Origin: Marinobacterium lutimaris
GTDB taxonomy: Bacteria > Pseudomonadota > Gammaproteobacteria > Pseudomonadales > Balneatricaceae
NCBI RefSeq assembly: GCF_900108065.1
Contig: NZ_FNVQ01000001.1
Location: 496,001 to 560,000 of the forward strand
DNA length: 64,000 nucleotides
Direction: 5' to 3'
Part shown: positions 1 through 64,000 of the stretch, one piece after another
How positions within the stretch are numbered: the first letter of the stretch is position 1
How the letters are laid out: each line of letters begins with the position of its first letter
Notes under the pieces: generated by a model
The model's database searches: none
What the model was told of the DNA's origin: nothing
What the model saw: the letters and a program-made list of their open reading frames with translations, nothing else
Position numbers and translations under genes: made by a program

Positions 1-2199
1 TCCGTAACCCCCGAACAGATGATGATTGCGCTGCAGCGCAAAAATCCCCAATCCTTCCCGGGCGGCAATATTAATATGCTGAAGGCCGGCACGGTTATGC
101 GCCTGCCGACCCTGGAAGAGATCAAGCAGCTGAGCGCTGCAGAAGCGAAAGCCGAAGCGCGCCGTCAGACCGAGGTATGGCGTAACCGTGGTTCCAGCGC
201 TCCGGCTCCTGCGCCGGAAGCCGCTGCAACCGATGATGCCGCACCGGTTGAAACCAGCTCGGATTCAGGTACTGCTGCTGGTGAGGCGTCCGATGGCGAC
301 AGCCAGCTCAAGGTTGTAGCCCCCGAAACGCCTGCTGAAAGCGATCAGGCCTCTACCGCCAGTAGCGACGACTCCCAGTCTACTGAGGATGCGGCAGTAG
401 TCGCTGAAGAGGGCGCGGGAAGTGCCGAGGGTGTTGTGGATGCCCAGGATCTTGCTGGCCGCAACGAAGAGCTCGAAAACCGTCTCTTGCTGACCCAGGA
501 GTCGGTAGCGAAGGTAGAGCTCGAAAATAACGAGCTTAATGAAAAACTCGACGCGATCGTCTCCCAACTCGATAAAATGCAACAACTGATCGAGCTTAAG
601 GATCGTGAGTTGGCGATGATGCAGCAGCAGCTGGATCAGCGCGATGCGACCGACGAAGAGACCGCAGGCTTTATCGATCAGATGCTGAAAAACCCAGCCT
701 ACCTGGCCGGTGCCGGTGGCGCTGTCCTGCTGGCGTTCCTTCTGGGTCTGCTGTTGGCCCGCCGCGGCAAGGGTAAAGAAGATAAGGCTGTTGAGGTGCG
801 TGAAGCCTCTGAGCCCAAGCCCAAGGCTCCGGTCGATAGTGCTGACTCTGACGCGATTCCTGATATGGCGATCGCAGCGGCTGCGGGTGCGGCGGGTGCT
901 GCTGTGGCAGCTAGCGCTGCAGCGGATGAGTCAGAGCCTGAGTCGGAGTTGCAGGCCAAGGCTGATAACGACCTGGCCGATGATGATCTCAGTGACCTGG
1001 ATCTCGACATGGACCTGGATCTCGACGAAGCCGTTGAAGAGACTGAGGCAGCCGAGAGTATCAGTGATGACGAATTCGATCTGGGAGTCGATGAGCTTGA
1101 AGAGCCTGCGCCAGTAGCTGAGGATGATTCTCTCGATACAGGACTCGATGATCTGCTGGCTGAAAATGACAGCGATGATGAGCTTCCGGGCGCGCTGGAC
1201 GATGATCTTAGCGATCTTGACCTGGCGCCGGATGAGCCGCTTGTCGCGACTGAATCAGAAGAGGTTGCGGAGCCTGAGTTGGAAGCGGATGAACTCGACT
1301 TCGCCGTGAACGGTTTTGGTGAAGATGAGGCGGATGAAGAAGATGATCTTATAGATCTGCCTGACGATCTTGAGTTCGCCGTGAGTCAGCCAGGCGCCGA
1401 AACGTCAGAGGAAACCGAGCCTGAGTCTGAAGAGGATGAGCTTGCGGGTCTGGACTTCGCCGTGGACAATAGCGCCGGCACACTCGATGGCGAAGACGGC
1501 GATGATGATCTGCTGGAAGACTTCTTTAGCGAAGAGGTTGAGTCCAAGGATGAATTCTCCTCACTGAGCGAGACCAGTGACGAAGACGTAGCGCCGCTGA
1601 CCGACGAGTCGGTAGACGTGGATACACTGGAAGACACATTCAGTCTTGGTACGGTGGAACCGCTGACCGAGCCGGATGATTCTGCGGTCGATGATGCGTT
1701 GGATGAGATGCTCCTCAACTCCTACGGCGATGAAGAGGAAGATGAAACCGGCACTGCGGCAGCGGCCGCGGGCAATTCGGTCGATGAAGACGATCTTGAT
1801 GCCCTGCTTGCATCGTTCGAGCCTGAAGAGGAAGAGGAATTCAAGCCTCAGATGCGTCCGGGTGAACGGGTCGAAGAGGAGCTCACTGCCAATATTGCGC
1901 ATGATCTCGAAACTGATCTGGATGCCGAGCTGGATGAGCTGCTGGACTCCACCGATGACGAGATCGCCTTAGAAGAGGAAAACGCTACCGAGTCTTCGGA
2001 CCTGGCGGATGATCCTCTAGACTCGTTGAATCTGCTCGAAGGGGCGGATGAGAACGAAACCAAACTTGATCTGGCGCGTGCCTACATCGAAATGGAAGAC
2101 CGGGAAGGAGCCAAGGATATCCTTAATGAGATCCTCGGCGAAGGTAACCACTTCCAGAGACGAGAGGCGCAGCGCTTGCTGGACTCCCTGAACGGATAA
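1..2199 (+). CDS. fimV: FimV-like peptidoglycan-binding polar hub protein, C-terminal part (5' cut by window)
   Basis: The reading frame is open from the first base, so the N-terminus lies outside the window. The visible part begins with the conserved FimV stretch after the LysM region (SVTPEQMMIALQ..., then AGTVMRLPTLEEI). A coiled coil follows at about 460-650 nt, then one membrane segment (AGAGGAVLLAFLLGLLLA, about 703-765 nt), then a very acidic Asp/Glu-rich cytoplasmic region of about 400 residues. It ends with a FimV C-terminal TPR-like domain (ETKLDLARAYIEMEDREGA). In Pseudomonas FimV organises the cell pole for type IV pili and twitching. The position directly before truA matches Pseudomonas. 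Confidence 0.93.
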   Translation, partial: SVTPEQMMIALQRKNPQSFPGGNINMLKAGTVMRLPTLEEIKQLSAAEAKAEARRQTEVWRNRGSSAPAPAPEAAATDDAAPVETSSDSGTAAGEASDGDSQLKVVAPETPAESDQASTASSDDSQSTEDAAVVAEEGAGSAEGVVDAQDLAGRNEELENRLLLTQESVAKVELENNELNEKLDAIVSQLDKMQQLIELKDRELAMMQQQLDQRDATDEETAGFIDQMLKNPAYLAGAGGAVLLAFLLGLLLARRGKGKEDKAVEVREASEPKPKAPVDSADSDAIPDMAIAAAAGAAGAAVAASAAADESEPESELQAKADNDLADDDLSDLDLDMDLDLDEAVEETEAAESISDDEFDLGVDELEEPAPVAEDDSLDTGLDDLLAENDSDDELPGALDDDLSDLDLAPDEPLVATESEEVAEPELEADELDFAVNGFGEDEADEEDDLIDLPDDLEFAVSQPGAETSEETEPESEEDELAGLDFAVDNSAGTLDGEDGDDDLLEDFFSEEVESKDEFSSLSETSDEDVAPLTDESVDVDTLEDTFSLGTVEPLTEPDDSAVDDALDEMLLNSYGDEEEDETGTAAAAAGNSVDEDDLDALLASFEPEEEEEFKPQMRPGERVEEELTANIAHDLETDLDAELDELLDSTDDEIALEEENATESSDLADDPLDSLNLLEGADENETKLDLARAYIEMEDREGAKDILNEILGEGNHFQRREAQRLLDSLNG

Positions 2200-3033
2200 A
2201 TGAACATAAGTGATCAGGATCAGAGGGCGACTGAAGTCGCCCTTTTTCGTTATGCGGCCGCAGTTGAATACGCGGGCGCTCACTATAATGGTTGGCAGAC
2301 TCAGAGCGGTGATAATGTCACCTGTGTGCAGACCGAAGTGGAAAAGGCTCTTTCCCGGGTGGCTAATCATCCGTTGGCGGTAGTCTGCGCCGGAAGAACC
2401 GATGCCGGCGTCAGTGCTTCGCACCAGGTGATTCACTTTGACTCGCCGGTGCAGCGCGCAGAGCGTGCCTGGGTTATGGGGACCAACACCTATCTTCCGG
2501 ACGATATCGCGATCCGCTGGGTGAAGCCTGTTCGCGATGATTTTCATGCGCGCTTTTCTGCGCAGGAGCGACGCTACCGCTACCTCATTTACAGTGCGCC
2601 GGTAAAGCCTGCTCTGCTGGGACGTGGCGTAACCTGGACCTATAAGCAGCTGGATATTACCCGCATGCAGGCCGCTGCGAAGCATTTGATCGGCGAGCAT
2701 GATTTTACCTCTTACCGCGCGGTGGCCTGCCAGGCTCATAGCCCCGTGCGTGAGGTGAAATCTCTCGAGGTGTTCCAGGCGGGTAATCTGATTGTTATCG
2801 ATATCCGCGCTAACGCTTTTCTGCATCACATGGTGCGCAACGTCTCTGGTGTGCTGATGAAGATCGGCGCCGGCGAAGCGGAGCCCGGTTGGGCTAAAGA
2901 GGTGCTTGAGGCACGTGACCGGCGGCAGGGTGGTGTGACTGCGCCTCCCTGGGGGCTCTATTTCGTGGATGTCGGTTATCCGCAGGAGTTCGATATCCCT
3001 GAAACTCAGCCCGGGCCCTATTTTTTGGGTTGA
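2200..3033 (+). CDS. truA: tRNA pseudouridine(38-40) synthase TruA
   Basis: Isomerises uridines 38-40 in the tRNA anticodon stem-loop. The catalytic motif GRTDAGVSA carries Asp68, and the C-terminal conserved block FLHHMVRN is present. At 277 residues it is of normal length. The ATG at 2200 directly follows the fimV stop (TAA-ATG) without a convincing Shine-Dalgarno site, so translational coupling to fimV is likely. No other in-frame start exists before the conserved core begins at about residue 18. A terminator-like hairpin lies within its first codons. Confidence 0.95.
   Translation: MNISDQDQRATEVALFRYAAAVEYAGAHYNGWQTQSGDNVTCVQTEVEKALSRVANHPLAVVCAGRTDAGVSASHQVIHFDSPVQRAERAWVMGTNTYLPDDIAIRWVKPVRDDFHARFSAQERRYRYLIYSAPVKPALLGRGVTWTYKQLDITRMQAAAKHLIGEHDFTSYRAVACQAHSPVREVKSLEVFQAGNLIVIDIRANAFLHHMVRNVSGVLMKIGAGEAEPGWAKEVLEARDRRQGGVTAPPWGLYFVDVGYPQEFDIPETQPGPYFLG
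2224..2247 (+). terminator. Rho-independent terminator after fimV, inside the start of truA
   Basis: A perfect 8-bp stem (agggcgac / gtcgccct) with a tgaa loop is followed by TTTTT. It starts 24 bases after the truA ATG, so it lies within truA codons 9-16. It looks like a fimV terminator or an attenuator of truA. Confidence 0.75.
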
Positions 3034-3080
3034 AGGTTTCAGGTCAAGCGTTTTAGGTTGAGCTTTTTGTTTGGGGCTGC

Positions 3081-3109
3081 CTGACGGGTCTGTCGAGCTC
3101 TGGTAGAAT
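3081..3109 (+). promoter_or_regulatory. Sigma-70 promoter for trpF
   Basis: CTGACG at 3081-3086 and TAGAAT at 3104-3109 with 17-base spacing; the -10 has an extended TG (TGGTAGAAT). It lies 25 bases before the trpF start. Confidence 0.55.
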
Positions 3110-3133
3110 TTTCACTCTTGTAACGGAGAGTCC

Positions 3134-3763
3134 ATGCCGACGCGAGTCAAAATCTGCGGTATAACCCGTGTAGAGGATGCGCTGACAGCAGTGGCTGCCG
3201 GTGCTGATGCGCTGGGGTTTGTGTTTTATGCGCCCAGTCCTCGAGCGATCGATGCCGCACGGGCTGGTGAAATTATCGCCCAATTGCCGCCGTTCGTAAC
3301 CACGACGGCCTTGTTCGTTGATCCGGAACCGGAACTGATCATGCAGGTTGTGGAGACCACAGGCGTGGATCTGCTGCAGTTTCATGGCAAGGAAGACCCA
3401 GATTTTTGCGAGCGCTTCGGGCGTCCCTGGATTAAGGCTTTACGCATGAAACCGGGTGTAGATCTGGTATCCGAATGCGACAGGTACGCCAGGGGACGCG
3501 GTATTCTGCTGGACGCATACCGCCCGGGAGTGCCAGGTGGAACCGGCGAAACCTTCGATTGGGAACTTATTCCGGCTGACATAGCTCCGAAGATTACTCT
3601 GGCCGGTGGGTTGAACCCGGAAAACATTAAAAACGCCATCGCGGCGGTGCGACCCTATGCGGTTGACGTAAGCGGTGGTGTGGAGGCTGGCAAGGGGATC
3701 AAGAGCCCTGAGCTGGTGAAGAATTTTGTTGCCGCGGTTCGCGATGCGGATTGCGGTCGATAA
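3134..3763 (+). CDS. trpF: Phosphoribosylanthranilate isomerase
   Basis: Amadori rearrangement of N-(5'-phosphoribosyl)anthranilate in tryptophan biosynthesis. Its (beta/alpha)8 barrel shows the family marks: N-terminal VKICGIT with the catalytic Cys, [20 protein letters not shown] with the catalytic Asp, and the phosphate loop [13 protein letters not shown]. It has 209 residues, and ggagag precedes the ATG. As in Pseudomonas, trpF sits between truA and accD and is not linked to trpBA. It has its own likely promoter. Confidence 0.96.
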
Positions 3764-3826
3764 AGCAGAAATAGCAGCTGCTGATTGCGAAGCAGGCTGA
3801 ATACAAAGATCGGGAATTAGGTAACT

Positions 3827-4687
3827 ATGAGCAACTGGCTTGAAAAGATCGTCCCCTCTCTTGGGCGCAGTGAGAAGAAGCGCAGCAATATCCCCGAGGG
3901 ACTCTGGGACAAATGCCCCAAGTGCGAGGCGGTGCTTTATCGTCCTGAGCTGGAAAAGAACCTCAATGTATGCCCCAAGTGTGATCACCACATGCGTCTC
4001 CGTGCGCGCCGCCGTCTGGAACTGTTCCTGGACGAAGGCACCGGCGTTGAAATCGCCGCTGATGTGGAGCCGGTAGATCGCCTCAAATTCCGCGACTCCA
4101 AAAAATACAAGGATCGCCTTGTCGCAGCTCAGCGTGATACGGGTGAAAAAGATGCGCTGATCGCCATGCGCGGCGAGCTGGAAGGTATTCCTGTCGCAGC
4201 CGTCGCCTTCGAGTTCCGCTTCATGGGCGGCTCCATGGGCGCGGTTGTTGGTGAGCGTTTTGTTCAGGCGGCTGAGATGGCGCTGGAGCAGCGTATGCCG
4301 CTGATCTGTTTTGCTGCTTCTGGCGGTGCGCGTATGCAGGAAGCGCTGATCTCGCTGATGCAGATGGCGAAGACCAGTGCTGCGCTGGAGCGCATGCGCA
4401 AGGCTGGCGTGCCGTTTATCTCTGTGCTGACCGATCCGGTTTACGGTGGTGTGTCCGCGAGTCTTGCTATGTTGGGCGATCTGAACGTGGCTGAGCCGCG
4501 TGCGCTGGTTGGTTTTGCCGGACCGCGCGTTATCGAGCAGACCGTGCGTGAGAAGCTGCCCGAAGGTTTCCAGCGTAGCGAATTTCTGCTGGAACACGGT
4601 CAGGTGGATATGATTATTGCGCGTGGGGAGATGCGACCGCGTCTGGCCTCGATCCTGCGAAAGTTGCTGCATCTGCCAGCGGCCTGA
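3827..4687 (+). CDS. accD: Acetyl-CoA carboxylase carboxyltransferase subunit beta
   Basis: Beta subunit of the carboxyltransferase half of acetyl-CoA carboxylase, which makes malonyl-CoA for fatty acid synthesis with AccA. An N-terminal zinc ribbon has Cys30, Cys33, Cys49 and Cys52 (CPKC...CPKC). The crotonase-like core includes [12 protein letters not shown] and [12 protein letters not shown]. It has 286 residues, normal for the family. The Shine-Dalgarno site before the ATG is weak. A strong terminator follows the stop codon. Confidence 0.97.
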
Positions 4688-4697
4688 TGGCAAACAG

Positions 4698-4720
4698 GGT
4701 CACCTTCGGGTGACCTTTTT
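4698..4720 (+). terminator. Rho-independent terminator after accD
   Basis: Stem ggtcacc / ggtgacc closed by a UUCG tetraloop and followed by TTTTT. It ends 13 bases before the chosen folC start, so folC must be reached by read-through or have its own promoter. Confidence 0.8.
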
Positions 4721-4733
4721 GATGGGAACAACG

Positions 4734-6011
4734 ATGTACGCGGATTTTCCTGACACTCTCGACGCCTGGCTTGAGCGTATCGAAGCCTGTCACCCCTCGG
4801 AAATTGATCTTGGCCTGGAGCGCATCAGGCAGGTCGCTGAACGCCTTGAACTGAAATTGGATCGCAGCAGGGTAGTCACCGTTGCAGGTACCAATGGCAA
4901 AGGTTCAACCGTTACCTTGCTGGACGCTATTCTGCGCCAGGCGGGTTACACGACTGGCGTTTATACCTCGCCGCATTTCCTGCGTTACAACGAGCGTATC
5001 CGGATCAATGGCGCAGAAGCGTCCGATGCCGGCATCTGCGAAGCCTTTGTGCGCATAGAACAGGCTCGAGGCGATATTTCGCTAACCTATTTCGAATACG
5101 GCACGCTGGCTGCGCTGATCTGTTTCGAGCAGGCCAGCCCTGATGTGCTTCTGCTGGAGGTTGGGCTTGGCGGGCGTCTGGATGCGGTCAATATCGTTGA
5201 TAGCGATGTGGCGGTCATAACCAGTATCGCTATCGATCACGCCGACTGGCTGGGTGATGACCGTGAGCAGATCGGCCGCGAAAAGGCGGGAGTCCTGCGG
5301 GCCGGTAAGCCACTGGTCTGTGGTGATCCCAATCCGCCGGTGAGTGTGCGTGAGAGCGCCGCTGCAGGAAAGGCTCAGTTGCTGGTTAAAGGCGAGGAGT
5401 TCAGTTACGGCGCGACGGGCGGTGCCTGGTCGTGGCGGGGCGTGGACCGCGAGGGCGGAGCGCTCGAATATACCGATCTGGTATTGCCTGAGCTGCCACT
5501 GACAAACGCGGCAACCGTGCTGCAGGTGTTGTCGCTACTCAAGCTTGATGTGAGTCCTGAGCAGATCTGCGCAGGCCTTGCGGCCGCCAGAATGACCGGT
5601 CGTATGCAGCGGTTAGAGCTAGCGGATACTGATAGTCCCTGTGTGCTGGATGTGGCGCATAACCCGGAGGCGGCCGGTTACCTCGCAAACTGGATGGCCG
5701 ATCACCCGGTTGCTGGCAAGACTCATCTGGTGCTCGGTATGCTGGCCGATAAGGACATCGCAGCGGTGATGGAGCTGCTGGCGCCTCAAGTCGACATCTG
5801 GCATCTGGCCAGCCTGGTGGGCGCGCGCGCCGCGTCCTCCGCACAGTTGCGTGCACTTCTGCCTGCCGGGCAGGAGTTCGTTTGCTATGACGATGTGGAA
5901 ACGGCGTTGCTTTGCGCTAAAAATGCTCTGCTGTCGGGTGACAGGCTGGTGGTCGCTGGTTCCTTCTTTACCGTGAGTGATGCCCTGGCTGCTTTGAAAC
6001 TGGAAGGTTAA
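4734..6011 (+). CDS. folC: Bifunctional folylpolyglutamate synthase / dihydrofolate synthase
   Basis: Adds L-glutamate to dihydropteroate and to folates. The Mur-ligase-type P-loop AGTNGKGST is at residues 51-59, followed by the family motifs TSPHFLRYNERIRING and LLEVGLGGRLDA. I chose the ATG at 4734 (425 residues, starting MYADFPDTL) because the frame upstream overlaps accD and its terminator. An in-frame ATG at 4722 is possible but has no Shine-Dalgarno site. Normal family length is about 420. Confidence 0.94.
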   Translation: MYADFPDTLDAWLERIEACHPSEIDLGLERIRQVAERLELKLDRSRVVTVAGTNGKGSTVTLLDAILRQAGYTTGVYTSPHFLRYNERIRINGAEASDAGICEAFVRIEQARGDISLTYFEYGTLAALICFEQASPDVLLLEVGLGGRLDAVNIVDSDVAVITSIAIDHADWLGDDREQIGREKAGVLRAGKPLVCGDPNPPVSVRESAAAGKAQLLVKGEEFSYGATGGAWSWRGVDREGGALEYTDLVLPELPLTNAATVLQVLSLLKLDVSPEQICAGLAAARMTGRMQRLELADTDSPCVLDVAHNPEAAGYLANWMADHPVAGKTHLVLGMLADKDIAAVMELLAPQVDIWHLASLVGARAASSAQLRALLPAGQEFVCYDDVETALLCAKNALLSGDRLVVAGSFFTVSDALAALKLEG

Positions 6012-6015
6012 AGGC

Positions 6016-6567
6016 ATGGAACGACAGGTCAAAAAACGCATTTTAGGCGCCTGTGCGGTGTTGGTGGTCGGCGCTGCGTTGATTCCCCTACTGCTCGATG
6101 GTGCCGGTTATAAAGAGCGGCATCTCGAAAGCCGTATTCCGGCAGCGCCCGAGCCTGTCGCTCAGGTTGAGGTGGAGCAGGAGATGACGGTGCTTCCGGA
6201 TACCCGTGAGCCGGCTGCTCCTTCAGAGCCCGCTACCGTCAGTGTGCCTGTGGATGGTGTACAGCAGGCGGTGGAGCAGGCTAAGCCGGATATCGATCCG
6301 ATTGAAGATACGCCGCAGCTGGATCAGGAGGGGGTGCCTGTCGGCTGGACGCTGCAGTTGGCCAGCTTCCGTGATGAGGCTAATGCCAAGGCGCTGCGTG
6401 CAGAGCTTCTGGATGGCGGTCACAAGGTCTACATGCGCCATATGGCGGGACTGGTCAAAGTGTTCGTCGGGCCGGAGATGCAGCGGTCCAGGTTGGAAGC
6501 GCTGCAGGAAAAGCTGAAGCAGGAGTATGCGCTTGATGGCATTATCGTGCGTTTTACAACCCAGTGA
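6016..6567 (+). CDS. DedD-like SPOR-domain cell-division protein
   Basis: A short N-terminal cytoplasmic tail is followed by one membrane helix (ILGACAVLVVGAALIPLLL), a Pro/Glu-rich periplasmic linker, and a C-terminal SPOR domain at about residues 110-183 (WTLQLASFRDEANAKALRAELL). SPOR domains bind denuded septal peptidoglycan, so the protein probably acts at the division site. The topology and the position between folC and cvpA match DedD of other gammaproteobacteria. A good Shine-Dalgarno site (ggttaaagg) precedes the ATG, 4 bases after the folC stop. Confidence 0.88.
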   Translation: MERQVKKRILGACAVLVVGAALIPLLLDGAGYKERHLESRIPAAPEPVAQVEVEQEMTVLPDTREPAAPSEPATVSVPVDGVQQAVEQAKPDIDPIEDTPQLDQEGVPVGWTLQLASFRDEANAKALRAELLDGGHKVYMRHMAGLVKVFVGPEMQRSRLEALQEKLKQEYALDGIIVRFTTQ

Positions 6568-6575
6568 TCGAGCCA

Positions 6576-6604
6576 TTGGGTTCGCACTTTTGCTCTGCTA
6601 GAAT
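6576..6604 (+). promoter_or_regulatory. Sigma-70 promoter for cvpA-purF
   Basis: TTGGGT at 6576-6581 and TAGAAT at 6599-6604 with 17-base spacing and an extended -10 TG. It ends 27 bases before cvpA. Confidence 0.55.
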
Positions 6605-6631
6605 GCGCGCTGTTTCACAGGGTAGTATCGA

Positions 6632-7126
6632 ATGAACTGGGTTGACTGGGTGATCATCGCGATCATCGCGATTTCGAGTTTGATGAGCCTGCGCCGCGGT
6701 TTTGTCCGCGAGGCCGTCTCGCTGGCTTCTTGGGTGGTGGCATTTGTCGTTGCGCGTCTATTCGCTACCTCGCTGGCGGTTGTACTGCAGGACTATATCG
6801 ATACGCCGTCACTTCGCCTGCTGGCAGCCTTTGCTATTCTCTTTGTTATTACGCTGATTGTGGGTGCTCTGGTCGGAATGCTGATAGGAGCACTGGTGTC
6901 GGCGACAGGGCTCAGCGCTACGGACAGGGTACTGGGTATCGGCTTCGGGGCTGTGCGCGGAGCGCTGGTCATCGTGGTTTTAGTCGCGCTGCTGGGTATG
7001 ACCCCGGCGGTACAGGATTCATGGTGGCTGGAGTCCAGCCTGATTCCCCATTTTGTTTTGCTTGAGGACTGGACCCGTGCCGTTGCATCCGATGTTGGCC
7101 AGGTGATCTGGGATATCGGGCGTTAA
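6632..7126 (+). CDS. cvpA: CvpA family inner-membrane protein
   Basis: 164 residues with about four hydrophobic segments and the CvpA N-terminal signature (MNWVDWVIIAIIAISSLMSLRRG...VREAVSL). CvpA is an inner-membrane protein first found as needed for colicin V production and later linked to envelope stress tolerance. Its exact activity is unsettled. It precedes purF, as in Escherichia coli and Pseudomonas, and probably shares its promoter. Confidence 0.92.
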   Translation: MNWVDWVIIAIIAISSLMSLRRGFVREAVSLASWVVAFVVARLFATSLAVVLQDYIDTPSLRLLAAFAILFVITLIVGALVGMLIGALVSATGLSATDRVLGIGFGAVRGALVIVVLVALLGMTPAVQDSWWLESSLIPHFVLLEDWTRAVASDVGQVIWDIGR

Positions 7127-7180
7127 TAAAGTTCCTTGCTGCATCCACAGCTACTAGACATTCCTTCTGAGGTGATCTGA

Positions 7181-8704
7181 ATGTGCGGTATCGTTGGCAT
7201 CGTTGCCAAATCCTATGTAAACCAAACCATTTTCGACGCGTTGACGGTGCTTCAGCATCGTGGACAGGATGCAGCGGGGATGGTGACTTGTGAAGGAAAC
7301 CGCTTCTTTCTGCGCAAGGATAACGGCCTGGTGAACGAGGTGTTCCGCACCCGTCACATGAAGCGCCTTGAAGGTAAAATGGGTATCGGCCACGTGCGTT
7401 ATCCTACCGCCGGTAGCTCAAGTTCGGCAGAAGCCCAGCCGTTCTACGTGAACTCGCCTTACGGTATCGCGCTGGCGCACAACGGTAACCTGACCAACAC
7501 AGAGCAGCTGGCCGACGAGATTTTCCGTGCCGATCTGCGTCACATCAACACCACCTCTGACTCTGAAGTACTGCTCAACGTGTTCGCTCACGAGCTGCAG
7601 GCTCTGGGCAAGCTGCGCCCCGGTCCGGAGGATATCTTCAAAGCGGTGGAGCGCGTGCACCAGCGCTGCCAGGGCGGTTACGCCGTCGTGGCAATCATCA
7701 CCGGTTACGGCATCGTGGCCTTCCGTGATCCCTGCGGCATCCGCCCGCTGGTTTACGGCAAGCGGGAAACCGAGGCGGGCAGTGAGTACATGGTGGCTTC
7801 AGAAAGCGTCGCGCTGGATACCTCAGGTTTCGTTATGGAGCGTGACCTGGAGCCGGGTGAGGCGATCTTTATCGATACTCACGGCCAGGTGTTTACCCAG
7901 CAGTGCGCCAAGGATACCAAGCTGGCTCCCTGCCTGTTTGAATACGTTTACCTGGCGCGCCCGGACTCCATCCTTGATGGTATCTCTGTGCATGAAGCGC
8001 GCATGGAAATGGGTATCAAGCTGGCGGAAAAGGTGATGCGTGTCGCGCCGGATCACGATATCGACGTGGTGATTCCGATTCCGGATACCAGCCGTACCTC
8101 TGCGCTGGAGATGGCCAATAAGCTGGGCGTCAAATTCCGCGAAGGCTTTATCAAGAACCGCTATATCGGCCGTACCTTCATCATGCCGGGTCAGACCCAG
8201 CGCAAGAAGTCCGTGCGCCAGAAGCTTAACCCGATCAGGGGCGAGTTCCAGGATAAGGTCGTTATGCTGGTGGATGACTCCATCGTGCGTGGCACGACGT
8301 CCAAGCAGATCGTGCAGATGGCCCGTGAAGCTGGCGCGCGTAAGGTTTATGTGGCCTCTGCGGCACCAGAAGTGCGTTACCCCAACGTTTACGGTATCGA
8401 TATGCCGTCCGCCAGTGAGCTGGTAGCACACGGTCGTACGGCCGAGGAGATCGGCAAATATATCGGTTGCGACTGGATGCTGTATCAGGACCTGGATGAC
8501 CTGAAGGCATCCGTCACCAAGTACAACCCGGAAATTTCCGAGTTTGACACCTGTGTGTTCGATGGTCTGTACGTGACCGGTACCGTATCGCCAAGTTATC
8601 TTCGCCGTCTTGAGGAGCGTCGTAACGATGACGCCAAGGCGAGCGCTGAAGGCACCAAGATCGGCGATAACGAATCTGCCGACCTGCTGAGCAGAATTGA
8701 GTAA
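7181..8704 (+). CDS. purF: Amidophosphoribosyltransferase
   Basis: First committed step of purine synthesis: PRPP plus glutamine gives 5-phosphoribosylamine. It begins MCGIVGIVA, with Cys2 as the class II glutamine amidotransferase nucleophile, followed by [11 protein letters not shown] and [10 protein letters not shown]. The C-terminal phosphoribosyltransferase domain has the PRPP loop [14 protein letters not shown]. It has 507 residues, the usual length. ctgaggtgatctga precedes the ATG. Confidence 0.98.
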
Positions 8705-8714
8705 GGAAAGACCG

Positions 8715-9929
8715 ATGACAACAGGATTTGAGCACCCGGAGCGCGTCCAGTTTGACGCTGAGGGTTACGCCACCGATACCCGTGCGGTGCGCGCGGGTCA
8801 GGAGCGCACGCCGGTAGGTGAGCATTCAGACCCGATCTACCCGACCTCCAGCTTCGTTTTCTCCTCTGCCCGTGAGGCGGCGGCGCGTTTTGGTGGCGAA
8901 GAAGAGGGGATGATCTATTCCCGCTTCACCAACCCGACCGTGCATGCCTTCGAGCGCCGTATTGCAGCGATGGAAGGCGGTGAGCGTGCCGTGGCGACTT
9001 CATCTGGAATGGCTGCGATCCTGAGTCTTGGTCTGTCGCTGATGCAGCAGGGCGATCATGTGGTTTGCTCGCGCAGTGTTTTCGGTTCTACCGTGTCGCT
9101 GTTCGATAAGTACCTCAGCCGTGCAGGTATCCTGACTACTTACGTCGATCCCACCGATCTTGCAGACTGGGAGCGTGCCATCCGTCCGGAAACCAAGATG
9201 CTGTTTCTGGAAACGCCGTCCAACCCGCTGGGTGAGATGAGCGATATCGCAGCCCTGGCGGAAGTGGCGCACAAGCATGATGCGCTGCTGGTGGTCGATA
9301 ACTGCTTCCTGACGCCCGCACTGCAGAAGCCGCTGGAGCTGGGTGCTGATATCGTAATGCACTCGGCCACCAAGTATATCGACGGCCAGGGTCGTTGCGT
9401 CGGCGGTGTTGTTGTCGGCCGTGAAGCGGAGATGGAGCAGGTGTTCGGCTTTATCCGCACCGGTGGTACCTGCATGAGTCCGTTCAATGCCTGGGTCTTC
9501 CTCAAGGGGCTGGAAACTCTGCCGTTGAGGATGCGTGCTCACAACGACGCCGCGTCACAGCTGGCCGAGTGGCTCGAGCAGCAGCCGGGCATTGAGCGTG
9601 TTTATTACACCGGGCTGAAAAGCCATCCGCAGCATGAGCTGGCCTGCCGTCAGCAGAAAGGCTTTGGTGGCGTACTCTCGTTCGAGGTCAAGGGTGATAA
9701 GGCAGCCGCCTGGCGTTTTATCGATGCGACCAGAATGGTGTCCATTACCGGCAACCTGGGCGATGTTAAAACCACCATTACCCATCCTGCGACCACAACG
9801 CATGGTCGCATGACGCCGGAAGATCGTGCCCGCGCAGGTATTCGCGATAACCTTATCCGCTTCTCCGTGGGGCTCGAGGATATCGAGGATCTTAAAAAGG
9901 ATCTGCAGTTGGGTCTGGCTGCGCTTTAA
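8715..9929 (+). CDS. metZ: O-succinylhomoserine sulfhydrylase
   Basis: PLP-dependent Cys/Met metabolism enzyme that makes homocysteine directly from O-succinylhomoserine and sulfide. The Schiff-base Lys is about residue 220 in MHSATKYIDGQG, and SSGMAAI and FLETPSNP are other family motifs. I chose the ATG at 8715 (404 residues), which has taaggaaag in front; a TTG at 8697 would overlap purF. The purF-metZ order is the Pseudomonas arrangement. Its stop overlaps the 3' end of convergent thpR by 4 bases. Confidence 0.93.
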   Translation: MTTGFEHPERVQFDAEGYATDTRAVRAGQERTPVGEHSDPIYPTSSFVFSSAREAAARFGGEEEGMIYSRFTNPTVHAFERRIAAMEGGERAVATSSGMAAILSLGLSLMQQGDHVVCSRSVFGSTVSLFDKYLSRAGILTTYVDPTDLADWERAIRPETKMLFLETPSNPLGEMSDIAALAEVAHKHDALLVVDNCFLTPALQKPLELGADIVMHSATKYIDGQGRCVGGVVVGREAEMEQVFGFIRTGGTCMSPFNAWVFLKGLETLPLRMRAHNDAASQLAEWLEQQPGIERVYYTGLKSHPQHELACRQQKGFGGVLSFEVKGDKAAAWRFIDATRMVSITGNLGDVKTTITHPATTTHGRMTPEDRARAGIRDNLIRFSVGLEDIEDLKKDLQLGLAAL

Positions 9930-10501
9930 GCGTTAGCCAGCCGATCACCGTTGCCGTCATAAAGCCGGATTGTCTGGTGAAGGGGGGCGGCAGCGGTGAG
10001 TACGCTGTTTTTCAGCGCGAAGCGGTCCACGGTCATGCATAAGGGCTCCGGCAGTAGCTGGTTTTCCAGCTGACGTAAGGACGCGTCGGAGAGTAGTTCT
10101 TTACTGCGAGCCAGGGTGATGTGGGGACGAAAGTCGCGAACTGCGGTATTGATGCCGCTGATGTTCAGACTTTGGGCTACCTGATCGTGCAGGTGGCTGA
10201 GCGCTTCGCTGGGGTCGCAGCCAAGCCAGAGCGTGCGTTTGCCGAAGGTCCCGATCCTGTCCATGCTCAACTCGAAGGGTGCAAACTCTATCCTTCTCAG
10301 TGCATCATCCAGCGCGATCATCTTCTCTTGCGGCAGCTTGCCGATAAATGCCAGTGTCAGGTGAAGCTGCTCCGGCAGGCTCCAGCTCAGACCTCTGATT
10401 GCTGTTTCCCGGCGGCCAAGAGTCTCCTGCAGAGTCTCGGTCAGGTCGATGGCGATGAAGAGGCGCTGTGTGTTGGCAGACGTACCATTCGTTCGATTCA
10501 T
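9926..10501 (-). CDS. thpR: RNA 2',3'-cyclic phosphodiesterase (2H family, LigT/ThpR-like)
   Basis: 191 residues with both catalytic HxTx motifs of the 2H phosphoesterase superfamily: HLTL at residues 47-50 and HITL at 127-130. Members hydrolyse 2',3'-cyclic phosphodiester ends of RNA and can form 2'-5' RNA links in vitro. It is transcribed away from dusC and ends inside the metZ stop codon. Confidence 0.9.
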   Translation of the reverse strand: MNRTNGTSANTQRLFIAIDLTETLQETLGRRETAIRGLSWSLPEQLHLTLAFIGKLPQEKMIALDDALRRIEFAPFELSMDRIGTFGKRTLWLGCDPSEALSHLHDQVAQSLNISGINTAVRDFRPHITLARSKELLSDASLRQLENQLLPEPLCMTVDRFALKNSVLTAAAPLHQTIRLYDGNGDRLANA

Positions 10502-10543
10502 AGATACAGCCTAGTGGCGGATCAAGGCAGTTAAAAACCGGTT

Positions 10544-11518
10544 ATGCGAATTATTCTAGCCCCTATGGAGGGCGTTGTTGATTATACGCTGCGTAAGTTA
10601 CTGACCCGTGTCGGTGGCATCGATCAGTGTGTTACCGAATTCGTTCGCGTCACCGATCGACTGTTGCCGCCCGTGGTTTTTCATCGCCTGGCGCCAGAGC
10701 TGCGACAGCAGGGACGGACCGAGTCGGGTACGCTGGTATTGCTGCAGCTGCTCGGCAGTGATCCGGCGGCGCTAGCCGACAACGCCTGTCGGGCGGTGGA
10801 GCTGGGAGCTCCGGGAATCGACCTGAATTTCGGTTGCCCGGCGAAAACGGTGAATAAGAGTCGCGGCGGAGCGGTACTGCTGGATGAGCCGGAGCTGATT
10901 CATCGGATTGTGGCTGAAGTGCGTCGTGCCGTCCCTGACGATATCCCGGTCAGTGCGAAGATGCGCCTCGGGTTTCGTGACAAGGATCTGGCGCTCGATA
11001 ACGCGGCGGGTATCGAGAGTGCCGGCGCGTCCTCTTTGGCGGTGCATGCGCGCACCAAGGTTGAAGGCTATAAGCCGCCAGCGCACTGGGAGTGGATCGC
11101 ACGTATTCGCGAATCGGTCAATCTGCCGGTGATCGCCAATGGTGAGGTATGGACCGTAGCGGACTATCACCGCTGTCGCGAGGTCAGTGGGTGCGCTGAT
11201 GTGATGATCGGCCGTGGCCTGGTAGCCAATCCTTTCCTGGCGTTAGCCATTAAGGGGATGAGTGAGCATCCCGCGGAGCCCTGGTCAGAAGTTCTGCTGC
11301 TGCTTGAGCGTTTTCATCGTGAGGCGATGAGTAATATTTCCGAAAAGCATGTGCATGGCCGCCTCAAGCAGTGGTTGCAGATGCTCTCCTGGCAGATGCC
11401 GGAGGCCAAGGATCTGTTTGCGCAGATTCGAACCGAAAAATCCCCTGAGCGGCTGCTTGAGCTGTTGATTGCGGCCAGGGCGGATCGCGACCTTAGCTCC
11501 GAGGCGGTTCCAGCCTGA
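10544..11518 (+). CDS. dusC: tRNA-dihydrouridine(16) synthase DusC
   Basis: FMN-dependent reduction of uridine to dihydrouridine in the tRNA D-loop. The N-terminus ([16 protein letters not shown], then [14 protein letters not shown]) is of the DusC subclass, not DusA or DusB. The catalytic Cys98 lies in [15 protein letters not shown], and the phosphate-binding motif NGEVW is present. It has 324 residues. Its last 26 bases overlap the convergent radical SAM gene. Confidence 0.93.
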
Positions 11519-12593
11519 CCGGCTGCCGGCGCGCGCCCCAGTGGCCGTGCTCCGGCTCAAAGATCCCGGGGATCTCTCTGCCGCAGTGTTGGCAATGCCC
11601 GCTTTTATCCAGGTTCCAGGCTCCCAGCTCATACCAGTCCCTTTCGATCAAAAGCTCATTGCAGCCGGGGCACCAGGTCGAGCTTCCACGGCGGTCGTGA
11701 ACATTACCTGTGTATACGTATTCAAGGCCTGTATTCAGTGCGACCTGGCGTGCGCGAGTCAGTGTCGTTGGCGCAGTAGGTGGCTTGTCGAGCATTTTCC
11801 AGTCCGGGTGAAAGGCGCTGAAGTGCAGTGGGACATCGGTTCCCAGATGATCTGCAATCCAGTGTGAGAGTTCGGAAATTTCTGCGTCGGAGTCGTTTTC
11901 GCCGGGAATGAGCAGGGTGGTTATTTCCAGCCAGACATCGGTTTCGTGGCGAATATATTCAAGTGTTTCCAGTACAGCACCTAACTGGCCGCCGCAGATG
12001 CGCTGGTAAAAGCGCTCGGTAAATGCCTTGAGGTCGATGTTGGCGGCATCCATGTGGCGGTAGAATTCCTCGCGGGGGCCGGCGCAGACATAACCGGCGG
12101 ATACAGCGACGCTCTTAATGTCGAGGGCTCGTGCTGCAATGGCGCAGTCGATGGCGTATTCGTGAAAGATCACTGGATCGTTATAGGTAAATGCGATGCT
12201 GCGGCAGCCCAGTTTTTTGGCGGTGGCGGCGAGTAATTCCGGGGATGCGCTCTGGCTGAGCGTATCCATCTCCCGTGATTTGCTCATATCCCAGTTCTGG
12301 CAGAATTTGCACGCGAGGTTGCAGCCGGCAGTGCCGAAAGAGAGTACCGGGGTGCCAGGTAGAAAATGGTTGAGCGGCTTTTTCTCAATCGGATCGATGC
12401 AGAAGCCGCTGGAGCGTCCGTAGCTGTATAGACGGACCTGGCCATTTTCAACGCCACGCACGAAGCAAAGGCCTCTTTGTCCATCGCTGAGATGGCACTT
12501 TCTTGGGCACAGATCACACTGTACCTTGTCGTCGCTGATGCGATGCCACCATCGGGTGCTCACGCTATCTTTGAGATTCGTGACATTACTCAT
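11493..12593 (-). CDS. amrS: AmmeMemoRadiSam system radical SAM enzyme
   Basis: 366 residues. The radical SAM motif CxxxCxxC is Cys91, Cys95 and Cys98 ([16 protein letters not shown]). An extra N-terminal Cys group (CDLCPRKC...GLC) and a C-terminal ribbon-like CPGC...CQHC probably bind metal or a second cluster. This is the single-protein form related to pyruvate formate-lyase activases. It sits beside Memo-like and AMMECR1-like genes, which defines the AmmeMemoRadiSam association. No reaction is established for this trio that I can name. Start chosen at 12593, giving the full conserved N-terminus. Confidence 0.9.
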
Positions 12594-12611
12594 CCCCGGT
12601 CTCCGAACGTT

Positions 12612-12880
12612 AGGGAAGCTATGATTAAGTCTATAGCGTCTCAGCGTGGCATGAAGTGCCCGGATACTAGGCGAGCTTTGCCGTCAATGGCCGTAGCCCT
12701 TGGCAAAAAGCTCAACGCCGTAGATGGGTGCTTCATGCCGCGCCCTCCGGGGCTTGCAGGCTGGCGCACTCTCTGCGTTGGACTTTTTTGCCGTAGCGCC
12801 ACTACGCCTGCAAAAGCCCGCCTTGATAGTGAGCCAGCCTGTAAGCCTGAGATGCCATGAACTTGTTCATAGCTTCCTTA
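12612..12880. repeat. 269-bp structured inverted-repeat element between amrS and amrB
   Basis: The 394-bp gap between amrS and amrB is mostly one element bounded by 34-bp imperfect inverted repeats (12612-12645 and 12847-12880, 27 of 34 matched, core ggaagctatga). Most mismatches would be G-U pairs in RNA. Inside are nested arms: ggcatgaag 12649-12657 with 12731-12739; gagctttgcc near 12673 with ggcaaaaagctc near 12702; cttgcaggctggc 12753-12765 with 12833-12845. No coding sequence is convincing. It may be a MITE-like or REP-type repeat, or a transcribed structured RNA. Confidence 0.7.
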
Positions 12881-12987
12881 GGTTGGTAGCTATAATTTTA
12901 GTTGATCCCTGCGCGGGCTAAGTTGTCGGGTTTTAGGCTTGTGGTTTAAGACACGTGAATGGGATGAATAAAATAACGGTGAATGAG

Positions 12988-13788
12988 ATGAATCATGTAC
13001 GTCCGGCCGCGGTGGCGGGTCTGTTTTACCCCGGACAGCCTGAGATCTTGCGTTCCCGGGTTACTCGCCTGCTCGATGAGCAACACCAGGAGCAGCACAG
13101 GCGTCTAATCCCTAGTGCGCTTGTTGTACCGCACGCTGGCTACGACTATTCCGGTGGGGTGGCGGCAAGTGGTTACAGCCTGTTGGCTAGCGATCCCGAT
13201 CGGGCGCGAAGGTGGCGGCGGATTTTGCTGCTGGGGCCAAATCATCGAGTCCCACTGCGCGGTATTGCGGCGCCAAAGGCGGATCTCTTTGCGACTCCCT
13301 TGGGGTCAATGGCGGTAGATCAGACGGGGCTCGCCGAGTTGCAGCAGCGTTTCGATGTCCAGGTGCGAGAAGATGTGCATGCACTTGAGCATTGTCTGGA
13401 GGTGCAACTGCCGTTTCTGCATGAGCTACTGCCATCGGCTAAGTTACTTCCGCTTGTGGTCGGGCAGGAGCGGCCGGAGCCGGTGGCGGATCTGATTGAA
13501 TGGGCCTGGGATCAAAAAGACATACTGGTTGTTATCAGTACGGATTTAAGTCACTACCACAGCTACGATGAAGCGTGTCGGATCGATGCTGACACTGAGC
13601 ACGCCATTCTGGCGCTGCGTTCAGATATAGTCCCTGAGCAGGCCTGTGGTGCCCACGCGTTGAATGGGCTGCTGCTGGCGGCGCATCGGCGCTGCCTGTC
13701 GGCGGCGCGCTTGGCGTTATGCAACTCCGGCGATACGGCGGCCCCTCGCGATCAGGTTGTGGGGTACGGCAGCTATGTCATTTTCTAA
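12988..13788 (+). CDS. amrB: AmmeMemoRadiSam system protein B (Memo-like)
   Basis: Memo family, related to class III extradiol dioxygenases. Conserved pieces are VRPAAVAGLFYPG, VPHAGYDYSGG, LLGPNHRVP and the His-rich STDLSHYHSYDEA, which supply probable metal-binding histidines. I chose the ATG at 12988 (266 residues), which has ggtga 5 bases upstream and begins right before the conserved block. In-frame starts at 12955 (GTG) and 12964 (ATG) are alternatives. The 3' end overlaps the start of the AMMECR1-like gene by 14 bases, which suggests coupled translation. Confidence 0.9.
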   Translation: MNHVRPAAVAGLFYPGQPEILRSRVTRLLDEQHQEQHRRLIPSALVVPHAGYDYSGGVAASGYSLLASDPDRARRWRRILLLGPNHRVPLRGIAAPKADLFATPLGSMAVDQTGLAELQQRFDVQVREDVHALEHCLEVQLPFLHELLPSAKLLPLVVGQERPEPVADLIEWAWDQKDILVVISTDLSHYHSYDEACRIDADTEHAILALRSDIVPEQACGAHALNGLLLAAHRRCLSAARLALCNSGDTAAPRDQVVGYGSYVIF

Positions 13789-14338
13789 TCAGCTTTTGGG
13801 TGAAGTGCATGAGCTGGCAAGGCAGAGCCTGCTGGCGAGCTTTGGCAGGGCGGTAGAACCGGATGAACCGAAGGCGCTGGAAGCACCGGGCTGCTGTTTC
13901 GTTACCCTGACGAAGCATGGGGCATTACGTGGGTGTATAGGTTCTCTTGAACCCCATCGCTCTCTCGCCAGGGATGTTATCGAAAACAGCCGTAGTGCGG
14001 CATTTTCTGACCCTCGTTTTCCTGTCCTTGGTGAATCCGAGCTTGGCGATCTGGAAATTGAAGTGTCCATTCTTGGGCCGCACCGGGAGATTCGTATAGC
14101 AAGCGAGCAGGAGTTGCTTGAGGCGTTGGAGCCGGGTATCGATGGGCTGGTGCTGGTCTTTGAAGGACGCAGAGCGACTTTTCTACCCTCGGTATGGGAG
14201 CAGTTGGCCGAGCCGGTGGATTTTCTCCAGGCGTTAAAACGCAAAGCGGGTTTGCCCGAACAGTTTTGGTCCGAGGATATGCGCTGGTATCGCTACGGGG
14301 TTCAGAGAGTAGGCGGGTGGCTGATAGCGCGAGGCTAG
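13775..14338 (+). CDS. amrA: AmmeMemoRadiSam system protein A (AMMECR1 domain)
   Basis: 187 residues, essentially one AMMECR1 domain: FVTLTKHGALRGCIGSLEP carries the family hallmark LRGCIG, and FSDPRFPVL and LEIEVSILGP follow. The molecular function is unknown in bacteria; the human homologue is linked to an Alport-related syndrome. The ATG at 13775 lies inside the last codons of amrB. The frame is open further upstream, but that part only shadows amrB. Confidence 0.9.
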   Translation: MSFSNQLLGEVHELARQSLLASFGRAVEPDEPKALEAPGCCFVTLTKHGALRGCIGSLEPHRSLARDVIENSRSAAFSDPRFPVLGESELGDLEIEVSILGPHREIRIASEQELLEALEPGIDGLVLVFEGRRATFLPSVWEQLAEPVDFLQALKRKAGLPEQFWSEDMRWYRYGVQRVGGWLIARG

Positions 14339-14528
14339 ATCTGTTTGCTGAGCGACCAGGTTTGATGAGAGCCGGGTTCAGATAGCGCTCGGCTTGATCT
14401 GTATCAGTCGCTGTCCTGTGAAGGCTCGCAGGGGTATGGTGTTGGTGGGTGGCTTCTATAGGTACATGTTTTTATAATCGACCGATAGAAATCAGATCAT
14501 CCACCGGATCACCGCATAGAGTTTCTGA

Positions 14529-15275
14529 ATGAATATTTCCTCGGACAAGTTGGCTCCACCCCTTATCTTTGGCTATTTTGCGCTTCTGTTTGGGGGGCTT
14601 TGGCTGGTGGACTGGTCCCAGTTTACCTGGTTTTCTGGGTTGATAACCTTTTACGCGGCGCTGTTTCTGGCGGATTTTATCAGTGGACTTGTGCATCTGT
14701 TCATTGACTATCAGCCGCTTAACTACGCTAAGGGGTATGGCGAGCTCTATGACTACAAGGGCAAGCGCAACTCCGATGATTTCAATACAAAGAAAAATCG
14801 CGTGTTTTCAAGATCAACGGTCTTTGATCGGGAGGTGTATTTTTTCAAGATACATCATCGCAACGCCGGACCCTGTGTGAATCGCCCGTACCGTGACTTT
14901 TTCTATATGACCTGCGTGCCCGCCACGGTTTTTATTCTCATCTCAATCGCGCTGTCAGTCTTCGAAGCACCGATTCCGGGCAGTGCCTATCTTGCGTTTG
15001 CGCTGCTGGTATTTTCCATTGGCGTGCTGCATACCGATCATATCCATGCTTGGGTGCATGGTTCCAAAACCATGCCCTGGGGTGTTTCCATCGCTCGGCG
15101 TGTGCAGAAATTAAAGCTGATGTATTCGATGAAAACCCATATTCGCCACCATCAGGAGGGCGAAAGCGGATTCTGCTTTATCATCGGACACGCGAATTTT
15201 CTGGTGGATGCGATCTGCCGCGTGCTGCTTCGCATGGGGATGATCGAGAAAAGGCACTGGCTGGGCCAGCGTTGA
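14529..15275 (+). CDS. Kua/TMEM189/CarF-type lipid desaturase domain protein
   Basis: 248 residues with about four membrane helices and the His pattern of the lipid desaturase family that includes Kua, TMEM189/PEDS1 and CarF: SGLVHLFID, FKIHHRN, HTDHIHAWVH and THIRHHQ. PEDS1 and CarF desaturate plasmanyl-ethanolamine to plasmalogen (vinyl ether lipid). Whether this bacterium makes ether lipids is not visible here, so the substrate is unknown. It stands alone, facing the heat-shock gene and ending at a shared terminator. Family confidence is high and function confidence is modest. Confidence 0.8.
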   Translation: MNISSDKLAPPLIFGYFALLFGGLWLVDWSQFTWFSGLITFYAALFLADFISGLVHLFIDYQPLNYAKGYGELYDYKGKRNSDDFNTKKNRVFSRSTVFDREVYFFKIHHRNAGPCVNRPYRDFFYMTCVPATVFILISIALSVFEAPIPGSAYLAFALLVFSIGVLHTDHIHAWVHGSKTMPWGVSIARRVQKLKLMYSMKTHIRHHQEGESGFCFIIGHANFLVDAICRVLLRMGMIEKRHWLGQR

Positions 15276-15284
15276 TCGGCTTAT

Positions 15285-15327
15285 CCCCATAAAAAAACCG
15301 CGCCTTGAAGCGCGGTTTTTTATGGGG
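15285..15327. terminator. Bidirectional terminator between the desaturase and hsp20 genes
   Basis: Long stem: ccccataaaaaaaccgcgc pairs with gcgcggttttttatgggg around a short loop, with A-runs and T-runs on both flanks. It serves both convergent genes. Confidence 0.88.
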
Positions 15328-15340
15328 CTGGAAAGCCTGT

Positions 15341-15763
15341 TTAGCTTTGGATCTCAATGCGGCGAGATTTCATTGCTTCCGGGATTTCGCGTACCAGATC
15401 GACGTGGAGAAGCCCGTTTTCAACGGATGCCTTGACTACACGGACGTGGTCGGCCAGCTGGAAGCGGCGCTCAAAGTTGCGTGCGGCAATGCCCTGATAC
15501 AGATATTTGTGCTCCTGATCGTCCGGTTCTTTCTGGCCGGTGATCGTCAGGTTGCCGTTCTCTGTCTGGATGTCCAGTTCACTGCTGTTGAATCCCGCTA
15601 CCGCCATGGTGATGCGGTATTCGTTCTCACCCAGTAATTCGATGTTGTAGGGCGGGTAGCTGGGCTGCTGTTCGTTGCTGCGGTTGGCAGCATCGAGCAT
15701 GGATGCAAGGCGGTCAAAACCGATAGCAGAACGGTAAAGCGGAGAAAGATCAAAATTACGCAT
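15341..15763 (-). CDS. Small heat-shock protein, Hsp20/IbpA type
   Basis: 140-residue alpha-crystallin-domain holdase: an N-terminal IbpA-like MRNFDLSPLYRSAIGFDRL, a crystallin core (YRITMAVAGF...LTITGQK, NFERRFQLADHV), the GLLHVDL motif and a short C-terminal tail ending RRIEIQS with the I-x-I anchor. It would bind unfolding proteins at high temperature for DnaK/ClpB refolding. I chose the ATG at 15763 because gaggatat lies in front. The upstream leader carries an apparent sigma-32 promoter and ROSE-type thermometer. Confidence 0.95.
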   Translation of the reverse strand: MRNFDLSPLYRSAIGFDRLASMLDAANRSNEQQPSYPPYNIELLGENEYRITMAVAGFNSSELDIQTENGNLTITGQKEPDDQEHKYLYQGIAARNFERRFQLADHVRVVKASVENGLLHVDLVREIPEAMKSRRIEIQS

Positions 15764-15855
15764 GTGCATATCCTCATAAAGCAATATGGGTTAAATCTGC
15801 CAGCTCTCAGGCCTGGCGGTCGGCGGGGCCTCAATCGAGCACCTCCGCCTACTTA
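15764..15855 (-). promoter_or_regulatory. ROSE-type RNA thermometer in the hsp20 leader
   Basis: In the mRNA sense the last hairpin (15788 to 15767) reads cauauUGCUuuaugAGGAuaug. The flanking cauau/auaug stem closes on UUGCU facing the Shine-Dalgarno AGGA with one unpaired G, as in known ROSE elements. Two further hairpins lie upstream (ggcgg...ccgcc and gccag...cuggc). The match is by eye, without folding energies. Confidence 0.7.
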
Positions 15856-15858
15856 CTT

Positions 15859-15885
15859 TTATGAGGATACGTCTCGGGTTTTCAA
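15859..15885 (-). promoter_or_regulatory. Sigma-32 heat-shock promoter for hsp20
   Basis: On the reverse strand TTGAAA (15885-15880) is followed after 13 bases by CCTCATAA (15866-15859), close to the sigma-32 pattern (CTTGAAA ... CCCCAT-T). The start of transcription would fall about 90 bases before the ATG. Confidence 0.6.
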
Positions 15886-15901
15886 TACCCGAATCGAAAT
15901 T

Positions 15902-16321
15902 TTATTCGTCCCGGTTCTTGTTGAAGATATCGATGTCGTTGGTGATTTCTACATCGACTCTCGGTGCGGGGATCTTGAAGTCGTGGACACGTTCCCAGCC
16001 TTCGGCGTCGGGAGTGCGCTCCCAGACGGTGCCCGCGTTGTAGGTCACCAGCTCTTCCAGGGATGCGTCCAGTTCCACCATTCGCTCGATGGGCATGGGA
16101 ACCAGATTGATCTGCTCGTTCTCAAGAAACTCTTCGGTTTCGTAGCCGGTGAACATACGCCAGCCGGTGTCGTTCAGATGCTCGGGGACGGTTTTGTACA
16201 TGAATCGCACGGGGAGTGTCTCATCGAACACCAGGCGTGAAACCAGGGCCAGAAAGCCGTTCTTGGTCTGGTTGGTTTCGTCGTCTGCAGTCATTGTGGT
16301 GTCGGCGTTGGGTCCGCGCAT
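15902..16321 (-). CDS. DUF2185 (Imm33-like) domain protein
   Basis: 139 residues. The core (VSRLVFDETLPVRFMYKTVP, DTGWRMFTGYETEEFLEN, VPMPIERMVELDASLEELV) matches the DUF2185 family, some members of which are predicted polymorphic-toxin immunity proteins (Imm33). No toxin gene lies nearby, so a housekeeping or orphan-immunity role are both open. The start at 16321 has gaggag in front. It lies upstream of hsp20 on the same strand. Confidence 0.7.
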   Translation of the reverse strand: MRGPNADTTMTADDETNQTKNGFLALVSRLVFDETLPVRFMYKTVPEHLNDTGWRMFTGYETEEFLENEQINLVPMPIERMVELDASLEELVTYNAGTVWERTPDAEGWERVHDFKIPAPRVDVEITNDIDIFNKNRDE

Positions 16322-16419
16322 GAAAAGCTCCTCGCTGGTTTATCTGTGAGCGCAATTGTAACTTCAAACGGCCGTTGACCGAAGTGGGTTGGGTCAAGCC
16401 GTGGTGTAAACGGCGCATA

Positions 16420-16450
16420 AAGAAAAGCCCCGGCGCTAGGCCGGGGCTTT
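16420..16450 (-). terminator. Terminator after acnB
   Basis: Perfect 10-bp stem (aaagccccgg / ccggggcttt) with a 7-base loop. In the reverse sense a T-rich tail (ttttcttt) follows, 33 bases past the acnB stop. Confidence 0.85.
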
Positions 16451-16482
16451 CATCTCGACTGATCTATCGATCAGATCGTGGA

Positions 16483-19080
16483 TCAGGCTTCAACAGTCGG
16501 GATCACTGTAGAGGCTTTAGCCACGTAAGTGTCCATCTGATCGAAGTTCATGTAACGGTAGATCTCACCGGACATGCTGTCGATCTTGCTGGCGTATTCC
16601 ATGTACTCCGCCGGAGTCGGCAGTTTGCCTTCCAGCGCCGCAACAGCTGCCAGCTCAGCGGACGCCAGGTATACGTTGGCGCCGTCACCGAGACGGTTCG
16701 GGAAGTTACGGGTAGAGGTGGAAACCACGGTAGACTTGGACGCTACACGTGCCTGGTTACCCATGCACAGTGAGCAGCCCGGCATTTCCATACGCGCACC
16801 GGCCTTGCCGAAGATGCTGTAGAAGCCCTCTTCGGTGAGCTGAGCCTGGTCCATCTTGGTCGGCGGAGACACCCACAGACGAGTCGGGATAGTCTTGCCG
16901 GAGGCTTCCAGCAGCTTACCAGCGGCGCGGAAGTGGCCGATGTTGGTCATGCAGGAACCGATGAACACTTCGTCGATCTTGTCGCCGGCAACGTCGGACA
17001 GCAGACGGGCATCGTCCGGGTCGTTCGGTGCGCAGAGGATCGGCTGGTCGATTTCAGACAGGTCGATCTCGATCACTTCGGCGTACTCAGCGTCAGCGTC
17101 AGCGCGCATCAGGCTCGGGTTGGCCAGCCACTCTTCCATGCCCTTGATGCGGCGCTCGATGGTACGAACATCGCCGTAACCTTCAGAGATCATCCACTTC
17201 AGCATGACGATGTTGGAGCGCAGGTACTCGGCAACGGAGTCTTCAGACAGGTTGATGGTACAGCCTGCAGCTGAACGCTCGGCAGAGGCGTCGGACAGCT
17301 CGAATGCCTGTTCAACAGTCAGGTCTTCCAGACCTTCGATCTCCAGAACGCGACCAGAGAAGGCGTTTTTCTTACCGGCTTTCTCAACGGTCAGCAGGCC
17401 CTGCTTGATGCCGTACAGCGGGATCGCGTGAACCAGGTCGCGCAGAGTGATGCCCGGGTTACGCTTGCCTTTGAAGCGAACCAGAACAGATTCCGGCATA
17501 TCCAGCGGCATAACGCCGGTAGCAGCGGCGAAAGCAACCAGACCAGAACCGGCCGGGAAGGAGATGCCCAGCGGGAAGCGGGTGTGGGAGTCACCACCGG
17601 TACCCACGGTGTCCGGCAGCAGCATGCGGTTCAGCCAGGAGTGGATGATACCGTCGCCCGGGCGCAGAGCTACACCGCCGCGGTTCATGATGAAGTCCGG
17701 CAGGGTGTGGTGAGTCTGAACGTCTACTGGTTTCGGGTAAGCCGCGGTGTGGCAGAAAGACTGCATGGTCAGGTCGGCAGAGAAGCCGAGGCAGGCCAGG
17801 TCTTTCAGTTCGTCACGGGTCATGGGACCAGTGGTGTCCTGGGAACCGACGGTGGTCATCTTCGGCTCGCAGTACATGCCAGGACGGACGCCGTCCATGC
17901 CGCAGGCCTTACCGACCATTTTCTGCGCCAGGGTATAACCCTTGCCGCTGTCAGCCGGCTGTTCCGGCTTACGGAACAGGTCGGAGCCTTCCAGGCCCAG
18001 TGCTTCACGCGCTTTTTCGGTCAGGCCGCGACCGATGATCAGCGGGATACGACCGCCAGCACGGACTTCGTCCAGCAGTACCTGGGTTTTCAGGCCGAAA
18101 GTGCTGATCACTTCGTCGCTGTCGTGCTTGCAGACTTTGCCTTCGTACGGGTAAACGTCGATGACGTCGCCCATGTTCAGGTTTTCAACCGGCATTTCGA
18201 TCGGCAGGGCGCCTGCATCTTCCATGGTGTTATAGAAGATCGGAGCGATCTTGCCACCGAAGCAGTAGCCGCCAGCGCGCTTGTTCGGTACGTTCGGGAT
18301 GTCATCGCCGAAGAACCAAAGTACGGAGTTGGTAGCGGACTTACGGGAAGAACCGGTACCGACTACGTCACCAACGTAAGCAACCGGGAAGCCTTTGGCT
18401 TTGACTTCTTCGATCTGCGCGAGAGGGCCTTTAACACCCGGTTCTTCCGGGTTGATGCCTTCACGTTCCATCTTCAGCATCGCGTTGGCATGCAGCGGGA
18501 TGTCAGGACGTGACCAGGCGTCAGGAGCCGGAGACAGGTCGTCGGTGTTGGTTTCGCCCGGTACCTTGAACACGGTAACGGTGATTTTGTCTTCCAGTTT
18601 CGGCTTGCTGGTGAACCATTCGCCGTTGGCCCAGGACTCTACGACCTGTTTTGCGAAGGCGTTACCGGCGTCCATTTTTTCCTTCACGTCATGGAAGGCA
18701 TCGAACATCAGCAGGGTGTGAGACAGTGCCTTGGCGGCAGTCGGTGCCAGGTCGGCATCGTCAAGCGCTTCAACCAGCGGGGCGATGTTGTAACCGCCTA
18801 GCATGGTGCCGAGCAGTTCGACAGCCTTGACCTTGTCAACCAGCGGTGAGGATGCCTCACCTTTGGCGATTGCTGCCAGGAAACCGGCTTTTACGTAAGC
18901 GGCCTGGTCAACACCGGCGGGAACGCGGTTAGTAAGAAGCTCCAGCAGGAACTCTTCTTCACCGGCCGGCGGGTTCTTCAGCAGTTCGACCAGATCGGCG
19001 GTCTGTTCAGGTTCCAGGGGTTTCGGCGGCACGCCTTCAGCGGCGCGTTCTTCTACATGTTTACGGTAAGCTTCTAGCAC
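16483..19080 (-). CDS. acnB: Aconitate hydratase B (bifunctional, 2-methylisocitrate dehydratase)
   Basis: TCA-cycle and methylcitrate-cycle dehydratase with a [4Fe-4S] cluster. The AcnB layout is clear: the N-terminal HEAT-like domain ([25 protein letters not shown]), then the swivel domain before the catalytic domains. Cluster cysteines lie in [10 protein letters not shown] and [10 protein letters not shown] chose the GTG at 19080, which gives 865 residues, the same as E. coli AcnB, with gatgaggg in front; the frame upstream adds 15 non-conserved residues. Confidence 0.97.
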
Positions 19081-19254
19081 GACAAGGCCCTCATCTGTTG
19101 TCACCACACACAGACAGCTGAACACCCCGGCAGGGATGTCTATACTTCTGCAGTGGGTTATCGATTAGGTATCGATTAGTGTTTGGCGACGCGAATTTTA
19201 TAGGAAGGGGTTGCCAAAGTTAAGTTTGTCGACAATCTTGGGCGTTAGACTTTG

Positions 19255-19330
19255 GCCTATTAGCCAACGCGTCGCCGCGTTGATACGCATCAAGCTATGC
19301 GCCCCTCGGGGTTGCGCAGGCCTTTGATAG
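19255..19330. repeat. Intergenic palindromic repeat-like segment
   Basis: The gap between acnB and the next operon (19081-19378) holds small palindromes: ttgatacgcatcaa (19280-19293), and gcgcccctcggggttgcgc (19300-19318). The stretch resembles part of the 12.7 kb element (gcgccc-tc-gggg-ttgc-agg in both), so both may belong to one family of extragenic repeats. Confidence 0.4.
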
Positions 19331-19341
19331 ACCGGTATAAA
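19312..19341 (+). promoter_or_regulatory. Promoter of the six-gene Roadblock/PAS/PhnD operon
   Basis: TTGCGC at 19312-19317 and TATAAA at 19336-19341 with 18-base spacing, 38 bases before the GTG start of the first gene. Confidence 0.45.
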
Positions 19342-19378
19342 GTGTTCATACGCCCGTTCGGTTAATTGGAGTTATTCC

Positions 19379-19834
19379 GTGACCTTACCATTAACGGTGG
19401 AGTCATCCGGAGTGGATGCCTCGCGCCAGTACCAAATAGTTCGGCAGCTAGAGCTGTTCCGTATCCAGGAGGACCCCCATCTTATCTACAGGGGGCAGGA
19501 GCATCTGATCGTGCTGCGATACCTGCAGCGCAGGGTTGCCGCGCGGCCAATTCAGCTGCGTAATCATATTCGCCGCGTTTATCTGGCTATTCAAAGCCGG
19601 GAAGTGGCGCATCTGACCGGCGCTCTGGTTGATCTCATGCTGATCCTCAAAGGCAAGGGGCGTTACCTGGTTGAGCGCATGCTTGATCAATCGCGTCCGT
19701 TGCTTAAACCCGAGTATCACCAATTGATGAAAAAGGTTTGCGATACAGGGCAAACCGACAGACTCCGTGCGATTCCCGTGGGGGAATCGGTGCTTAGTAA
19801 CGGCGGGATGCCATCAGTGGCCAGGATGCAATGA
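19379..19834 (+). CDS. Unrecognised helical protein, first gene of the signalling operon
   Basis: 151 residues starting at GTG with ggag 7 bases upstream. I do not recognise the family. The sequence is mostly predicted helix, rich in Leu, Arg and Gln (QLELFRIQEDPHLIYRG, LRYLQRRVAARPIQLRNHI), with no membrane segment or signal peptide, so it should be cytoplasmic. Its stop overlaps the next start as ATGA, which indicates tight coupling to the pseudo-receiver protein. The role is unknown; an adaptor in the same system is a guess from context. Confidence 0.75.
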   Translation: MTLPLTVESSGVDASRQYQIVRQLELFRIQEDPHLIYRGQEHLIVLRYLQRRVAARPIQLRNHIRRVYLAIQSREVAHLTGALVDLMLILKGKGRYLVERMLDQSRPLLKPEYHQLMKKVCDTGQTDRLRAIPVGESVLSNGGMPSVARMQ

Positions 19835-20943
19835 GTAAAACCGGTTCTATTGGGCTAATCGGTTTTGATGATCGAGAAAGGAACCAGCTGGAAGTTTTTC
19901 TCAACAGTTCTGAAAATCCCGGTTTCGTTGAAAGCGATCCGGTCAAATCAGATGCGTTGTTGGTAAACCTCGCTTCGGCAGATGATAAGAAGCGGTTTCT
20001 GCGCTGGTATGCAGGGCGTCCGGATTGCCCGGTCGTCGCTGTGGTCGATGATCAAACCGTATCTGGCGGTATGCATACCCTGAAACGTCCCATGACGCTC
20101 GCGGGCCTTAAAAAGGTGTTGCGGGAGGTCATTCGGGAGATTCAATTCAGTTCGTCAGGCAGTGGCAGTTCTAACGCAGCGGAGGGTGAAGCCCCATCGT
20201 TGCTGAAAATGTCACCGGAAGAGCTCAAGGCGCTGATTGCGGCTTCTGGAGTGACTCCGAAGAAAACCAAACCTCGTACTCCCGAGCAGGATGTCGGCCG
20301 CGATGGTCGCAAAGAAAACCTGATTCTGCGCTGGAGTGACGCTGAGTGGCAGTCGCTGGTACGCAGTGCCTGCGGCACACTCCCTGATCTCGACCTGTCC
20401 AACCCGGCAGATCGCAGGCGCCTGTCGTTCTCGGCGGCGGCGCAGGGGCGTTTCCTGGAGCAGATAAACCAGGCCGTGCTGAAAGGACGGGAAAAGGGCA
20501 AGCCGGTTCAACTGACCGGAATACCGGGAGAGTTGCTCTACTTCCCTGAGCTTGACCTGTTCAGTTATGACCTGGACCCCGATCTGCTGATCCAGATGGC
20601 GAATAGCCGTTTCGGGCCGGGAGAGCTGGGTTGCGAAGAACTTGAGGAGCAGTCGCCCAATCGCCCAACCGCGCAGCGGGATGAGCTTCTTTGGGTGTTG
20701 GCGCTGTTTACCTCTGCGGGTCGTGTTCCCGATTATCTTGATCCGGCGGCTCCGTTAATTCTTAAAGAGATGCCGGACCTTTCACGATTTTTGTTAACGC
20801 CTCACGCAGAACGGATCGCGCGGGCTTGGTATGCAGAAAAGCAGAGTGCCACGGCAATCGCTTCTGCTCTCAAGATTCCGCAGCGATATGTGTTTTCATT
20901 CATGGTCGCAGCTGATGCGGCCGGTCTGTTCGAGCGTCAATAA
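19831..20943 (+). CDS. Pseudo-receiver protein with C-terminal helical region
   Basis: 370 residues. Residues 1-105 follow a response-regulator receiver fold: an acidic pair after strand 1 (GLIGFDDRERNQL), DALLVNLAS where the phospho-acceptor Asp is expected, PVVAVVDD, and the LKRPMTLAGLKKVL motif with the conserved Lys-Pro-like turn replaced by KRP. The acceptor site appears to be Asn, so phosphorylation is unlikely. A Ser-rich linker follows, then a region that ends in a possible helix-turn-helix (ATAIASALKIPQRYVFSFM). DNA binding is not shown. Confidence 0.7.
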   Translation: MSKTGSIGLIGFDDRERNQLEVFLNSSENPGFVESDPVKSDALLVNLASADDKKRFLRWYAGRPDCPVVAVVDDQTVSGGMHTLKRPMTLAGLKKVLREVIREIQFSSSGSGSSNAAEGEAPSLLKMSPEELKALIAASGVTPKKTKPRTPEQDVGRDGRKENLILRWSDAEWQSLVRSACGTLPDLDLSNPADRRRLSFSAAAQGRFLEQINQAVLKGREKGKPVQLTGIPGELLYFPELDLFSYDLDPDLLIQMANSRFGPGELGCEELEEQSPNRPTAQRDELLWVLALFTSAGRVPDYLDPAAPLILKEMPDLSRFLLTPHAERIARAWYAEKQSATAIASALKIPQRYVFSFMVAADAAGLFERQ

Positions 20944-20955
20944 GGAGATTCACGC

Positions 20956-21606
20956 ATGAGCGCTCAATCCAATAGGCCTACCGAAGCAGGCGATGAGACG
21001 CTTTATTTTCAGGTTCTGCCGGCCGGTGCGTATTACGCAACGTTCAGCGCCGAACCCGACGATATGAGGGCCTTGCTGCTTCAGTTACTCAGTTCAGACA
21101 CGGCAGTGCCCTATATACCGGCGTTGCTTGGCAAGCTGACAGGCCTGAACAGCGAGGAAGCGGACAAGCTTCTAACCACCATGAGTGGTCGTAATTTTCT
21201 GGAGCTTGTCAGCGATCCGCTCGAAATTGTCAGCGGCTCTTTGCAGGATATCCTGCCCGATCTGATCGGCCCTCTGGGGGAAGGCAAGGTCTTGCTGGCT
21301 GATGAACAGGGTTTTGCACTTGCTCAAAAAGGGTTTGAGCGGGAAGAAGAGGAAGCCGTTGCCGGTCTTGCAGCTGACGTCATCATGCTCTACGAGCGTC
21401 ATGAGTCACTGATTACAAACCAGCTTGGGCTGCTGGGCTGTTCCTGGGCGCTGGTAAACGCCGTGGGACAGAGTGATCTCGGGTTCTGGGTACTCACCAT
21501 TGGCCGAGAAAAATTTCTATTGATCATTGAGGGGATGCCGTATCTGAACCGGCAATCCTTTGTTGACCTAACATCAGTTCTGATCCGGCGCTACCTGGAT
21601 CACTAA
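20956..21606 (+). CDS. Protein with degenerate Roadblock/LC7-like C-terminal half
   Basis: 216 residues with a strong aaggag site before the ATG. The N-terminal half (LYFQVLPAGAYYATF, then a Leu-rich helical part) is unrecognised. From about residue 110 it resembles a Roadblock/LC7 domain (VLLADEQGFALAQKGF, a helix with VAGLAADVIMLYERHE, then strands FWVLTIGREKFLLII). The likeness is weak and judged by pattern only. It directly precedes a clear Roadblock protein and could form a heterodimer with it. Confidence 0.65.
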   Translation: MSAQSNRPTEAGDETLYFQVLPAGAYYATFSAEPDDMRALLLQLLSSDTAVPYIPALLGKLTGLNSEEADKLLTTMSGRNFLELVSDPLEIVSGSLQDILPDLIGPLGEGKVLLADEQGFALAQKGFEREEEEAVAGLAADVIMLYERHESLITNQLGLLGCSWALVNAVGQSDLGFWVLTIGREKFLLIIEGMPYLNRQSFVDLTSVLIRRYLDH

Positions 21607-21633
21607 GACCTGCAGTGGAATAAGGAGATTTTC

Positions 21634-21996
21634 ATGCGCGCGGAAGTATTGAGTTCAATCTTGCGTGACCTGAACGGCACTTCAACCGAAATCGAGGCCT
21701 GTGCCGTGATTTCGACTGACGGCCTTGTTATCGACTCGCTTTTGCCAGCGGGTATGGATGAAGACCGCGTTGGTGCCATGAGCGCTGCGATCCTCTCCCT
21801 TGGTGAGCGCACAGCCCGTGAGCTTGCCCGTGGCGATCTGGAGCAGGTTCTGGTCAAGGGGGCGGACGGTTACATCCTGATGACCCACGCAAACTCTGAA
21901 TCTGTGTTGACCGTTGTAGCCAAGCCGAATGCACGCCTTGGTCTTATCTTCCTGGACGTTAAACGGGCAGCTGAGGCGATCGGCAAGGTGCTCTAA
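21634..21996 (+). CDS. Roadblock/LC7 domain protein
   Basis: 120 residues, a single Roadblock/LC7 domain: EIEACAVISTDGLVIDSLLP, then AAILSLGERTARELARG, then VLVKGADGYILMTHA and SVLTVVAKPNARLGLIFLDV. Bacterial members such as MglB control small Ras-like GTPases, but no GTPase gene is near. aaggag precedes the ATG. It is the fourth gene of the operon, followed 72 bases later by the PAS gene. Confidence 0.88.
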   Translation: MRAEVLSSILRDLNGTSTEIEACAVISTDGLVIDSLLPAGMDEDRVGAMSAAILSLGERTARELARGDLEQVLVKGADGYILMTHANSESVLTVVAKPNARLGLIFLDVKRAAEAIGKVL

Positions 21997-22068
21997 GCGG
22001 CTGGAATCGGCATCGACCAGTCTGGTTGGTGCCGAATCTCAGTGTTTGGCTGTTCAAGGAGTGGCTCC

Positions 22069-22530
22069 ATGTCAGAAAAGGATACCGGGTCAGTCAGTGA
22101 AGTGCTGATCAAATATTTTGGCGGCGACGAACGGCTCGCCAAAATCGTCGATGAGGAAGTACCTTATCCCGACGGTAAGCTGATTGTCTCGCGCACCGAT
22201 CCCAAGGGGATCATTACCCACGTAAATCAGGCGTTTGTCGATATGTCGGCGTACACGCGCGAGGAACTGGTGGGTGCAAATCACAATATCCTCCGTCACC
22301 CTGATATGCCCGCTGTGGCGTTTAAGGGTTTGTGGGATACGGTGGAAAATGGCGAGAAGTGGCAGGGGTATGTGAAAAACCTGCGCAAAGACGGCAAGTA
22401 TTACTGGGTCAAGGCTACAGTAATTCCCAATATCCGTCAGGGCAAGCTGGTAGGTTACACCTCGGTGCGCCGCAAGCCTTCCCGTAGCAAGATTCGCGAA
22501 AGCGAGGCACTGTACGAGACGTTGCAGTAA
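22069..22530 (+). CDS. Aer-type PAS domain protein
   Basis: 153 residues, one PAS domain close to the sensory domain of the aerotaxis receptor Aer: GIITHVNQAFVDMSAYTREE, then HNILRHPDMPAVAFKGLW, then WQGYVKNLRKDGKYYWVKA. Aer-type PAS domains bind FAD and report redox or oxygen state. This protein lacks the membrane, HAMP and methyl-accepting parts, so it would be a free cytoplasmic sensor. I chose the ATG at 22069 with aaggag in front; a GTG at 22042 is in frame but has no such site. Confidence 0.9.
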   Translation: MSEKDTGSVSEVLIKYFGGDERLAKIVDEEVPYPDGKLIVSRTDPKGIITHVNQAFVDMSAYTREELVGANHNILRHPDMPAVAFKGLWDTVENGEKWQGYVKNLRKDGKYYWVKATVIPNIRQGKLVGYTSVRRKPSRSKIRESEALYETLQ

Positions 22531-22540
22531 GGAGCAGGGA

Positions 22541-23287
22541 ATGCCTTTTAATTTTACCGTTAGTCCGGACTTTGCGCCGGACCATATGTCTGGCTGGTTC
22601 TATTTCAATACCTGGTTGCAGAGAAATCTGGGTACGGATATCCATCTTGAGCTGTTCGACAGCTTCGATGCTCAGCGAGATGCGATAAAAGCGGGCCAGG
22701 TGGATCTGATCTACGCCAACCCCTATGACGCTTCCATGCTGGTGCGTGAGCTGGGCTTCAAGGCAGTGGCTCGGCCGGCGGGCAAAAAGGATGAGGCGGT
22801 TATCGTTGTCCCGGCTAATAGCCAGGCCGAGGCTGTCGAAGATCTCGAAGCGGGCGTGAGACTGGCGACCACCGATGACCCGGATGTGCATACCATCGGT
22901 ATGATCATGCTGGAACCGGCGGATCTGGATGCTTCCAATATCTCGCAGAAAGATTACGACACCTACATTCTTGTCGCCAAGGCGCTGTTGCGGGGCGAGG
23001 CCGATGTCGGCTTTTTCCTGAAGCAGGGTTTTGATGAGCTCTCTGACCTCATCAAGAAACAGATGCGGGTGTTGGTGAGCAGTCAGATCAGCGTGGTTCA
23101 TCATGCGCTGCTGGTTGGGCCGCAGATGCAGGACTGCATGGCGGAACTCAAGGCTCTGGTCACACAGATGCACAAGGATGAAAAAGGCATAGGTGTGCTC
23201 GAAAGCATGGGTATCAAGGAATTTGAGTCTATGTCTACAGAGCAGACGGAGTTTATGATCGATCTGATCGATACCCTCACGATTTAA
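22541..23287 (+). CDS. PhnD-like substrate-binding protein lacking a signal peptide
   Basis: 248 residues of the phosphate/phosphonate-type periplasmic binding fold (LELFDSFDAQRDAIKAGQVDLIYANPYDASML, then RPAGKKDEAVIVV, then ALLRGEADVGFF). There is no signal peptide or lipobox and the N-terminus is MPFNFTVSPDF, so it should stay in the cytoplasm. No ABC permease or ATPase follows. It is likely a ligand sensor of the operon rather than a transporter part. aaggag precedes the ATG 10 bases after the PAS stop. Confidence 0.85.
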   Translation: MPFNFTVSPDFAPDHMSGWFYFNTWLQRNLGTDIHLELFDSFDAQRDAIKAGQVDLIYANPYDASMLVRELGFKAVARPAGKKDEAVIVVPANSQAEAVEDLEAGVRLATTDDPDVHTIGMIMLEPADLDASNISQKDYDTYILVAKALLRGEADVGFFLKQGFDELSDLIKKQMRVLVSSQISVVHHALLVGPQMQDCMAELKALVTQMHKDEKGIGVLESMGIKEFESMSTEQTEFMIDLIDTLTI

Positions 23288-23309
23288 TTCTCTCCAGGTT
23301 CCAAGTCAG

Positions 23310-23344
23310 GGGCGGCAACTTTGCGTTATACTTGCCGCCCTTTA
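23310..23344 (+). terminator. Terminator after the Roadblock/PAS/PhnD operon
   Basis: Stem gggcggcaa / ttgccgccc around a 13-base loop, followed by ttta tt. It ends the six-gene operon before miaE. Confidence 0.65.
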
Positions 23345-23372
23345 TTCACTTCTTGCTTTAAAACGATTTCTC

Positions 23373-23999
23373 ATGACCGATGCACTTGAAGAAATTCAGG
23401 CGTTTCTGGGTTGCTCAACACCCCAGGCCTGGATTGAGGTGGCCGCAAAGCCCGAATCTTTGGCCGTGCTCCTGATCGACCACGCACACTGCGAAAAGAA
23501 GGCAGCGTCCACCGCCATGAATCTGATGTTCCGCTACGTGGACCGCAGCGATCTGCTCAATAAGATGTCGCGCCTGGCGCGAGAGGAGCTGATTCACTTT
23601 GAACAGTGCCTGGCGCTGATGGAGGCGCGCGGTATCGAATACGGCCACATGTCGCCGGCGCGATATGCGGGAGGTATGCGTGAAAAGGTGAGAACGAGCG
23701 AACCGGGGCGTCTGGTTGATCTACTGATTATCGGAGCCTTTATCGAAGCGCGTTCATGTGAGCGTTTTGCGGCGCTTGCTCCATACCTGGATGCAGAGCT
23801 ATCAAAGTTTTACCGTTCGCTGCTAAAGTCTGAAGGGCGGCATTATCAGGACTATCTTGGTTTGGCCGAGGCTTATGCCGGTGAGTCTATCGAGGAGAGG
23901 ATTCAGGAGTTTCGCGAGCTGGAAATGCAGCTAATCCAGGCGCCGGACCCAGACTTTCGTTTTCATAGCGGTGTGCCGGATTCCCAGCAGGCCGCTTGA
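23373..23999 (+). CDS. miaE: tRNA-(ms2io6A)-hydroxylase MiaE
   Basis: Diiron monooxygenase that hydroxylates the isopentenyl side chain of ms2i6A37 in tRNA. Ferritin-like ligands are visible as EKKAASTAM, EELIHFEQ, EARSCERF and EGRHYQDY. It has 208 residues, normal. It converges on lpxH; the two genes meet at a hairpin at 24009-24045. Confidence 0.93.
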   Translation: MTDALEEIQAFLGCSTPQAWIEVAAKPESLAVLLIDHAHCEKKAASTAMNLMFRYVDRSDLLNKMSRLAREELIHFEQCLALMEARGIEYGHMSPARYAGGMREKVRTSEPGRLVDLLIIGAFIEARSCERFAALAPYLDAELSKFYRSLLKSEGRHYQDYLGLAEAYAGESIEERIQEFRELEMQLIQAPDPDFRFHSGVPDSQQAA

Positions 24000-24008
24000 G
24001 CTTGTGGC

Positions 24009-24045
24009 GTTCACGCCGGGTTGGTCTGCCTAGACCGGCGTGAAC
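24009..24045. terminator. Hairpin at the miaE/lpxH junction
   Basis: An 11-bp inverted repeat gttcacgccgg / ccggcgtgaac flanks a 15-base loop and extends into the last codons of lpxH. There is no clear T-run, so it is only a possible terminator. Confidence 0.4.
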
Positions 24046-24761
24046 TCGATCAGCTCAAGGTTGGTGGTGGCTTCGCTCTCAACCAGGTACCAGCCGTTCT
24101 GCCCCCAGTCTCCGAGTACGATGCGCTTGCCGATGCCTGGTGCGATCTGGTCCGGATGTATGGCAGGGCGGTGGGTATGTCCATGAATCAGAACTTCGAC
24201 ACCGTGCTGGCGCATCTGTCGGCTCACTTCCTCAGCGTTTACATCCATGATCGTTTCAGCTTTCATCGCGCCCTGTGCCTTGCTCTGCGCGCGCATCTGT
24301 TCGGCAATGGCGCGTCGCTGTTCTACAGGCTGGGAGAGAAACTGCTGTTGCCAGTCAGGGTTACGTACCTGGGTGCGGAATTGTTGGTAAGGCTCATCGT
24401 CAGTACACAACTGGTCGCCATGCATCAGCAGGGCGGGGCCGGAGTTTAGTTCTATCACCAGGGCTTCGGGCAGAAGCGTTGCACCGATCCGTTTGGCAAA
24501 GGCTTCACCGACCAGGAAATCACGATTACCGTGCTGGAAGAAGACCTCGGAACCGCCGTTGCTCAGTTGCTCGAGCTTGTCGAGGGCTGGCTCCATGCCA
24601 TCCAGAGGTGCGTCGTCACCGATCCAGTATTCAAAGATATCGCCCAGCAGGTAGAGGCTGTCTCCCGGCTGGATGATCTCCTCAAGGAAATATAGAAACG
24701 CCCGGGTGATGTCCGGGCGTTCGGGTTGCAGATGAAGGTCTGCAATGAAATAGCGTTTCAT
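24030..24761 (-). CDS. lpxH: UDP-2,3-diacylglucosamine diphosphatase
   Basis: Metallophosphoesterase that releases UMP to form lipid X in lipid A synthesis at the inner membrane. Metal ligands are visible in FIADLHLQ, LLGDIFEYWIGDD, GNRDFLVG and HGHTHRPAIH. It has 243 residues, typical. It follows ppiB by 2 bases on the same strand, the same pairing seen in other gammaproteobacteria. Confidence 0.95.
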   Translation of the reverse strand: MKRYFIADLHLQPERPDITRAFLYFLEEIIQPGDSLYLLGDIFEYWIGDDAPLDGMEPALDKLEQLSNGGSEVFFQHGNRDFLVGEAFAKRIGATLLPEALVIELNSGPALLMHGDQLCTDDEPYQQFRTQVRNPDWQQQFLSQPVEQRRAIAEQMRAQSKAQGAMKAETIMDVNAEEVSRQMRQHGVEVLIHGHTHRPAIHPDQIAPGIGKRIVLGDWGQNGWYLVESEATTNLELIEFTPV

Positions 24762-24763
24762 GC

Positions 24764-25270
24764 TCAGGCGTCGGCTTTTTCGCTGATAACGGCGCGCTCG
24801 ATGATGACGTCTTCGGCCGGCACATCCTGGTGGCCTGCACGCATGGTGGTGCGCACGCTCTTGATGCGGTTGACCACATCCATGCCATCTACCACTTCAC
24901 CGAACACCGCGTAGCCCCAGCCTTCTGTGGTTTTGGCAGTGTGGTCGAGGAAGATGTTATCGGACACGTTGATGAAGAACTGTGCCGATGCGGAGTGAGG
25001 ATCCATGGTGCGTGCCATGGCGATAGTGCCTGCCTTGTTGGACAGACCGTTGTCGGCTTCGTTTTCGATTGAGTCGCGGGTTTTCTTGTTGCTCATGCCC
25101 GGCTCGAAACCGCCGCCCTGGATCATGAATCCGTCGATGACGCGGTGGAAGATCACGCCGTCGTAAAAGCCGTCGCGAACGTATTGCTCGAAATTGGCTG
25201 CTGTTTTAGGCGCCTTCTCATGGTTCAGTTCAAGCGTGATGTCGCCAAAATTGGTTTGCAGGGTGATCAT
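24764..25270 (-). CDS. ppiB: Peptidyl-prolyl cis-trans isomerase B (cyclophilin)
   Basis: 168-residue cytoplasmic cyclophilin with no signal peptide. Active-site motifs are [18 protein letters not shown] and FFINVSDN. It catalyses proline isomerisation during protein folding. It is divergent from glnS and probably co-transcribed with lpxH. Confidence 0.95.
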
Positions 25271-25438
25271 TGTGCTGGTCTCTGTGTTGGCATTTCATAC
25301 TTATTAGTGTCCCGCCATTATACGCAAGTCGCAATTGAGTGCATCAAATTGGCGTGGCGCAGTTTTATCTCCCCGGTTTTTTCTTCTGCCGTTTCGGGCC
25401 TCTATGGACAGGCAGAAAGGTGTTCGCTGCATTCACAG

Positions 25439-25467
25439 TGCTTTGCGAATCGTTCTACGGTTATAAT
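25439..25467 (+). promoter_or_regulatory. Probable glnS promoter
   Basis: A perfect TATAAT at 25462-25467 with a poor -35 (TGCTTT at 25439-25444, 17-base spacing). It lies 72 bases before the glnS ATG. Confidence 0.45.
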
Positions 25468-25539
25468 GTCGCCCTCAGGTTCCAGTCGCCTGGACGGAGT
25501 CCAGCGGCTGCGTCAATTCAGTTTCGACAAGACGCGGAT

Positions 25540-27219
25540 ATGACCAAAAACGAAAGCACCAAGCCGACCAACTTTATCCATCAGATTATCGAGGAAGATC
25601 TGAAAAACGGGGCCAATGATGGCAAAGTCATCACCCGTTTCCCGCCAGAGCCTAATGGCTACCTGCACATCGGGCACGCGAAATCGATCTGCCTCAACTT
25701 CGGTACTGCACTGAAATACGGCGGTGAGTGTAACCTGCGTTTTGATGACACCAACCCGGAAAAAGAGAGCCAGGAATACATCGATTCCATCGTCGCTGAC
25801 GTGCGCTGGCTGGGTTTTGAGTGGGCTGGCGATATCCGTTACAGCTCCGATTATTTCGATACCCTGTTCGAATGGGCGCTTCACCTGATTCGCGAGGGTA
25901 AAGCCTACGTGGATAGTCTCAGCGCCCATGAAATGCGCGAGTATCGCGGTACGCTGACCGAGCCAGGCAAAGAAAGCCCGTACCGAAGCCGCAGTGTTGA
26001 GGAAAACCTGGATCTGTTCGAGAAGATGCGCCAGGGCGCTTTCGACGAAGGCGAGTGTGTGCTGCGTGCCAAGATCGATATGGCGTCGCCGAACATCAAT
26101 ATGCGCGATCCGGTTATCTACCGCATTCGCAAGGCTCACCATCACCAGAGCGGCGACAAGTGGTGTATCTATCCGTCATACGATTTCACGCACGGCCAGT
26201 CTGATGCACTTGAAGGTGTGACCCACTCTATCTGCACGCTGGAGTTCGAAGATCATCGCCCGCTGTATGAGTGGTTTGTCGAAAACCTGCCGGTGCCGGT
26301 TAAACCGCGTCAGTATGAGTTCGCCCGCCTCAACCTGAACTATACCGTCACCAGTAAGCGCAAGCTCAAGCTGCTGGTTGATGAAGCCAAAGTAAATGGC
26401 TGGAATGATCCCCGTATGCCGACCATCTCAGGTCTGCGTCGTCGCGGGTATACACCGGCGTCTATCCGTAATTTCTGCGACATGATCGGTGTGACCCGTT
26501 CCAACGGGGTCGTCGATATGGGCATGCTTGAGGCCGCCGTGCGCGATGATCTGGATGCCAATGCGCCGCGTGCCATGTGCGTGGTTGAGCCGATCAAACT
26601 GACCATTACCAATATGCCGGAAGGTGAAGAGGAATGGTTTGAACTGCCGGCGCATCCCAAGGACGAGTCCATGGGCGCGCGCAAGGTGCCGTTCACTCGT
26701 AACCTGCTGATCGAACGCGAAGATTTCGCCGAAGTGCCGCCGCGTAAGTGGAAACGTCTGTCTCCGGGTGAAGCGGTGCGTCTGCGTGGTGCCTACGTTA
26801 TCCGTTGCGAAGAGGTGATCAAGGACGACAGCGGTGAAGTGGTCGAGATCAAAGCGACCTTCGATCCGGAAACCAAGGGCGCCAATCCGACAGATTACAA
26901 GCCCAAGGGCGTCATCCACTGGGTGTCTGCGGAAAACTCCGTTGCCTGTGAAGTACGTGCTTATGATCGTCTGTTTACCGAGGCAAATCCGGACGCAGAC
27001 AAGGAACGTGACTTCCATGACTTCATTAATCCTGAGTCATTGGTGGTTTACCCTCATGCGCGTGCCGAAATCGGCCTGAAAACTGCTGCGGTCGAAAGTC
27101 GCTTCCAGTTTGAGCGTCAGGGTTACTTCTGCGTTGATCCGGATTCCACTGAAACCCACATGGTCTTCAACCGCACTGTCGGTCTGCGAGACTCCTGGGC
27201 GAAGATGCAGAGCAAGTAA
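25540..27219 (+). CDS. glnS: Glutaminyl-tRNA synthetase
   Basis: Class I synthetase charging tRNA-Gln. HIGH-type motif [16 protein letters not shown] and the KMSKS-type motif TSKRKLKLL are present, with [14 protein letters not shown] typical of GlnRS. I chose the ATG at 25540, giving 559 residues (E. coli 554) and the normal start [12 protein letters not shown]; the frame is open 67 codons further up, but that part is not conserved-looking and contains the likely promoter. Confidence 0.97.
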
Positions 27220-27220
27220 G

Positions 27221-28138
27221 ATGACGCTGCGCAGCCTGCTGGGAATAGCTCTGTTTTCTCTGGCGGGTTGCTCCTCGCTGCCGTCTCCGGATGGCAGTGA
27301 GGCCGGCGGTCAGCAAGATGGCGGCTACCTGAACATAGAGACCCTCACCGGGCTCAGTAGCAAGGTGGTGGAAACCTCCGGTCTTGCGCTGCATGCCGGT
27401 CGTATCTGGACCATTAATGACAGTGGTAACGGCCCCTGGCTCTATGAGCTGGATGAGTATCAGGGTGAGGTAGTCAAGCGTGTGCGGGTAGCGGATGCGG
27501 TCAATATCGACTGGGAATCCATGGCCGCAGATGAGCGCTATTTATATGTCGCGGACTGCGGCAACAACTCCGGACGACGTGAGTGGTTGCAGCTTTACCG
27601 CATTAACTGGCAGCAGCTGCTCAATGTCTCTGAGTCCGAGCCCGTCGCGTCGCAATACGTAGAGTTCAGTCTGGCAGACCCAGGCCCTGTGCAGGGTGTT
27701 CACAAGCATGACAATGACTGCGAGGCGGTTACCGTTGTTGGCAGCGAGCTCTGGCTCTTTATCAAGGGCTGGCTGACCGGCACGACCCGGCTCTACAAAA
27801 TGCGCACCGATATCGATAATCAGGCACCTGTAAGCACTGAAACCTGGCCTGTTCAGGGGTTGATTACGGCGGCCGATTACAGTGCCGATCGCAAAGAGCT
27901 TGTGTTGCTTGGTTATACGCTTGGGCGATTTAGCAGTGATACCTTCTTGTGGCGAGTGCCTGTAGTGGAAGGGCAGCCGGACTGGTCTGCAGCGCGCTAT
28001 CACGACCTCTGGCCGTCAGGGCAATGGGAAGGTATCGCCTGGCGTGGCGATGAGCTGTTGCTGACGCGTGAAAAAAGTATTCTTGGTGAGGCGCGCCTGG
28101 GACGAATCCAGCTGGCGCCGCGCTCTCGGCAAAACTGA
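27221..28138 (+). CDS. Lipoprotein with probable beta-propeller fold
   Basis: 305 residues beginning MTLRSLLGIALFSLAGC, a lipoprotein signal with the lipobox LAGC. The rest has repeated strand-rich units (GRIWTINDSGNGPWLYELD, RYLYVADCGNN, ELWLFIKGW, RKELVLLGY, GQWEGIAWRGDELLLTREK) that suggest a beta-propeller of the NHL or phytase-esterase-like type. I do not recognise a specific family. Ser after the Cys suggests sorting to the outer membrane via Lol. It starts one base after the glnS stop and so is probably co-transcribed. Confidence 0.75.
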   Translation: MTLRSLLGIALFSLAGCSSLPSPDGSEAGGQQDGGYLNIETLTGLSSKVVETSGLALHAGRIWTINDSGNGPWLYELDEYQGEVVKRVRVADAVNIDWESMAADERYLYVADCGNNSGRREWLQLYRINWQQLLNVSESEPVASQYVEFSLADPGPVQGVHKHDNDCEAVTVVGSELWLFIKGWLTGTTRLYKMRTDIDNQAPVSTETWPVQGLITAADYSADRKELVLLGYTLGRFSSDTFLWRVPVVEGQPDWSAARYHDLWPSGQWEGIAWRGDELLLTREKSILGEARLGRIQLAPRSRQN

Positions 28139-28178
28139 ATCACACCAAAACCGAATTTGAAACGATTGGCGAGTTTAC

Positions 28179-29567
28179 ATGTTGCAACTCTATAACACAT
28201 TGACGAATTCCAAAGGCCCGTTCACCCCATTGGAGGCGGGCAAGATTCGCATGTACGTCTGTGGTGTGACGGTCTACGACTACTGCCACATAGGTCACGC
28301 GCGGGTGATGGTCTGTTTTGACCTGATTACGCGCTACCTGCGCTATCGTGGGTGGGATGTCACCTATGTGCGCAACATTACCGATGTGGACGATAAAATC
28401 ATCAAGCGCGCCGCCGAAAATGGCGAAACAGTCGATGCGCTGACCGAGCGTATGATCGCAGCGATGCATGAGGATGAAGGGCGGCTGGGTGTGTTGCGTC
28501 CCGACATGGAGCCGCGTGCGACGGCGCATATCTCCGATATCATCGATCTTGTACAGACGCTGGTTGATAAGGGTTACGCCTACGCTGCGGCCAACGGAGA
28601 TGTCTATTACCGGGTCGAGAAGTTCGAGCCCTATGGCCGTCTGACTAACAAGGTAATCGACGAACTCAAAGCCGGTGCGCGTATCGAAGTGGGCGAGTCC
28701 AAGGAAAGTCCCGTCGATTTCGTGCTCTGGAAAGCGGCGAAGCCTGGCGAGGTTAGCTGGGAGTCTCCCTGGGGGGCTGGACGCCCCGGCTGGCACATCG
28801 AGTGCTCAGCCATGTCCAAGTGCTGCCTGGGTGAAACTTTCGATATTCATGGCGGTGGCCCGGATCTGCCGTTCCCGCACCACGAGAACGAAATCGCCCA
28901 GTCCGAAGCGGCCAACGACTGCACCTATGTCAATTACTGGATGCACGCGGGACCGGTGCGGGTGAATCAGGAGAAGATGTCCAAATCATTGAACAACTTC
29001 TTCACCATCCGTGATGTGCTGGAAAGCTATAACCCGGAAGTGGTGCGATACTTCCTCTCCTCGGTGCATTACCGCAGCTATATCGACTACTCCGAAGACA
29101 GTCTGCGGGAAGCGCGGCAGGCCCTTGAGCGTTTCTACCAGGCGTTGAACGATGCACCGGTAGGTAGCGAAGAGGGGCTGGATAGCGATTACGAAGAGCG
29201 TTTCCAGCAGGCAATGGACGATGACTTCGGTACTCCGAGGGCGTTGGCAGTGCTGTTTGATCTGGTTACCGAACTTAACAAGGCGACCCGGGAGAATGCG
29301 CCCCAGGCGGCGGCCATGGCGGCCTTGCTGAAACGCTTGGGTGGTGTGCTCGGTCTGCTGCAGCAATCGCCGAAGGCGTTCCTGCAGGGCGAAGCTCGTG
29401 AGGGTGAGCTGTCGGCCGAAGAGATCGAGTCTGCCATCGAGGCCCGTAAGCAGGCGAAAAAGGACAGAGACTTTGCCGAGGCCGATCGCATTCGTGATTC
29501 GCTGGCGGAGCAGGGCGTTATCCTTAAGGACAGCCGCGAAGGTACCACCTGGTACCGCGAAGGCTGA
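28179..29567 (+). CDS. cysS: Cysteinyl-tRNA synthetase
   Basis: Class I synthetase. The HIGH region with its zinc Cys is [19 protein letters not shown], the other zinc ligands lie in [10 protein letters not shown] and the HHENE segment, and the KMSKS motif is EKMSKSLNN. It has 462 residues, normal. The Shine-Dalgarno site is weak (ggcgag). Confidence 0.97.
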
Positions 29568-29652
29568 GCTTTCGGAAACCAGCTGTAAATCAGGGGGTTG
29601 TGCATAAATCACACAGCTCCTTGTTTATTATGAAAAAAATGTAAAATCGCTA

Positions 29653-29681
29653 TTGACGCCTCCGGTCTGCTCCCTTAGGAT
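29653..29681 (+). promoter_or_regulatory. Promoter of the tRNA cluster
   Basis: TTGACG at 29653-29658 and TAGGAT at 29676-29681 with exactly 17 bases between, 58 bases before the first tRNA. Confidence 0.65.
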
Positions 29682-29739
29682 ACGCACCACTTCGCAGCGG
29701 GGTCCAAGGGTCAAGCAACGAAGTTCCGGGCAGCAAGAG

Positions 29740-29816
29740 GCGCCCGTAGCTCAACCGGATAGAGCAACGGCCTTCTAAGCCGTAGGTTGCAGGTTCGAGC
29801 CCTGCCGGGCGCGCCA
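29740..29816 (+). tRNA. tRNA-Arg (anticodon TCT)
   Basis: Cloverleaf with acceptor gcgcccg/cgggcgc, anticodon loop cTTCTaa (anticodon TCT), T-arm ggttcgagccc and encoded GCCA end. Confidence 0.96.
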
Positions 29817-29863
29817 CTTGTGATTGCTCTTGCGACAGTCCGGTGAGTAAAAATTAGGTTATG

Positions 29864-29939
29864 GTGGATGTAGCTCAGTTGGCAGAGCTCCGGATTGTGA
29901 TTCCGGCGGTCGAGGGTTCAAGCCCCTTCATCCACCCCA
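29864..29939 (+). tRNA. tRNA-His (anticodon GTG), copy 1
   Basis: Acceptor gtggatg/catccac, a G at 29863 opposite the discriminator C (the G-1 typical of tRNA-His), anticodon loop ttGTGat and encoded CCA. Confidence 0.96.
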
Positions 29940-29974
29940 TTTCCTAATAGAAGTATGAAAATACTTCGAATGTC

Positions 29975-30059
29975 GCGGGAATGGTGAAATTGGTATACAC
30001 GCTGGTTTTAGGTACCAGTGCCGAAAGGCGTGAGAGTTCGAGTCTCTCTTCCCGCACCA
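29975..30059 (+). tRNA. tRNA-Leu (anticodon TAG)
   Basis: Class II tRNA with a variable arm (tgccgaaaggcgt), acceptor gcgggaa/ttcccgc, anticodon loop ttTAGgt and encoded ACCA. Confidence 0.96.
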
Positions 30060-30075
30060 TTTCCTTCGCGTTATG

Positions 30076-30151
30076 GTGGATGTAGCTCAGTTGGCAGAGC
30101 TCCGGATTGTGATTCCGGCGGTCGAGGGTTCAAGCCCCTTCATCCACCCCA
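30076..30151 (+). tRNA. tRNA-His (anticodon GTG), copy 2
   Basis: Identical to the copy at 29864-29939, including a few flanking bases on both sides, so a local duplication is likely. Confidence 0.96.
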
Positions 30152-30262
30152 TTTCCTTCCCTTAATCTGTTTTCTTTCCCTTTATCGGCATTGCCGATTT
30201 TGTCGTTTCGTTTCCGAAGCAGCTCCCGATATGCGGGCGTTTTGCTTGACTAATCTGGCCCG

Positions 30263-30289
30263 TTGCCGGACAATTTTGCGCTTTATAAT
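30263..30289 (+). promoter_or_regulatory. Probable tig promoter
   Basis: TATAAT at 30284-30289 with TTGCCG at 30263-30268 (15-base spacing) in the 257-bp gap between the tRNA cluster and tig. Confidence 0.45.
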
Positions 30290-30408
30290 TTCAGGCTCTG
30301 TGTATCGGATGTCTGCATTCTTGCCCGCTTTCATGCGGTGAAAAAGGGCAGAATCAAGGCGTCAACACAGGTCGCTATAAACGCTGCAATCTATTTGTGA
30401 GGAATTTC

Positions 30409-31749
30409 ATGCAAGTTTCTGTCGAAACGACTTCCGGCCTTGAGCGTCAGATGACCGTAACGGTCCCCGCCGAGCGAATTGATCAGGACGTGGATAAACA
30501 GGTGATGCAGCAGGCCCGGACTCGCCGCATGGATGGCTTCCGCCCAGGTAAAATCCCGGCGAAAGTGATCAAGCGCATGTACGGCGATGCGATTCGCTAC
30601 GACGTCCTCAACCGCGTTGTTCAGGAAAGCTTCTACAAAGCCGTACAGCAGGAAGAACTGAAGCCTGCTGGTGGCCCGAGCATCGATCTGAAGAACGACA
30701 AGGAAGGCGAAGATCTGCAGTTCGTCGCTACTTTCGAAGTGTACCCGGAAGTTGCGCTGGCTGACTTCTCTGCTGCTGAGATCGAAAAGCAGTCTGCAGA
30801 GATCAAAGACGCCGACATCGACCAGATGATCGAAACCCTGCAGAAGCAGCAGGCTGGCTGGTCTGAAGTTGAGCGCGCTGCTGAAGACGGCGACCGCGTT
30901 AAAATCGATTTTGAAGGTTTCATCGACGGTGAAGCGTTCGAAGGTGGCAAGGCCGAAGGTCACGACCTGGTGCTGGGCTCCAACTCCATGATCCCTGGTT
31001 TCGAAAGCGGCCTGGTTGGCGTCAAAGCCGGTGATGAACTGGAGCTGGACGTTACCTTCCCTGAGGAATACCACGCTGAAAACCTGAAGGGCAAGCCGGC
31101 CAAGTTCAAGGTCAAGGTTCAGAGCGTTTCCGCTTCTGAACTGCCGGAACTGAACGCTGAGTTCTTCTCCAAGTTCGGTATCGAAGAGACCGAAGTTGAC
31201 GGTTTCCGTGCCGAAGTTCGCAAGAACATGGAACGTGAACTGAAAAACTCTCTGAAGTCCAAGCTGAAAGAGCAGGTTTTCAACAAGCTTGTTGAACTGA
31301 ACAGCATCGACGTTCCGGCTGCTCTGATCGATGAAGAGATCGACAACCTGCGTCGCCAGGCTGTTCAGCAGTTCGGTGGCCCGAACGCTCAGATCGATCC
31401 GAACACCCTGCCGAAGGAAATGTTCGAAGAGCAGGCCAAGCGCCGCGTTGTTGTTGGTCTGCTGGTTCAGGAAGTCGTTCAGTCCAACGAAATCAAGGCT
31501 GACGACGCCCGCGTTCAGGAAACCATCGCTGAAATGGCCGAAACCTACCAGGAACCTGCGCAGGTTATCGAGTACTACAACAGCAACGAACAGATCCTGA
31601 ACCAGATCCGCAGCATGGTTCTTGAAGATCAAGTGGTTGATCACCTTCTCGCATCTGCTAAAGTCGAGGAGACAGAAGTCAGCTACGAAGAGGCGATCAA
31701 GCCGGCGCAGCAGGTAGCTCAGGAAGCTGAGACCGAAGCGGGGGAATAA
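30409..31749 (+). CDS. tig: Trigger factor
   Basis: Ribosome-associated chaperone and prolyl isomerase. The N-terminal ribosome-binding domain has the FRPGKIP signature (about residues 44-50), the middle FKBP-type domain covers about residues 150-245 (EDGDRVKIDFEGFIDGE), and the C-terminal helical arms follow. I chose the ATG at 30409 (446 residues) with gaggaa in front; an in-frame GTG at 30397 overlaps that site. It heads the classic tig-clpP-clpX order. Confidence 0.97.
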   Translation: MQVSVETTSGLERQMTVTVPAERIDQDVDKQVMQQARTRRMDGFRPGKIPAKVIKRMYGDAIRYDVLNRVVQESFYKAVQQEELKPAGGPSIDLKNDKEGEDLQFVATFEVYPEVALADFSAAEIEKQSAEIKDADIDQMIETLQKQQAGWSEVERAAEDGDRVKIDFEGFIDGEAFEGGKAEGHDLVLGSNSMIPGFESGLVGVKAGDELELDVTFPEEYHAENLKGKPAKFKVKVQSVSASELPELNAEFFSKFGIEETEVDGFRAEVRKNMERELKNSLKSKLKEQVFNKLVELNSIDVPAALIDEEIDNLRRQAVQQFGGPNAQIDPNTLPKEMFEEQAKRRVVVGLLVQEVVQSNEIKADDARVQETIAEMAETYQEPAQVIEYYNSNEQILNQIRSMVLEDQVVDHLLASAKVEETEVSYEEAIKPAQQVAQEAETEAGE

Positions 31750-31805
31750 TCGCCAACGCGAAAGAAGCGCTCAAACGTCCACCCCGGTGGGGCGCCGAAA
31801 TCTCG

Positions 31806-31840
31806 AAAACGGCAGTTGGCTCACGCTGGCTGTCGTTTTT
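31806..31840 (+). terminator. Hairpin terminator between tig and clpP
   Basis: Stem aaaacggcag / ctgtcgtttt (one G-U pair) around a 14-base loop, ending in TTTTT, 57 bases after the tig stop. Confidence 0.6.
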
Positions 31841-31870
31841 GCTTTCAAAGGCTCTTAAGGAGAAGTGTAT

Positions 31871-32506
31871 ATGACGGACATCTTGAATGGGCGTTCCAGT
31901 GGCATCACCAACAGCGGCCTGGTGCCGATGGTTGTTGAACAGAGTTCTCGTGGAGAACGTGCGTACGATATCTACTCGCGACTGCTGAAAGAGCGAGTGA
32001 TCTTCATGGTCGGTCAGGTCGAAGACCATATGGCCAACCTTATCGTCGCGCAGCTGCTGTTTCTCGAAGCGGAAAACCCGGATAAAGATATTCACCTTTA
32101 CATCAATTCACCCGGTGGCTCCGTGACCGCGGGTCTCGCGATCTACGACACCATGCAGTTCATCAAGCCTGATGTCAGCACCATGTGCATTGGCCAGGCT
32201 GCATCCATGGGTGCGCTGCTGCTCGCCGGCGGTGCGGCAGGCAAGCGTTTCGCGCTGCCTAACTCGCGCATGATGATCCATCAGCCGCTGGGTGGTTACC
32301 AGGGTCAGGCGACGGATATCGAGATCCACACCCGTGAAATTCTCACCATTCGTAATAAACTGAATGGAATACTGGCGCATCACACCAGCCAGGACGTCGA
32401 AACCATCTCCCGCGATACCGATCGTGATAACTTCATGGATCCGGGCGCGGCAGTTGAGTACGGACTGATCGACTCGGTGCTTGAGCGTCGTACCCTGGCA
32501 GAGTAA
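31871..32506 (+). CDS. clpP: ATP-dependent Clp protease proteolytic subunit
   Basis: Serine protease core that assembles into a 14-mer with ClpX or ClpA. Catalytic Ser is in GQAASMGA, His in MIHQPLGG, Asp in DTDRDNFM. It has 211 residues. I chose the ATG at 31871, which has a strong aaggag; a GTG two codons upstream is less likely. The partner genes clpX (next) and clpA (50947) are both in this window. Confidence 0.97.
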
Positions 32507-32591
32507 GGAACGCTCTGTTGTTCCCGTCCCGGGTTGAAAACTTGGGGCGGGGGCCGCATATCGAGTTAAAAGGCTTTTTTGAGGTATCAGA

Positions 32592-33872
32592 ATGTCGGAT
32601 GAGATCAGCGGAAAAGGCGGAAGCGGCAGCAAGCTATTCTGTTCTTTCTGTGGCAAGAGCCAGGACGAAGTGCGAAAGCTGATCGCAGGCCCGTCTGTCT
32701 TTATCTGCGATGAATGTGTCGATCTCTGTAATGATATTATCAGTGAAGAGATTCAGGAGACCGAAGAGCAGGCGCCCAGCGAGAAGCTGCCTACGCCCGC
32801 CGAGATAAAAGGCACACTGGACGATTATGTGATTGGCCAGGAACGTGCCAAGAAGGTGCTTTCGGTCGCCGTGTATAACCATTACAAGCGTCTGCGTTTT
32901 CAGGGTAAGGGCAAGGCGGATATCGAGCTCGGCAAGAGCAATATCCTGCTGATCGGCCCTACCGGCAGCGGTAAAACCCTGCTGGCCCAGACCATGGCGC
33001 GTTTGCTGAATGTTCCCTTCACCATCGCCGATGCGACCACGCTGACCGAAGCGGGCTATGTCGGTGAAGACGTGGAGAACATCATTCAGAAGCTGCTGCA
33101 GAAATGCGACTACGATGTCGAAAAAGCGCAGCTGGGTATCGTCTACATCGACGAGATCGATAAGGTATCCCGCAAGTCGGATAACCCGTCAATCACGCGT
33201 GACGTTTCCGGTGAGGGCGTTCAGCAGGCACTGCTGAAGCTGATTGAGGGTACGGTTGCATCTGTGCCGCCTCAGGGTGGTCGTAAACATCCCCAGCAGG
33301 AGTTCCTGCAGGTTGATACGTCCAATATCCTGTTTATCTGTGGCGGTGCCTTTGCCGGTCTGGAAAAGATCATCCGTGGCCGCAGCGAGCGCAGCTCTAT
33401 CGGTTTCAGTGCAACGGTTAAAAGCAAGGATGAAAGTCGTCTTGCTGAAGTGCTGCACGACGTTGAAGCGGAAGATCTGGTCAAATTCGGTCTTATCCCC
33501 GAGTTTGTTGGCCGTCTGCCGATGATAGCAACCCTGTCCGAGCTGGATGAGGAAGCTCTGATTCAGATTCTGACCGAGCCCAAACACAGTCTGGTCAAGC
33601 AGTACCAGGCGTTGTTTGAGATGGAAGGGGTCGAGGTAGATTTCCGTACCGAGGCGCTGAAGGCGGTGGCCCGCCATGCGCTGGAGCGTCGTACTGGTGC
33701 TCGTGGTCTGCGTTCAATTCTCGAGGCCACCCTGCTCGAAACCATGTACGAACTGCCTTCCCTGGAAGGTGTCAGCAAAGTGGTTATCGATGAGGGTGTT
33801 ATCGAAGGAACATCCGACCCGATCCTGATTTACGAGAATCAGGAACAGGCCAAGGCTGCTCCGCAGGATTGA
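32592..33872 (+). CDS. clpX: ATP-dependent Clp protease ATP-binding subunit ClpX
   Basis: AAA+ unfoldase that feeds tagged proteins to ClpP. The N-terminal zinc-binding domain is CSFCGK...CDECVDLC. Walker A is GPTGSGKT, Walker [10 protein letters not shown], and the pore loop GYVGEDV is present. It has 426 residues, normal. gaggtatcaga precedes the ATG. Confidence 0.98.
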
Positions 33873-33892
33873 TTGGGTGATTGCGCACAAAG

Positions 33893-33920
33893 AAAAAGCG
33901 ACCTTCGGGTCGCTTTTTTT
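33893..33920. terminator. Bidirectional terminator between clpX and the HDOD gene
   Basis: 11-bp stem aaaaagcgacc / ggtcgcttttt with a UUCG loop and T-runs in both senses; it lies between two convergent genes. Confidence 0.9.
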
Positions 33921-33937
33921 GTATCGGTTTGAGCTTG

Positions 33938-35158
33938 TTACTCGTGCATCGCCTGCATCGCTTCCTTGGCCCAGTTGAGGCTGCTGCGGTAGGCGCTTTC
34001 AAACAGGGTGATATTGAAGTCTGCCGGCAGCTTTTCCCATTCGCCGCTCTCGTAGGCCAGCGCCTGTTCCAGGGTGTTGCCGATATCGCCCTCGTAAGCG
34101 GAGATAGCGGCTTTGATATCCTCGCCCAGCGGAACCTGCTCAAGCATCGTCTCGCGATCGACGTCGAGCATTACATGCAGGCCTGACATCATGCCTGCCA
34201 TGAAGTATGAGCCGGGGTTGGAGCGTTTTTCCCCTTCGGCGATCAGCTCGCACATGCGGCCACGGATCAGCAGCGTGCGCGACAGCTCTTCCGGCTTGTC
34301 CTGGTTGCTGGTCATGGAGATCAGTGTGGCCCATTTGCGCACCTGGTCTATACCGAGAAGAACCACAGCTTCGGCGACGGATTCCACTTTGCGAACCAGA
34401 GAGTAGGCGGCCGAGTTAACGATACGCAGGAGCTTATAGGTCAGTACCGGGTCGCGGATGATCATCTCTTCGAGACGTTCCGGTTTGACGTTGGCTTTCT
34501 GCAGTTCCTGTATCAGCTGCATCAGGGCGACCTGGTTAGCCCCAACCTGCTTGCCCTTGACGATTTTCGGGCGGCTCAGGAAGGTGCCTTCAAACAGCTT
34601 AAAACCGGCGCTGCTGCAGAGCTCAAGCTGCTCAATAGTCTTGATATTCGCAGCCAGTGCCGTGACCTTGAGCTTGGACAGGCTGCTGGCCTGTGCTGCC
34701 AGCTTTTCGGTCGGGATATTCTGAATATCGAGTTTGACTATTTTGACCAGTTTTATGAACGGGTCGAGTTCTGGTCTGTACTCGTGTATCGCCAGTGTCA
34801 GTCGATAGCCTTTCTTGGCCAGGTCGAGTAGCAGCTGGGCAAAAGCCCGGTCGGGTTTGGCGGGTAGAGACAGCACCAGTACCACCTGCTTTACGGGCAG
34901 GTCTGGCATGGTTTCGACCGTCTGCGCAGATACCGGCAGGAATGCGGGGACGCGCTTGATCTCGCCCTGATCCGAGATGCTGGTATAAGTGGAAAGAATG
35001 ACCTCGGACCCTGAACTGGTATCAGGGTCGCGGGCCAGTATTCCATCCAGCGCTGTATCACGCTGATAGCTCAGCTCGTAGGCGATAACCCGCTGCTGGC
35101 TGTCGAAAATCGGGTGGCGTGCGACCAATGCCTGGTTGGAATCGATCTGTTGGGGCAT
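33938..35158 (-). CDS. EAL-like and HDOD domain signalling protein (YuxH type)
   Basis: 406 residues. The N-terminal part (ALVARHPIFDSQQRVIAYELSYQ) is a degenerate EAL domain: the EAL triad reads ELS and the catalytic Asp pair is absent (IHEYRPELDPF), so c-di-GMP cleavage is unlikely. The C-terminal HDOD domain (about residues 195-390) has ELQKANVKPERLEEMIIRDP and LLRIVNSAAYSL. The start at 35158 has aggat upstream; an ATG at 35176 is also possible. The open frame continues far upstream but only shadows ylqF. Confidence 0.88.
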   Translation of the reverse strand: MPQQIDSNQALVARHPIFDSQQRVIAYELSYQRDTALDGILARDPDTSSGSEVILSTYTSISDQGEIKRVPAFLPVSAQTVETMPDLPVKQVVLVLSLPAKPDRAFAQLLLDLAKKGYRLTLAIHEYRPELDPFIKLVKIVKLDIQNIPTEKLAAQASSLSKLKVTALAANIKTIEQLELCSSAGFKLFEGTFLSRPKIVKGKQVGANQVALMQLIQELQKANVKPERLEEMIIRDPVLTYKLLRIVNSAAYSLVRKVESVAEAVVLLGIDQVRKWATLISMTSNQDKPEELSRTLLIRGRMCELIAEGEKRSNPGSYFMAGMMSGLHVMLDVDRETMLEQVPLGEDIKAAISAYEGDIGNTLEQALAYESGEWEKLPADFNITLFESAYRSSLNWAKEAMQAMHE

Positions 35159-35293
35159 GCAGGCAGAATCCTTCATGAGGTCCAAAAACGTATAGTTTAA
35201 CGGCTGGCTGTCAGGGTGGCACCTTTTGTTGATGGCTGCTGGCCAGCGCGAAGAAGAGTATACTGTGCGGCTGATTAAAATGCTGGGTGAAGA

Positions 35294-36193
35294 ATGACGA
35301 GAATCAACTGGTTTCCGGGCCATATGCACAAGGCGCGGAAAGAGATCGCCGAGGTGATGGATGAAGTGGATGTGGTAATCGAGGTGCTCGATGCCCGTCT
35401 GCCGCGTTCCAGTGAGAACCCTCTGGTTGATCAGCTGCGCCGTGGAAAACCGGTGATCAAACTCCTCAACAAGGAGGATCTTGCCGATCCGCAGCGTACC
35501 CGGGAGTGGCTGGATTATTTCAACGCCCAGGAGGGCACCCTGGCGCTTGCGCTGACCACCAGCGACAAAAAGCTGGTACAGAAGATACCGACCCTGTGTA
35601 AGGAGGCGGTGCCCGCACGTACCCGGGCGGGGCGTCCTGTACGTGCGATGATCATGGGGATCCCCAACGTCGGCAAGTCTACGTTGATCAACGTGCTGCT
35701 GGGGCGCAAGATCGCCAAAGTGGGGAATGAGCCCGCGGTTACCAAGGGGCAGAAAAAATACAGCGTCCATAACGGGATGGCCCTGTCTGATACGCCGGGT
35801 ATTCTCTGGCCGAGGATTGAAGACGAAGACTCCGGTTACCGTCTGGCTGCCAGTGGCGCCATCAAGGATACCGCGATCGATTATGATCTTGTCGCGGAGT
35901 ACGCGGCCAAGTTTTTGCTGGCAGATTACCCGGACTATCTGGTTGAGCGTTTCAAGCTCAAGGATGTGCCGGAATCGGCAGATCGTCTGATCGATCAGGT
36001 GGGGCGCAAGCGCGGATGCCTGCGCCCGGGTGGTGTTGTTGATACATACAAGGCGGCCGATATCCTGCTGACAGAGCTCAGGGCGGGCAAACTCGGGCAG
36101 GTCACCTTTGAGACCCCGCAAGAGTGGGAAAGAAAACGGATCGAGGCGGAACAGGCCGAGATGGAAGCAGCCAACGAGGAGAAACAATCATGA
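35294..36193 (+). CDS. ylqF: YlqF/RbgA-type ribosome-assembly GTPase
   Basis: 299 residues of a circularly permuted GTPase: the G4 motif LLNKEDLAD precedes G1 GIPNVGKST, and G3 DTPGILWP follows. The N-terminal INWFPGHMHKARKEI is the family signature. The Bacillus homologue RbgA acts in late assembly of the 50S ribosomal subunit. The stop overlaps the next ATG as ATGA. Confidence 0.92.
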   Translation: MTRINWFPGHMHKARKEIAEVMDEVDVVIEVLDARLPRSSENPLVDQLRRGKPVIKLLNKEDLADPQRTREWLDYFNAQEGTLALALTTSDKKLVQKIPTLCKEAVPARTRAGRPVRAMIMGIPNVGKSTLINVLLGRKIAKVGNEPAVTKGQKKYSVHNGMALSDTPGILWPRIEDEDSGYRLAASGAIKDTAIDYDLVAEYAAKFLLADYPDYLVERFKLKDVPESADRLIDQVGRKRGCLRPGGVVDTYKAADILLTELRAGKLGQVTFETPQEWERKRIEAEQAEMEAANEEKQS

Positions 36194-36531
36194 CACGTAG
36201 TAAAAAAGAGCGTCGGCTGGGCAAATTCATGCCGGTACTGGAGCAGAAGCCGAAGAAGCAGGAACGTCTGGCTGATCCGAACAGTAAAGAAAGCCGCAGA
36301 AAGAAAGCTCAGCAGCAGGAGAAGAAAAAGGAGTCCGTCTACGCCAGGACTCAAGCCACCAAAACCCGGGCTACCAGGGACGAAGAAGCTGGGCGTCGGG
36401 GTACCCGTCATGGTGGTCCGCTGGCAGAGAAGATCCGCCGCCTGAACGAACAGCGTGAGGCTCAGGAGCAGGCCCGCAAGTCTGAAGGCGAGTCTGAAAG
36501 CGTGTCTGAAAAGGAATCTGAAGAGTCCTGA
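36190..36531 (+). CDS. Small basic, low-complexity protein coupled to ylqF
   Basis: 113 residues, strongly charged: a Lys/Arg-rich N-terminal two thirds (RSKKERRLGKFMPVLEQKPK, RRKKAQQQEKKKESVY) and a Ser/Glu-rich tail. No known domain is apparent. It starts within the ylqF stop codon (ATGA), so it is probably translated with the GTPase. RNA or ribosome binding, or a role as GTPase partner, is inferred only from charge and context. The frame is open further upstream inside ylqF, but the coupled ATG is preferred. Confidence 0.75.
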   Translation: MTRSKKERRLGKFMPVLEQKPKKQERLADPNSKESRRKKAQQQEKKKESVYARTQATKTRATRDEEAGRRGTRHGGPLAEKIRRLNEQREAQEQARKSEGESESVSEKESEES

Positions 36532-36540
36532 GTTTGACCA

Positions 36541-36586
36541 CCCTCCCTCCTTGACCTAATTTTTAGCCACAGGACGGGAGGGAAGG
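36541..36586 (+). promoter_or_regulatory. Possible Shine-Dalgarno-masking stem before the CDGSH gene
   Basis: ccctccc at 36541-36547 is complementary to gggaggg at 36576-36582, which forms part of the purine-rich ribosome site gggagggaagg before the ATG at 36589. Confidence 0.4.
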
Positions 36587-36588
36587 TA

Positions 36589-36846
36589 ATGAGCCATTCA
36601 CCAGTTCATCGTGCCGGCAACGCGCCGGTCACCATCAAGCTAAAGCAGGGCGAAGTTTACGCCTGGTGCGCCTGCGGGCGCTCATCCAATCAGCCATTCT
36701 GCGATGGCAGTCATGTCGGAACCGGGCTGGACCCGCTGGTGTTCGAAGCGGAATCCGATGATGAAGTTCAGCTTTGTACCTGTAAATTCACCGCCACACC
36801 CCCAATTTGTGATGGCAGTCACTGCGATATAGAGCAGGATGGCTGA
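36589..36846 (+). CDS. Double CDGSH-type iron-sulfur protein
   Basis: 85 residues with two mitoNEET-like [2Fe-2S] motifs: CACGRSSNQPFCDGSH and CTCKFTATPPICDGSH. Each has the three Cys and one His ligands, so two clusters are expected. The tandem arrangement matches the type 3 (MiNT-like) soluble class. Its electron or cluster partner is unknown. The HAD gene starts immediately after the stop (TGA-ATG). Confidence 0.9.
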   Translation: MSHSPVHRAGNAPVTIKLKQGEVYAWCACGRSSNQPFCDGSHVGTGLDPLVFEAESDDEVQLCTCKFTATPPICDGSHCDIEQDG

Positions 36847-37653
36847 ATGTCGCGACATGGGCGTCAAAGAGTCTCGATACAGGGGTTGCTGCTCGACCTC
36901 GATGGCGTGCTCTATAGTGACGACAGGCTGATTGAGGGTGCTGTGGCCAGCATCGACTGGCTGCAGTCCCACGCAGTACCTTTTCGCTATATCACCAATA
37001 CCTCCACCAAAACCCCTCAAGAGCTGCAGAAACGGCTCAGGAGTCTGGGGCTGCCTGCCACATCAGAAAATATCTTCAGCGCCGTGCAGGCCACCGAGGA
37101 GTGGCTGAGACGAGAGGGAATAAAGCGTATTGCGCCGCTTGTAAGGGCTTCGGTCGAGAAGATGCTCGCAGGCGATTTCGAGATCGACAGGTTAAGGCCC
37201 GAGGCGGTGGTTATCGGCGATATTGGAGAGGCCTGGGATTACTCGCTGTTGCAGCAGGCGTTTCAGTGGCTGGTGGATGGCGCCAGGCTCGTATGTGTTC
37301 ACCGAAACCGCTACAGCCGGGTTGGCGATACGCTGTCCCTGGATATAGGTGCTTTCGTGGTGGCGCTGGAGTATGCGGCGCAGGCAGAAGCCGCTGTCGT
37401 CGGTAAGCCCTCCGCCGCGTTTTTTCATGCGGCTTGTGCCAGTTTTTCGCTGCCGCCGGAGCAGGTAGCGGTAGTAGGAGATGATATCGATGCGGATGTG
37501 GGCGGAGGACGGGCAGCGGGCTGTCTCGGTATCCTGGTCGAAACCGGGAAATTCAGGTCAGACCTGGTCGCACGCAGTGGTATCCGGCCCGATTTTCAGA
37601 TCGCTTCCATCGCCGACCTGCCGGAGCTGTTGTCAGGCGCTTCCGGCAGGTAA
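36847..37653 (+). CDS. HAD superfamily phosphatase, subfamily IIA (HDHD2/LHPP-like)
   Basis: 268 residues. Motif I is LLLDLDGVLYSDD, motif II TNTSTKTPQEL, motif III region GKPSAAFFHAA, and motif IV VGDDIDADVGGG. The arrangement fits the NagD/PGP/LHPP type with a C2 cap. The substrate cannot be read from the sequence. It follows the CDGSH gene with no gap and probably shares its transcript. Confidence 0.88.
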   Translation: MSRHGRQRVSIQGLLLDLDGVLYSDDRLIEGAVASIDWLQSHAVPFRYITNTSTKTPQELQKRLRSLGLPATSENIFSAVQATEEWLRREGIKRIAPLVRASVEKMLAGDFEIDRLRPEAVVIGDIGEAWDYSLLQQAFQWLVDGARLVCVHRNRYSRVGDTLSLDIGAFVVALEYAAQAEAAVVGKPSAAFFHAACASFSLPPEQVAVVGDDIDADVGGGRAAGCLGILVETGKFRSDLVARSGIRPDFQIASIADLPELLSGASGR

Positions 37654-37677
37654 CGGCGATATCAGTGGGTCTGAAGA

Positions 37678-37866
37678 CTAGCTGCTTTTCTTGGTGCAGA
37701 CGCCGATCAGGCTGTACAGCGGGCAGAAGCTGAACAGACCCGTGGCGAGGGGTATTACGCCTATCCATCCCCAGACCGGCAGGGCACCGGTGAGCGTCGC
37801 AGCAATCAGCGCAATGCCCACAATGATTCGTAAAATGCGATCGATTCCACCTACGTTAGCTTTCAT
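37678..37866 (-). CDS. DUF2892 (YgaP-type) small membrane protein
   Basis: 62 residues: MKANVGGIDRILRIIVG, then two hydrophobic helices, then CPLYSLIGVCT. This is the DUF2892 membrane module found alone or attached to rhodanese domains (YgaP). Its role is unknown. aggagatacggat precedes the ATG. It lies downstream of the Crp/Fnr gene on the same strand with a palindrome between them. Confidence 0.88.
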   Translation of the reverse strand: MKANVGGIDRILRIIVGIALIAATLTGALPVWGWIGVIPLATGLFSFCPLYSLIGVCTKKSS

Positions 37867-37922
37867 ATCCGTATCTCCTGTATTAGATCACTCTGCTTTA
37901 ATTGTAGGCGCTTGTTATCGAA

Positions 37923-37948
37923 AGCTTCAGTGACTTAATCACAAAGCT
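37923..37948. promoter_or_regulatory. Palindrome before the DUF2892 gene, possible Crp/Fnr-family site
   Basis: agcttcaGTGActtaaTCACaaagct: the inner GTGA-N5-TCAC half-sites resemble Crp/Fnr-family operators, and the flanks agctt/aagct extend the symmetry. It lies just upstream of the DUF2892 gene. Confidence 0.35.
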
Positions 37949-37962
37949 GATCATAAAAGAGG

Positions 37963-38613
37963 TCAGAGATCAGAAAGCTCTGCCAGAGCCTTGGTGTTGA
38001 TTAGTTCGATACTGCCGCGTCCCAGTTTTACCCAGCCCTGTCGTTCAAACTCTTTCAGAGTGCGGCTGATAACCTCTCGTGCGGTGCCAAGTTCGCTGGC
38101 GAGCTGCTGATGGGTGGTTTGAAGATAGGCGTTGTCTGCCTTCAGCAGGCGGGAAGCCAGGCGACAGTCCAGTCGGCCAAAGGAGATCGCATCGATCAGC
38201 ATCAGCAGTTCGGTCAGTCGTTGGCCGTAGCCGTTAAAGACGAAATTACGCAGCTGCTTGCTATCATCGAGCGCCCGCTCAAACGCCGCTGCCGGGATCG
38301 CTACGGCATGCACCGTTGTCTCGGTAAACGCTTCCGCCTGGTAGGAACTGTTGCCAAGCAGACAAGCAGTGGTGAGGATGCAGGATTGGCCTGACTCAAC
38401 GCGATACAAAACAATTTCCCGTCCCGAGTCAGACAGCTTCTGCACGCGTACCGAGCCCTCCAGTACCAGCAGGAACTGGTTGCAGGTATCGCCGCTATGG
38501 AAAACGGGTTGATGGGCAGGCAGGGTCAACTCGCGAGCCTGGTCACAGGCATTACGCCATCCCGGTGTATCGATATTTTGTAGCGCAGGAAAGTGTTCTA
38601 GCCAGGTCTGCAT
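37963..38613 (-). CDS. Crp/Fnr family transcription regulator
   Basis: 216 residues: an N-terminal cyclic-nucleotide-binding-type barrel (HQPVFHSGDTCNQFLLVLEGSVRV...GREIVLYRVESGQSC) and a C-terminal winged helix (QTTHQQLASELGTAREVISRTLKEFERQGWV). It lacks the N-terminal Cys cluster of FNR, so oxygen sensing by [4Fe-4S] is unlikely. The effector is unknown. It probably controls the DUF2892 gene directly downstream. Confidence 0.92.
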   Translation of the reverse strand: MQTWLEHFPALQNIDTPGWRNACDQARELTLPAHQPVFHSGDTCNQFLLVLEGSVRVQKLSDSGREIVLYRVESGQSCILTTACLLGNSSYQAEAFTETTVHAVAIPAAAFERALDDSKQLRNFVFNGYGQRLTELLMLIDAISFGRLDCRLASRLLKADNAYLQTTHQQLASELGTAREVISRTLKEFERQGWVKLGRGSIELINTKALAELSDL

Positions 38614-38996
38614 CGCATATCGCTCGTCAGCTGTTTAGTCGAGTCTAGCGATAACTGCAGAGCTGAGGTAGCGCCTGGTGTCTAACGCCTGTGTTTACCA
38701 AGGCGGCGGAGCCTTCAATGATCGATGCGGCGGGAATTAAGGACGCGCCGGAACCAAGGAAGCGTCAGAACTCATAACACGCCAGAGCTCATGATACGCC
38801 AGAGCAAGGATAGTTAGTCACGGTAAAAAGCTCGGCGAATGATCGGTTGTGGAGTTAAAATGGGCTGGGTATACATAGGTCCCTTGTTCTTTTTATGGGG
38901 ATCGTGTTTTATTCAAGCGTGACAGCTTTGACTGAAACCACGCTTTCATCAAAGACAAGCTTTCACCGAAGACAGTCAACCGCAAGGAGATGCGCG
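38614..38996. other. 383-bp gap with a degenerate 17-18 bp tandem repeat
   Basis: No convincing gene. About four degenerate units of 15-18 bases lie at 38743-38810 (acgccagagctcatga-like, for example 38779-38795 and 38796-38810). A possible promoter for the small gene at 38997 lies within, but no strong -35/-10 pair stands out. Confidence 0.5.
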
Positions 38997-39197
38997 ATGA
39001 TCGGTAAAGAACTCGAGTCAAACAGGAGGGCACCTGCTTTTGGGTCGAAATTTTCAACTGGACTCACCAAACGAGAATACATAGCCACTCAGGTGCTGAG
39101 TAGCTTCGTTGCCAGCAATGGCCACATTGACAGCGATTCAGCGGCAGAAAAGGCAGTGGAATATGCCGAAGCGCTGCTGCGTACGCTGAGTAAATAG
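38997..39197 (+). CDS. Small orphan protein, 66 residues
   Basis: MIGKELESNRRAPAFGSKF, then STGLTKREYIATQVLSSFVA, then an Ala/Glu-rich helix ending EALLRTLSK. A strong aaggag site sits 7 bases before the ATG at 38997 and a good terminator follows, so it is probably expressed. The TKREYIA...ADALL-like pattern resembles small proteins often seen in prophages, but no phage genes are near. Function unknown. The frame is open 34 codons upstream without a good start. Confidence 0.7.
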   Translation: MIGKELESNRRAPAFGSKFSTGLTKREYIATQVLSSFVASNGHIDSDSAAEKAVEYAEALLRTLSK

Positions 39198-39228
39198 CAG
39201 GCTCTATGCGTGAAGCTGGTCCCTATTT

Positions 39229-39251
39229 AAACCGCCTCCGGGCGGTTTTTT
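39229..39251 (+). terminator. Terminator after the 66-residue gene
   Basis: Stem aaaccgcc / ggcggttt with a tccg loop, then TTTTTT. Confidence 0.85.
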
Positions 39252-39558
39252 AGTGTCTGGTGCTGCAGATAGTGCCTTCCGGCTAAATCCCTCTTCCAAG
39301 CATCAGCGAGTCGTATTTTGAGTAATGGCGAAAACCGCCTGCCCCAGATCGAAAAAACGTTGGTGTCTTACGGGGAGTGTCAGTACATTTTCGGGCGCAT
39401 GAACATCAATCCAAGCTTGGCTATCTTTAATTCGGTAGGAGGTTACCCCTATGTCATCTCCGATCCAGTAGCGACTGACCTTTATCCGCGCGATAGCTTG
39501 AGCCCCATCTGCGGGTCCGTGTGCTTTTAGCTTTTTAGCAGGGTTCTCTTGGATAGTC
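39252..39558. other. 307-bp gap without a convincing gene
   Basis: A 70-codon TTG-started frame (39318-39530) has no Shine-Dalgarno site. A strong taggagg at about 39437-39443 is followed by ATG at 39451, but that frame ends after six codons (MSSPIQ). This may be a decayed gene or a leader peptide. Confidence 0.4.
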
Positions 39559-39960
39559 CTATTCGATCTTGAAGATTTCTACCTTGGCTACCTTCTTGCC
39601 CTCTGCCTTACCTCGATGGTTATGGAACGGGCGTCGAAAAACGAAGTCCGTAAGGGTGTTTTCTTCCACGACAGCATATGGAATCTTTGCCCTTTTAAAG
39701 GTGGCCACCCCGGCTTTCACTGCTGCCTCTCGGTCGTTGAATAGCTGATCGTCCTTATAAAGGTTTCCACTCTGACGGTAGACTCGAACAAGATACTGGC
39801 CAGGCTTGGCAAGTTCATAAATACCCGAAAGGGTATCGAGCTCGACAACAGACAAATCATCCGGATCTGCAAGCTTCTGTTGCTGATTCATAATGGCAAG
39901 TGCTGAGGCTATAACGACCACAGCCATGCCAAAGTAAGCTATGAGATCCAGAGTTTCCAT
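39559..39960 (-). CDS. Unrecognised membrane-anchored protein
   Basis: 133 residues. An N-terminal membrane segment (LIAYFGMAVVVIASALAIM) is followed by a soluble part with GQYLVRVYRQSGNLYKDDQLF and a basic C-terminal tail (HNHRGKAEGKKVAKVEIF). There is no family I recognise. I chose the ATG at 39960 because aggag precedes it; the frame extends 16 codons upstream without a site. It stands alone upstream of no obvious partner. Confidence 0.65.
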   Translation of the reverse strand: METLDLIAYFGMAVVVIASALAIMNQQQKLADPDDLSVVELDTLSGIYELAKPGQYLVRVYRQSGNLYKDDQLFNDREAAVKAGVATFKRAKIPYAVVEENTLTDFVFRRPFHNHRGKAEGKKVAKVEIFKIE

Positions 39961-40179
39961 TAGCACTCCTAGCTGAAAAGACCGGCGTCCTCTAAGGTTG
40001 CCGCCCATTCAGTCACATCGGGCGCTTATAGACAACGCTGCGGGAGAGTTTAGGCCGGGTCTGTGATGCAAATCACTGATCAGAAAAGCTGAAGTCCAAA
40101 TCGAATACCTAACTCGTAATGAGGTGTTCTACTGTCAGACTCGTTAGCAATATACAGTACTGCTTGCATCTCAAGACGC

Positions 40180-40218
40180 AAAAAAGCCGCGTCACCCTGG
40201 GGAGGTAATGACGCGGCT
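40180..40218 (-). terminator. Terminator after aceA
   Basis: 10-bp stem agccgcgtca / tgacgcggct around a 14-base loop. In the reverse sense it is followed by TTTTTT, 80 bases past the aceA stop. Confidence 0.8.
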
Positions 40219-40298
40219 ATCAAGGTATTTCGGGACCTCAGCGGGACACGAAATGTATAGCGTTTGTAACTATCGGATTAATGGCGTTTTAATTGCCA

Positions 40299-41897
40299 TC
40301 AACCGAACTGGTTCATGGTGTTGTCTTTACCGGAAGCCTTCAGGGCGGCGTCGCCGGAGAAGTATTCCTTGTGGTCGTCACCCATATCGGAGCCGGCCAT
40401 GTTCTGGTGCTTGACGCAGGCGATGCTCTGACGGATCTCCTTGCGCTGTACGTTAGCTACGTAGCCCAGCATGCCTGCTTCACCGAAGTACTCTTTCGCC
40501 AGGTTGTCGGTAGACAGGGCGGCGGTGTGGTAAGTCGGCAGCGTGATCAGGTGGTGGAAGATACCGGCTTCGCGGGACGCATCGCGCTGGAAGGTGCGGA
40601 TCTTCTCATCGGCTGCAATCGCCAGTTCGGTGTCGTCGTACTCAACGCTCATCAGGCTGGCGCGGTCGTAAGCGGAGACGTCCTGACCGGCTTCGACCAT
40701 GGCATCGAATACCTGCTGGCGGAAGTTCAGCGTCCAGTTGAAGGACGGGCTGTTGTTGTAAACCAGCTTGGCATTCGGGATCACTTCACGGATGCGGTTT
40801 ACCATGCCACCGATCTGGCCAACGTGCGGCTTCTCGGTTTCAATCCAAAGCAGGTCGGCGCCGTTCTGCAGAGAGGTGATGCAGTCCAGTACGCAGCGGT
40901 CTTCACCTGAGCCTTTTTTGAACTGGAACAGGCCGGATGCGAGGCGCTTCGGACGCAGCAGCTTACCGTTGGCCTTAACCACCACATCACCGTTGGCGAT
41001 GTCATCGGCGCTTTCCACGTAATCACCGTCGAGGAAGGCGTTGTACTGGTCGCCCAGGTCACCCGGCTCGTTGGTCACAGCGATCTGTTTGGTCAGGCCA
41101 GCACCCAGGGAGTCGGTACGGGCAACGATAACACCGTCGTCTACACCCAGCTCCAGGAAGGCGTAGCGAACCGCGCGGATCTTGGCGAGGAAGTCGGCGT
41201 GGGGAACGGTAACCTTGCCGTCCTGGTGACCACACTGCTTCTCGTCGGATACCTGGTTTTCGATCTGGATAGCGCAGGCGCCAGCTTCGATCATCTTCTT
41301 GGCGAGCAGGTAGGTTGCTTCTTCGTTACCGAAGCCGGCGTCGATGTCTGCAATGATCGGCACAACATGGGTCTGGAAGTTGTCGATCTTGGCCTGTACT
41401 TCTGCTTCTGCGGCGGCGTCGCCAGCTTCGCGAGCGGCGTCCAGGGCGCGGAACAGGCCGCCCATTTCGCGGGCGTCAGCCTGGCGCAGGAAGGTGTAAA
41501 GCTCTTCGATCAGTGCCGGTACAGAGGTTTTCTCGTGCATGGACTGGTCAGGCAGCGGACCGAATTCAGAGCGCAATGCGGCGATCATCCAGCCGGACAG
41601 GTAGAGGTAACTCTTCTTGGTGGTACCGAAATGCTTCTTGATGGAGATCAGCTTCTGCTGACCGATAAAGCCGTGCCAGCAGCCCAGAGACTGAGTGTAC
41701 TGAGAGGAGTCTGCGTCGTATTCAGCCATATCCTGGCGCATGATTTTGGCGGTGTAGCGCGCAATATCCAGACCTGTTTTAAAACGGTTCTGTACTTTCA
41801 TGCGGGCCGCAAATTCCGGGTTGATACCTTCCCAGGGGGCACCGTTTACTGCTTTCAGGCTGGCTACTGCGTCAATTGCTTTTTTGTAATCTGACAT
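40299..41897 (-). CDS. aceA: Isocitrate lyase (long, ~530-residue type)
   Basis: Splits isocitrate into glyoxylate and succinate, the first step of the glyoxylate shunt. The catalytic Cys motif reads EKQCGHQDGK in place of the E. coli KKCGH, as in the longer isocitrate lyases of Pseudomonas-like bacteria. I chose the ATG at 41897 (532 residues, MSDYKKAID) with gaggaaaag in front; the frame upstream is not conserved-looking. The upstream region is rich in palindromes. The competing enzyme acnB is at 16483-19080. Confidence 0.96.
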   Translation of the reverse strand: MSDYKKAIDAVASLKAVNGAPWEGINPEFAARMKVQNRFKTGLDIARYTAKIMRQDMAEYDADSSQYTQSLGCWHGFIGQQKLISIKKHFGTTKKSYLYLSGWMIAALRSEFGPLPDQSMHEKTSVPALIEELYTFLRQADAREMGGLFRALDAAREAGDAAAEAEVQAKIDNFQTHVVPIIADIDAGFGNEEATYLLAKKMIEAGACAIQIENQVSDEKQCGHQDGKVTVPHADFLAKIRAVRYAFLELGVDDGVIVARTDSLGAGLTKQIAVTNEPGDLGDQYNAFLDGDYVESADDIANGDVVVKANGKLLRPKRLASGLFQFKKGSGEDRCVLDCITSLQNGADLLWIETEKPHVGQIGGMVNRIREVIPNAKLVYNNSPSFNWTLNFRQQVFDAMVEAGQDVSAYDRASLMSVEYDDTELAIAADEKIRTFQRDASREAGIFHHLITLPTYHTAALSTDNLAKEYFGEAGMLGYVANVQRKEIRQSIACVKHQNMAGSDMGDDHKEYFSGDAALKASGKDNTMNQFG

Positions 41898-42105
41898 GAC
41901 TTTTCCTCGACAGTTTTCCTGTTGTTTGGAACAAGAGTTTGGAGCAAGTAGTTGGAGCAAAAAATCTTTAGTTATTGACTGCGCTCTGTTGGGGTGGCGC
42001 GTTGTCATGGCCCGAATAATGTGACCTTGGAGAAGGGGTGTCAAAGCGCTTTTGTGCACAGCAGCAAAGTGTGTACAAGGACTACAAACGGATCGTCGCG
42101 GGAGG

Positions 42106-42120
42106 TGTAGTAATACTACC
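42106..42120. promoter_or_regulatory. TGTAGT-N3-ACTAC operator-like dyad upstream of aceA
   Basis: TGTAGT-aat-ACTACC. It resembles the TGTAGT/ACTACA half-sites reported for the RpiR-family regulator RccR, which controls glyoxylate-shunt genes in Pseudomonas. I recall the motif but could not check the exact spacing. Confidence 0.5.
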
Positions 42121-42285
42121 CCGATAAAATCCTGCTGCAGCGCAAAATGGCCAGTTTTAACAGGGGGTTGGGGCTCTATTTCTTTGGTAGTAAATACTTT
42201 GGTCGAGGCCAAAAAATCGGTAATTTACATAAACATAAAAGAATAAAAATAGACTTTTAAATTCATTTAAAGTCTAAAAAAATCT

Positions 42286-42304
42286 GACTACAAAATTTGT
42301 AGTC
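42286..42304. promoter_or_regulatory. Perfect palindrome gactacaaa-a-tttgtagtc upstream of aceA
   Basis: 9-bp arms with a one-base centre. The arms use the same actaca/tgtagt bases as the dyad at 42106-42120 but in the opposite order. It is a likely protein-binding site, of a transcription factor unknown to me. Confidence 0.5.
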
Positions 42305-42438
42305 GCTTGCTTTTTTGTCGTTGTTTTGAGGCGGGCTTTGACGAAAGTCGAAGATTTGAAGGTGAGTGGGCTGGCTGAAAATGTGGAGGGGCGGGAGGAT
42401 AACCGGTCGAATTGCCTCCGACCGGTTATATGAAGGGG

Positions 42439-43608
42439 TTATTCTTCGCTCAGGTAGATACTGCCTGTCTGAATCAGGGCGCAGAGCAGCTTGGATTGAG
42501 CATCGGTGATAGCATCAGCGCTGAATGCCAGGCTGCGTTGCTCGCCGCAAAGCTGTTCAGCCAGTGCGAGAGTGTCGCCGTCAACCGGATAGCTGCTGCC
42601 TTCTGCAAAGAGTCTGCCGCTGGATGGGGTTTCTGCGTTACGGACAAAAGCGAATCGTGCTCCCTCGTTACGACGCAGCAGGTAACCCTCTTCAAGGCAT
42701 TCGGCAAGCTCTGCAGGGTTAAGTGTTTCACCCTCTTCTTTAAGCTCCGGGTACTTGGGGTCGGTCATATATTCACCGAACCAGCGGCTCAGCTGCTCGC
42801 GGTCCTGAAGATAGCTTTGCAGTGTCTCGGCCACGCGGTCCAGGGCGGCGGGCGTAATCTCTCCGGGGTTGGTCTGGAGCGCGAGGTCCTTGTCGCTGTA
42901 GCGGATTTCGCGGCCCAGTTGTTCACCGATAAAGTCGCTGAAACTGCGCAGGATCTCGTTATGGGCCGGGGCGCGGAAACCGATGGAGTAGGTCATGCAG
43001 CCATCGCCCAGGGCATAGCCGTTATGCGCCACCTGAGGCGGCAGATAAAGCATGTCGCCGGGTTGCAGATCGAAAGTCTCTTCAGCGACCCATTCGGGCA
43101 GGATCATGACCGGGGCGTCTTCACGGCGCGGCGAGCTTTCATCGCAGATCGCGCCGATCTCCCAGCGTCGTACGCCCTCGGCCTGCAGCAGAAATACGTC
43201 GTAATTGTCGTAATGGGGGCCGACGCCACCCTGATCTGCGGCATAGCTGATCATCAGGTCGTCGACACGCCAGTTAGGGATAAAGCTGAAACGCTGCATC
43301 AGGTCGGCGGCTTCGGGTGACCAGTGGTCCACGGCCTGTACCAGCAGAGTCCAGTGGCTTTCCGGCAGGTTGGCGAAGCGCTCCTCAGGGAAGGGGCCGT
43401 GCTCCAGTGACCAGCTGTCCTCTTGGGCATTGAACTGCACCAGGCGGGATTCCACCTCCTCTTCGCAGGCAAGGCCAGCCAGTTCGTCGGCGCTGACCGG
43501 TGGTTCAAAATCGGCAATTGCCTGGCGGATTAGCAGTGGCTTTTTCTGCCAGTATTCGGCAAGAAACTGTTCGGCGGAAAGTTCGCCGAGGGGATATTGG
43601 TCGATCAC
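42439..43608 (-). CDS. roxA: Ribosomal protein uL16 3-hydroxylase (cupin, YcfD/RoxA)
   Basis: 389-residue Fe(II)/2-oxoglutarate JmjC-type oxygenase that hydroxylates an Arg of uL16 in E. coli. The metal site HxD is in GVGPHYDNYDVFLLQ, and the distal His in PQVAHNGYAL. The N-terminal motif FLAEYWQKKPLLIRQA is typical. Its ATG overlaps the stop of the small gene upstream as ATGA, so the two are coupled. Confidence 0.93.
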   Translation of the reverse strand: MIDQYPLGELSAEQFLAEYWQKKPLLIRQAIADFEPPVSADELAGLACEEEVESRLVQFNAQEDSWSLEHGPFPEERFANLPESHWTLLVQAVDHWSPEAADLMQRFSFIPNWRVDDLMISYAADQGGVGPHYDNYDVFLLQAEGVRRWEIGAICDESSPRREDAPVMILPEWVAEETFDLQPGDMLYLPPQVAHNGYALGDGCMTYSIGFRAPAHNEILRSFSDFIGEQLGREIRYSDKDLALQTNPGEITPAALDRVAETLQSYLQDREQLSRWFGEYMTDPKYPELKEEGETLNPAELAECLEEGYLLRRNEGARFAFVRNAETPSSGRLFAEGSSYPVDGDTLALAEQLCGEQRSLAFSADAITDAQSKLLCALIQTGSIYLSEE

Positions 43609-43856
43609 TTGCTGAGAAGCTCCTGAAGTTCGTTTGCGGCCAGTTCCAGCTCTTCCATCACCTTGCGGGTGTCACGGGCTGACAGTGCGGCCGTTCTGTT
43701 GTTACCGACCTTACGCAGACAGCTGCTGATCTGGTCGGCGCAGCGCTGTATGCCTGTCAGGTTGTACTGCAGCTGTTCCATGCTGCCGGCGGTATTTGCC
43801 AGGGCTTTGTGAAGTTCGTCGGCCTGGCGCACCAGTTGGTGAAGGCTTTGGCTCAT
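43605..43856 (-). CDS. Small helical protein upstream of roxA
   Basis: 83 residues, almost entirely predicted helix and probable coiled coil (MSQSLHQLVRQADELHKALAN...EELELAANELQELLSK), with two Cys. There is no known domain. gggagag precedes the ATG, and the stop overlaps the roxA ATG by four bases, which supports it as a real gene. Function unknown. Confidence 0.7.
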   Translation of the reverse strand: MSQSLHQLVRQADELHKALANTAGSMEQLQYNLTGIQRCADQISSCLRKVGNNRTAALSARDTRKVMEELELAANELQELLSK

Positions 43857-43946
43857 AGGGCTCTCCCATCGCTAAGGCTGGGTAATTGGTTTTACCCGTT
43901 AGCGTTTAACTTTAGCAGCCGGAAAGAGCCGTTGTAGCGTTGTAGA

Positions 43947-44675
43947 TCAGTCTTTGCTGAGCCGTTCTGCGGTTTCTTCCACCGAATTTAGAATACCGCG
44001 CAGCATGCCCAGCTCGGTTTTTTCCGGGCGGGAACGATTGAAGTAGCGACGCAGTTTGTCCATCACCCGGCCTTCGTGCTGGGGAATAATAAAGTTGGTC
44101 AGGCGCAGCACCTTTTCCAGGTGCTCATAAAATAGCACCATCTCCTGCTGGCGCGGGTAGGGTGCGGGTTCGCTGGCCTTGGTTGCGCTCTTCTTCTCTG
44201 CACGGCGCAGTTCATAGCACACCAGCTGGATAGCCTGGGCCACGTTCAGCACCGGGTACTCCTCGTTTGCGTCGATGTAGAGGTGGCGGTTGCACAGCAG
44301 CATCTCGGCGTTGTTCAGCCCCATGGTTTCGCGGCCGAACAGAATCGCGATTTCACCAGAGTCTGATTCCTGAATCACCTGACTAGCGGCGCTTTCCAGG
44401 TCCATCAACGGCAGGTCGTAGCTGCGCTCCCGGGCGCTGGTGCCGATCACCAGCTGGCAGTCGGCGATCGCTGCTTCAACGCTGTCGACGACCACTGCGT
44501 TGTCGAGCAGATCCTTGGCGCCGGCGGCGCGGGATTCAGCCTCTTCATGCGGAAACAGACGAGGTTTGACCAGGTAGAGCTGGCTCAGACCCATATTCTT
44601 CAGGGCTCTGGCCGCTGCGCCGATATTGCCGGGGTGGAAGGTTTCAACCAGTACGATTCGGATATTGCTCAGCAT
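43947..44675 (-). CDS. trmJ: tRNA (cytidine/uridine-2'-O-)-methyltransferase TrmJ
   Basis: SPOUT-class enzyme that 2'-O-methylates position 32 of the tRNA anticodon loop. 242 residues. SAM and knot motifs: HPGNIGAAARALKNMG, LFGRETMGLNN and PVLNVAQAIQLVCYE. It reads away from purB's terminator. Confidence 0.94.
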   Translation of the reverse strand: MLSNIRIVLVETFHPGNIGAAARALKNMGLSQLYLVKPRLFPHEEAESRAAGAKDLLDNAVVVDSVEAAIADCQLVIGTSARERSYDLPLMDLESAASQVIQESDSGEIAILFGRETMGLNNAEMLLCNRHLYIDANEEYPVLNVAQAIQLVCYELRRAEKKSATKASEPAPYPRQQEMVLFYEHLEKVLRLTNFIIPQHEGRVMDKLRRYFNRSRPEKTELGMLRGILNSVEETAERLSKD

Positions 44676-44745
44676 GATGATGGGTCTGTTGAAATTGTTT
44701 TTAGCCCTGTTGGGCGGTGGGTTTCGGCTGCGGAGCCCTGAACGT

Positions 44746-44775
44746 AAAAGAGCCGGCTATCGGGCCGGCTCTTTT
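44746..44775 (-). terminator. Terminator after purB
   Basis: 12-bp perfect stem aaaagagccggc / gccggctctttt with a 6-base loop, 19 bases past the purB stop. Confidence 0.85.
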
Positions 44776-44793
44776 GCTTGGCGGTAGCAGGGA

Positions 44794-46266
<1,473 letters not shown>

Positions 46267-46959
46267 TTAATGGCCGCTGGGGTGGATTTTTTGCAGTGAT
46301 GAGCGCACCCGTGAACGGAAAAAGAACAGGTGCCAGCGCTTGCCGCCTACCTGGCGCCAAAGGATCACGGCGCGGATCCCTGCCAGCAACAATGCACGGA
46401 TGCGCGCGGCGTTTTCGCTGTTCTGCAGATGGCGTGGATCGCCGCCCACCTGCACCCGGATGGTAAAGGTGCTGATGGTGTCCTGGTACAGAGCTGCGAT
46501 GCCGGCGATTACGTTGGAATGGGTGTAAATGGACGGGTCAAAGGCGCTGCTGGTGGCAGCGTTATCATCAGCAGGCTGATCGCCAAAGTAGTGTGCCTTT
46601 TGCTCCAGCTGGTCTAGACGCTTGCCGATCTCCTCGAGCATATCCGGTCGGTCCGCCAGTTTGCGTTCCAGCTGAATCAGCGTGAGTGCGTAACGCATCA
46701 CATCCGGGTTGATGCCGCCGGCACGTTTGTCGACCAGTTCCTGCATCTGCTTGAGGCCCAGCCCCAGATTGAACGGAAGATCATGAGTGCCGCCGTAGAC
46801 ATCCTCGGTCAGCTTGGGATCCGATACAAACAGGCTGGCGATGGAGGTTTCAAAACTGTTTTGGGCAATCATGCCGCGCCGGGCGATCTGTTCCACCAGG
46901 CTCACCGCCTGAAACAGACCGGCAAGCGCTATCGCCTGTTCGTCGTGTTCGCGTGCCAT
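46267..46959 (-). CDS. hflD: High frequency lysogenization protein HflD homologue
   Basis: 230-residue helical, membrane-associated protein; E. coli HflD controls lambda CII. Motifs LAGLFQAVSLVEQIAR and DLPFNLGLGLKQMQELV are typical. The start codon overlaps the mnmA stop by one base (TGATG), the conserved mnmA-hflD-purB order. Its cellular role outside phage lysogeny is not settled. Confidence 0.93.
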   Translation of the reverse strand: MAREHDEQAIALAGLFQAVSLVEQIARRGMIAQNSFETSIASLFVSDPKLTEDVYGGTHDLPFNLGLGLKQMQELVDKRAGGINPDVMRYALTLIQLERKLADRPDMLEEIGKRLDQLEQKAHYFGDQPADDNAATSSAFDPSIYTHSNVIAGIAALYQDTISTFTIRVQVGGDPRHLQNSENAARIRALLLAGIRAVILWRQVGGKRWHLFFFRSRVRSSLQKIHPSGH

Positions 46960-48074
46960 CAGGCGCTCTCCTCGGAAACGATACGGGATGTGGTTTCGAT
47001 AACGCCGCCGCCCAGGCATAGATCATCAAGATAAAACACCACGGACTGGCCCGGGGTGACGGCACGCTGCGGCTCGTCGAACTCGACGCGGTAGCCGCTG
47101 GCTGTTTTATGGATAACGCAATCCTGATCCGGTTGGCGGTAGCGCACCTTCGCCTTGCAGCGCAGCGGCAGTTGCGGCTCCTCGCCGCTGATCCAGAAAA
47201 TATCGGTGGCGGTAAGCCACTCGGCGAACAGCAGCGGGTGGTTCGTCCCCTGAACCGCGATCAGGACATTGCGGTTCAGATCCTTGCCGGCCACAAACCA
47301 GGGTTCTTCCGGGTAATCGTGGAGGCCACCGATACCCAGGCCCTGACGCTGACCGATGGTGTAGTACATCAGGCCCTGGTGGTCACCGATCACATCGCCG
47401 TCCGGCGTTTCGATCTTGCCGGGCTGAGCCGGCAGGTACTGCTTGAGGAAGTCGCTGAAGCGGCGCTCGCCAATAAAGCAGATACCGGTGCTGTCTTTCT
47501 TGTTGTGCGTGACCAGGCCGTGTTCTTCAGCCAGGGCGCGCACCGCCGGTTTTTCCAGTTCGCCGACAGGGAACAGGGTTAACGCCAGTTCGGCTTCACC
47601 CACCTGGTGCAGGAAATAGCTCTGATCCTTGTTGGCATCGAGCCCCTTGAGCAGAACAGCATGGCCGTCGCGATTCCCGCGGCGCACATAGTGCCCGGTG
47701 GCAATCAGGTCGGCGCCGAGCATCTGCGCATACTCGAGAAACGCTTTGAACTTGATCTCCCGGTTGCAGAGGATGTCCGGGTTCGGGGTGCGCCCGGCCT
47801 TGTACTCCTCCAGGAAGTGCTCAAACACATTGTCCCAGTATTCGGCGGCAAAGTTGGCCGTGTGCAGAGTGATACCGAGTTTGTCACAGACCGCCTGGGC
47901 ATCCGCCAGGTCATCCTTGGCGGTGCAGTATTCGGTGCCGTCATCCTCATCCCAGTTCTTCATGAACAGGCCTTCGACCTGGTAGCCCTGCTGCATCAGC
48001 AGCAGTGCGGAGACGGATGAATCGACGCCGCCGGACATGCCGACGATCACTTTGGTGGCGCTGGGTTCGCTCAT
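46959..48074 (-). CDS. mnmA: tRNA-uridine 2-sulfurtransferase MnmA
   Basis: Makes s2U34 in Glu, Gln and Lys tRNAs. The PP-loop is [12 protein letters not shown], the sulfur-relay cysteines lie in [11 protein letters not shown]-like and [10 protein letters not shown] segments, and ATGHYVRR is present. It has 371 residues. It heads the mnmA-hflD pair, with nudJ just upstream on the same strand. Confidence 0.96.
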
Positions 48075-48093
48075 GGATTGGATATCTTTTCTC

Positions 48094-48540
48094 TCAGGGT
48101 TCGTGGATCAGCGAAAGTGGGTAACGGGTTCCCGCAAGATAGTCGTCGATACATTGCAGTACCAGTTTGCTGCGCAGCCTGTCGCCGCGTGCGGCGACCT
48201 CATCACGGGTCAGCCAGAGTGCCCGCTGGATACCGCTGTCGAGTTCCCGCTCCGGATCATGGGACAGGGCGTCGGCGATAAAGCAGGCGCGGTGGTAGGT
48301 CACTCCGTTGGAGGGCGCCTTGTAGACGTAAAGGCCGAGAAAGTGACTCGGCTCCACGTGCCAGCCTGTCTCTTCCAGCGTTTCACGACGGGCGGCCTCT
48401 ATGAAGGATTCATTTTCCTCCAGGTGCCCCGCGGGCTGGTTGATAACAAGCTGTCCCTCGGCGGAGAGTTCCTCAACCAGGAGGAAGCGGCCTTGGTGTT
48501 CGGCAATGGTGGCGACGGTGGCGTGTGGAGTCCAGCGCAT
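48094..48540 (-). CDS. nudJ: Nudix hydrolase, NudJ-type
   Basis: 148 residues with the Nudix box [23 protein letters not shown]. The opening [20 protein letters not shown] and the following PAGHLE match NudJ, an HMP-PP and nucleoside di/triphosphate phosphatase. It sits directly upstream of mnmA, as in other gammaproteobacteria. Confidence 0.92.
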
Positions 48541-48785
48541 GATTGAATAACTGCTTTTGGCTCAGAACGACGGTTTGACCCGTTTAGTCTATCAGTAAGC
48601 GTAACGGGAATGTTTTCGATTACTCTGCTTTGGGCAGATAATACCAGTAAAGCGGGTTGTGAATAAGCCGAAAGCAGCCAGGCCAAACGGGAAAACCACC
48701 CGGGGCGTCGCCATAAAAGATCTGCTCGCCGATGTAGTATCTGCGAATCGCGGGGCGGACGCTGCCAGGGCAACAGGAGATACGA

Positions 48786-49265
48786 GTGCAGTTAAACGAT
48801 ATCGGGGTACAGCAGGAAGATTTCGATCTGTCGGCCTTCAACAGGATGTTACGTCAGGGTGTTAGTGAATATGGGGCTGTGGTGACTTTTTCCGGTCTGG
48901 TGCGTGACTTTGCCGATGGATCGCTGGAGGCGCTGGAACTTGAGCACTATCCGGGCATGACCGAGCGCAGCCTGGAGAAAATAGTCGAACAGGCCAGGGC
49001 GCGCTGGGAGCTGGGAAATGTAGTCGTGCGCCACCGGGTTGGACGTATGGAACCGGGTGACGAGATTGTTTTTGTCGGCGTGACCAGCGCGCATCGCCTT
49101 GAAGCGTTCGAGGCGGCGCAGTTCCTGATGGATTATCTGAAACGTGATGCGCCGTTCTGGAAAAAAGAGATATCCGCTGGTCAGGAACACTGGGTCGAAC
49201 AGAAAGACACAGATCTCAAGGCCGCCGACTCCTGGGATTCTGAGAGCGATTCTTCCCAGGATTAG
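48786..49265 (+). CDS. moaE: Molybdopterin synthase catalytic subunit MoaE
   Basis: Inserts the dithiolene sulfurs into precursor Z with MoaD. Catalytic lysines lie in [14 protein letters not shown] take GTG at 48786 as the start, with aggag six bases upstream. 159 residues. Other moa genes (moaA, moaC, moaD) are not in this window. Its C-terminus overlaps convergent rluE by 50 bases. Confidence 0.92.
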
Positions 49266-49860
49266 AGCTTCTTGAGCCTGGGTTACGGGTTCGGCTGGGT
49301 TTCGCGGCGCTGACCGGCAGGTGGATTTCATCGCGTCGGTACTGGCCGGGCGCCAGTCCCTCCAGCGTCCAGCTGCCGATGGCATAGCGGATCAGTCTTA
49401 GTGTTGGGAAGCCCACCGCTGCGGTCATACGCCTCACCTGGCGGTTTCTTCCCTCACGTATTTTTAACTCCAGCCAGGAGGTTGGCTGGTTCGCGCGCTG
49501 GCGGATCGGTGGTTGGCGCTCCCAGACGTTCGGGGCGGTCAGTCGCTCCGCCTTGGCCGGCTTGGTCGGACCGTCTTTCAGTTCAACGCCACGGCGCAGC
49601 TGCTGGAGCGCCTCGTCGGTAATAATTCCTTCCACCTGCACCCAGTAGGTTTTTTCCAGCTTGAATTTTGGGTCCGCTATACGGCGCTGCAGTGCACCGT
49701 CTGAGGTCAGCAGCAGGAGTCCTTCAGAGTCGTAATCGAGCCGACCTGCGGCATAGACGTTCTTTTCGGTCACGAATTCGGCGAGGGTAGCGCGGCCTTC
49801 GTTATCGGTGAACTGGCTAAGTACCTGGAAGGGTTTGTTGAGTAATAATATCTCTGACAT
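49216..49860 (-). CDS. rluE: 23S rRNA pseudouridine(2457) synthase RluE
   Basis: 214 residues. The RsuA-family catalytic Asp is in [17 protein letters not shown], with [10 protein letters not shown] and FPTLRLIR as further motifs. It lacks an S4 domain, as expected for RluE, and has a basic C-terminal tail. It overlaps moaE at the 3' end. Confidence 0.93.
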
Positions 49861-50118
49861 GGCGCTGTTTGCTGCTTTTACGGGGGTGAGGTAGGGAAGA
49901 AACTGGTGCCTATTCTAAAACGAGGTGGGCTGGGTGCACAGGGAAGGCGCGGGAGAAATCCGCAGATTACGCGGGAATCCACGCGGGGCGGGATGTCGCC
50001 GCATTGGCTGTAAATGGGCCTGAATGATCTCGCGAGCATGTCAGAAACCATGGGATTGCATTCGCGATCCCGAACATGCCCGATACTGATGACCCGGATT
50101 GCTCCGGGAGATCGAAGA

Positions 50119-50325
50119 TCAGTCCAGTGTGCGTATATTGACGGCGTGTATGCCTTTGGGGCCGTCCTTGGTGTCAAACTGAACAGTCTGTCCGGCTTTC
50201 AGGCTCTTGTAGCCTTCGGCCAGAATCGCAGAAAAGTGGGCAAACAGTTCCTCTTCGTATGCTTCTGAGAGGATAAAGCCATAACCTTTGGCGTTGTTAA
50301 ACCACTTCACTTTCCCTGTTTGCAT
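50119..50325 (-). CDS. cspD: Cold-shock-domain protein CspD
   Basis: 68 residues: GKVKWFNNAKGYGFIL with the RNP1 motif and a second strand block ending VNIRTLD. RNP2 is VFxHF-like as LFAHFSA. CspD inhibits DNA replication in stationary phase in E. coli. It is divergent from clpS-clpA, exactly the E. coli order. Confidence 0.93.
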   Translation of the reverse strand: MQTGKVKWFNNAKGYGFILSEAYEEELFAHFSAILAEGYKSLKAGQTVQFDTKDGPKGIHAVNIRTLD

Positions 50326-50568
50326 AATCTACTCCCGTTGATTTCGCTCTACTGAGGCCCCATCCATAGCTAAATGTGGACGGAACCGAATGCGAACCCC
50401 TACGTCCTGCGCGGCGTAGAAGGTACTCCTTTACATCATTGCAGGGACTGCAGATACTGGAGAAACACTCCTGCTTTTCGCGGCAGTATAACATCTGGTC
50501 AGTGCGACACTAGACCCAATACTCAGGAAATAGATCTCCCTATATAAGGTTAGAGAAATCAGTTGCTT

Positions 50569-50931
50569 ATGTCGTTTTATAGGAACAGTATCAAGGGGAT
50601 GGCGGACGACTCCGATGAAGAGCATCATGGTGGTCAGGGTGGCTCAATCGCCACCGAAAAAGCCAAGCCGGAACTTAAAAAACCACCGATGTATCGTGTG
50701 GTTTTGATGAACGATGACTACACCCCCATGGATTTTGTGGTTGAAGTTCTGATGATTTTTTTCAATATGAATCAGGAAAAGGCGACACAGGTAATGTTGT
50801 CGGTCCATACTCAGGGAAAGGGGGTGTGTGGCGTATTTACCAAGGATGTTGCTGAAACCAAAGCGGCTCAGGTGAATCAATATTCACGTGAGAACAAGCA
50901 TCCGCTGCTTTGTGAAGTAGAGTCGGTCTGA
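50569..50931 (+). CDS. clpS: ATP-dependent Clp protease adaptor ClpS
   Basis: Adaptor that delivers N-degron substrates to ClpAP. Conserved [23 protein letters not shown], then [17 protein letters not shown], then [15 protein letters not shown] chose the ATG at 50569 (120 residues, close to the Pseudomonas length); an ATG at 50599 (110 residues) is also possible, and no start has an ideal Shine-Dalgarno site. It precedes clpA by 15 bases. Confidence 0.95.
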
Positions 50932-50946
50932 CAGGAGGCTGCAGCC

Positions 50947-53205
<2,259 letters not shown>

Positions 53206-53247
53206 AAGCGCTGCTCACCGTCTGTGTCGTTTATTGCGCTCGCGAGA

Positions 53248-53466
<219 letters not shown>

Positions 53467-53595
53467 TCAATCGTTACCTCTGGGCTGTTTTTTGTACCCG
53501 GCTGGATACGCGCCGGTCGGAAAGCGCATTATTTTGCCTGAATCCCTCTGTTTTATCAAAGAGATTTGCAGTTTTAGCCTGTCTTCAGAGGTCGA

Positions 53596-54303
53596 TCAGA
53601 GACGGATCCACTGGTCTGCAACCAGCATGTCCAGAGGTTTGTAAGCGGTCTTGTAACTCATTTTTCGGCAATCCCTGACCCAGTAGCCCAGGTAGAGATA
53701 ATCGAGCCCCGCATTTTTGGCCGCCTCGATCTGCCAGAGAATGCCGTAGGTGCCAAGGCTGCGGCGCTCTTCGTCGGGATCGAAGAAGGTGTACAGCGCC
53801 GAAAGGCCCTGTTCCAGTTCGTCGGTCACGGCGATGGCGATCAGGTGGTCATCGGGGTCTCGGAACTCATAGAAACTGCTCGGTTGCTCGCCCTCAACCA
53901 GAAAGCTCATAAATTGGCTGGGAGAGGGGGGGAACATGTCGCCATCGGCATGACGCTCAGTGATGTAGCGGTCGTAAAGCCGGTAATACTCGATGGTAAG
54001 CTGGGGAGCTACTGACACCACTTTCAGATCGGCATTGCGACGCCAGATTCGGCGTTGGGTTTTGGTGGGGCTGAACTGGCGCACCGGGATACGTACCGAG
54101 ACACAGGCGTTGCAGCTGTCACAGTGTGGGCGGTAGATATGGGAGCCGCTGCGGCGAAATCCCAGGTCGCTCAGTTCGCTGTAGAGTGGGCCGTTTACTT
54201 CGGCCTGAGGGTCGACGAACAGGGTTTTTGCCTTGCGCCCTGGCAGGTAGCTGCAATCGTGCGGTGGCGTCGCATAAAAACGCAGGGTTTGCAGGTCACT
54301 CAT
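53596..54303 (-). CDS. bpt: Aspartate/glutamate leucyltransferase (Bpt/Ate family)
   Basis: Transfers Leu from Leu-tRNA to N-terminal Asp or Glu of proteins, making them N-degrons. 235 residues; Cys-containing GSHIYRPHCDSCNACVSVRIP at about residue 45 and YLYLGYWVRDCRKMSYK near the end are family marks. I chose the ATG at 54303, as the open frame upstream shadows aat. It is one base past the aat stop. Confidence 0.93.
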   Translation of the reverse strand: MSDLQTLRFYATPPHDCSYLPGRKAKTLFVDPQAEVNGPLYSELSDLGFRRSGSHIYRPHCDSCNACVSVRIPVRQFSPTKTQRRIWRRNADLKVVSVAPQLTIEYYRLYDRYITERHADGDMFPPSPSQFMSFLVEGEQPSSFYEFRDPDDHLIAIAVTDELEQGLSALYTFFDPDEERRSLGTYGILWQIEAAKNAGLDYLYLGYWVRDCRKMSYKTAYKPLDMLVADQWIRL

Positions 54304-54304
54304 C

Positions 54305-55012
54305 TTAGCCGCCTTTATTCTGATACAACCTTGTGGCGTGCCACTCATGGGGTGTGCCGGCCTCAAGTAGCCGGTTGAGTAGCTGGATAAACTCGTCGCG
54401 TGGGATTTCTCTGGCCCCCAGACTGGCAAGATGGTCGTTGTAGACCTGACAGTCAATCAAATCATAGCCCCAGTTCTTCAGATGTTCGACCAGATATGCA
54501 AAGCCGATTTTGGATGCGTCCGTACGGCGGCTGAACATCGATTCACCAAAGAAAATTCTGCCCATTGCAATGCCGTAAAGACCGCCGACCAGCTCGTCCT
54601 GATCCCAAACCTCAACGGAGTGGGCTGCGCCCATGTGGTGAAGGCTGCAGTAGGCATTTTTAATATCCTGGCCGATCCAGGTGTCTTCAGAATATTGTCG
54701 CGGTGCGGCGCAGGCGTCTATGACTTGGGCAAAGTTTTTGTCAAAAGTGACTCTGAACTCTTCGCGACGCATCTTCTTGCGAAGACTGCGGGATATATGG
54801 AGTTCATCGGGGAAGAGCACGCAGCGTGGGTTCGGGCTCCACCAGAGAATGGGCTCGTCGGCGTTGTACCAGGGGAAAATGCCATGGCGGTAGGCATTGA
54901 GTATACGTTGCGGGGAAAGGTCGCCGCCGGCGGCCAGGAGCCCATTGGGAGACTCCAGTGCCTGATTGACCGGCGGAAACTCATGGCGCGTCGGGTGAAG
55001 CCAGGGGATCAT
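54305..55012 (-). CDS. aat: Leucyl/phenylalanyl-tRNA--protein transferase
   Basis: Attaches Leu or Phe to N-terminal Arg or Lys. 235 residues; the conserved FPPVNQALESPNGLLAAGGDLS, then YRHGIFPWYN, then WWSPNPRCVL block is present. It forms a tight pair with bpt. ClpS/ClpA, which recognise the products, lie on the other side of infA. Confidence 0.96.
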   Translation of the reverse strand: MIPWLHPTRHEFPPVNQALESPNGLLAAGGDLSPQRILNAYRHGIFPWYNADEPILWWSPNPRCVLFPDELHISRSLRKKMRREEFRVTFDKNFAQVIDACAAPRQYSEDTWIGQDIKNAYCSLHHMGAAHSVEVWDQDELVGGLYGIAMGRIFFGESMFSRRTDASKIGFAYLVEHLKNWGYDLIDCQVYNDHLASLGAREIPRDEFIQLLNRLLEAGTPHEWHATRLYQNKGG

Positions 55013-55057
55013 CGATGCGCCTCTCCTGTTTACTGCTCAGGCTTTACTTAGCGGAGC

Positions 55058-56146
<1,089 letters not shown>

Positions 56147-56222
56147 TTAAGGCTCGGCGTCGACCTGCTAAGTATGGTATTTTTGCCACTTTACTGCAGG
56201 GTAACGCGTTAAGGATAAAAGC

Positions 56223-58979
56223 TTGAACGAAAAGCGTATCAATAGTTCGACAGCACTTGGATTGCAGCTGGCCCGGGTCGCCAAGGAGGCGGGGCTGGTG
56301 CTGTTGATCGGTTTAAACATTTTTTTACTGTTGGCGATACTGAGTTATGACCCCAAGGACCCGGGATGGTCACACATGGGGTATCAGGGGGAAATCTCCA
56401 ACCTCACTGGCGTCACCGGCGCCTGGATTGCCGATGTGGCGGTATCTCTGCTGGGCGTAGGTGCTTATCTGCTGCCAGTTCTGTTCATCTGGCCGTCGCT
56501 GCGGTTTTTGCGCCGGCGAGGCGCTGGCCTGCTGGATGCCATCCCATTCGTCATGTTGCGTCTCAGTGGCGCGATTCTGCTGATGATCGGCCTGACGGCA
56601 CTGGCATCTATGCACCTTTCCAACGATCAGCTGGACTACCCGTTTACGGCAGGTGGCTTGATTGGCCAGGCGGTATCCGACCTTTCAGTGGCCTGGCTCA
56701 GCATCGTTGGTGGTTCGGTGATGCACTGGACCCTGCTGCTGTTCGGTTTGACCCTCTACACCGAAATTTCATGGAAAACAGCATTGGAAGCCTGCGGCGG
56801 CAGCCTGTTGCGTGCCTGGGAGTTTGTTGCGGAACGGCTGAGTCGCCGTCGCAGCGCAGAGCCAGAACATGTCGATGATGAGGAATATGAGCAGGACGAA
56901 CCACTGTTTAAAAAGACGCCAGCGCAGAGTTCCCGTGCTCAGGTTCAGGCGCGGTCTGCCGTGCAGCCGACCCGCGCGGACGCTCGTGCCGAGGCAACTA
57001 TCCGTCAGCGTACTCAGCCTCTTAACAGCGAAGAACCGACACAGAGGGAGCGGGTTGAACCTTCATTCTCCCTTGATGGGCTCAGCGCCCGTGATAACGA
57101 CGCAGATGAGCCGGTAACCGATACGCGGGTCGCACGCGAAACTCGGGATGTTGAGGAAGCCGGACTTTCGCAGACTGGCGAAACACCTGAGATCGGCCGG
57201 GCAACCGGGCCCGTTTCTCATCCCGATGTATCGCCAGCGGCTGCAGCAGTGCCTGTGAGCAGGGCTGCAGAGCCCGCCATTGAGCAGAGCGAAGAGCCCG
57301 AAATCGAGGAGGAGATGCCTCCCTGGGAAGCCCCCGCGCAGCCGAGTCCGGCAGCGGATCTGCAGGCCGGAGCCAGCCGCAAGGGCGTGAAGATTGTGCC
57401 CCTGTCGGAATCGCATAAACCACTGGTTGATGACGAGCCTCCAGGCAATCAGCCATCCGGCACCACCAGCCGCAAGGCGGTACCCGTGCTGCCATCTCTG
57501 GATCTGCTTGATCCGCCTGAGCTGCAGACCGATCACGGATATACCGAAGATGAACTCGAAGACTTCTCCCGCCTGCTGGAGGCGAAGCTGAAAGACTTCG
57601 GTGTCGTGGCGGAAGTAGTTGAAGTGAATCCGGGACCGGTGATCACCCGTTTTGAGCTTCAACCTGCTCCGGGTGTTAAGGCCAGCAAGATCTCCAACCT
57701 GGCCCGTGACCTGGCGCGCTCCATGGCGGTAGCGGCTGTTCGTGTTGTCGAGGTTATTCCCGGCAAATCGGTGATCGGGATCGAGATTCCCAACTCAACA
57801 CGCCAGACCGTGCGTCTGAGCGAGGTGCTCAACGCCAAGCCCTATCTGGAAGCCAGCTCCCGCCTGACGCTGGCGCTGGGTAACGATATCGCCGGTAATC
57901 CGGTGGTGGCGAACCTGGCGAAGATGCCGCACTTGCTGGTGGCCGGTACCACCGGCTCCGGTAAGTCAGTTGGCGTTAATGCGATGTTGCTTAGTCTGCT
58001 GTTCAAGGCCACGCCCGATGAGGTGCGGCTGATGCTGGTGGACCCGAAGATGCTGGAACTGTCGATCTACGATGGCATTCCGCATCTGCTGACGCCGGTT
58101 ATTACCGACATGAAAGAGGCTGCCGGCGGTCTGCGCTGGTGTGTGGCCGAGATGGAGCGTCGCTATCGCCTGATGGCGAAAATGGGCGTGCGTAATATTG
58201 CAGGCTTTAACGAAAAACTGATCAAGGCTCAGGAAGAGGGAAAACCGCTGCGTGATCCGCTGTGGAATCCGCAGGAACAGGGGCTGGATCCGTCCGAGCC
58301 CGCGCCGTTCCTGGAGAGCCTGCCGTATATCGTCGTGGTGGTCGATGAGTTCGCCGACATGATGATGATGGTCGGCAAGAAGGTGGAAGAACTGATCGCC
58401 CGTATCGCCCAGAAGGCGAGGGCGGCGGGTATTCACCTGATCCTGGCGACCCAGCGTCCGTCGGTGGACGTTATCACCGGCCTGATCAAGGCGAACGTGC
58501 CGACCCGAATCGCTTTCCAGGTATCGTCCAAGATCGACTCGCGCACCATTCTCGACCAGTCGGGTGCGGAAAACCTGCTCGGATACGGTGACATGCTCTA
58601 CCTGCCGGCCGGCACAAGCCTGCCGAACCGTGTTCACGGTGCCTTCGTCAGTGACGACGAGGTGCATCGTACGGTTGAGGCATGGAAAGCGATGGGCGAG
58701 CCGGTCTATATCGACGAGATTCTCAGCGAGCCCGGCGGTGACGGCGGCGGTGGCAGCGGCAACCTGTTTGATGATGAAGCTGACCCCCTATATGACGAGG
58801 CAGTGGCATTTGTGACCGAAACACGTAAAGCCTCGATCTCGTCGGTGCAGCGCAAACTGAAGATCGGTTACAACCGCGCCGCACGAATGATTGAATCCAT
58901 GGAAGCCGCTGGTGTCATTTCAGAAGCGGGTTCCAACGGCCAGCGCGAAGTGCTGGCGCCGCCTCCACCGAGAGATTAA
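56223..58979 (+). CDS. ftsK: DNA translocase FtsK
   Basis: 918 residues. About four N-terminal membrane helices (to about residue 190), a Glu/Pro/Gln-rich linker (about 210-440), the RecA-like motor with Walker [17 protein letters not shown] and Walker [14 protein letters not shown], and a C-terminal winged-helix gamma domain. It coordinates chromosome segregation with division. I read TTG at 56223 as the start, with aaggat upstream, since the frame has no ATG before the membrane region. Confidence 0.95.
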
Positions 58980-58983
58980 AGCT

Positions 58984-59616
58984 ATGCCGACCTATCTCAA
59001 GGGCGCAATGATCAGCGCTCTGTTCAGTATCAGTACCGCACTGCATGCCAGCGCAGTGGATCGACTCAGTGATCTGTTGACCCGTCATGACGGCATTCAG
59101 GCGGATTTTGAGCAATATACCGTCTCCGAAGAGGGTGGCCGCCAGGAGCACTCCAGCGGGGAGTTCGTGCTTGAGCGTCCGGCGCGCTTTGACTGGCATA
59201 CCGAGCTGCCCTTTGAGCAGCGTATCGTCAGCGATGGTGAATATATCTGGATCTATGATCCGGACCTGGAGCAGGTGACGCGCAAGTCCGCCGATAACCA
59301 GGTAGGCAGCGCACCGGCGATGATCCTCAGCGGCAACATCGAAGCGCTGGAAGAGCAGTTTGATGTTCGTCAGATCGACGATGCGCCCGATCGGGAGGTG
59401 TTCGAACTGGTCCCTCAGGAGGCTGATAGCGGCTTTGTCCGTATTCGCCTGCTGTTTAGCGGCGAGCTGCTGACCGAATTGCTGCTGGAGGATTCCCTGG
59501 GGCAGCGCACATCAATCATGCTGGATGACATCAAGGTCGATCCGGCGGTCGATGAATCCAGGTTCAATTTTGTTCCGCCTGATGGGGTGGATGTCATTCT
59601 GGATCCGGGGGCCTGA
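58984..59616 (+). CDS. lolA: Outer-membrane lipoprotein carrier protein LolA
   Basis: Periplasmic chaperone carrying lipoproteins from LolCDE to LolB. 210 residues with a signal peptide ([19 protein letters not shown], cleavage after LHASA). The core has [23 protein letters not shown] and [12 protein letters not shown]. It directly follows ftsK, the common order. Its stop overlaps the rarA start (TGATG). Confidence 0.94.
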
Positions 59617-60977
59617 TGCAGGATCTGTTCTCGGACCAGGCGGGCGGTTACGAGCCGCTGGCGGCAAGAATGCGTCCCCGCACGCTGGACGAATATATCG
59701 GCCAGGAACATCTGTTCGGTCGCAGTAAACCCCTGCGCCAGGCGCTGGAACAGGGTTCGGTTCATTCGATGGTGCTTTGGGGCCCACCCGGTGTGGGTAA
59801 AACCACCCTGGCGAAGCTCATTGCGAACCTTGTCGATGCCCACTTCGTCACTATCTCGGCGGTGCTGTCCGGTGTAAAGGATATTCGCCAGGCGGTGGAT
59901 CAGGCGAGCCAGGTGAAGATGCAGAGCGGTCGCAAGACCATCCTCTTCGTCGATGAGGTGCATCGGTTTAATAAGTCGCAGCAGGATGCGTTTCTGCCCT
60001 ACGTGGAGGACGGCACGGTCATCTTTGTGGGCGCCACCACCGAGAACCCTTCGTTTGAGCTGAATAACGCACTGCTATCGCGGGCGCGGGTCTATCTGCT
60101 GCGCTCGCTGGAAACGCCCGCTCTGCGCCAGATTATTGAAACTGCGCTTCACGATCAGGAGCGTGGCCTGGGACGGCGCAACCTGGTGTTTGGCGAAGGG
60201 GTAATCGATCGGTTGGCGGAAGCCGCCGATGGTGATGCACGTCGTGCCCTGAACCTGCTGGAGATCGCCGCCGATCTGGCGCGCACCGACGGGGCGAGCG
60301 AAACCGTCGATGCTGAGGTGCTCAAAGAGGTGCTTCAGGCCGGAGGTCGTCGTTACGATAAGGGCGGCGATCTGTTTTACGATCAGATCTCTGCGTTTCA
60401 CAAGTCGGTACGGGGCTCATCGCCGGACGGTGCGCTTTACTGGTACTGCCGTATGCTCGACGGCGGTTGCGATCCGCTTTATGTGGCCAGGCGCCTGGTG
60501 GCGATCGCCTCCGAAGATATCGGCAACGCCGACCCCCGCGCCATGCAGGTGGCGCTCTCTGCCTGGGATGCATTTGAGCGCGTGGGTCCTTCCGAGGGCG
60601 AGCGAGCCATCGCCCAGGCGGCGGTTTACTGCGCGATGGCGCCAAAGAGCAACGCGGTCTACAAGGCGTTTGCCCAGGCCATGGCCGATGTGCGCTCCGA
60701 CCCGAGCTACGCGGTGCCGGAGCACCTGCGTAATGCCCCTACCTCGCTGATGAAGGATATGGGCTACGGCGCCGAGTACCGCTACGCCCACGATGAGCCG
60801 GACGCCTACGCGGCCGGTGAAAAATATCTGCCGGAAGAGATCGCCGAGCGCAGCTATTACCAGCCGGAAAATCGCGGCCTGGAGATCAAGCTGGGCGAGA
60901 AGATGGAGCGTCTGCGCGCCTGGGATGCCCAGAGTCCAAAACAGCGCTATTCGGGGCCAAAAGGGAGCGGCCGATGA
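59616..60977 (+). CDS. rarA: Replication-associated recombination protein RarA (MgsA)
   Basis: 453-residue AAA+ ATPase of the RarA/WRNIP1 type that acts at stalled forks. Walker [15 protein letters not shown], Walker [16 protein letters not shown], sensor [12 protein letters not shown]. It is in the lolA-rarA-crcB-serS order; start and stop overlap both neighbours. Confidence 0.96.
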
Positions 60978-61345
60978 TTCACTGGATACTGATCGCCGTC
61001 GGCGGTGCGCTGGGGGCTCTGGGACGCTACTGGGTCAGTGGTGTATTGAACAACGCCGAGCACCGGCTGCCGTTTGGCACCCTGACGGTTAACGTGCTCG
61101 GCTCCTTCCTGATGGGCGTCTGTTTTGTCCTGATCCTTGAAAAGGTGAAGCTGTCGCCGGAGATGCGGCCGCTGCTGATGACCGGCTTTATGGGCGCGTT
61201 CACCACCTTTTCCACCTTCTCGCTGGAGACGGTGGCGATGATTCAGGAGGGGCATATAATGTCTGCCCTGATTTATATATCATTGAGCCTCATTTTATGC
61301 CTGGTGGCGCTTTATGCCGGGCTGTTGCTGACCCGGATGATTTAA
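60974..61345 (+). CDS. crcB: Fluoride ion transporter CrcB
   Basis: 123-residue four-helix membrane protein (Fluc family): [19 protein letters not shown] and the FTTFSTF signature are present. Exports fluoride as a dimer. The ATG overlaps the rarA stop by four bases. No fluoride riboswitch is visible, so it may be expressed with its neighbours. Confidence 0.95.
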
Positions 61346-61370
61346 ACCGGGCAGATGCCTTCATTACTGA

Positions 61371-62675
<1,305 letters not shown>

Positions 62676-62690
62676 GGCTGAGCTGCATGA

Positions 62691-62719
62691 AGAGGCCCCG
62701 CTATGACGGGGCCTCTCTA
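62691..62719 (+). terminator. Terminator after serS
   Basis: 10-bp stem agaggccccg / cggggcctct with loop ctatga, then a weak ctatttg tail. Confidence 0.7.
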
Positions 62720-62805
62720 TTTGTGGGCCTTGACCTGTCACAAAGCATCCAAGGATCAGTTGCGTATACTGCGCAGGACAGATCCAGTTCTAAGGAAATT
62801 TCAGG

Positions 62806-64000
62806 ATGAACCAGCGCTATGACGTGGTAATTGTTGGCGGCGGCATGGTGGGCGCTACCATTGCCTGTGCACTTGCCGACTCTGATCTCTCCATCGCGGT
62901 AATTGAGCAGCAGCATCCGCCCGCTTTTTCGCCGGAGCAGCCGCACGATCTTCGCGTTTCTGCATTAAGCCTGGCGTCGGAACGCATTCTTCGTCATGTC
63001 GGTGCCTGGCAGGGGATAGAGTCGCGCAGGCTGTGCCCCTATCGGCGTATGCGGGTCTGGGAGGCCAGCGACAAGCGTGGCGCTACCGAGTTTGATGCCG
63101 CTCGTATCGGCCATCCTTACCTGGGTAATATCGTCGAGAACCGGGTTATCCAGCTGGCGCTGCTGGATCGGGTGCGAGAGATCAAAAATGTCGATCTGAT
63201 CTGTCCTGCGCGCATCACCAGCATCGATTATTCACCCGGCGCTTCCATCGTGCAGCTGGAAAACGGGCAGGAGATCGTCGGCCGCCTGTTGATAGCAGCG
63301 GATGGTGGTCGCTCCCGCGTGCGCGATGCGGTGGGAATCGGCACCCATAAATGGGATTACGATCAGTATGCGCTCGTGGCCTCGGTGAAAACCGGTTACG
63401 AGCAGCAGGATATTACCTGGCAGCAGTTTACCCCGACGGGGCCCCTGGCGTTTCTGCCGTTAAGCGGCTCCTGCGCCTCCCTGGTCTGGTACAACACGCC
63501 CAATGAGGTTCGCCGTCTGATGGAGCTGCCGGAGGCCCGCTTTATGGCGGAGCTGCGTGAAACCTTCCCGAGCCGTCTTGGGCCGATCCCGGAACTGCTG
63601 GAGCGCGGCTTTTTCCCGCTGCAGCGTCAGCATGCGCAGCGCTATGTGGCCGAAGGTGTTGCCCTGGCGGGAGATGCCGCGCACATGATTCATCCGCTGG
63701 CTGGTCAAGGCGTCAATATCGGTCTGCTGGATGCCGCGGTACTGGCGGAAGAGCTGCTCAAGGCTGTTGCCGCCGGTGAGCCGGTGGAGTCGCTGCTGGT
63801 GCTGGAGCGCTACGAGGAGAGGCGCCGTCGGCATAATCTGATGATGATGCAGACCATGGACGCGTTCTACCGCATGTTCAGTAACCAGGTCGGTCCGCTG
63901 AAGCTGGTGCGCAATCTGGGGCTTGGGTTGGCTGGCAGGCTGCCATTTGCCAAGGATCGGGTGATGCGTTTTGCCATGGGGCTCGAGGGCGATCTGCCAG
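62806..64000 (+). CDS. UbiF-like ubiquinone biosynthesis hydroxylase, 3' cut by window
   Basis: The frame from the ATG at 62806 (ggaaatttcagg in front) is open to the window end (398 codons). The FAD motif VVIVGGGMVGATIACAL is near the start, then the DG motif AADGGRSRVRDAVG, then GDAAHMIHPLAGQGVNIGLLD near residue 288. Pieces such as TWQQFTPTGPLAFLPL and the MDAFYRMFSN segment look closest to E. coli UbiF, but UbiH and UbiI are relatives. It would act on C6 of the quinone ring. Only a few residues are missing at the C-terminus by comparison to the family. Confidence 0.9.
   Translation, partial: MNQRYDVVIVGGGMVGATIACALADSDLSIAVIEQQHPPAFSPEQPHDLRVSALSLASERILRHVGAWQGIESRRLCPYRRMRVWEASDKRGATEFDAARIGHPYLGNIVENRVIQLALLDRVREIKNVDLICPARITSIDYSPGASIVQLENGQEIVGRLLIAADGGRSRVRDAVGIGTHKWDYDQYALVASVKTGYEQQDITWQQFTPTGPLAFLPLSGSCASLVWYNTPNEVRRLMELPEARFMAELRETFPSRLGPIPELLERGFFPLQRQHAQRYVAEGVALAGDAAHMIHPLAGQGVNIGLLDAAVLAEELLKAVAAGEPVESLLVLERYEERRRRHNLMMMQTMDAFYRMFSNQVGPLKLVRNLGLGLAGRLPFAKDRVMRFAMGLEGDLP

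Follow-up and report, generated by a model that had tools for sequence, protein, structure and literature searches.

The six-gene operon of Marinobacterium lutimaris described here probably derives from a Group 3 MglA signalling cassette whose GTPase it lacks; in it, a redox sensor and a metabolite sensor would act on a complex of Roadblock proteins and a pseudo-receiver. It lies in a window of 64,000 nucleotides (the whole stretch of DNA analysed), where inspection of ORFs identified six plus-strand genes, A–F, at 19379..23287 (Table 1); this bears out the gene number, the orientation and the ATGA overlap of the first two genes given in an earlier sequence-only reading. The protein assignments of that reading are also upheld, for B (receiver-like, lacking the phospho-acceptor Asp), for D and, with a weaker match, C (a Roadblock pair), for E (a redox-type PAS domain without a chemoreceptor body), and for F (a binding protein without a signal peptide), and its proposal of a cytoplasmic sensing complex is supported as an interpretation.

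Table 1. Features of the operon and its flanking signals (positions in the window).
Feature	Position	Strand	Evidence or remark
Possible -10 element, TATAA	19336..19340	+	Unchanged across 6 aligned upstream sequences from Marinobacterium
A, all-helical protein, 151 aa	19379..19834	+	GTG start; AlphaFold model
B, pseudo-receiver, low-confidence linker and C-terminal domain	19831..20943	+	AlphaFold, Foldseek
C, MglB-like, N-terminal extension and diverged Roadblock domain	20956..21606	+	Weak Pfam and profile matches
D, Roadblock/LC7 protein (MglB-type) with Asp-Gly pair	21634..21996	+	Pfam and profile matches
E, stand-alone Aer-type PAS, predicted to bind FAD	22069..22530	+	Pfam and Aer PAS matches
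F, cytoplasmic PhnD-like (PF12974) binding protein, C-terminal EFMIDLIDTL helix	22541..23287	+	Pfam
Intrinsic-terminator-like hairpin	23310..23340	+	Fold -18.5 kcal/mol, z -2.35

B and C are separated by 12 bp. An AAGGAG site stands before each of C, D, E, and F and is lacking for A and B. For E, the most likely start is the ATG at 22069 (153 aa), which has AAGGAG before it, rather than the GTG at 22042. The promoter placed near 19312 in the sequence-only reading is retained in part: the TATAA is invariant, but the -35 sequence shows no conservation in the six Marinobacterium sequences, and a consensus scan gave no plus-strand site near that position. The terminator placed at 23310 coincides with a predicted hairpin (arms GGGCGGCAA...TTGCCGCCC, then TTTATT), which 4 of 200 shuffles matched in folding energy, and which is missing from the terminator scan because its loop exceeds the 8 allowed. 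An upstream palindrome, TTGTCGACAA, was considered as an operator of the operon and rejected; many operon-bearing loci lack it, and at L041, L050, L052, L053, L056, and L066, six loci whose acnB is not arranged divergently to the operon, it lies 440–730 bp upstream of acnB.

No family was assigned to A or B by Pfam and NCBIfam scans. The AlphaFold model of A (pLDDT 84.5) consists of helices only and has no confident Foldseek match; A is longer in GTPase-bearing relatives than the 151-aa copy in the window, and TPR matches below the cut-off were found for the A proteins of two loci (L013 and L014). The N terminus of the B model (pLDDT 86.5) matches receiver domains in Foldseek (TMt ~0.6; none at E <= 0.001), with Asn46 at the position of the phospho-acceptor Asp, which supports B as a pseudo-receiver with a receiver fold at its N terminus. 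The C-terminal domain of B ends in a helical stretch that by eye resembles a helix-turn-helix (HTH), with no winged-helix fold match.

The best-known role of Roadblock proteins is to partner and regulate small GTPases. D is a clear member (Robl_LC7, E 1.3e-17), with profile matches to Roadblock and MglB structures, and its Asp29-Gly30 pair is kept in 75/75 sequences. C is more weakly placed as a Roadblock protein: a profile-profile comparison of C and D gave no significance, and the assignment therefore rests on a marginal Robl_LC7 match (E 0.049) and a match to part of the domain of the conservon protein CvnB5 (3leq; E 9e-4), which is also matched by the D profile. C has Asp116 and Gly119 and no adjacent Asp-Gly pair.

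E consists of a PAS domain alone (153–162 aa; Pfam E 3.8e-15) and is closest to E. coli Aer (Aer PAS 8dik, E 1.3e-36). The FAD-contact residues are conserved in 74–75 of 75 sequences, and equivalents of Aer His53, Arg57, Trp70, Asn85, and Arg115 are present; E is thus predicted from its sequence and pocket residues to bind FAD. These FAD-PAS residues are common to E and E. coli Aer (PMC9668731), whereas E lacks the HAMP domain, membrane helices and methyl-accepting chemoreceptor signalling domain. The likeness to Aer, and a chemoreceptor-like gene read by eye upstream of B at one locus (L015), would suit an aerotaxis or chemosensory accessory module in which E signals to the chemotaxis machinery. 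This is nevertheless improbable: the six genes include neither a chemoreceptor body nor a kinase, flanking genes are largely housekeeping-like by eye among the 17 loci listed, and E–F pairs that are split from the operon co-occur with the Roadblock protein D (see below).

F belongs to PF12974 (E 5.4e-41), and profile comparison gives ArrX and PtxB as its relatives of solved structure. On this kinship, the genes could form a phosphonate or oxyanion uptake operon with added regulators, F being a transport protein minus its signal peptide; we regard this as very improbable. F has PF12974 in common with PhnD, PtxB, and ArrX but leaves no room for a signal peptide because the match begins at residue 5, and it carries a C-terminal helix in which EFMIDL and the subsequent TL are invariant in 6/6 sequences. 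Furthermore, no permease or ATPase gene occurs among the six, F is under strong selection, and E lies immediately 5' of an F in 79/80 loci, the exception (L081) lying at a contig end.

The co-conservation of the six genes, which the sequence-only reading had named as a check, was surveyed in the loci of the best 80 named relatives of F. All six are present in 68/80, a gene set far beyond chance, and the set recurs with its order mostly kept in other families of the window's order, in Methylococcaceae and Halothiobacillaceae, and in a Methylophaga MAG and a Burkholderiaceae MAG. In 24/68 of the complete loci (for example, that of Methylotuvimicrobium buryatense 5G), a seventh gene encodes an MglA-like small GTPase; it mostly lies between B and C. 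This gene is found outside the Marinobacterium–Nitrincola–Amphritea–Neptuniibacter group, in which all 43/43 complete loci lack it (the form of Marinobacterium species). The earlier remark that no GTPase is present is thus true of the window operon but not of the same operon in relatives from other families, and the absence maps to one branch of the tree.

Parts of the set also persist when separated. A D-type Roadblock gene occurs at a separate location in 5/5 genomes with split E–F pairs; two of these genomes have A-B-G-C-D elsewhere (G being the GTPase gene), one has A-B-C-D, and two Anaerolineae MAGs (possibly mis-binned) have a lone D and a GTPase. The one point in favour of chance neighbours or a lineage-specific island with no joint function is that most genomes of the window's order lack the set (89/95 are without B at E <= 0.001). 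The recurrence across families in mostly the same order, the co-occurrence of split parts in trans, and purifying selection on the genes (see below) make this the least credible of the explanations.

The operon GTPase of relatives places the cassette among described systems, here compared with the portions of the published texts available to us. Group 3 MglA proteins (Wuichet and Sogaard-Andersen; PMC4316618) are defined by GTPGQ, a Thr in G2, an atypical G4, and DAR in G5, and are encoded in gamma-proteobacterial hosts with one or two coupled MglB proteins and a conserved unknown that has a receiver-like N terminus and a winged-helix C terminus. The window operon likewise has, in a gamma-proteobacterium, the C–D pair and B, which fits that unknown at its receiver-like N terminus; the GTPase signature is absent from it and present in the operon GTPase of relatives, in which GTPGQ, DAR and the Thr in G2 occur in 20/20 and the G4 Lys is missing in 19/20. 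The earlier remark that no described system with this set could be named therefore fails for the core of B, GTPase, and two MglB proteins, but stands, within the literature searched, for the additional A, Aer-PAS and PhnD-like genes and for the loss of the GTPase; the terms "PAS" and "phosphonate" have 0 occurrences in the main text of PMC4316618. We found no description of these additions and this loss, or of a pair of flavin-PAS and cytoplasmic PhnD-like proteins, in the open-licence literature searched.

Other systems share single traits with the operon. Conservons, or actinobacterial G protein systems (AGPS), with CvnE/CvnF accessory sensors likewise combine an MglB-type Roadblock protein with stand-alone cytosolic sensors as proposed inputs, but the sensors noted there are GAF and P450 proteins (PMC13343842) rather than PAS and PhnD-like ones. 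No CvnA-type histidine kinase, CvnD GTPase or DUF742 was found among the six proteins by Pfam and NCBIfam, and kinase families that match E cover its PAS part only. In Methylacidiphilum, HGbRL is likewise a cofactor-bearing sensor proposed to act via a Roadblock domain, but it is a haem globin fused to that domain, with no PAS or PhnD noted in the text seen (PMC4476040). The orphan Roadblock of the Snodgrassella group 3 mgl system is likewise an MglB-type protein encoded apart from the GTPase and offers the one functional hint for Group 3 in the texts consulted, the colony edge on soft agar; Snodgrassella keeps mglA, and the text seen notes no PAS/PhnD pair (PMC11112851).

In a quick, unrooted tree computed without bootstrap, in which the long GTPase-bearing branches L013 and L015 meet (a program warning), the GTPase-less loci form one clade (46 rows, SH-aLRT 99). 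Columns relaxed in the GTPase-less rows number 5/309 in B (46, 48, 86, 308, and 314), 1/208 in C (77), 1/120 in D (34), 0/153 in E, and 0/248 in F; at B 314, Trp shows 0 changes in the GTPase rows, and 21 changes occur among the GTPase-less rows. These columns count as one event because all follow a single loss. Columns with the opposite pattern, conserved in GTPase-less rows and relaxed in GTPase rows, are more numerous (B 10, C 15, D 8, E 3, and F 8), which we ascribe to the GTPase-less rows all coming from a single closely related family. The relaxed sites in B, C, and D serve as predictions for GTPase-dependent surfaces. All six genes remain under purifying selection: across 9 GTPase-less pairs no gene exceeds a dN/dS of 0.175 (for F, one pair could not be computed), and D stays at <= 0.018 in 9 pairs.

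A GTPase supplied in trans, by which an MglA-like GTPase encoded elsewhere replaced the lost operon gene, is the strongest competing explanation, although we consider it unlikely. The window genome has such a gene at another locus (G000:C20), and among 60 genomes of the family, 17 have both F and a GTPase, 10 have F alone, 2 have a GTPase alone, and 31 have neither (Fisher p 2.7e-6, without correction for kinship). As 17/27 F-bearing genomes encode a GTPase elsewhere, it may act in trans there. The retention of Asp29-Gly30 in D would also fit, as would a Thiotrichaceae contig (L094) on which E–F lies beside a GTPase of the non-operon type, although the same genome contains a complete A-B-G-C-D as well. 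The GTPases at other loci, often a frame of 320–360 aa comprising the GTPase and a C-terminal extension, have in several cases small partner genes of their own, which argues against recruitment. Additionally, 10/27 F-bearing family genomes, from five genera, have no MglA-type GTPase match better than E 0.0475, their best matches being fragments (<= 46 of 175 positions), and none was found in the genome of M. sediminicola. Sites that B and C conserve alongside an operon-encoded GTPase have, moreover, been lost in the GTPase-less operons.

We therefore favour descent from a Group 3 MglA cassette with loss of its GTPase. The ancestral form would survive in methane-oxidising and other gammaproteobacteria; in it, the redox sensor E (FAD-PAS) and the metabolite sensor F would feed D and/or C, and these Roadblock proteins would regulate the MglA-type GTPase, whose target would be B, a receiver-like and HTH-like effector. 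The GTPase gene would have been lost once from the operon in the Marinobacterium–Nitrincola–Amphritea–Neptuniibacter lineage, after which the sensors and the Roadblock pair would have been kept under strong selection, and GTPase-dependent sites of B and C released. With those parts kept and those sites released, the Roadblock pair probably links the sensors directly to B. We infer loss rather than gain of the GTPase, as well as the protein contacts and the order of signal flow; B would be the output, through transcription or through control of polarity or type IV pili. As a type IV pilus indicator, PilT was uninformative, being over the cut-off in 53/60 family genomes, among them all 27 F-bearing ones.

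A more far-reaching proposal, which we advance tentatively and with somewhat less than even confidence, is that MglB/Roadblock signalling operates throughout this lineage in the absence of an MglA GTPase, E and F acting via the Roadblock pair directly on the pseudo-receiver effector after a single loss and the release of only a handful of sites in that effector and the Roadblock proteins. Because it keeps the sensors and the Roadblock pair under strong selection in an operon that lacks the GTPase, with no such GTPase found in some of its genomes, the lineage is a natural setting in which to ask if Roadblock proteins can signal on their own. In the seven-gene form, the flavin PAS and the cytoplasmic PhnD-like sensor are a candidate input for the little-studied Group 3 MglA systems.

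The core of the six-gene operon (genes A to F, in that order; see table) is that of a Group 3 MglA system, which comprises an unknown protein, receiver-like at one end and winged-helix at the other, together with the GTPase MglA and either one MglB protein or two (PMC4316618). These components correspond to B, to a seventh gene (G) encoding a small MglA-like GTPase in relatives, and to C and D, respectively. The operon is nevertheless a variant rather than a member of Group 3, because the defining GTPase was tested for and is absent. The sequence-only reading holds as an observation, including the lack of a GTPase in the operon; its statement that no described system has this gene set applies in part. 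The core has a published counterpart, so the system is not wholly unnamed, but no description of the E–F sensor pair, helical A, or GTPase loss was found in the literature searched.

Coordinates of the operon and of related loci
Feature	Locus	Position	Strand	Content
Six-gene operon A–F	window	19379-23287	+	ORFs in window sequence
Most likely start of E	window	22069	+	ATG
TATAA	window	19336-19340		upstream of A
Palindrome	window	19226-19235		between acnB and operon
Own-genome GTPase locus	L102	7332-8339 (-), 7015-7347 (-), 6186-6788 (+)		GTPase with C-terminal extension, and small genes without Pfam match
Group 3-like locus	L118	5511-7617		GTPase adjoining B-like gene (profile match)
Group 3-like locus	L117	5091-6611		GTPase adjoining B-like gene (profile match)
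Group 3-like locus	L103	5883-8410		GTPase adjoining B-like gene (size and place only); D-like gene
Second PhnD-like gene	L062	7664-8419		between C and D
Second PhnD-like gene	L064	2068-2787		between C and D
Second PhnD-like gene	L084	8336-9088		between C and D
E–F pair, Anaerolineae MAG	L068	4600-10479		after STAS-like, RsbW-type kinase-like, and response regulator-like genes (by eye)
Reduced locus	L016	5417-8169		A-like, C, and D-like genes; 325-aa protein without Pfam match
Chemoreceptor-like gene	L015	11633-13129	-	upstream of B (by eye)

The six forward genes lie as first described, with the start of B overlapping the end of A at ATGA and a terminator-like hairpin with a T-rich tail 3' of F; a divergent, presumably acnB-like gene flanks one side and miaE the other. 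AAGGAG, claimed for each later gene, precedes C, D, E, and F, but neither B nor A. The promoter placed near 19312 is partly supported: the TATAA is invariant across six Marinobacterium sequences, but no conserved -35 was found upstream of A in these sequences, and a consensus promoter scan gave no match at the TATAA site. The nearby perfect 10-bp palindrome, TTGTCGACAA, accompanies acnB in L041, L050, L052, L053, L056, and L066, where acnB is elsewhere or inverted, and is missing from other loci (e.g., those of Amphritea); it is possibly an acnB operator.

The gene neighborhood is conserved across genomes. An F alignment scan of named genomes gave at least 457 relatives; among the best 80 of these, A–F are complete in 68 loci. 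Of the 12 incomplete loci, five are split, and the other seven start no more than 300 bases from the end of a contig. The split loci give a further test of whether the cassette is in use. E–F lie apart from A–B–G–C–D in a Thiotrichaceae MAG and in Methylomicrobium sp. RS1; in Neptuniibacter sp. CAU 1671, D–E–F are in one place and A–B–C–D near acnB- and miaE-like genes in another; and in two Anaerolineae MAGs E–F, a lone D, and the GTPase are mutually separate. Genome-wide searches in these five genomes were for parts of the cassette other than B and C. L067 carries an E–F pair on a 3-kb contig, and L081 an F at a contig end. Across the order (95 genomes searched), B and C each turned up in 6 genomes, A in 5, and F in 10, six of the F matches being strong (E ≤ 1.5e-61). 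Five genomes have all six genes side by side; a sixth genome (G055) has B to F, C being recognized from position and a weak Pfam match, and A was not found there. Genome G047 has C, A-like, and D-like genes, with no B or F match. In the reduced locus L016, profiles of B, the GTPase, E, and F gave no match. Among the 17 loci listed, genes beyond the cassette look mostly like unrelated housekeeping genes, and acnB is a frequent neighbor inside the window's own group. The cassette is still in use in GTPase-less relatives; maximal dN/dS across nine GTPase-less pairs was 0.133 (A), 0.175 (B), 0.050 (C), 0.018 (D), 0.077 (E), and 0.042 (F, one of the nine not computable).

As proposed from sequence, E is a redox-type PAS protein (Aer-type; 8dik, 1.3e-36). 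Residues touching FAD in Aer include His53, Arg57, Met69, Trp70, Asn85, and Arg115 (PMC9668731), of which E retains Arg57 and Trp70 in 75/75 rows and His53, Asn85, and Arg115 in 74/75; the Met69 equivalent is Leu in 74/75, and Gly is native in 75/75 at the position of Aer's stabilizing S28G change. F is the PhnD-like binding protein (PF12974, 5.4e-41), and its match begins at residue 5, too near the N terminus for a signal peptide to precede it. Profile comparison gives ArrX and PtxB as solved relatives of F, whose C-terminal helix is EFMIDLIDTL (EFMIDL and TL invariant in 6/6). The diverged PhnD-like protein of L062, L064, and L084 is possibly a second ligand sensor, and the L068 context suggests the same E–F pair with another output. 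Of the two proposed Roadblock proteins, D is a Roadblock/LC7 protein (1.3e-17; profile matches to solved Roadblock and MglB structures), but C is a weak match (0.049; CvnB5, 9e-4) whose profile alignment to D was not significant. A is predicted to be all-helical, and structure search gave it no confident fold match. The N-terminal half of B is modeled as receiver-like (pLDDT 86.5; TMt about 0.6 to receivers), and structure search gave no receiver match at E ≤ 0.001.

Relatives outside the Marinobacterium–Nitrincola–Amphritea–Neptuniibacter group, which contains the window, carry the GTPase gene; of the 24 complete loci that have it, 22 place it adjoining B and ahead of C. Group 2/3 MglA proteins are marked by GTPGQ, a G2 Thr, DAR, and an atypical G4 (PMC4316618). 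All 20 aligned GTPase sequences share GTPGQ, the G2 Thr pair, and DAR; their G4 reads TQMD or TRMD in most, and one (L069) has the usual Lys. The gene is absent from all 43 complete loci of the window's group, where no B–C gap exceeds 109 bp among the 43 loci measured (L085 included; L046, with a broken B, and L080 left out). This group is NCBI Oceanospirillaceae on the tree, and we take it to be Nitrincolaceae in GTDB. In a quick D+E+F tree (78 rows, unrooted, no bootstrap), 46 GTPase-less rows group in a single clade (SH-aLRT 99), the other two, L080 and L097, being truncated by contig ends. Because the GTPase is core to Group 3 systems and spread over the other branches, we read this unrooted pattern as a single loss in the window's group.

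Relaxed columns, conserved at ≥95% in 30 GTPase-bearing rows with a top residue ≤60% in 45 GTPase-less rows, number 5/309 in B, 1/208 in C (Gln77), 1/120 in D (position 34), 0/153 in E, and 0/248 in F. Those in B are the phospho-acceptor position (Asp in 26/27 rows with the GTPase vs. 15/43 without; 3 and 2 gapped), Asp48, Lys86 (27/27 vs. 25/43), Pro308, and Trp314 (21 changes among GTPase-less rows vs. none among GTPase rows). Reverse-pattern columns are more numerous (B 10, C 15, D 8, E 3, F 8), as expected when all GTPase-less rows belong to one close family; the informative direction is therefore added variability within it. Since the relaxed sites all follow one loss, they count as one event, not replicated evidence. 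Classical phosphorylation of B appears doubtful throughout, since by eye even the B proteins of GTPase-bearing loci do not evidently have the acidic pair found in true receivers.

A GTPase might instead act in trans. Of 60 family genomes, 17 carry an F orthologue (E < 1e-100) together with a GTPase match, 10 the orthologue alone, 2 the GTPase match alone, and 31 neither, making 27 with F and 19 with a GTPase match (Fisher p 2.7e-6, with no correction for kinship). In the 10 F-only genomes, a wider profile of 14 GTPases gave only fragments (best E 0.0475). The window's own genome encodes a 335-aa GTPase elsewhere, beside a small gene that is Roadblock-like by eye without a Pfam match. With a GTPase match in 17 F genomes and only fragments in 10, action in trans is possible in some species, the window's included, but is not general. 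Similar loci occur in relatives (L113–L115), two beside a sensor-like gene, that of L115 having HAMP and sensor-domain Pfam matches. E and F were not found within the stretches covered at the other Group 3-like loci.

In the most probable mechanism, the redox sensor E and the ligand sensor F would bind the Roadblock pair; ancestrally, these proteins would have tuned the GTPase, which in turn would have acted on B. With the operon GTPase gone and matching sites lost in B, we infer direct Roadblock–B coupling in the window's group. Published parallels for pieces of this putative mechanism come from Streptomyces, where the stand-alone cytosolic protein CvnF8 modulates an MglA-type system (PMC13343842); from a globin sensor for which action through a fused Roadblock domain has been proposed (PMC4476040); and from Bdellovibrio RomR, which has a truncated receiver and reportedly binds a PAS-bearing kinase remnant by two-hybrid (PMC6428892). 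For Group 3, the sole functional hint found is that mutation of an orphan mglB in Snodgrassella alters the colony edge (PMC11112851); candidate outputs of B are transcription or surface structures. In L015, a cassette in which A was not found, a chemoreceptor-like gene lies upstream of B.
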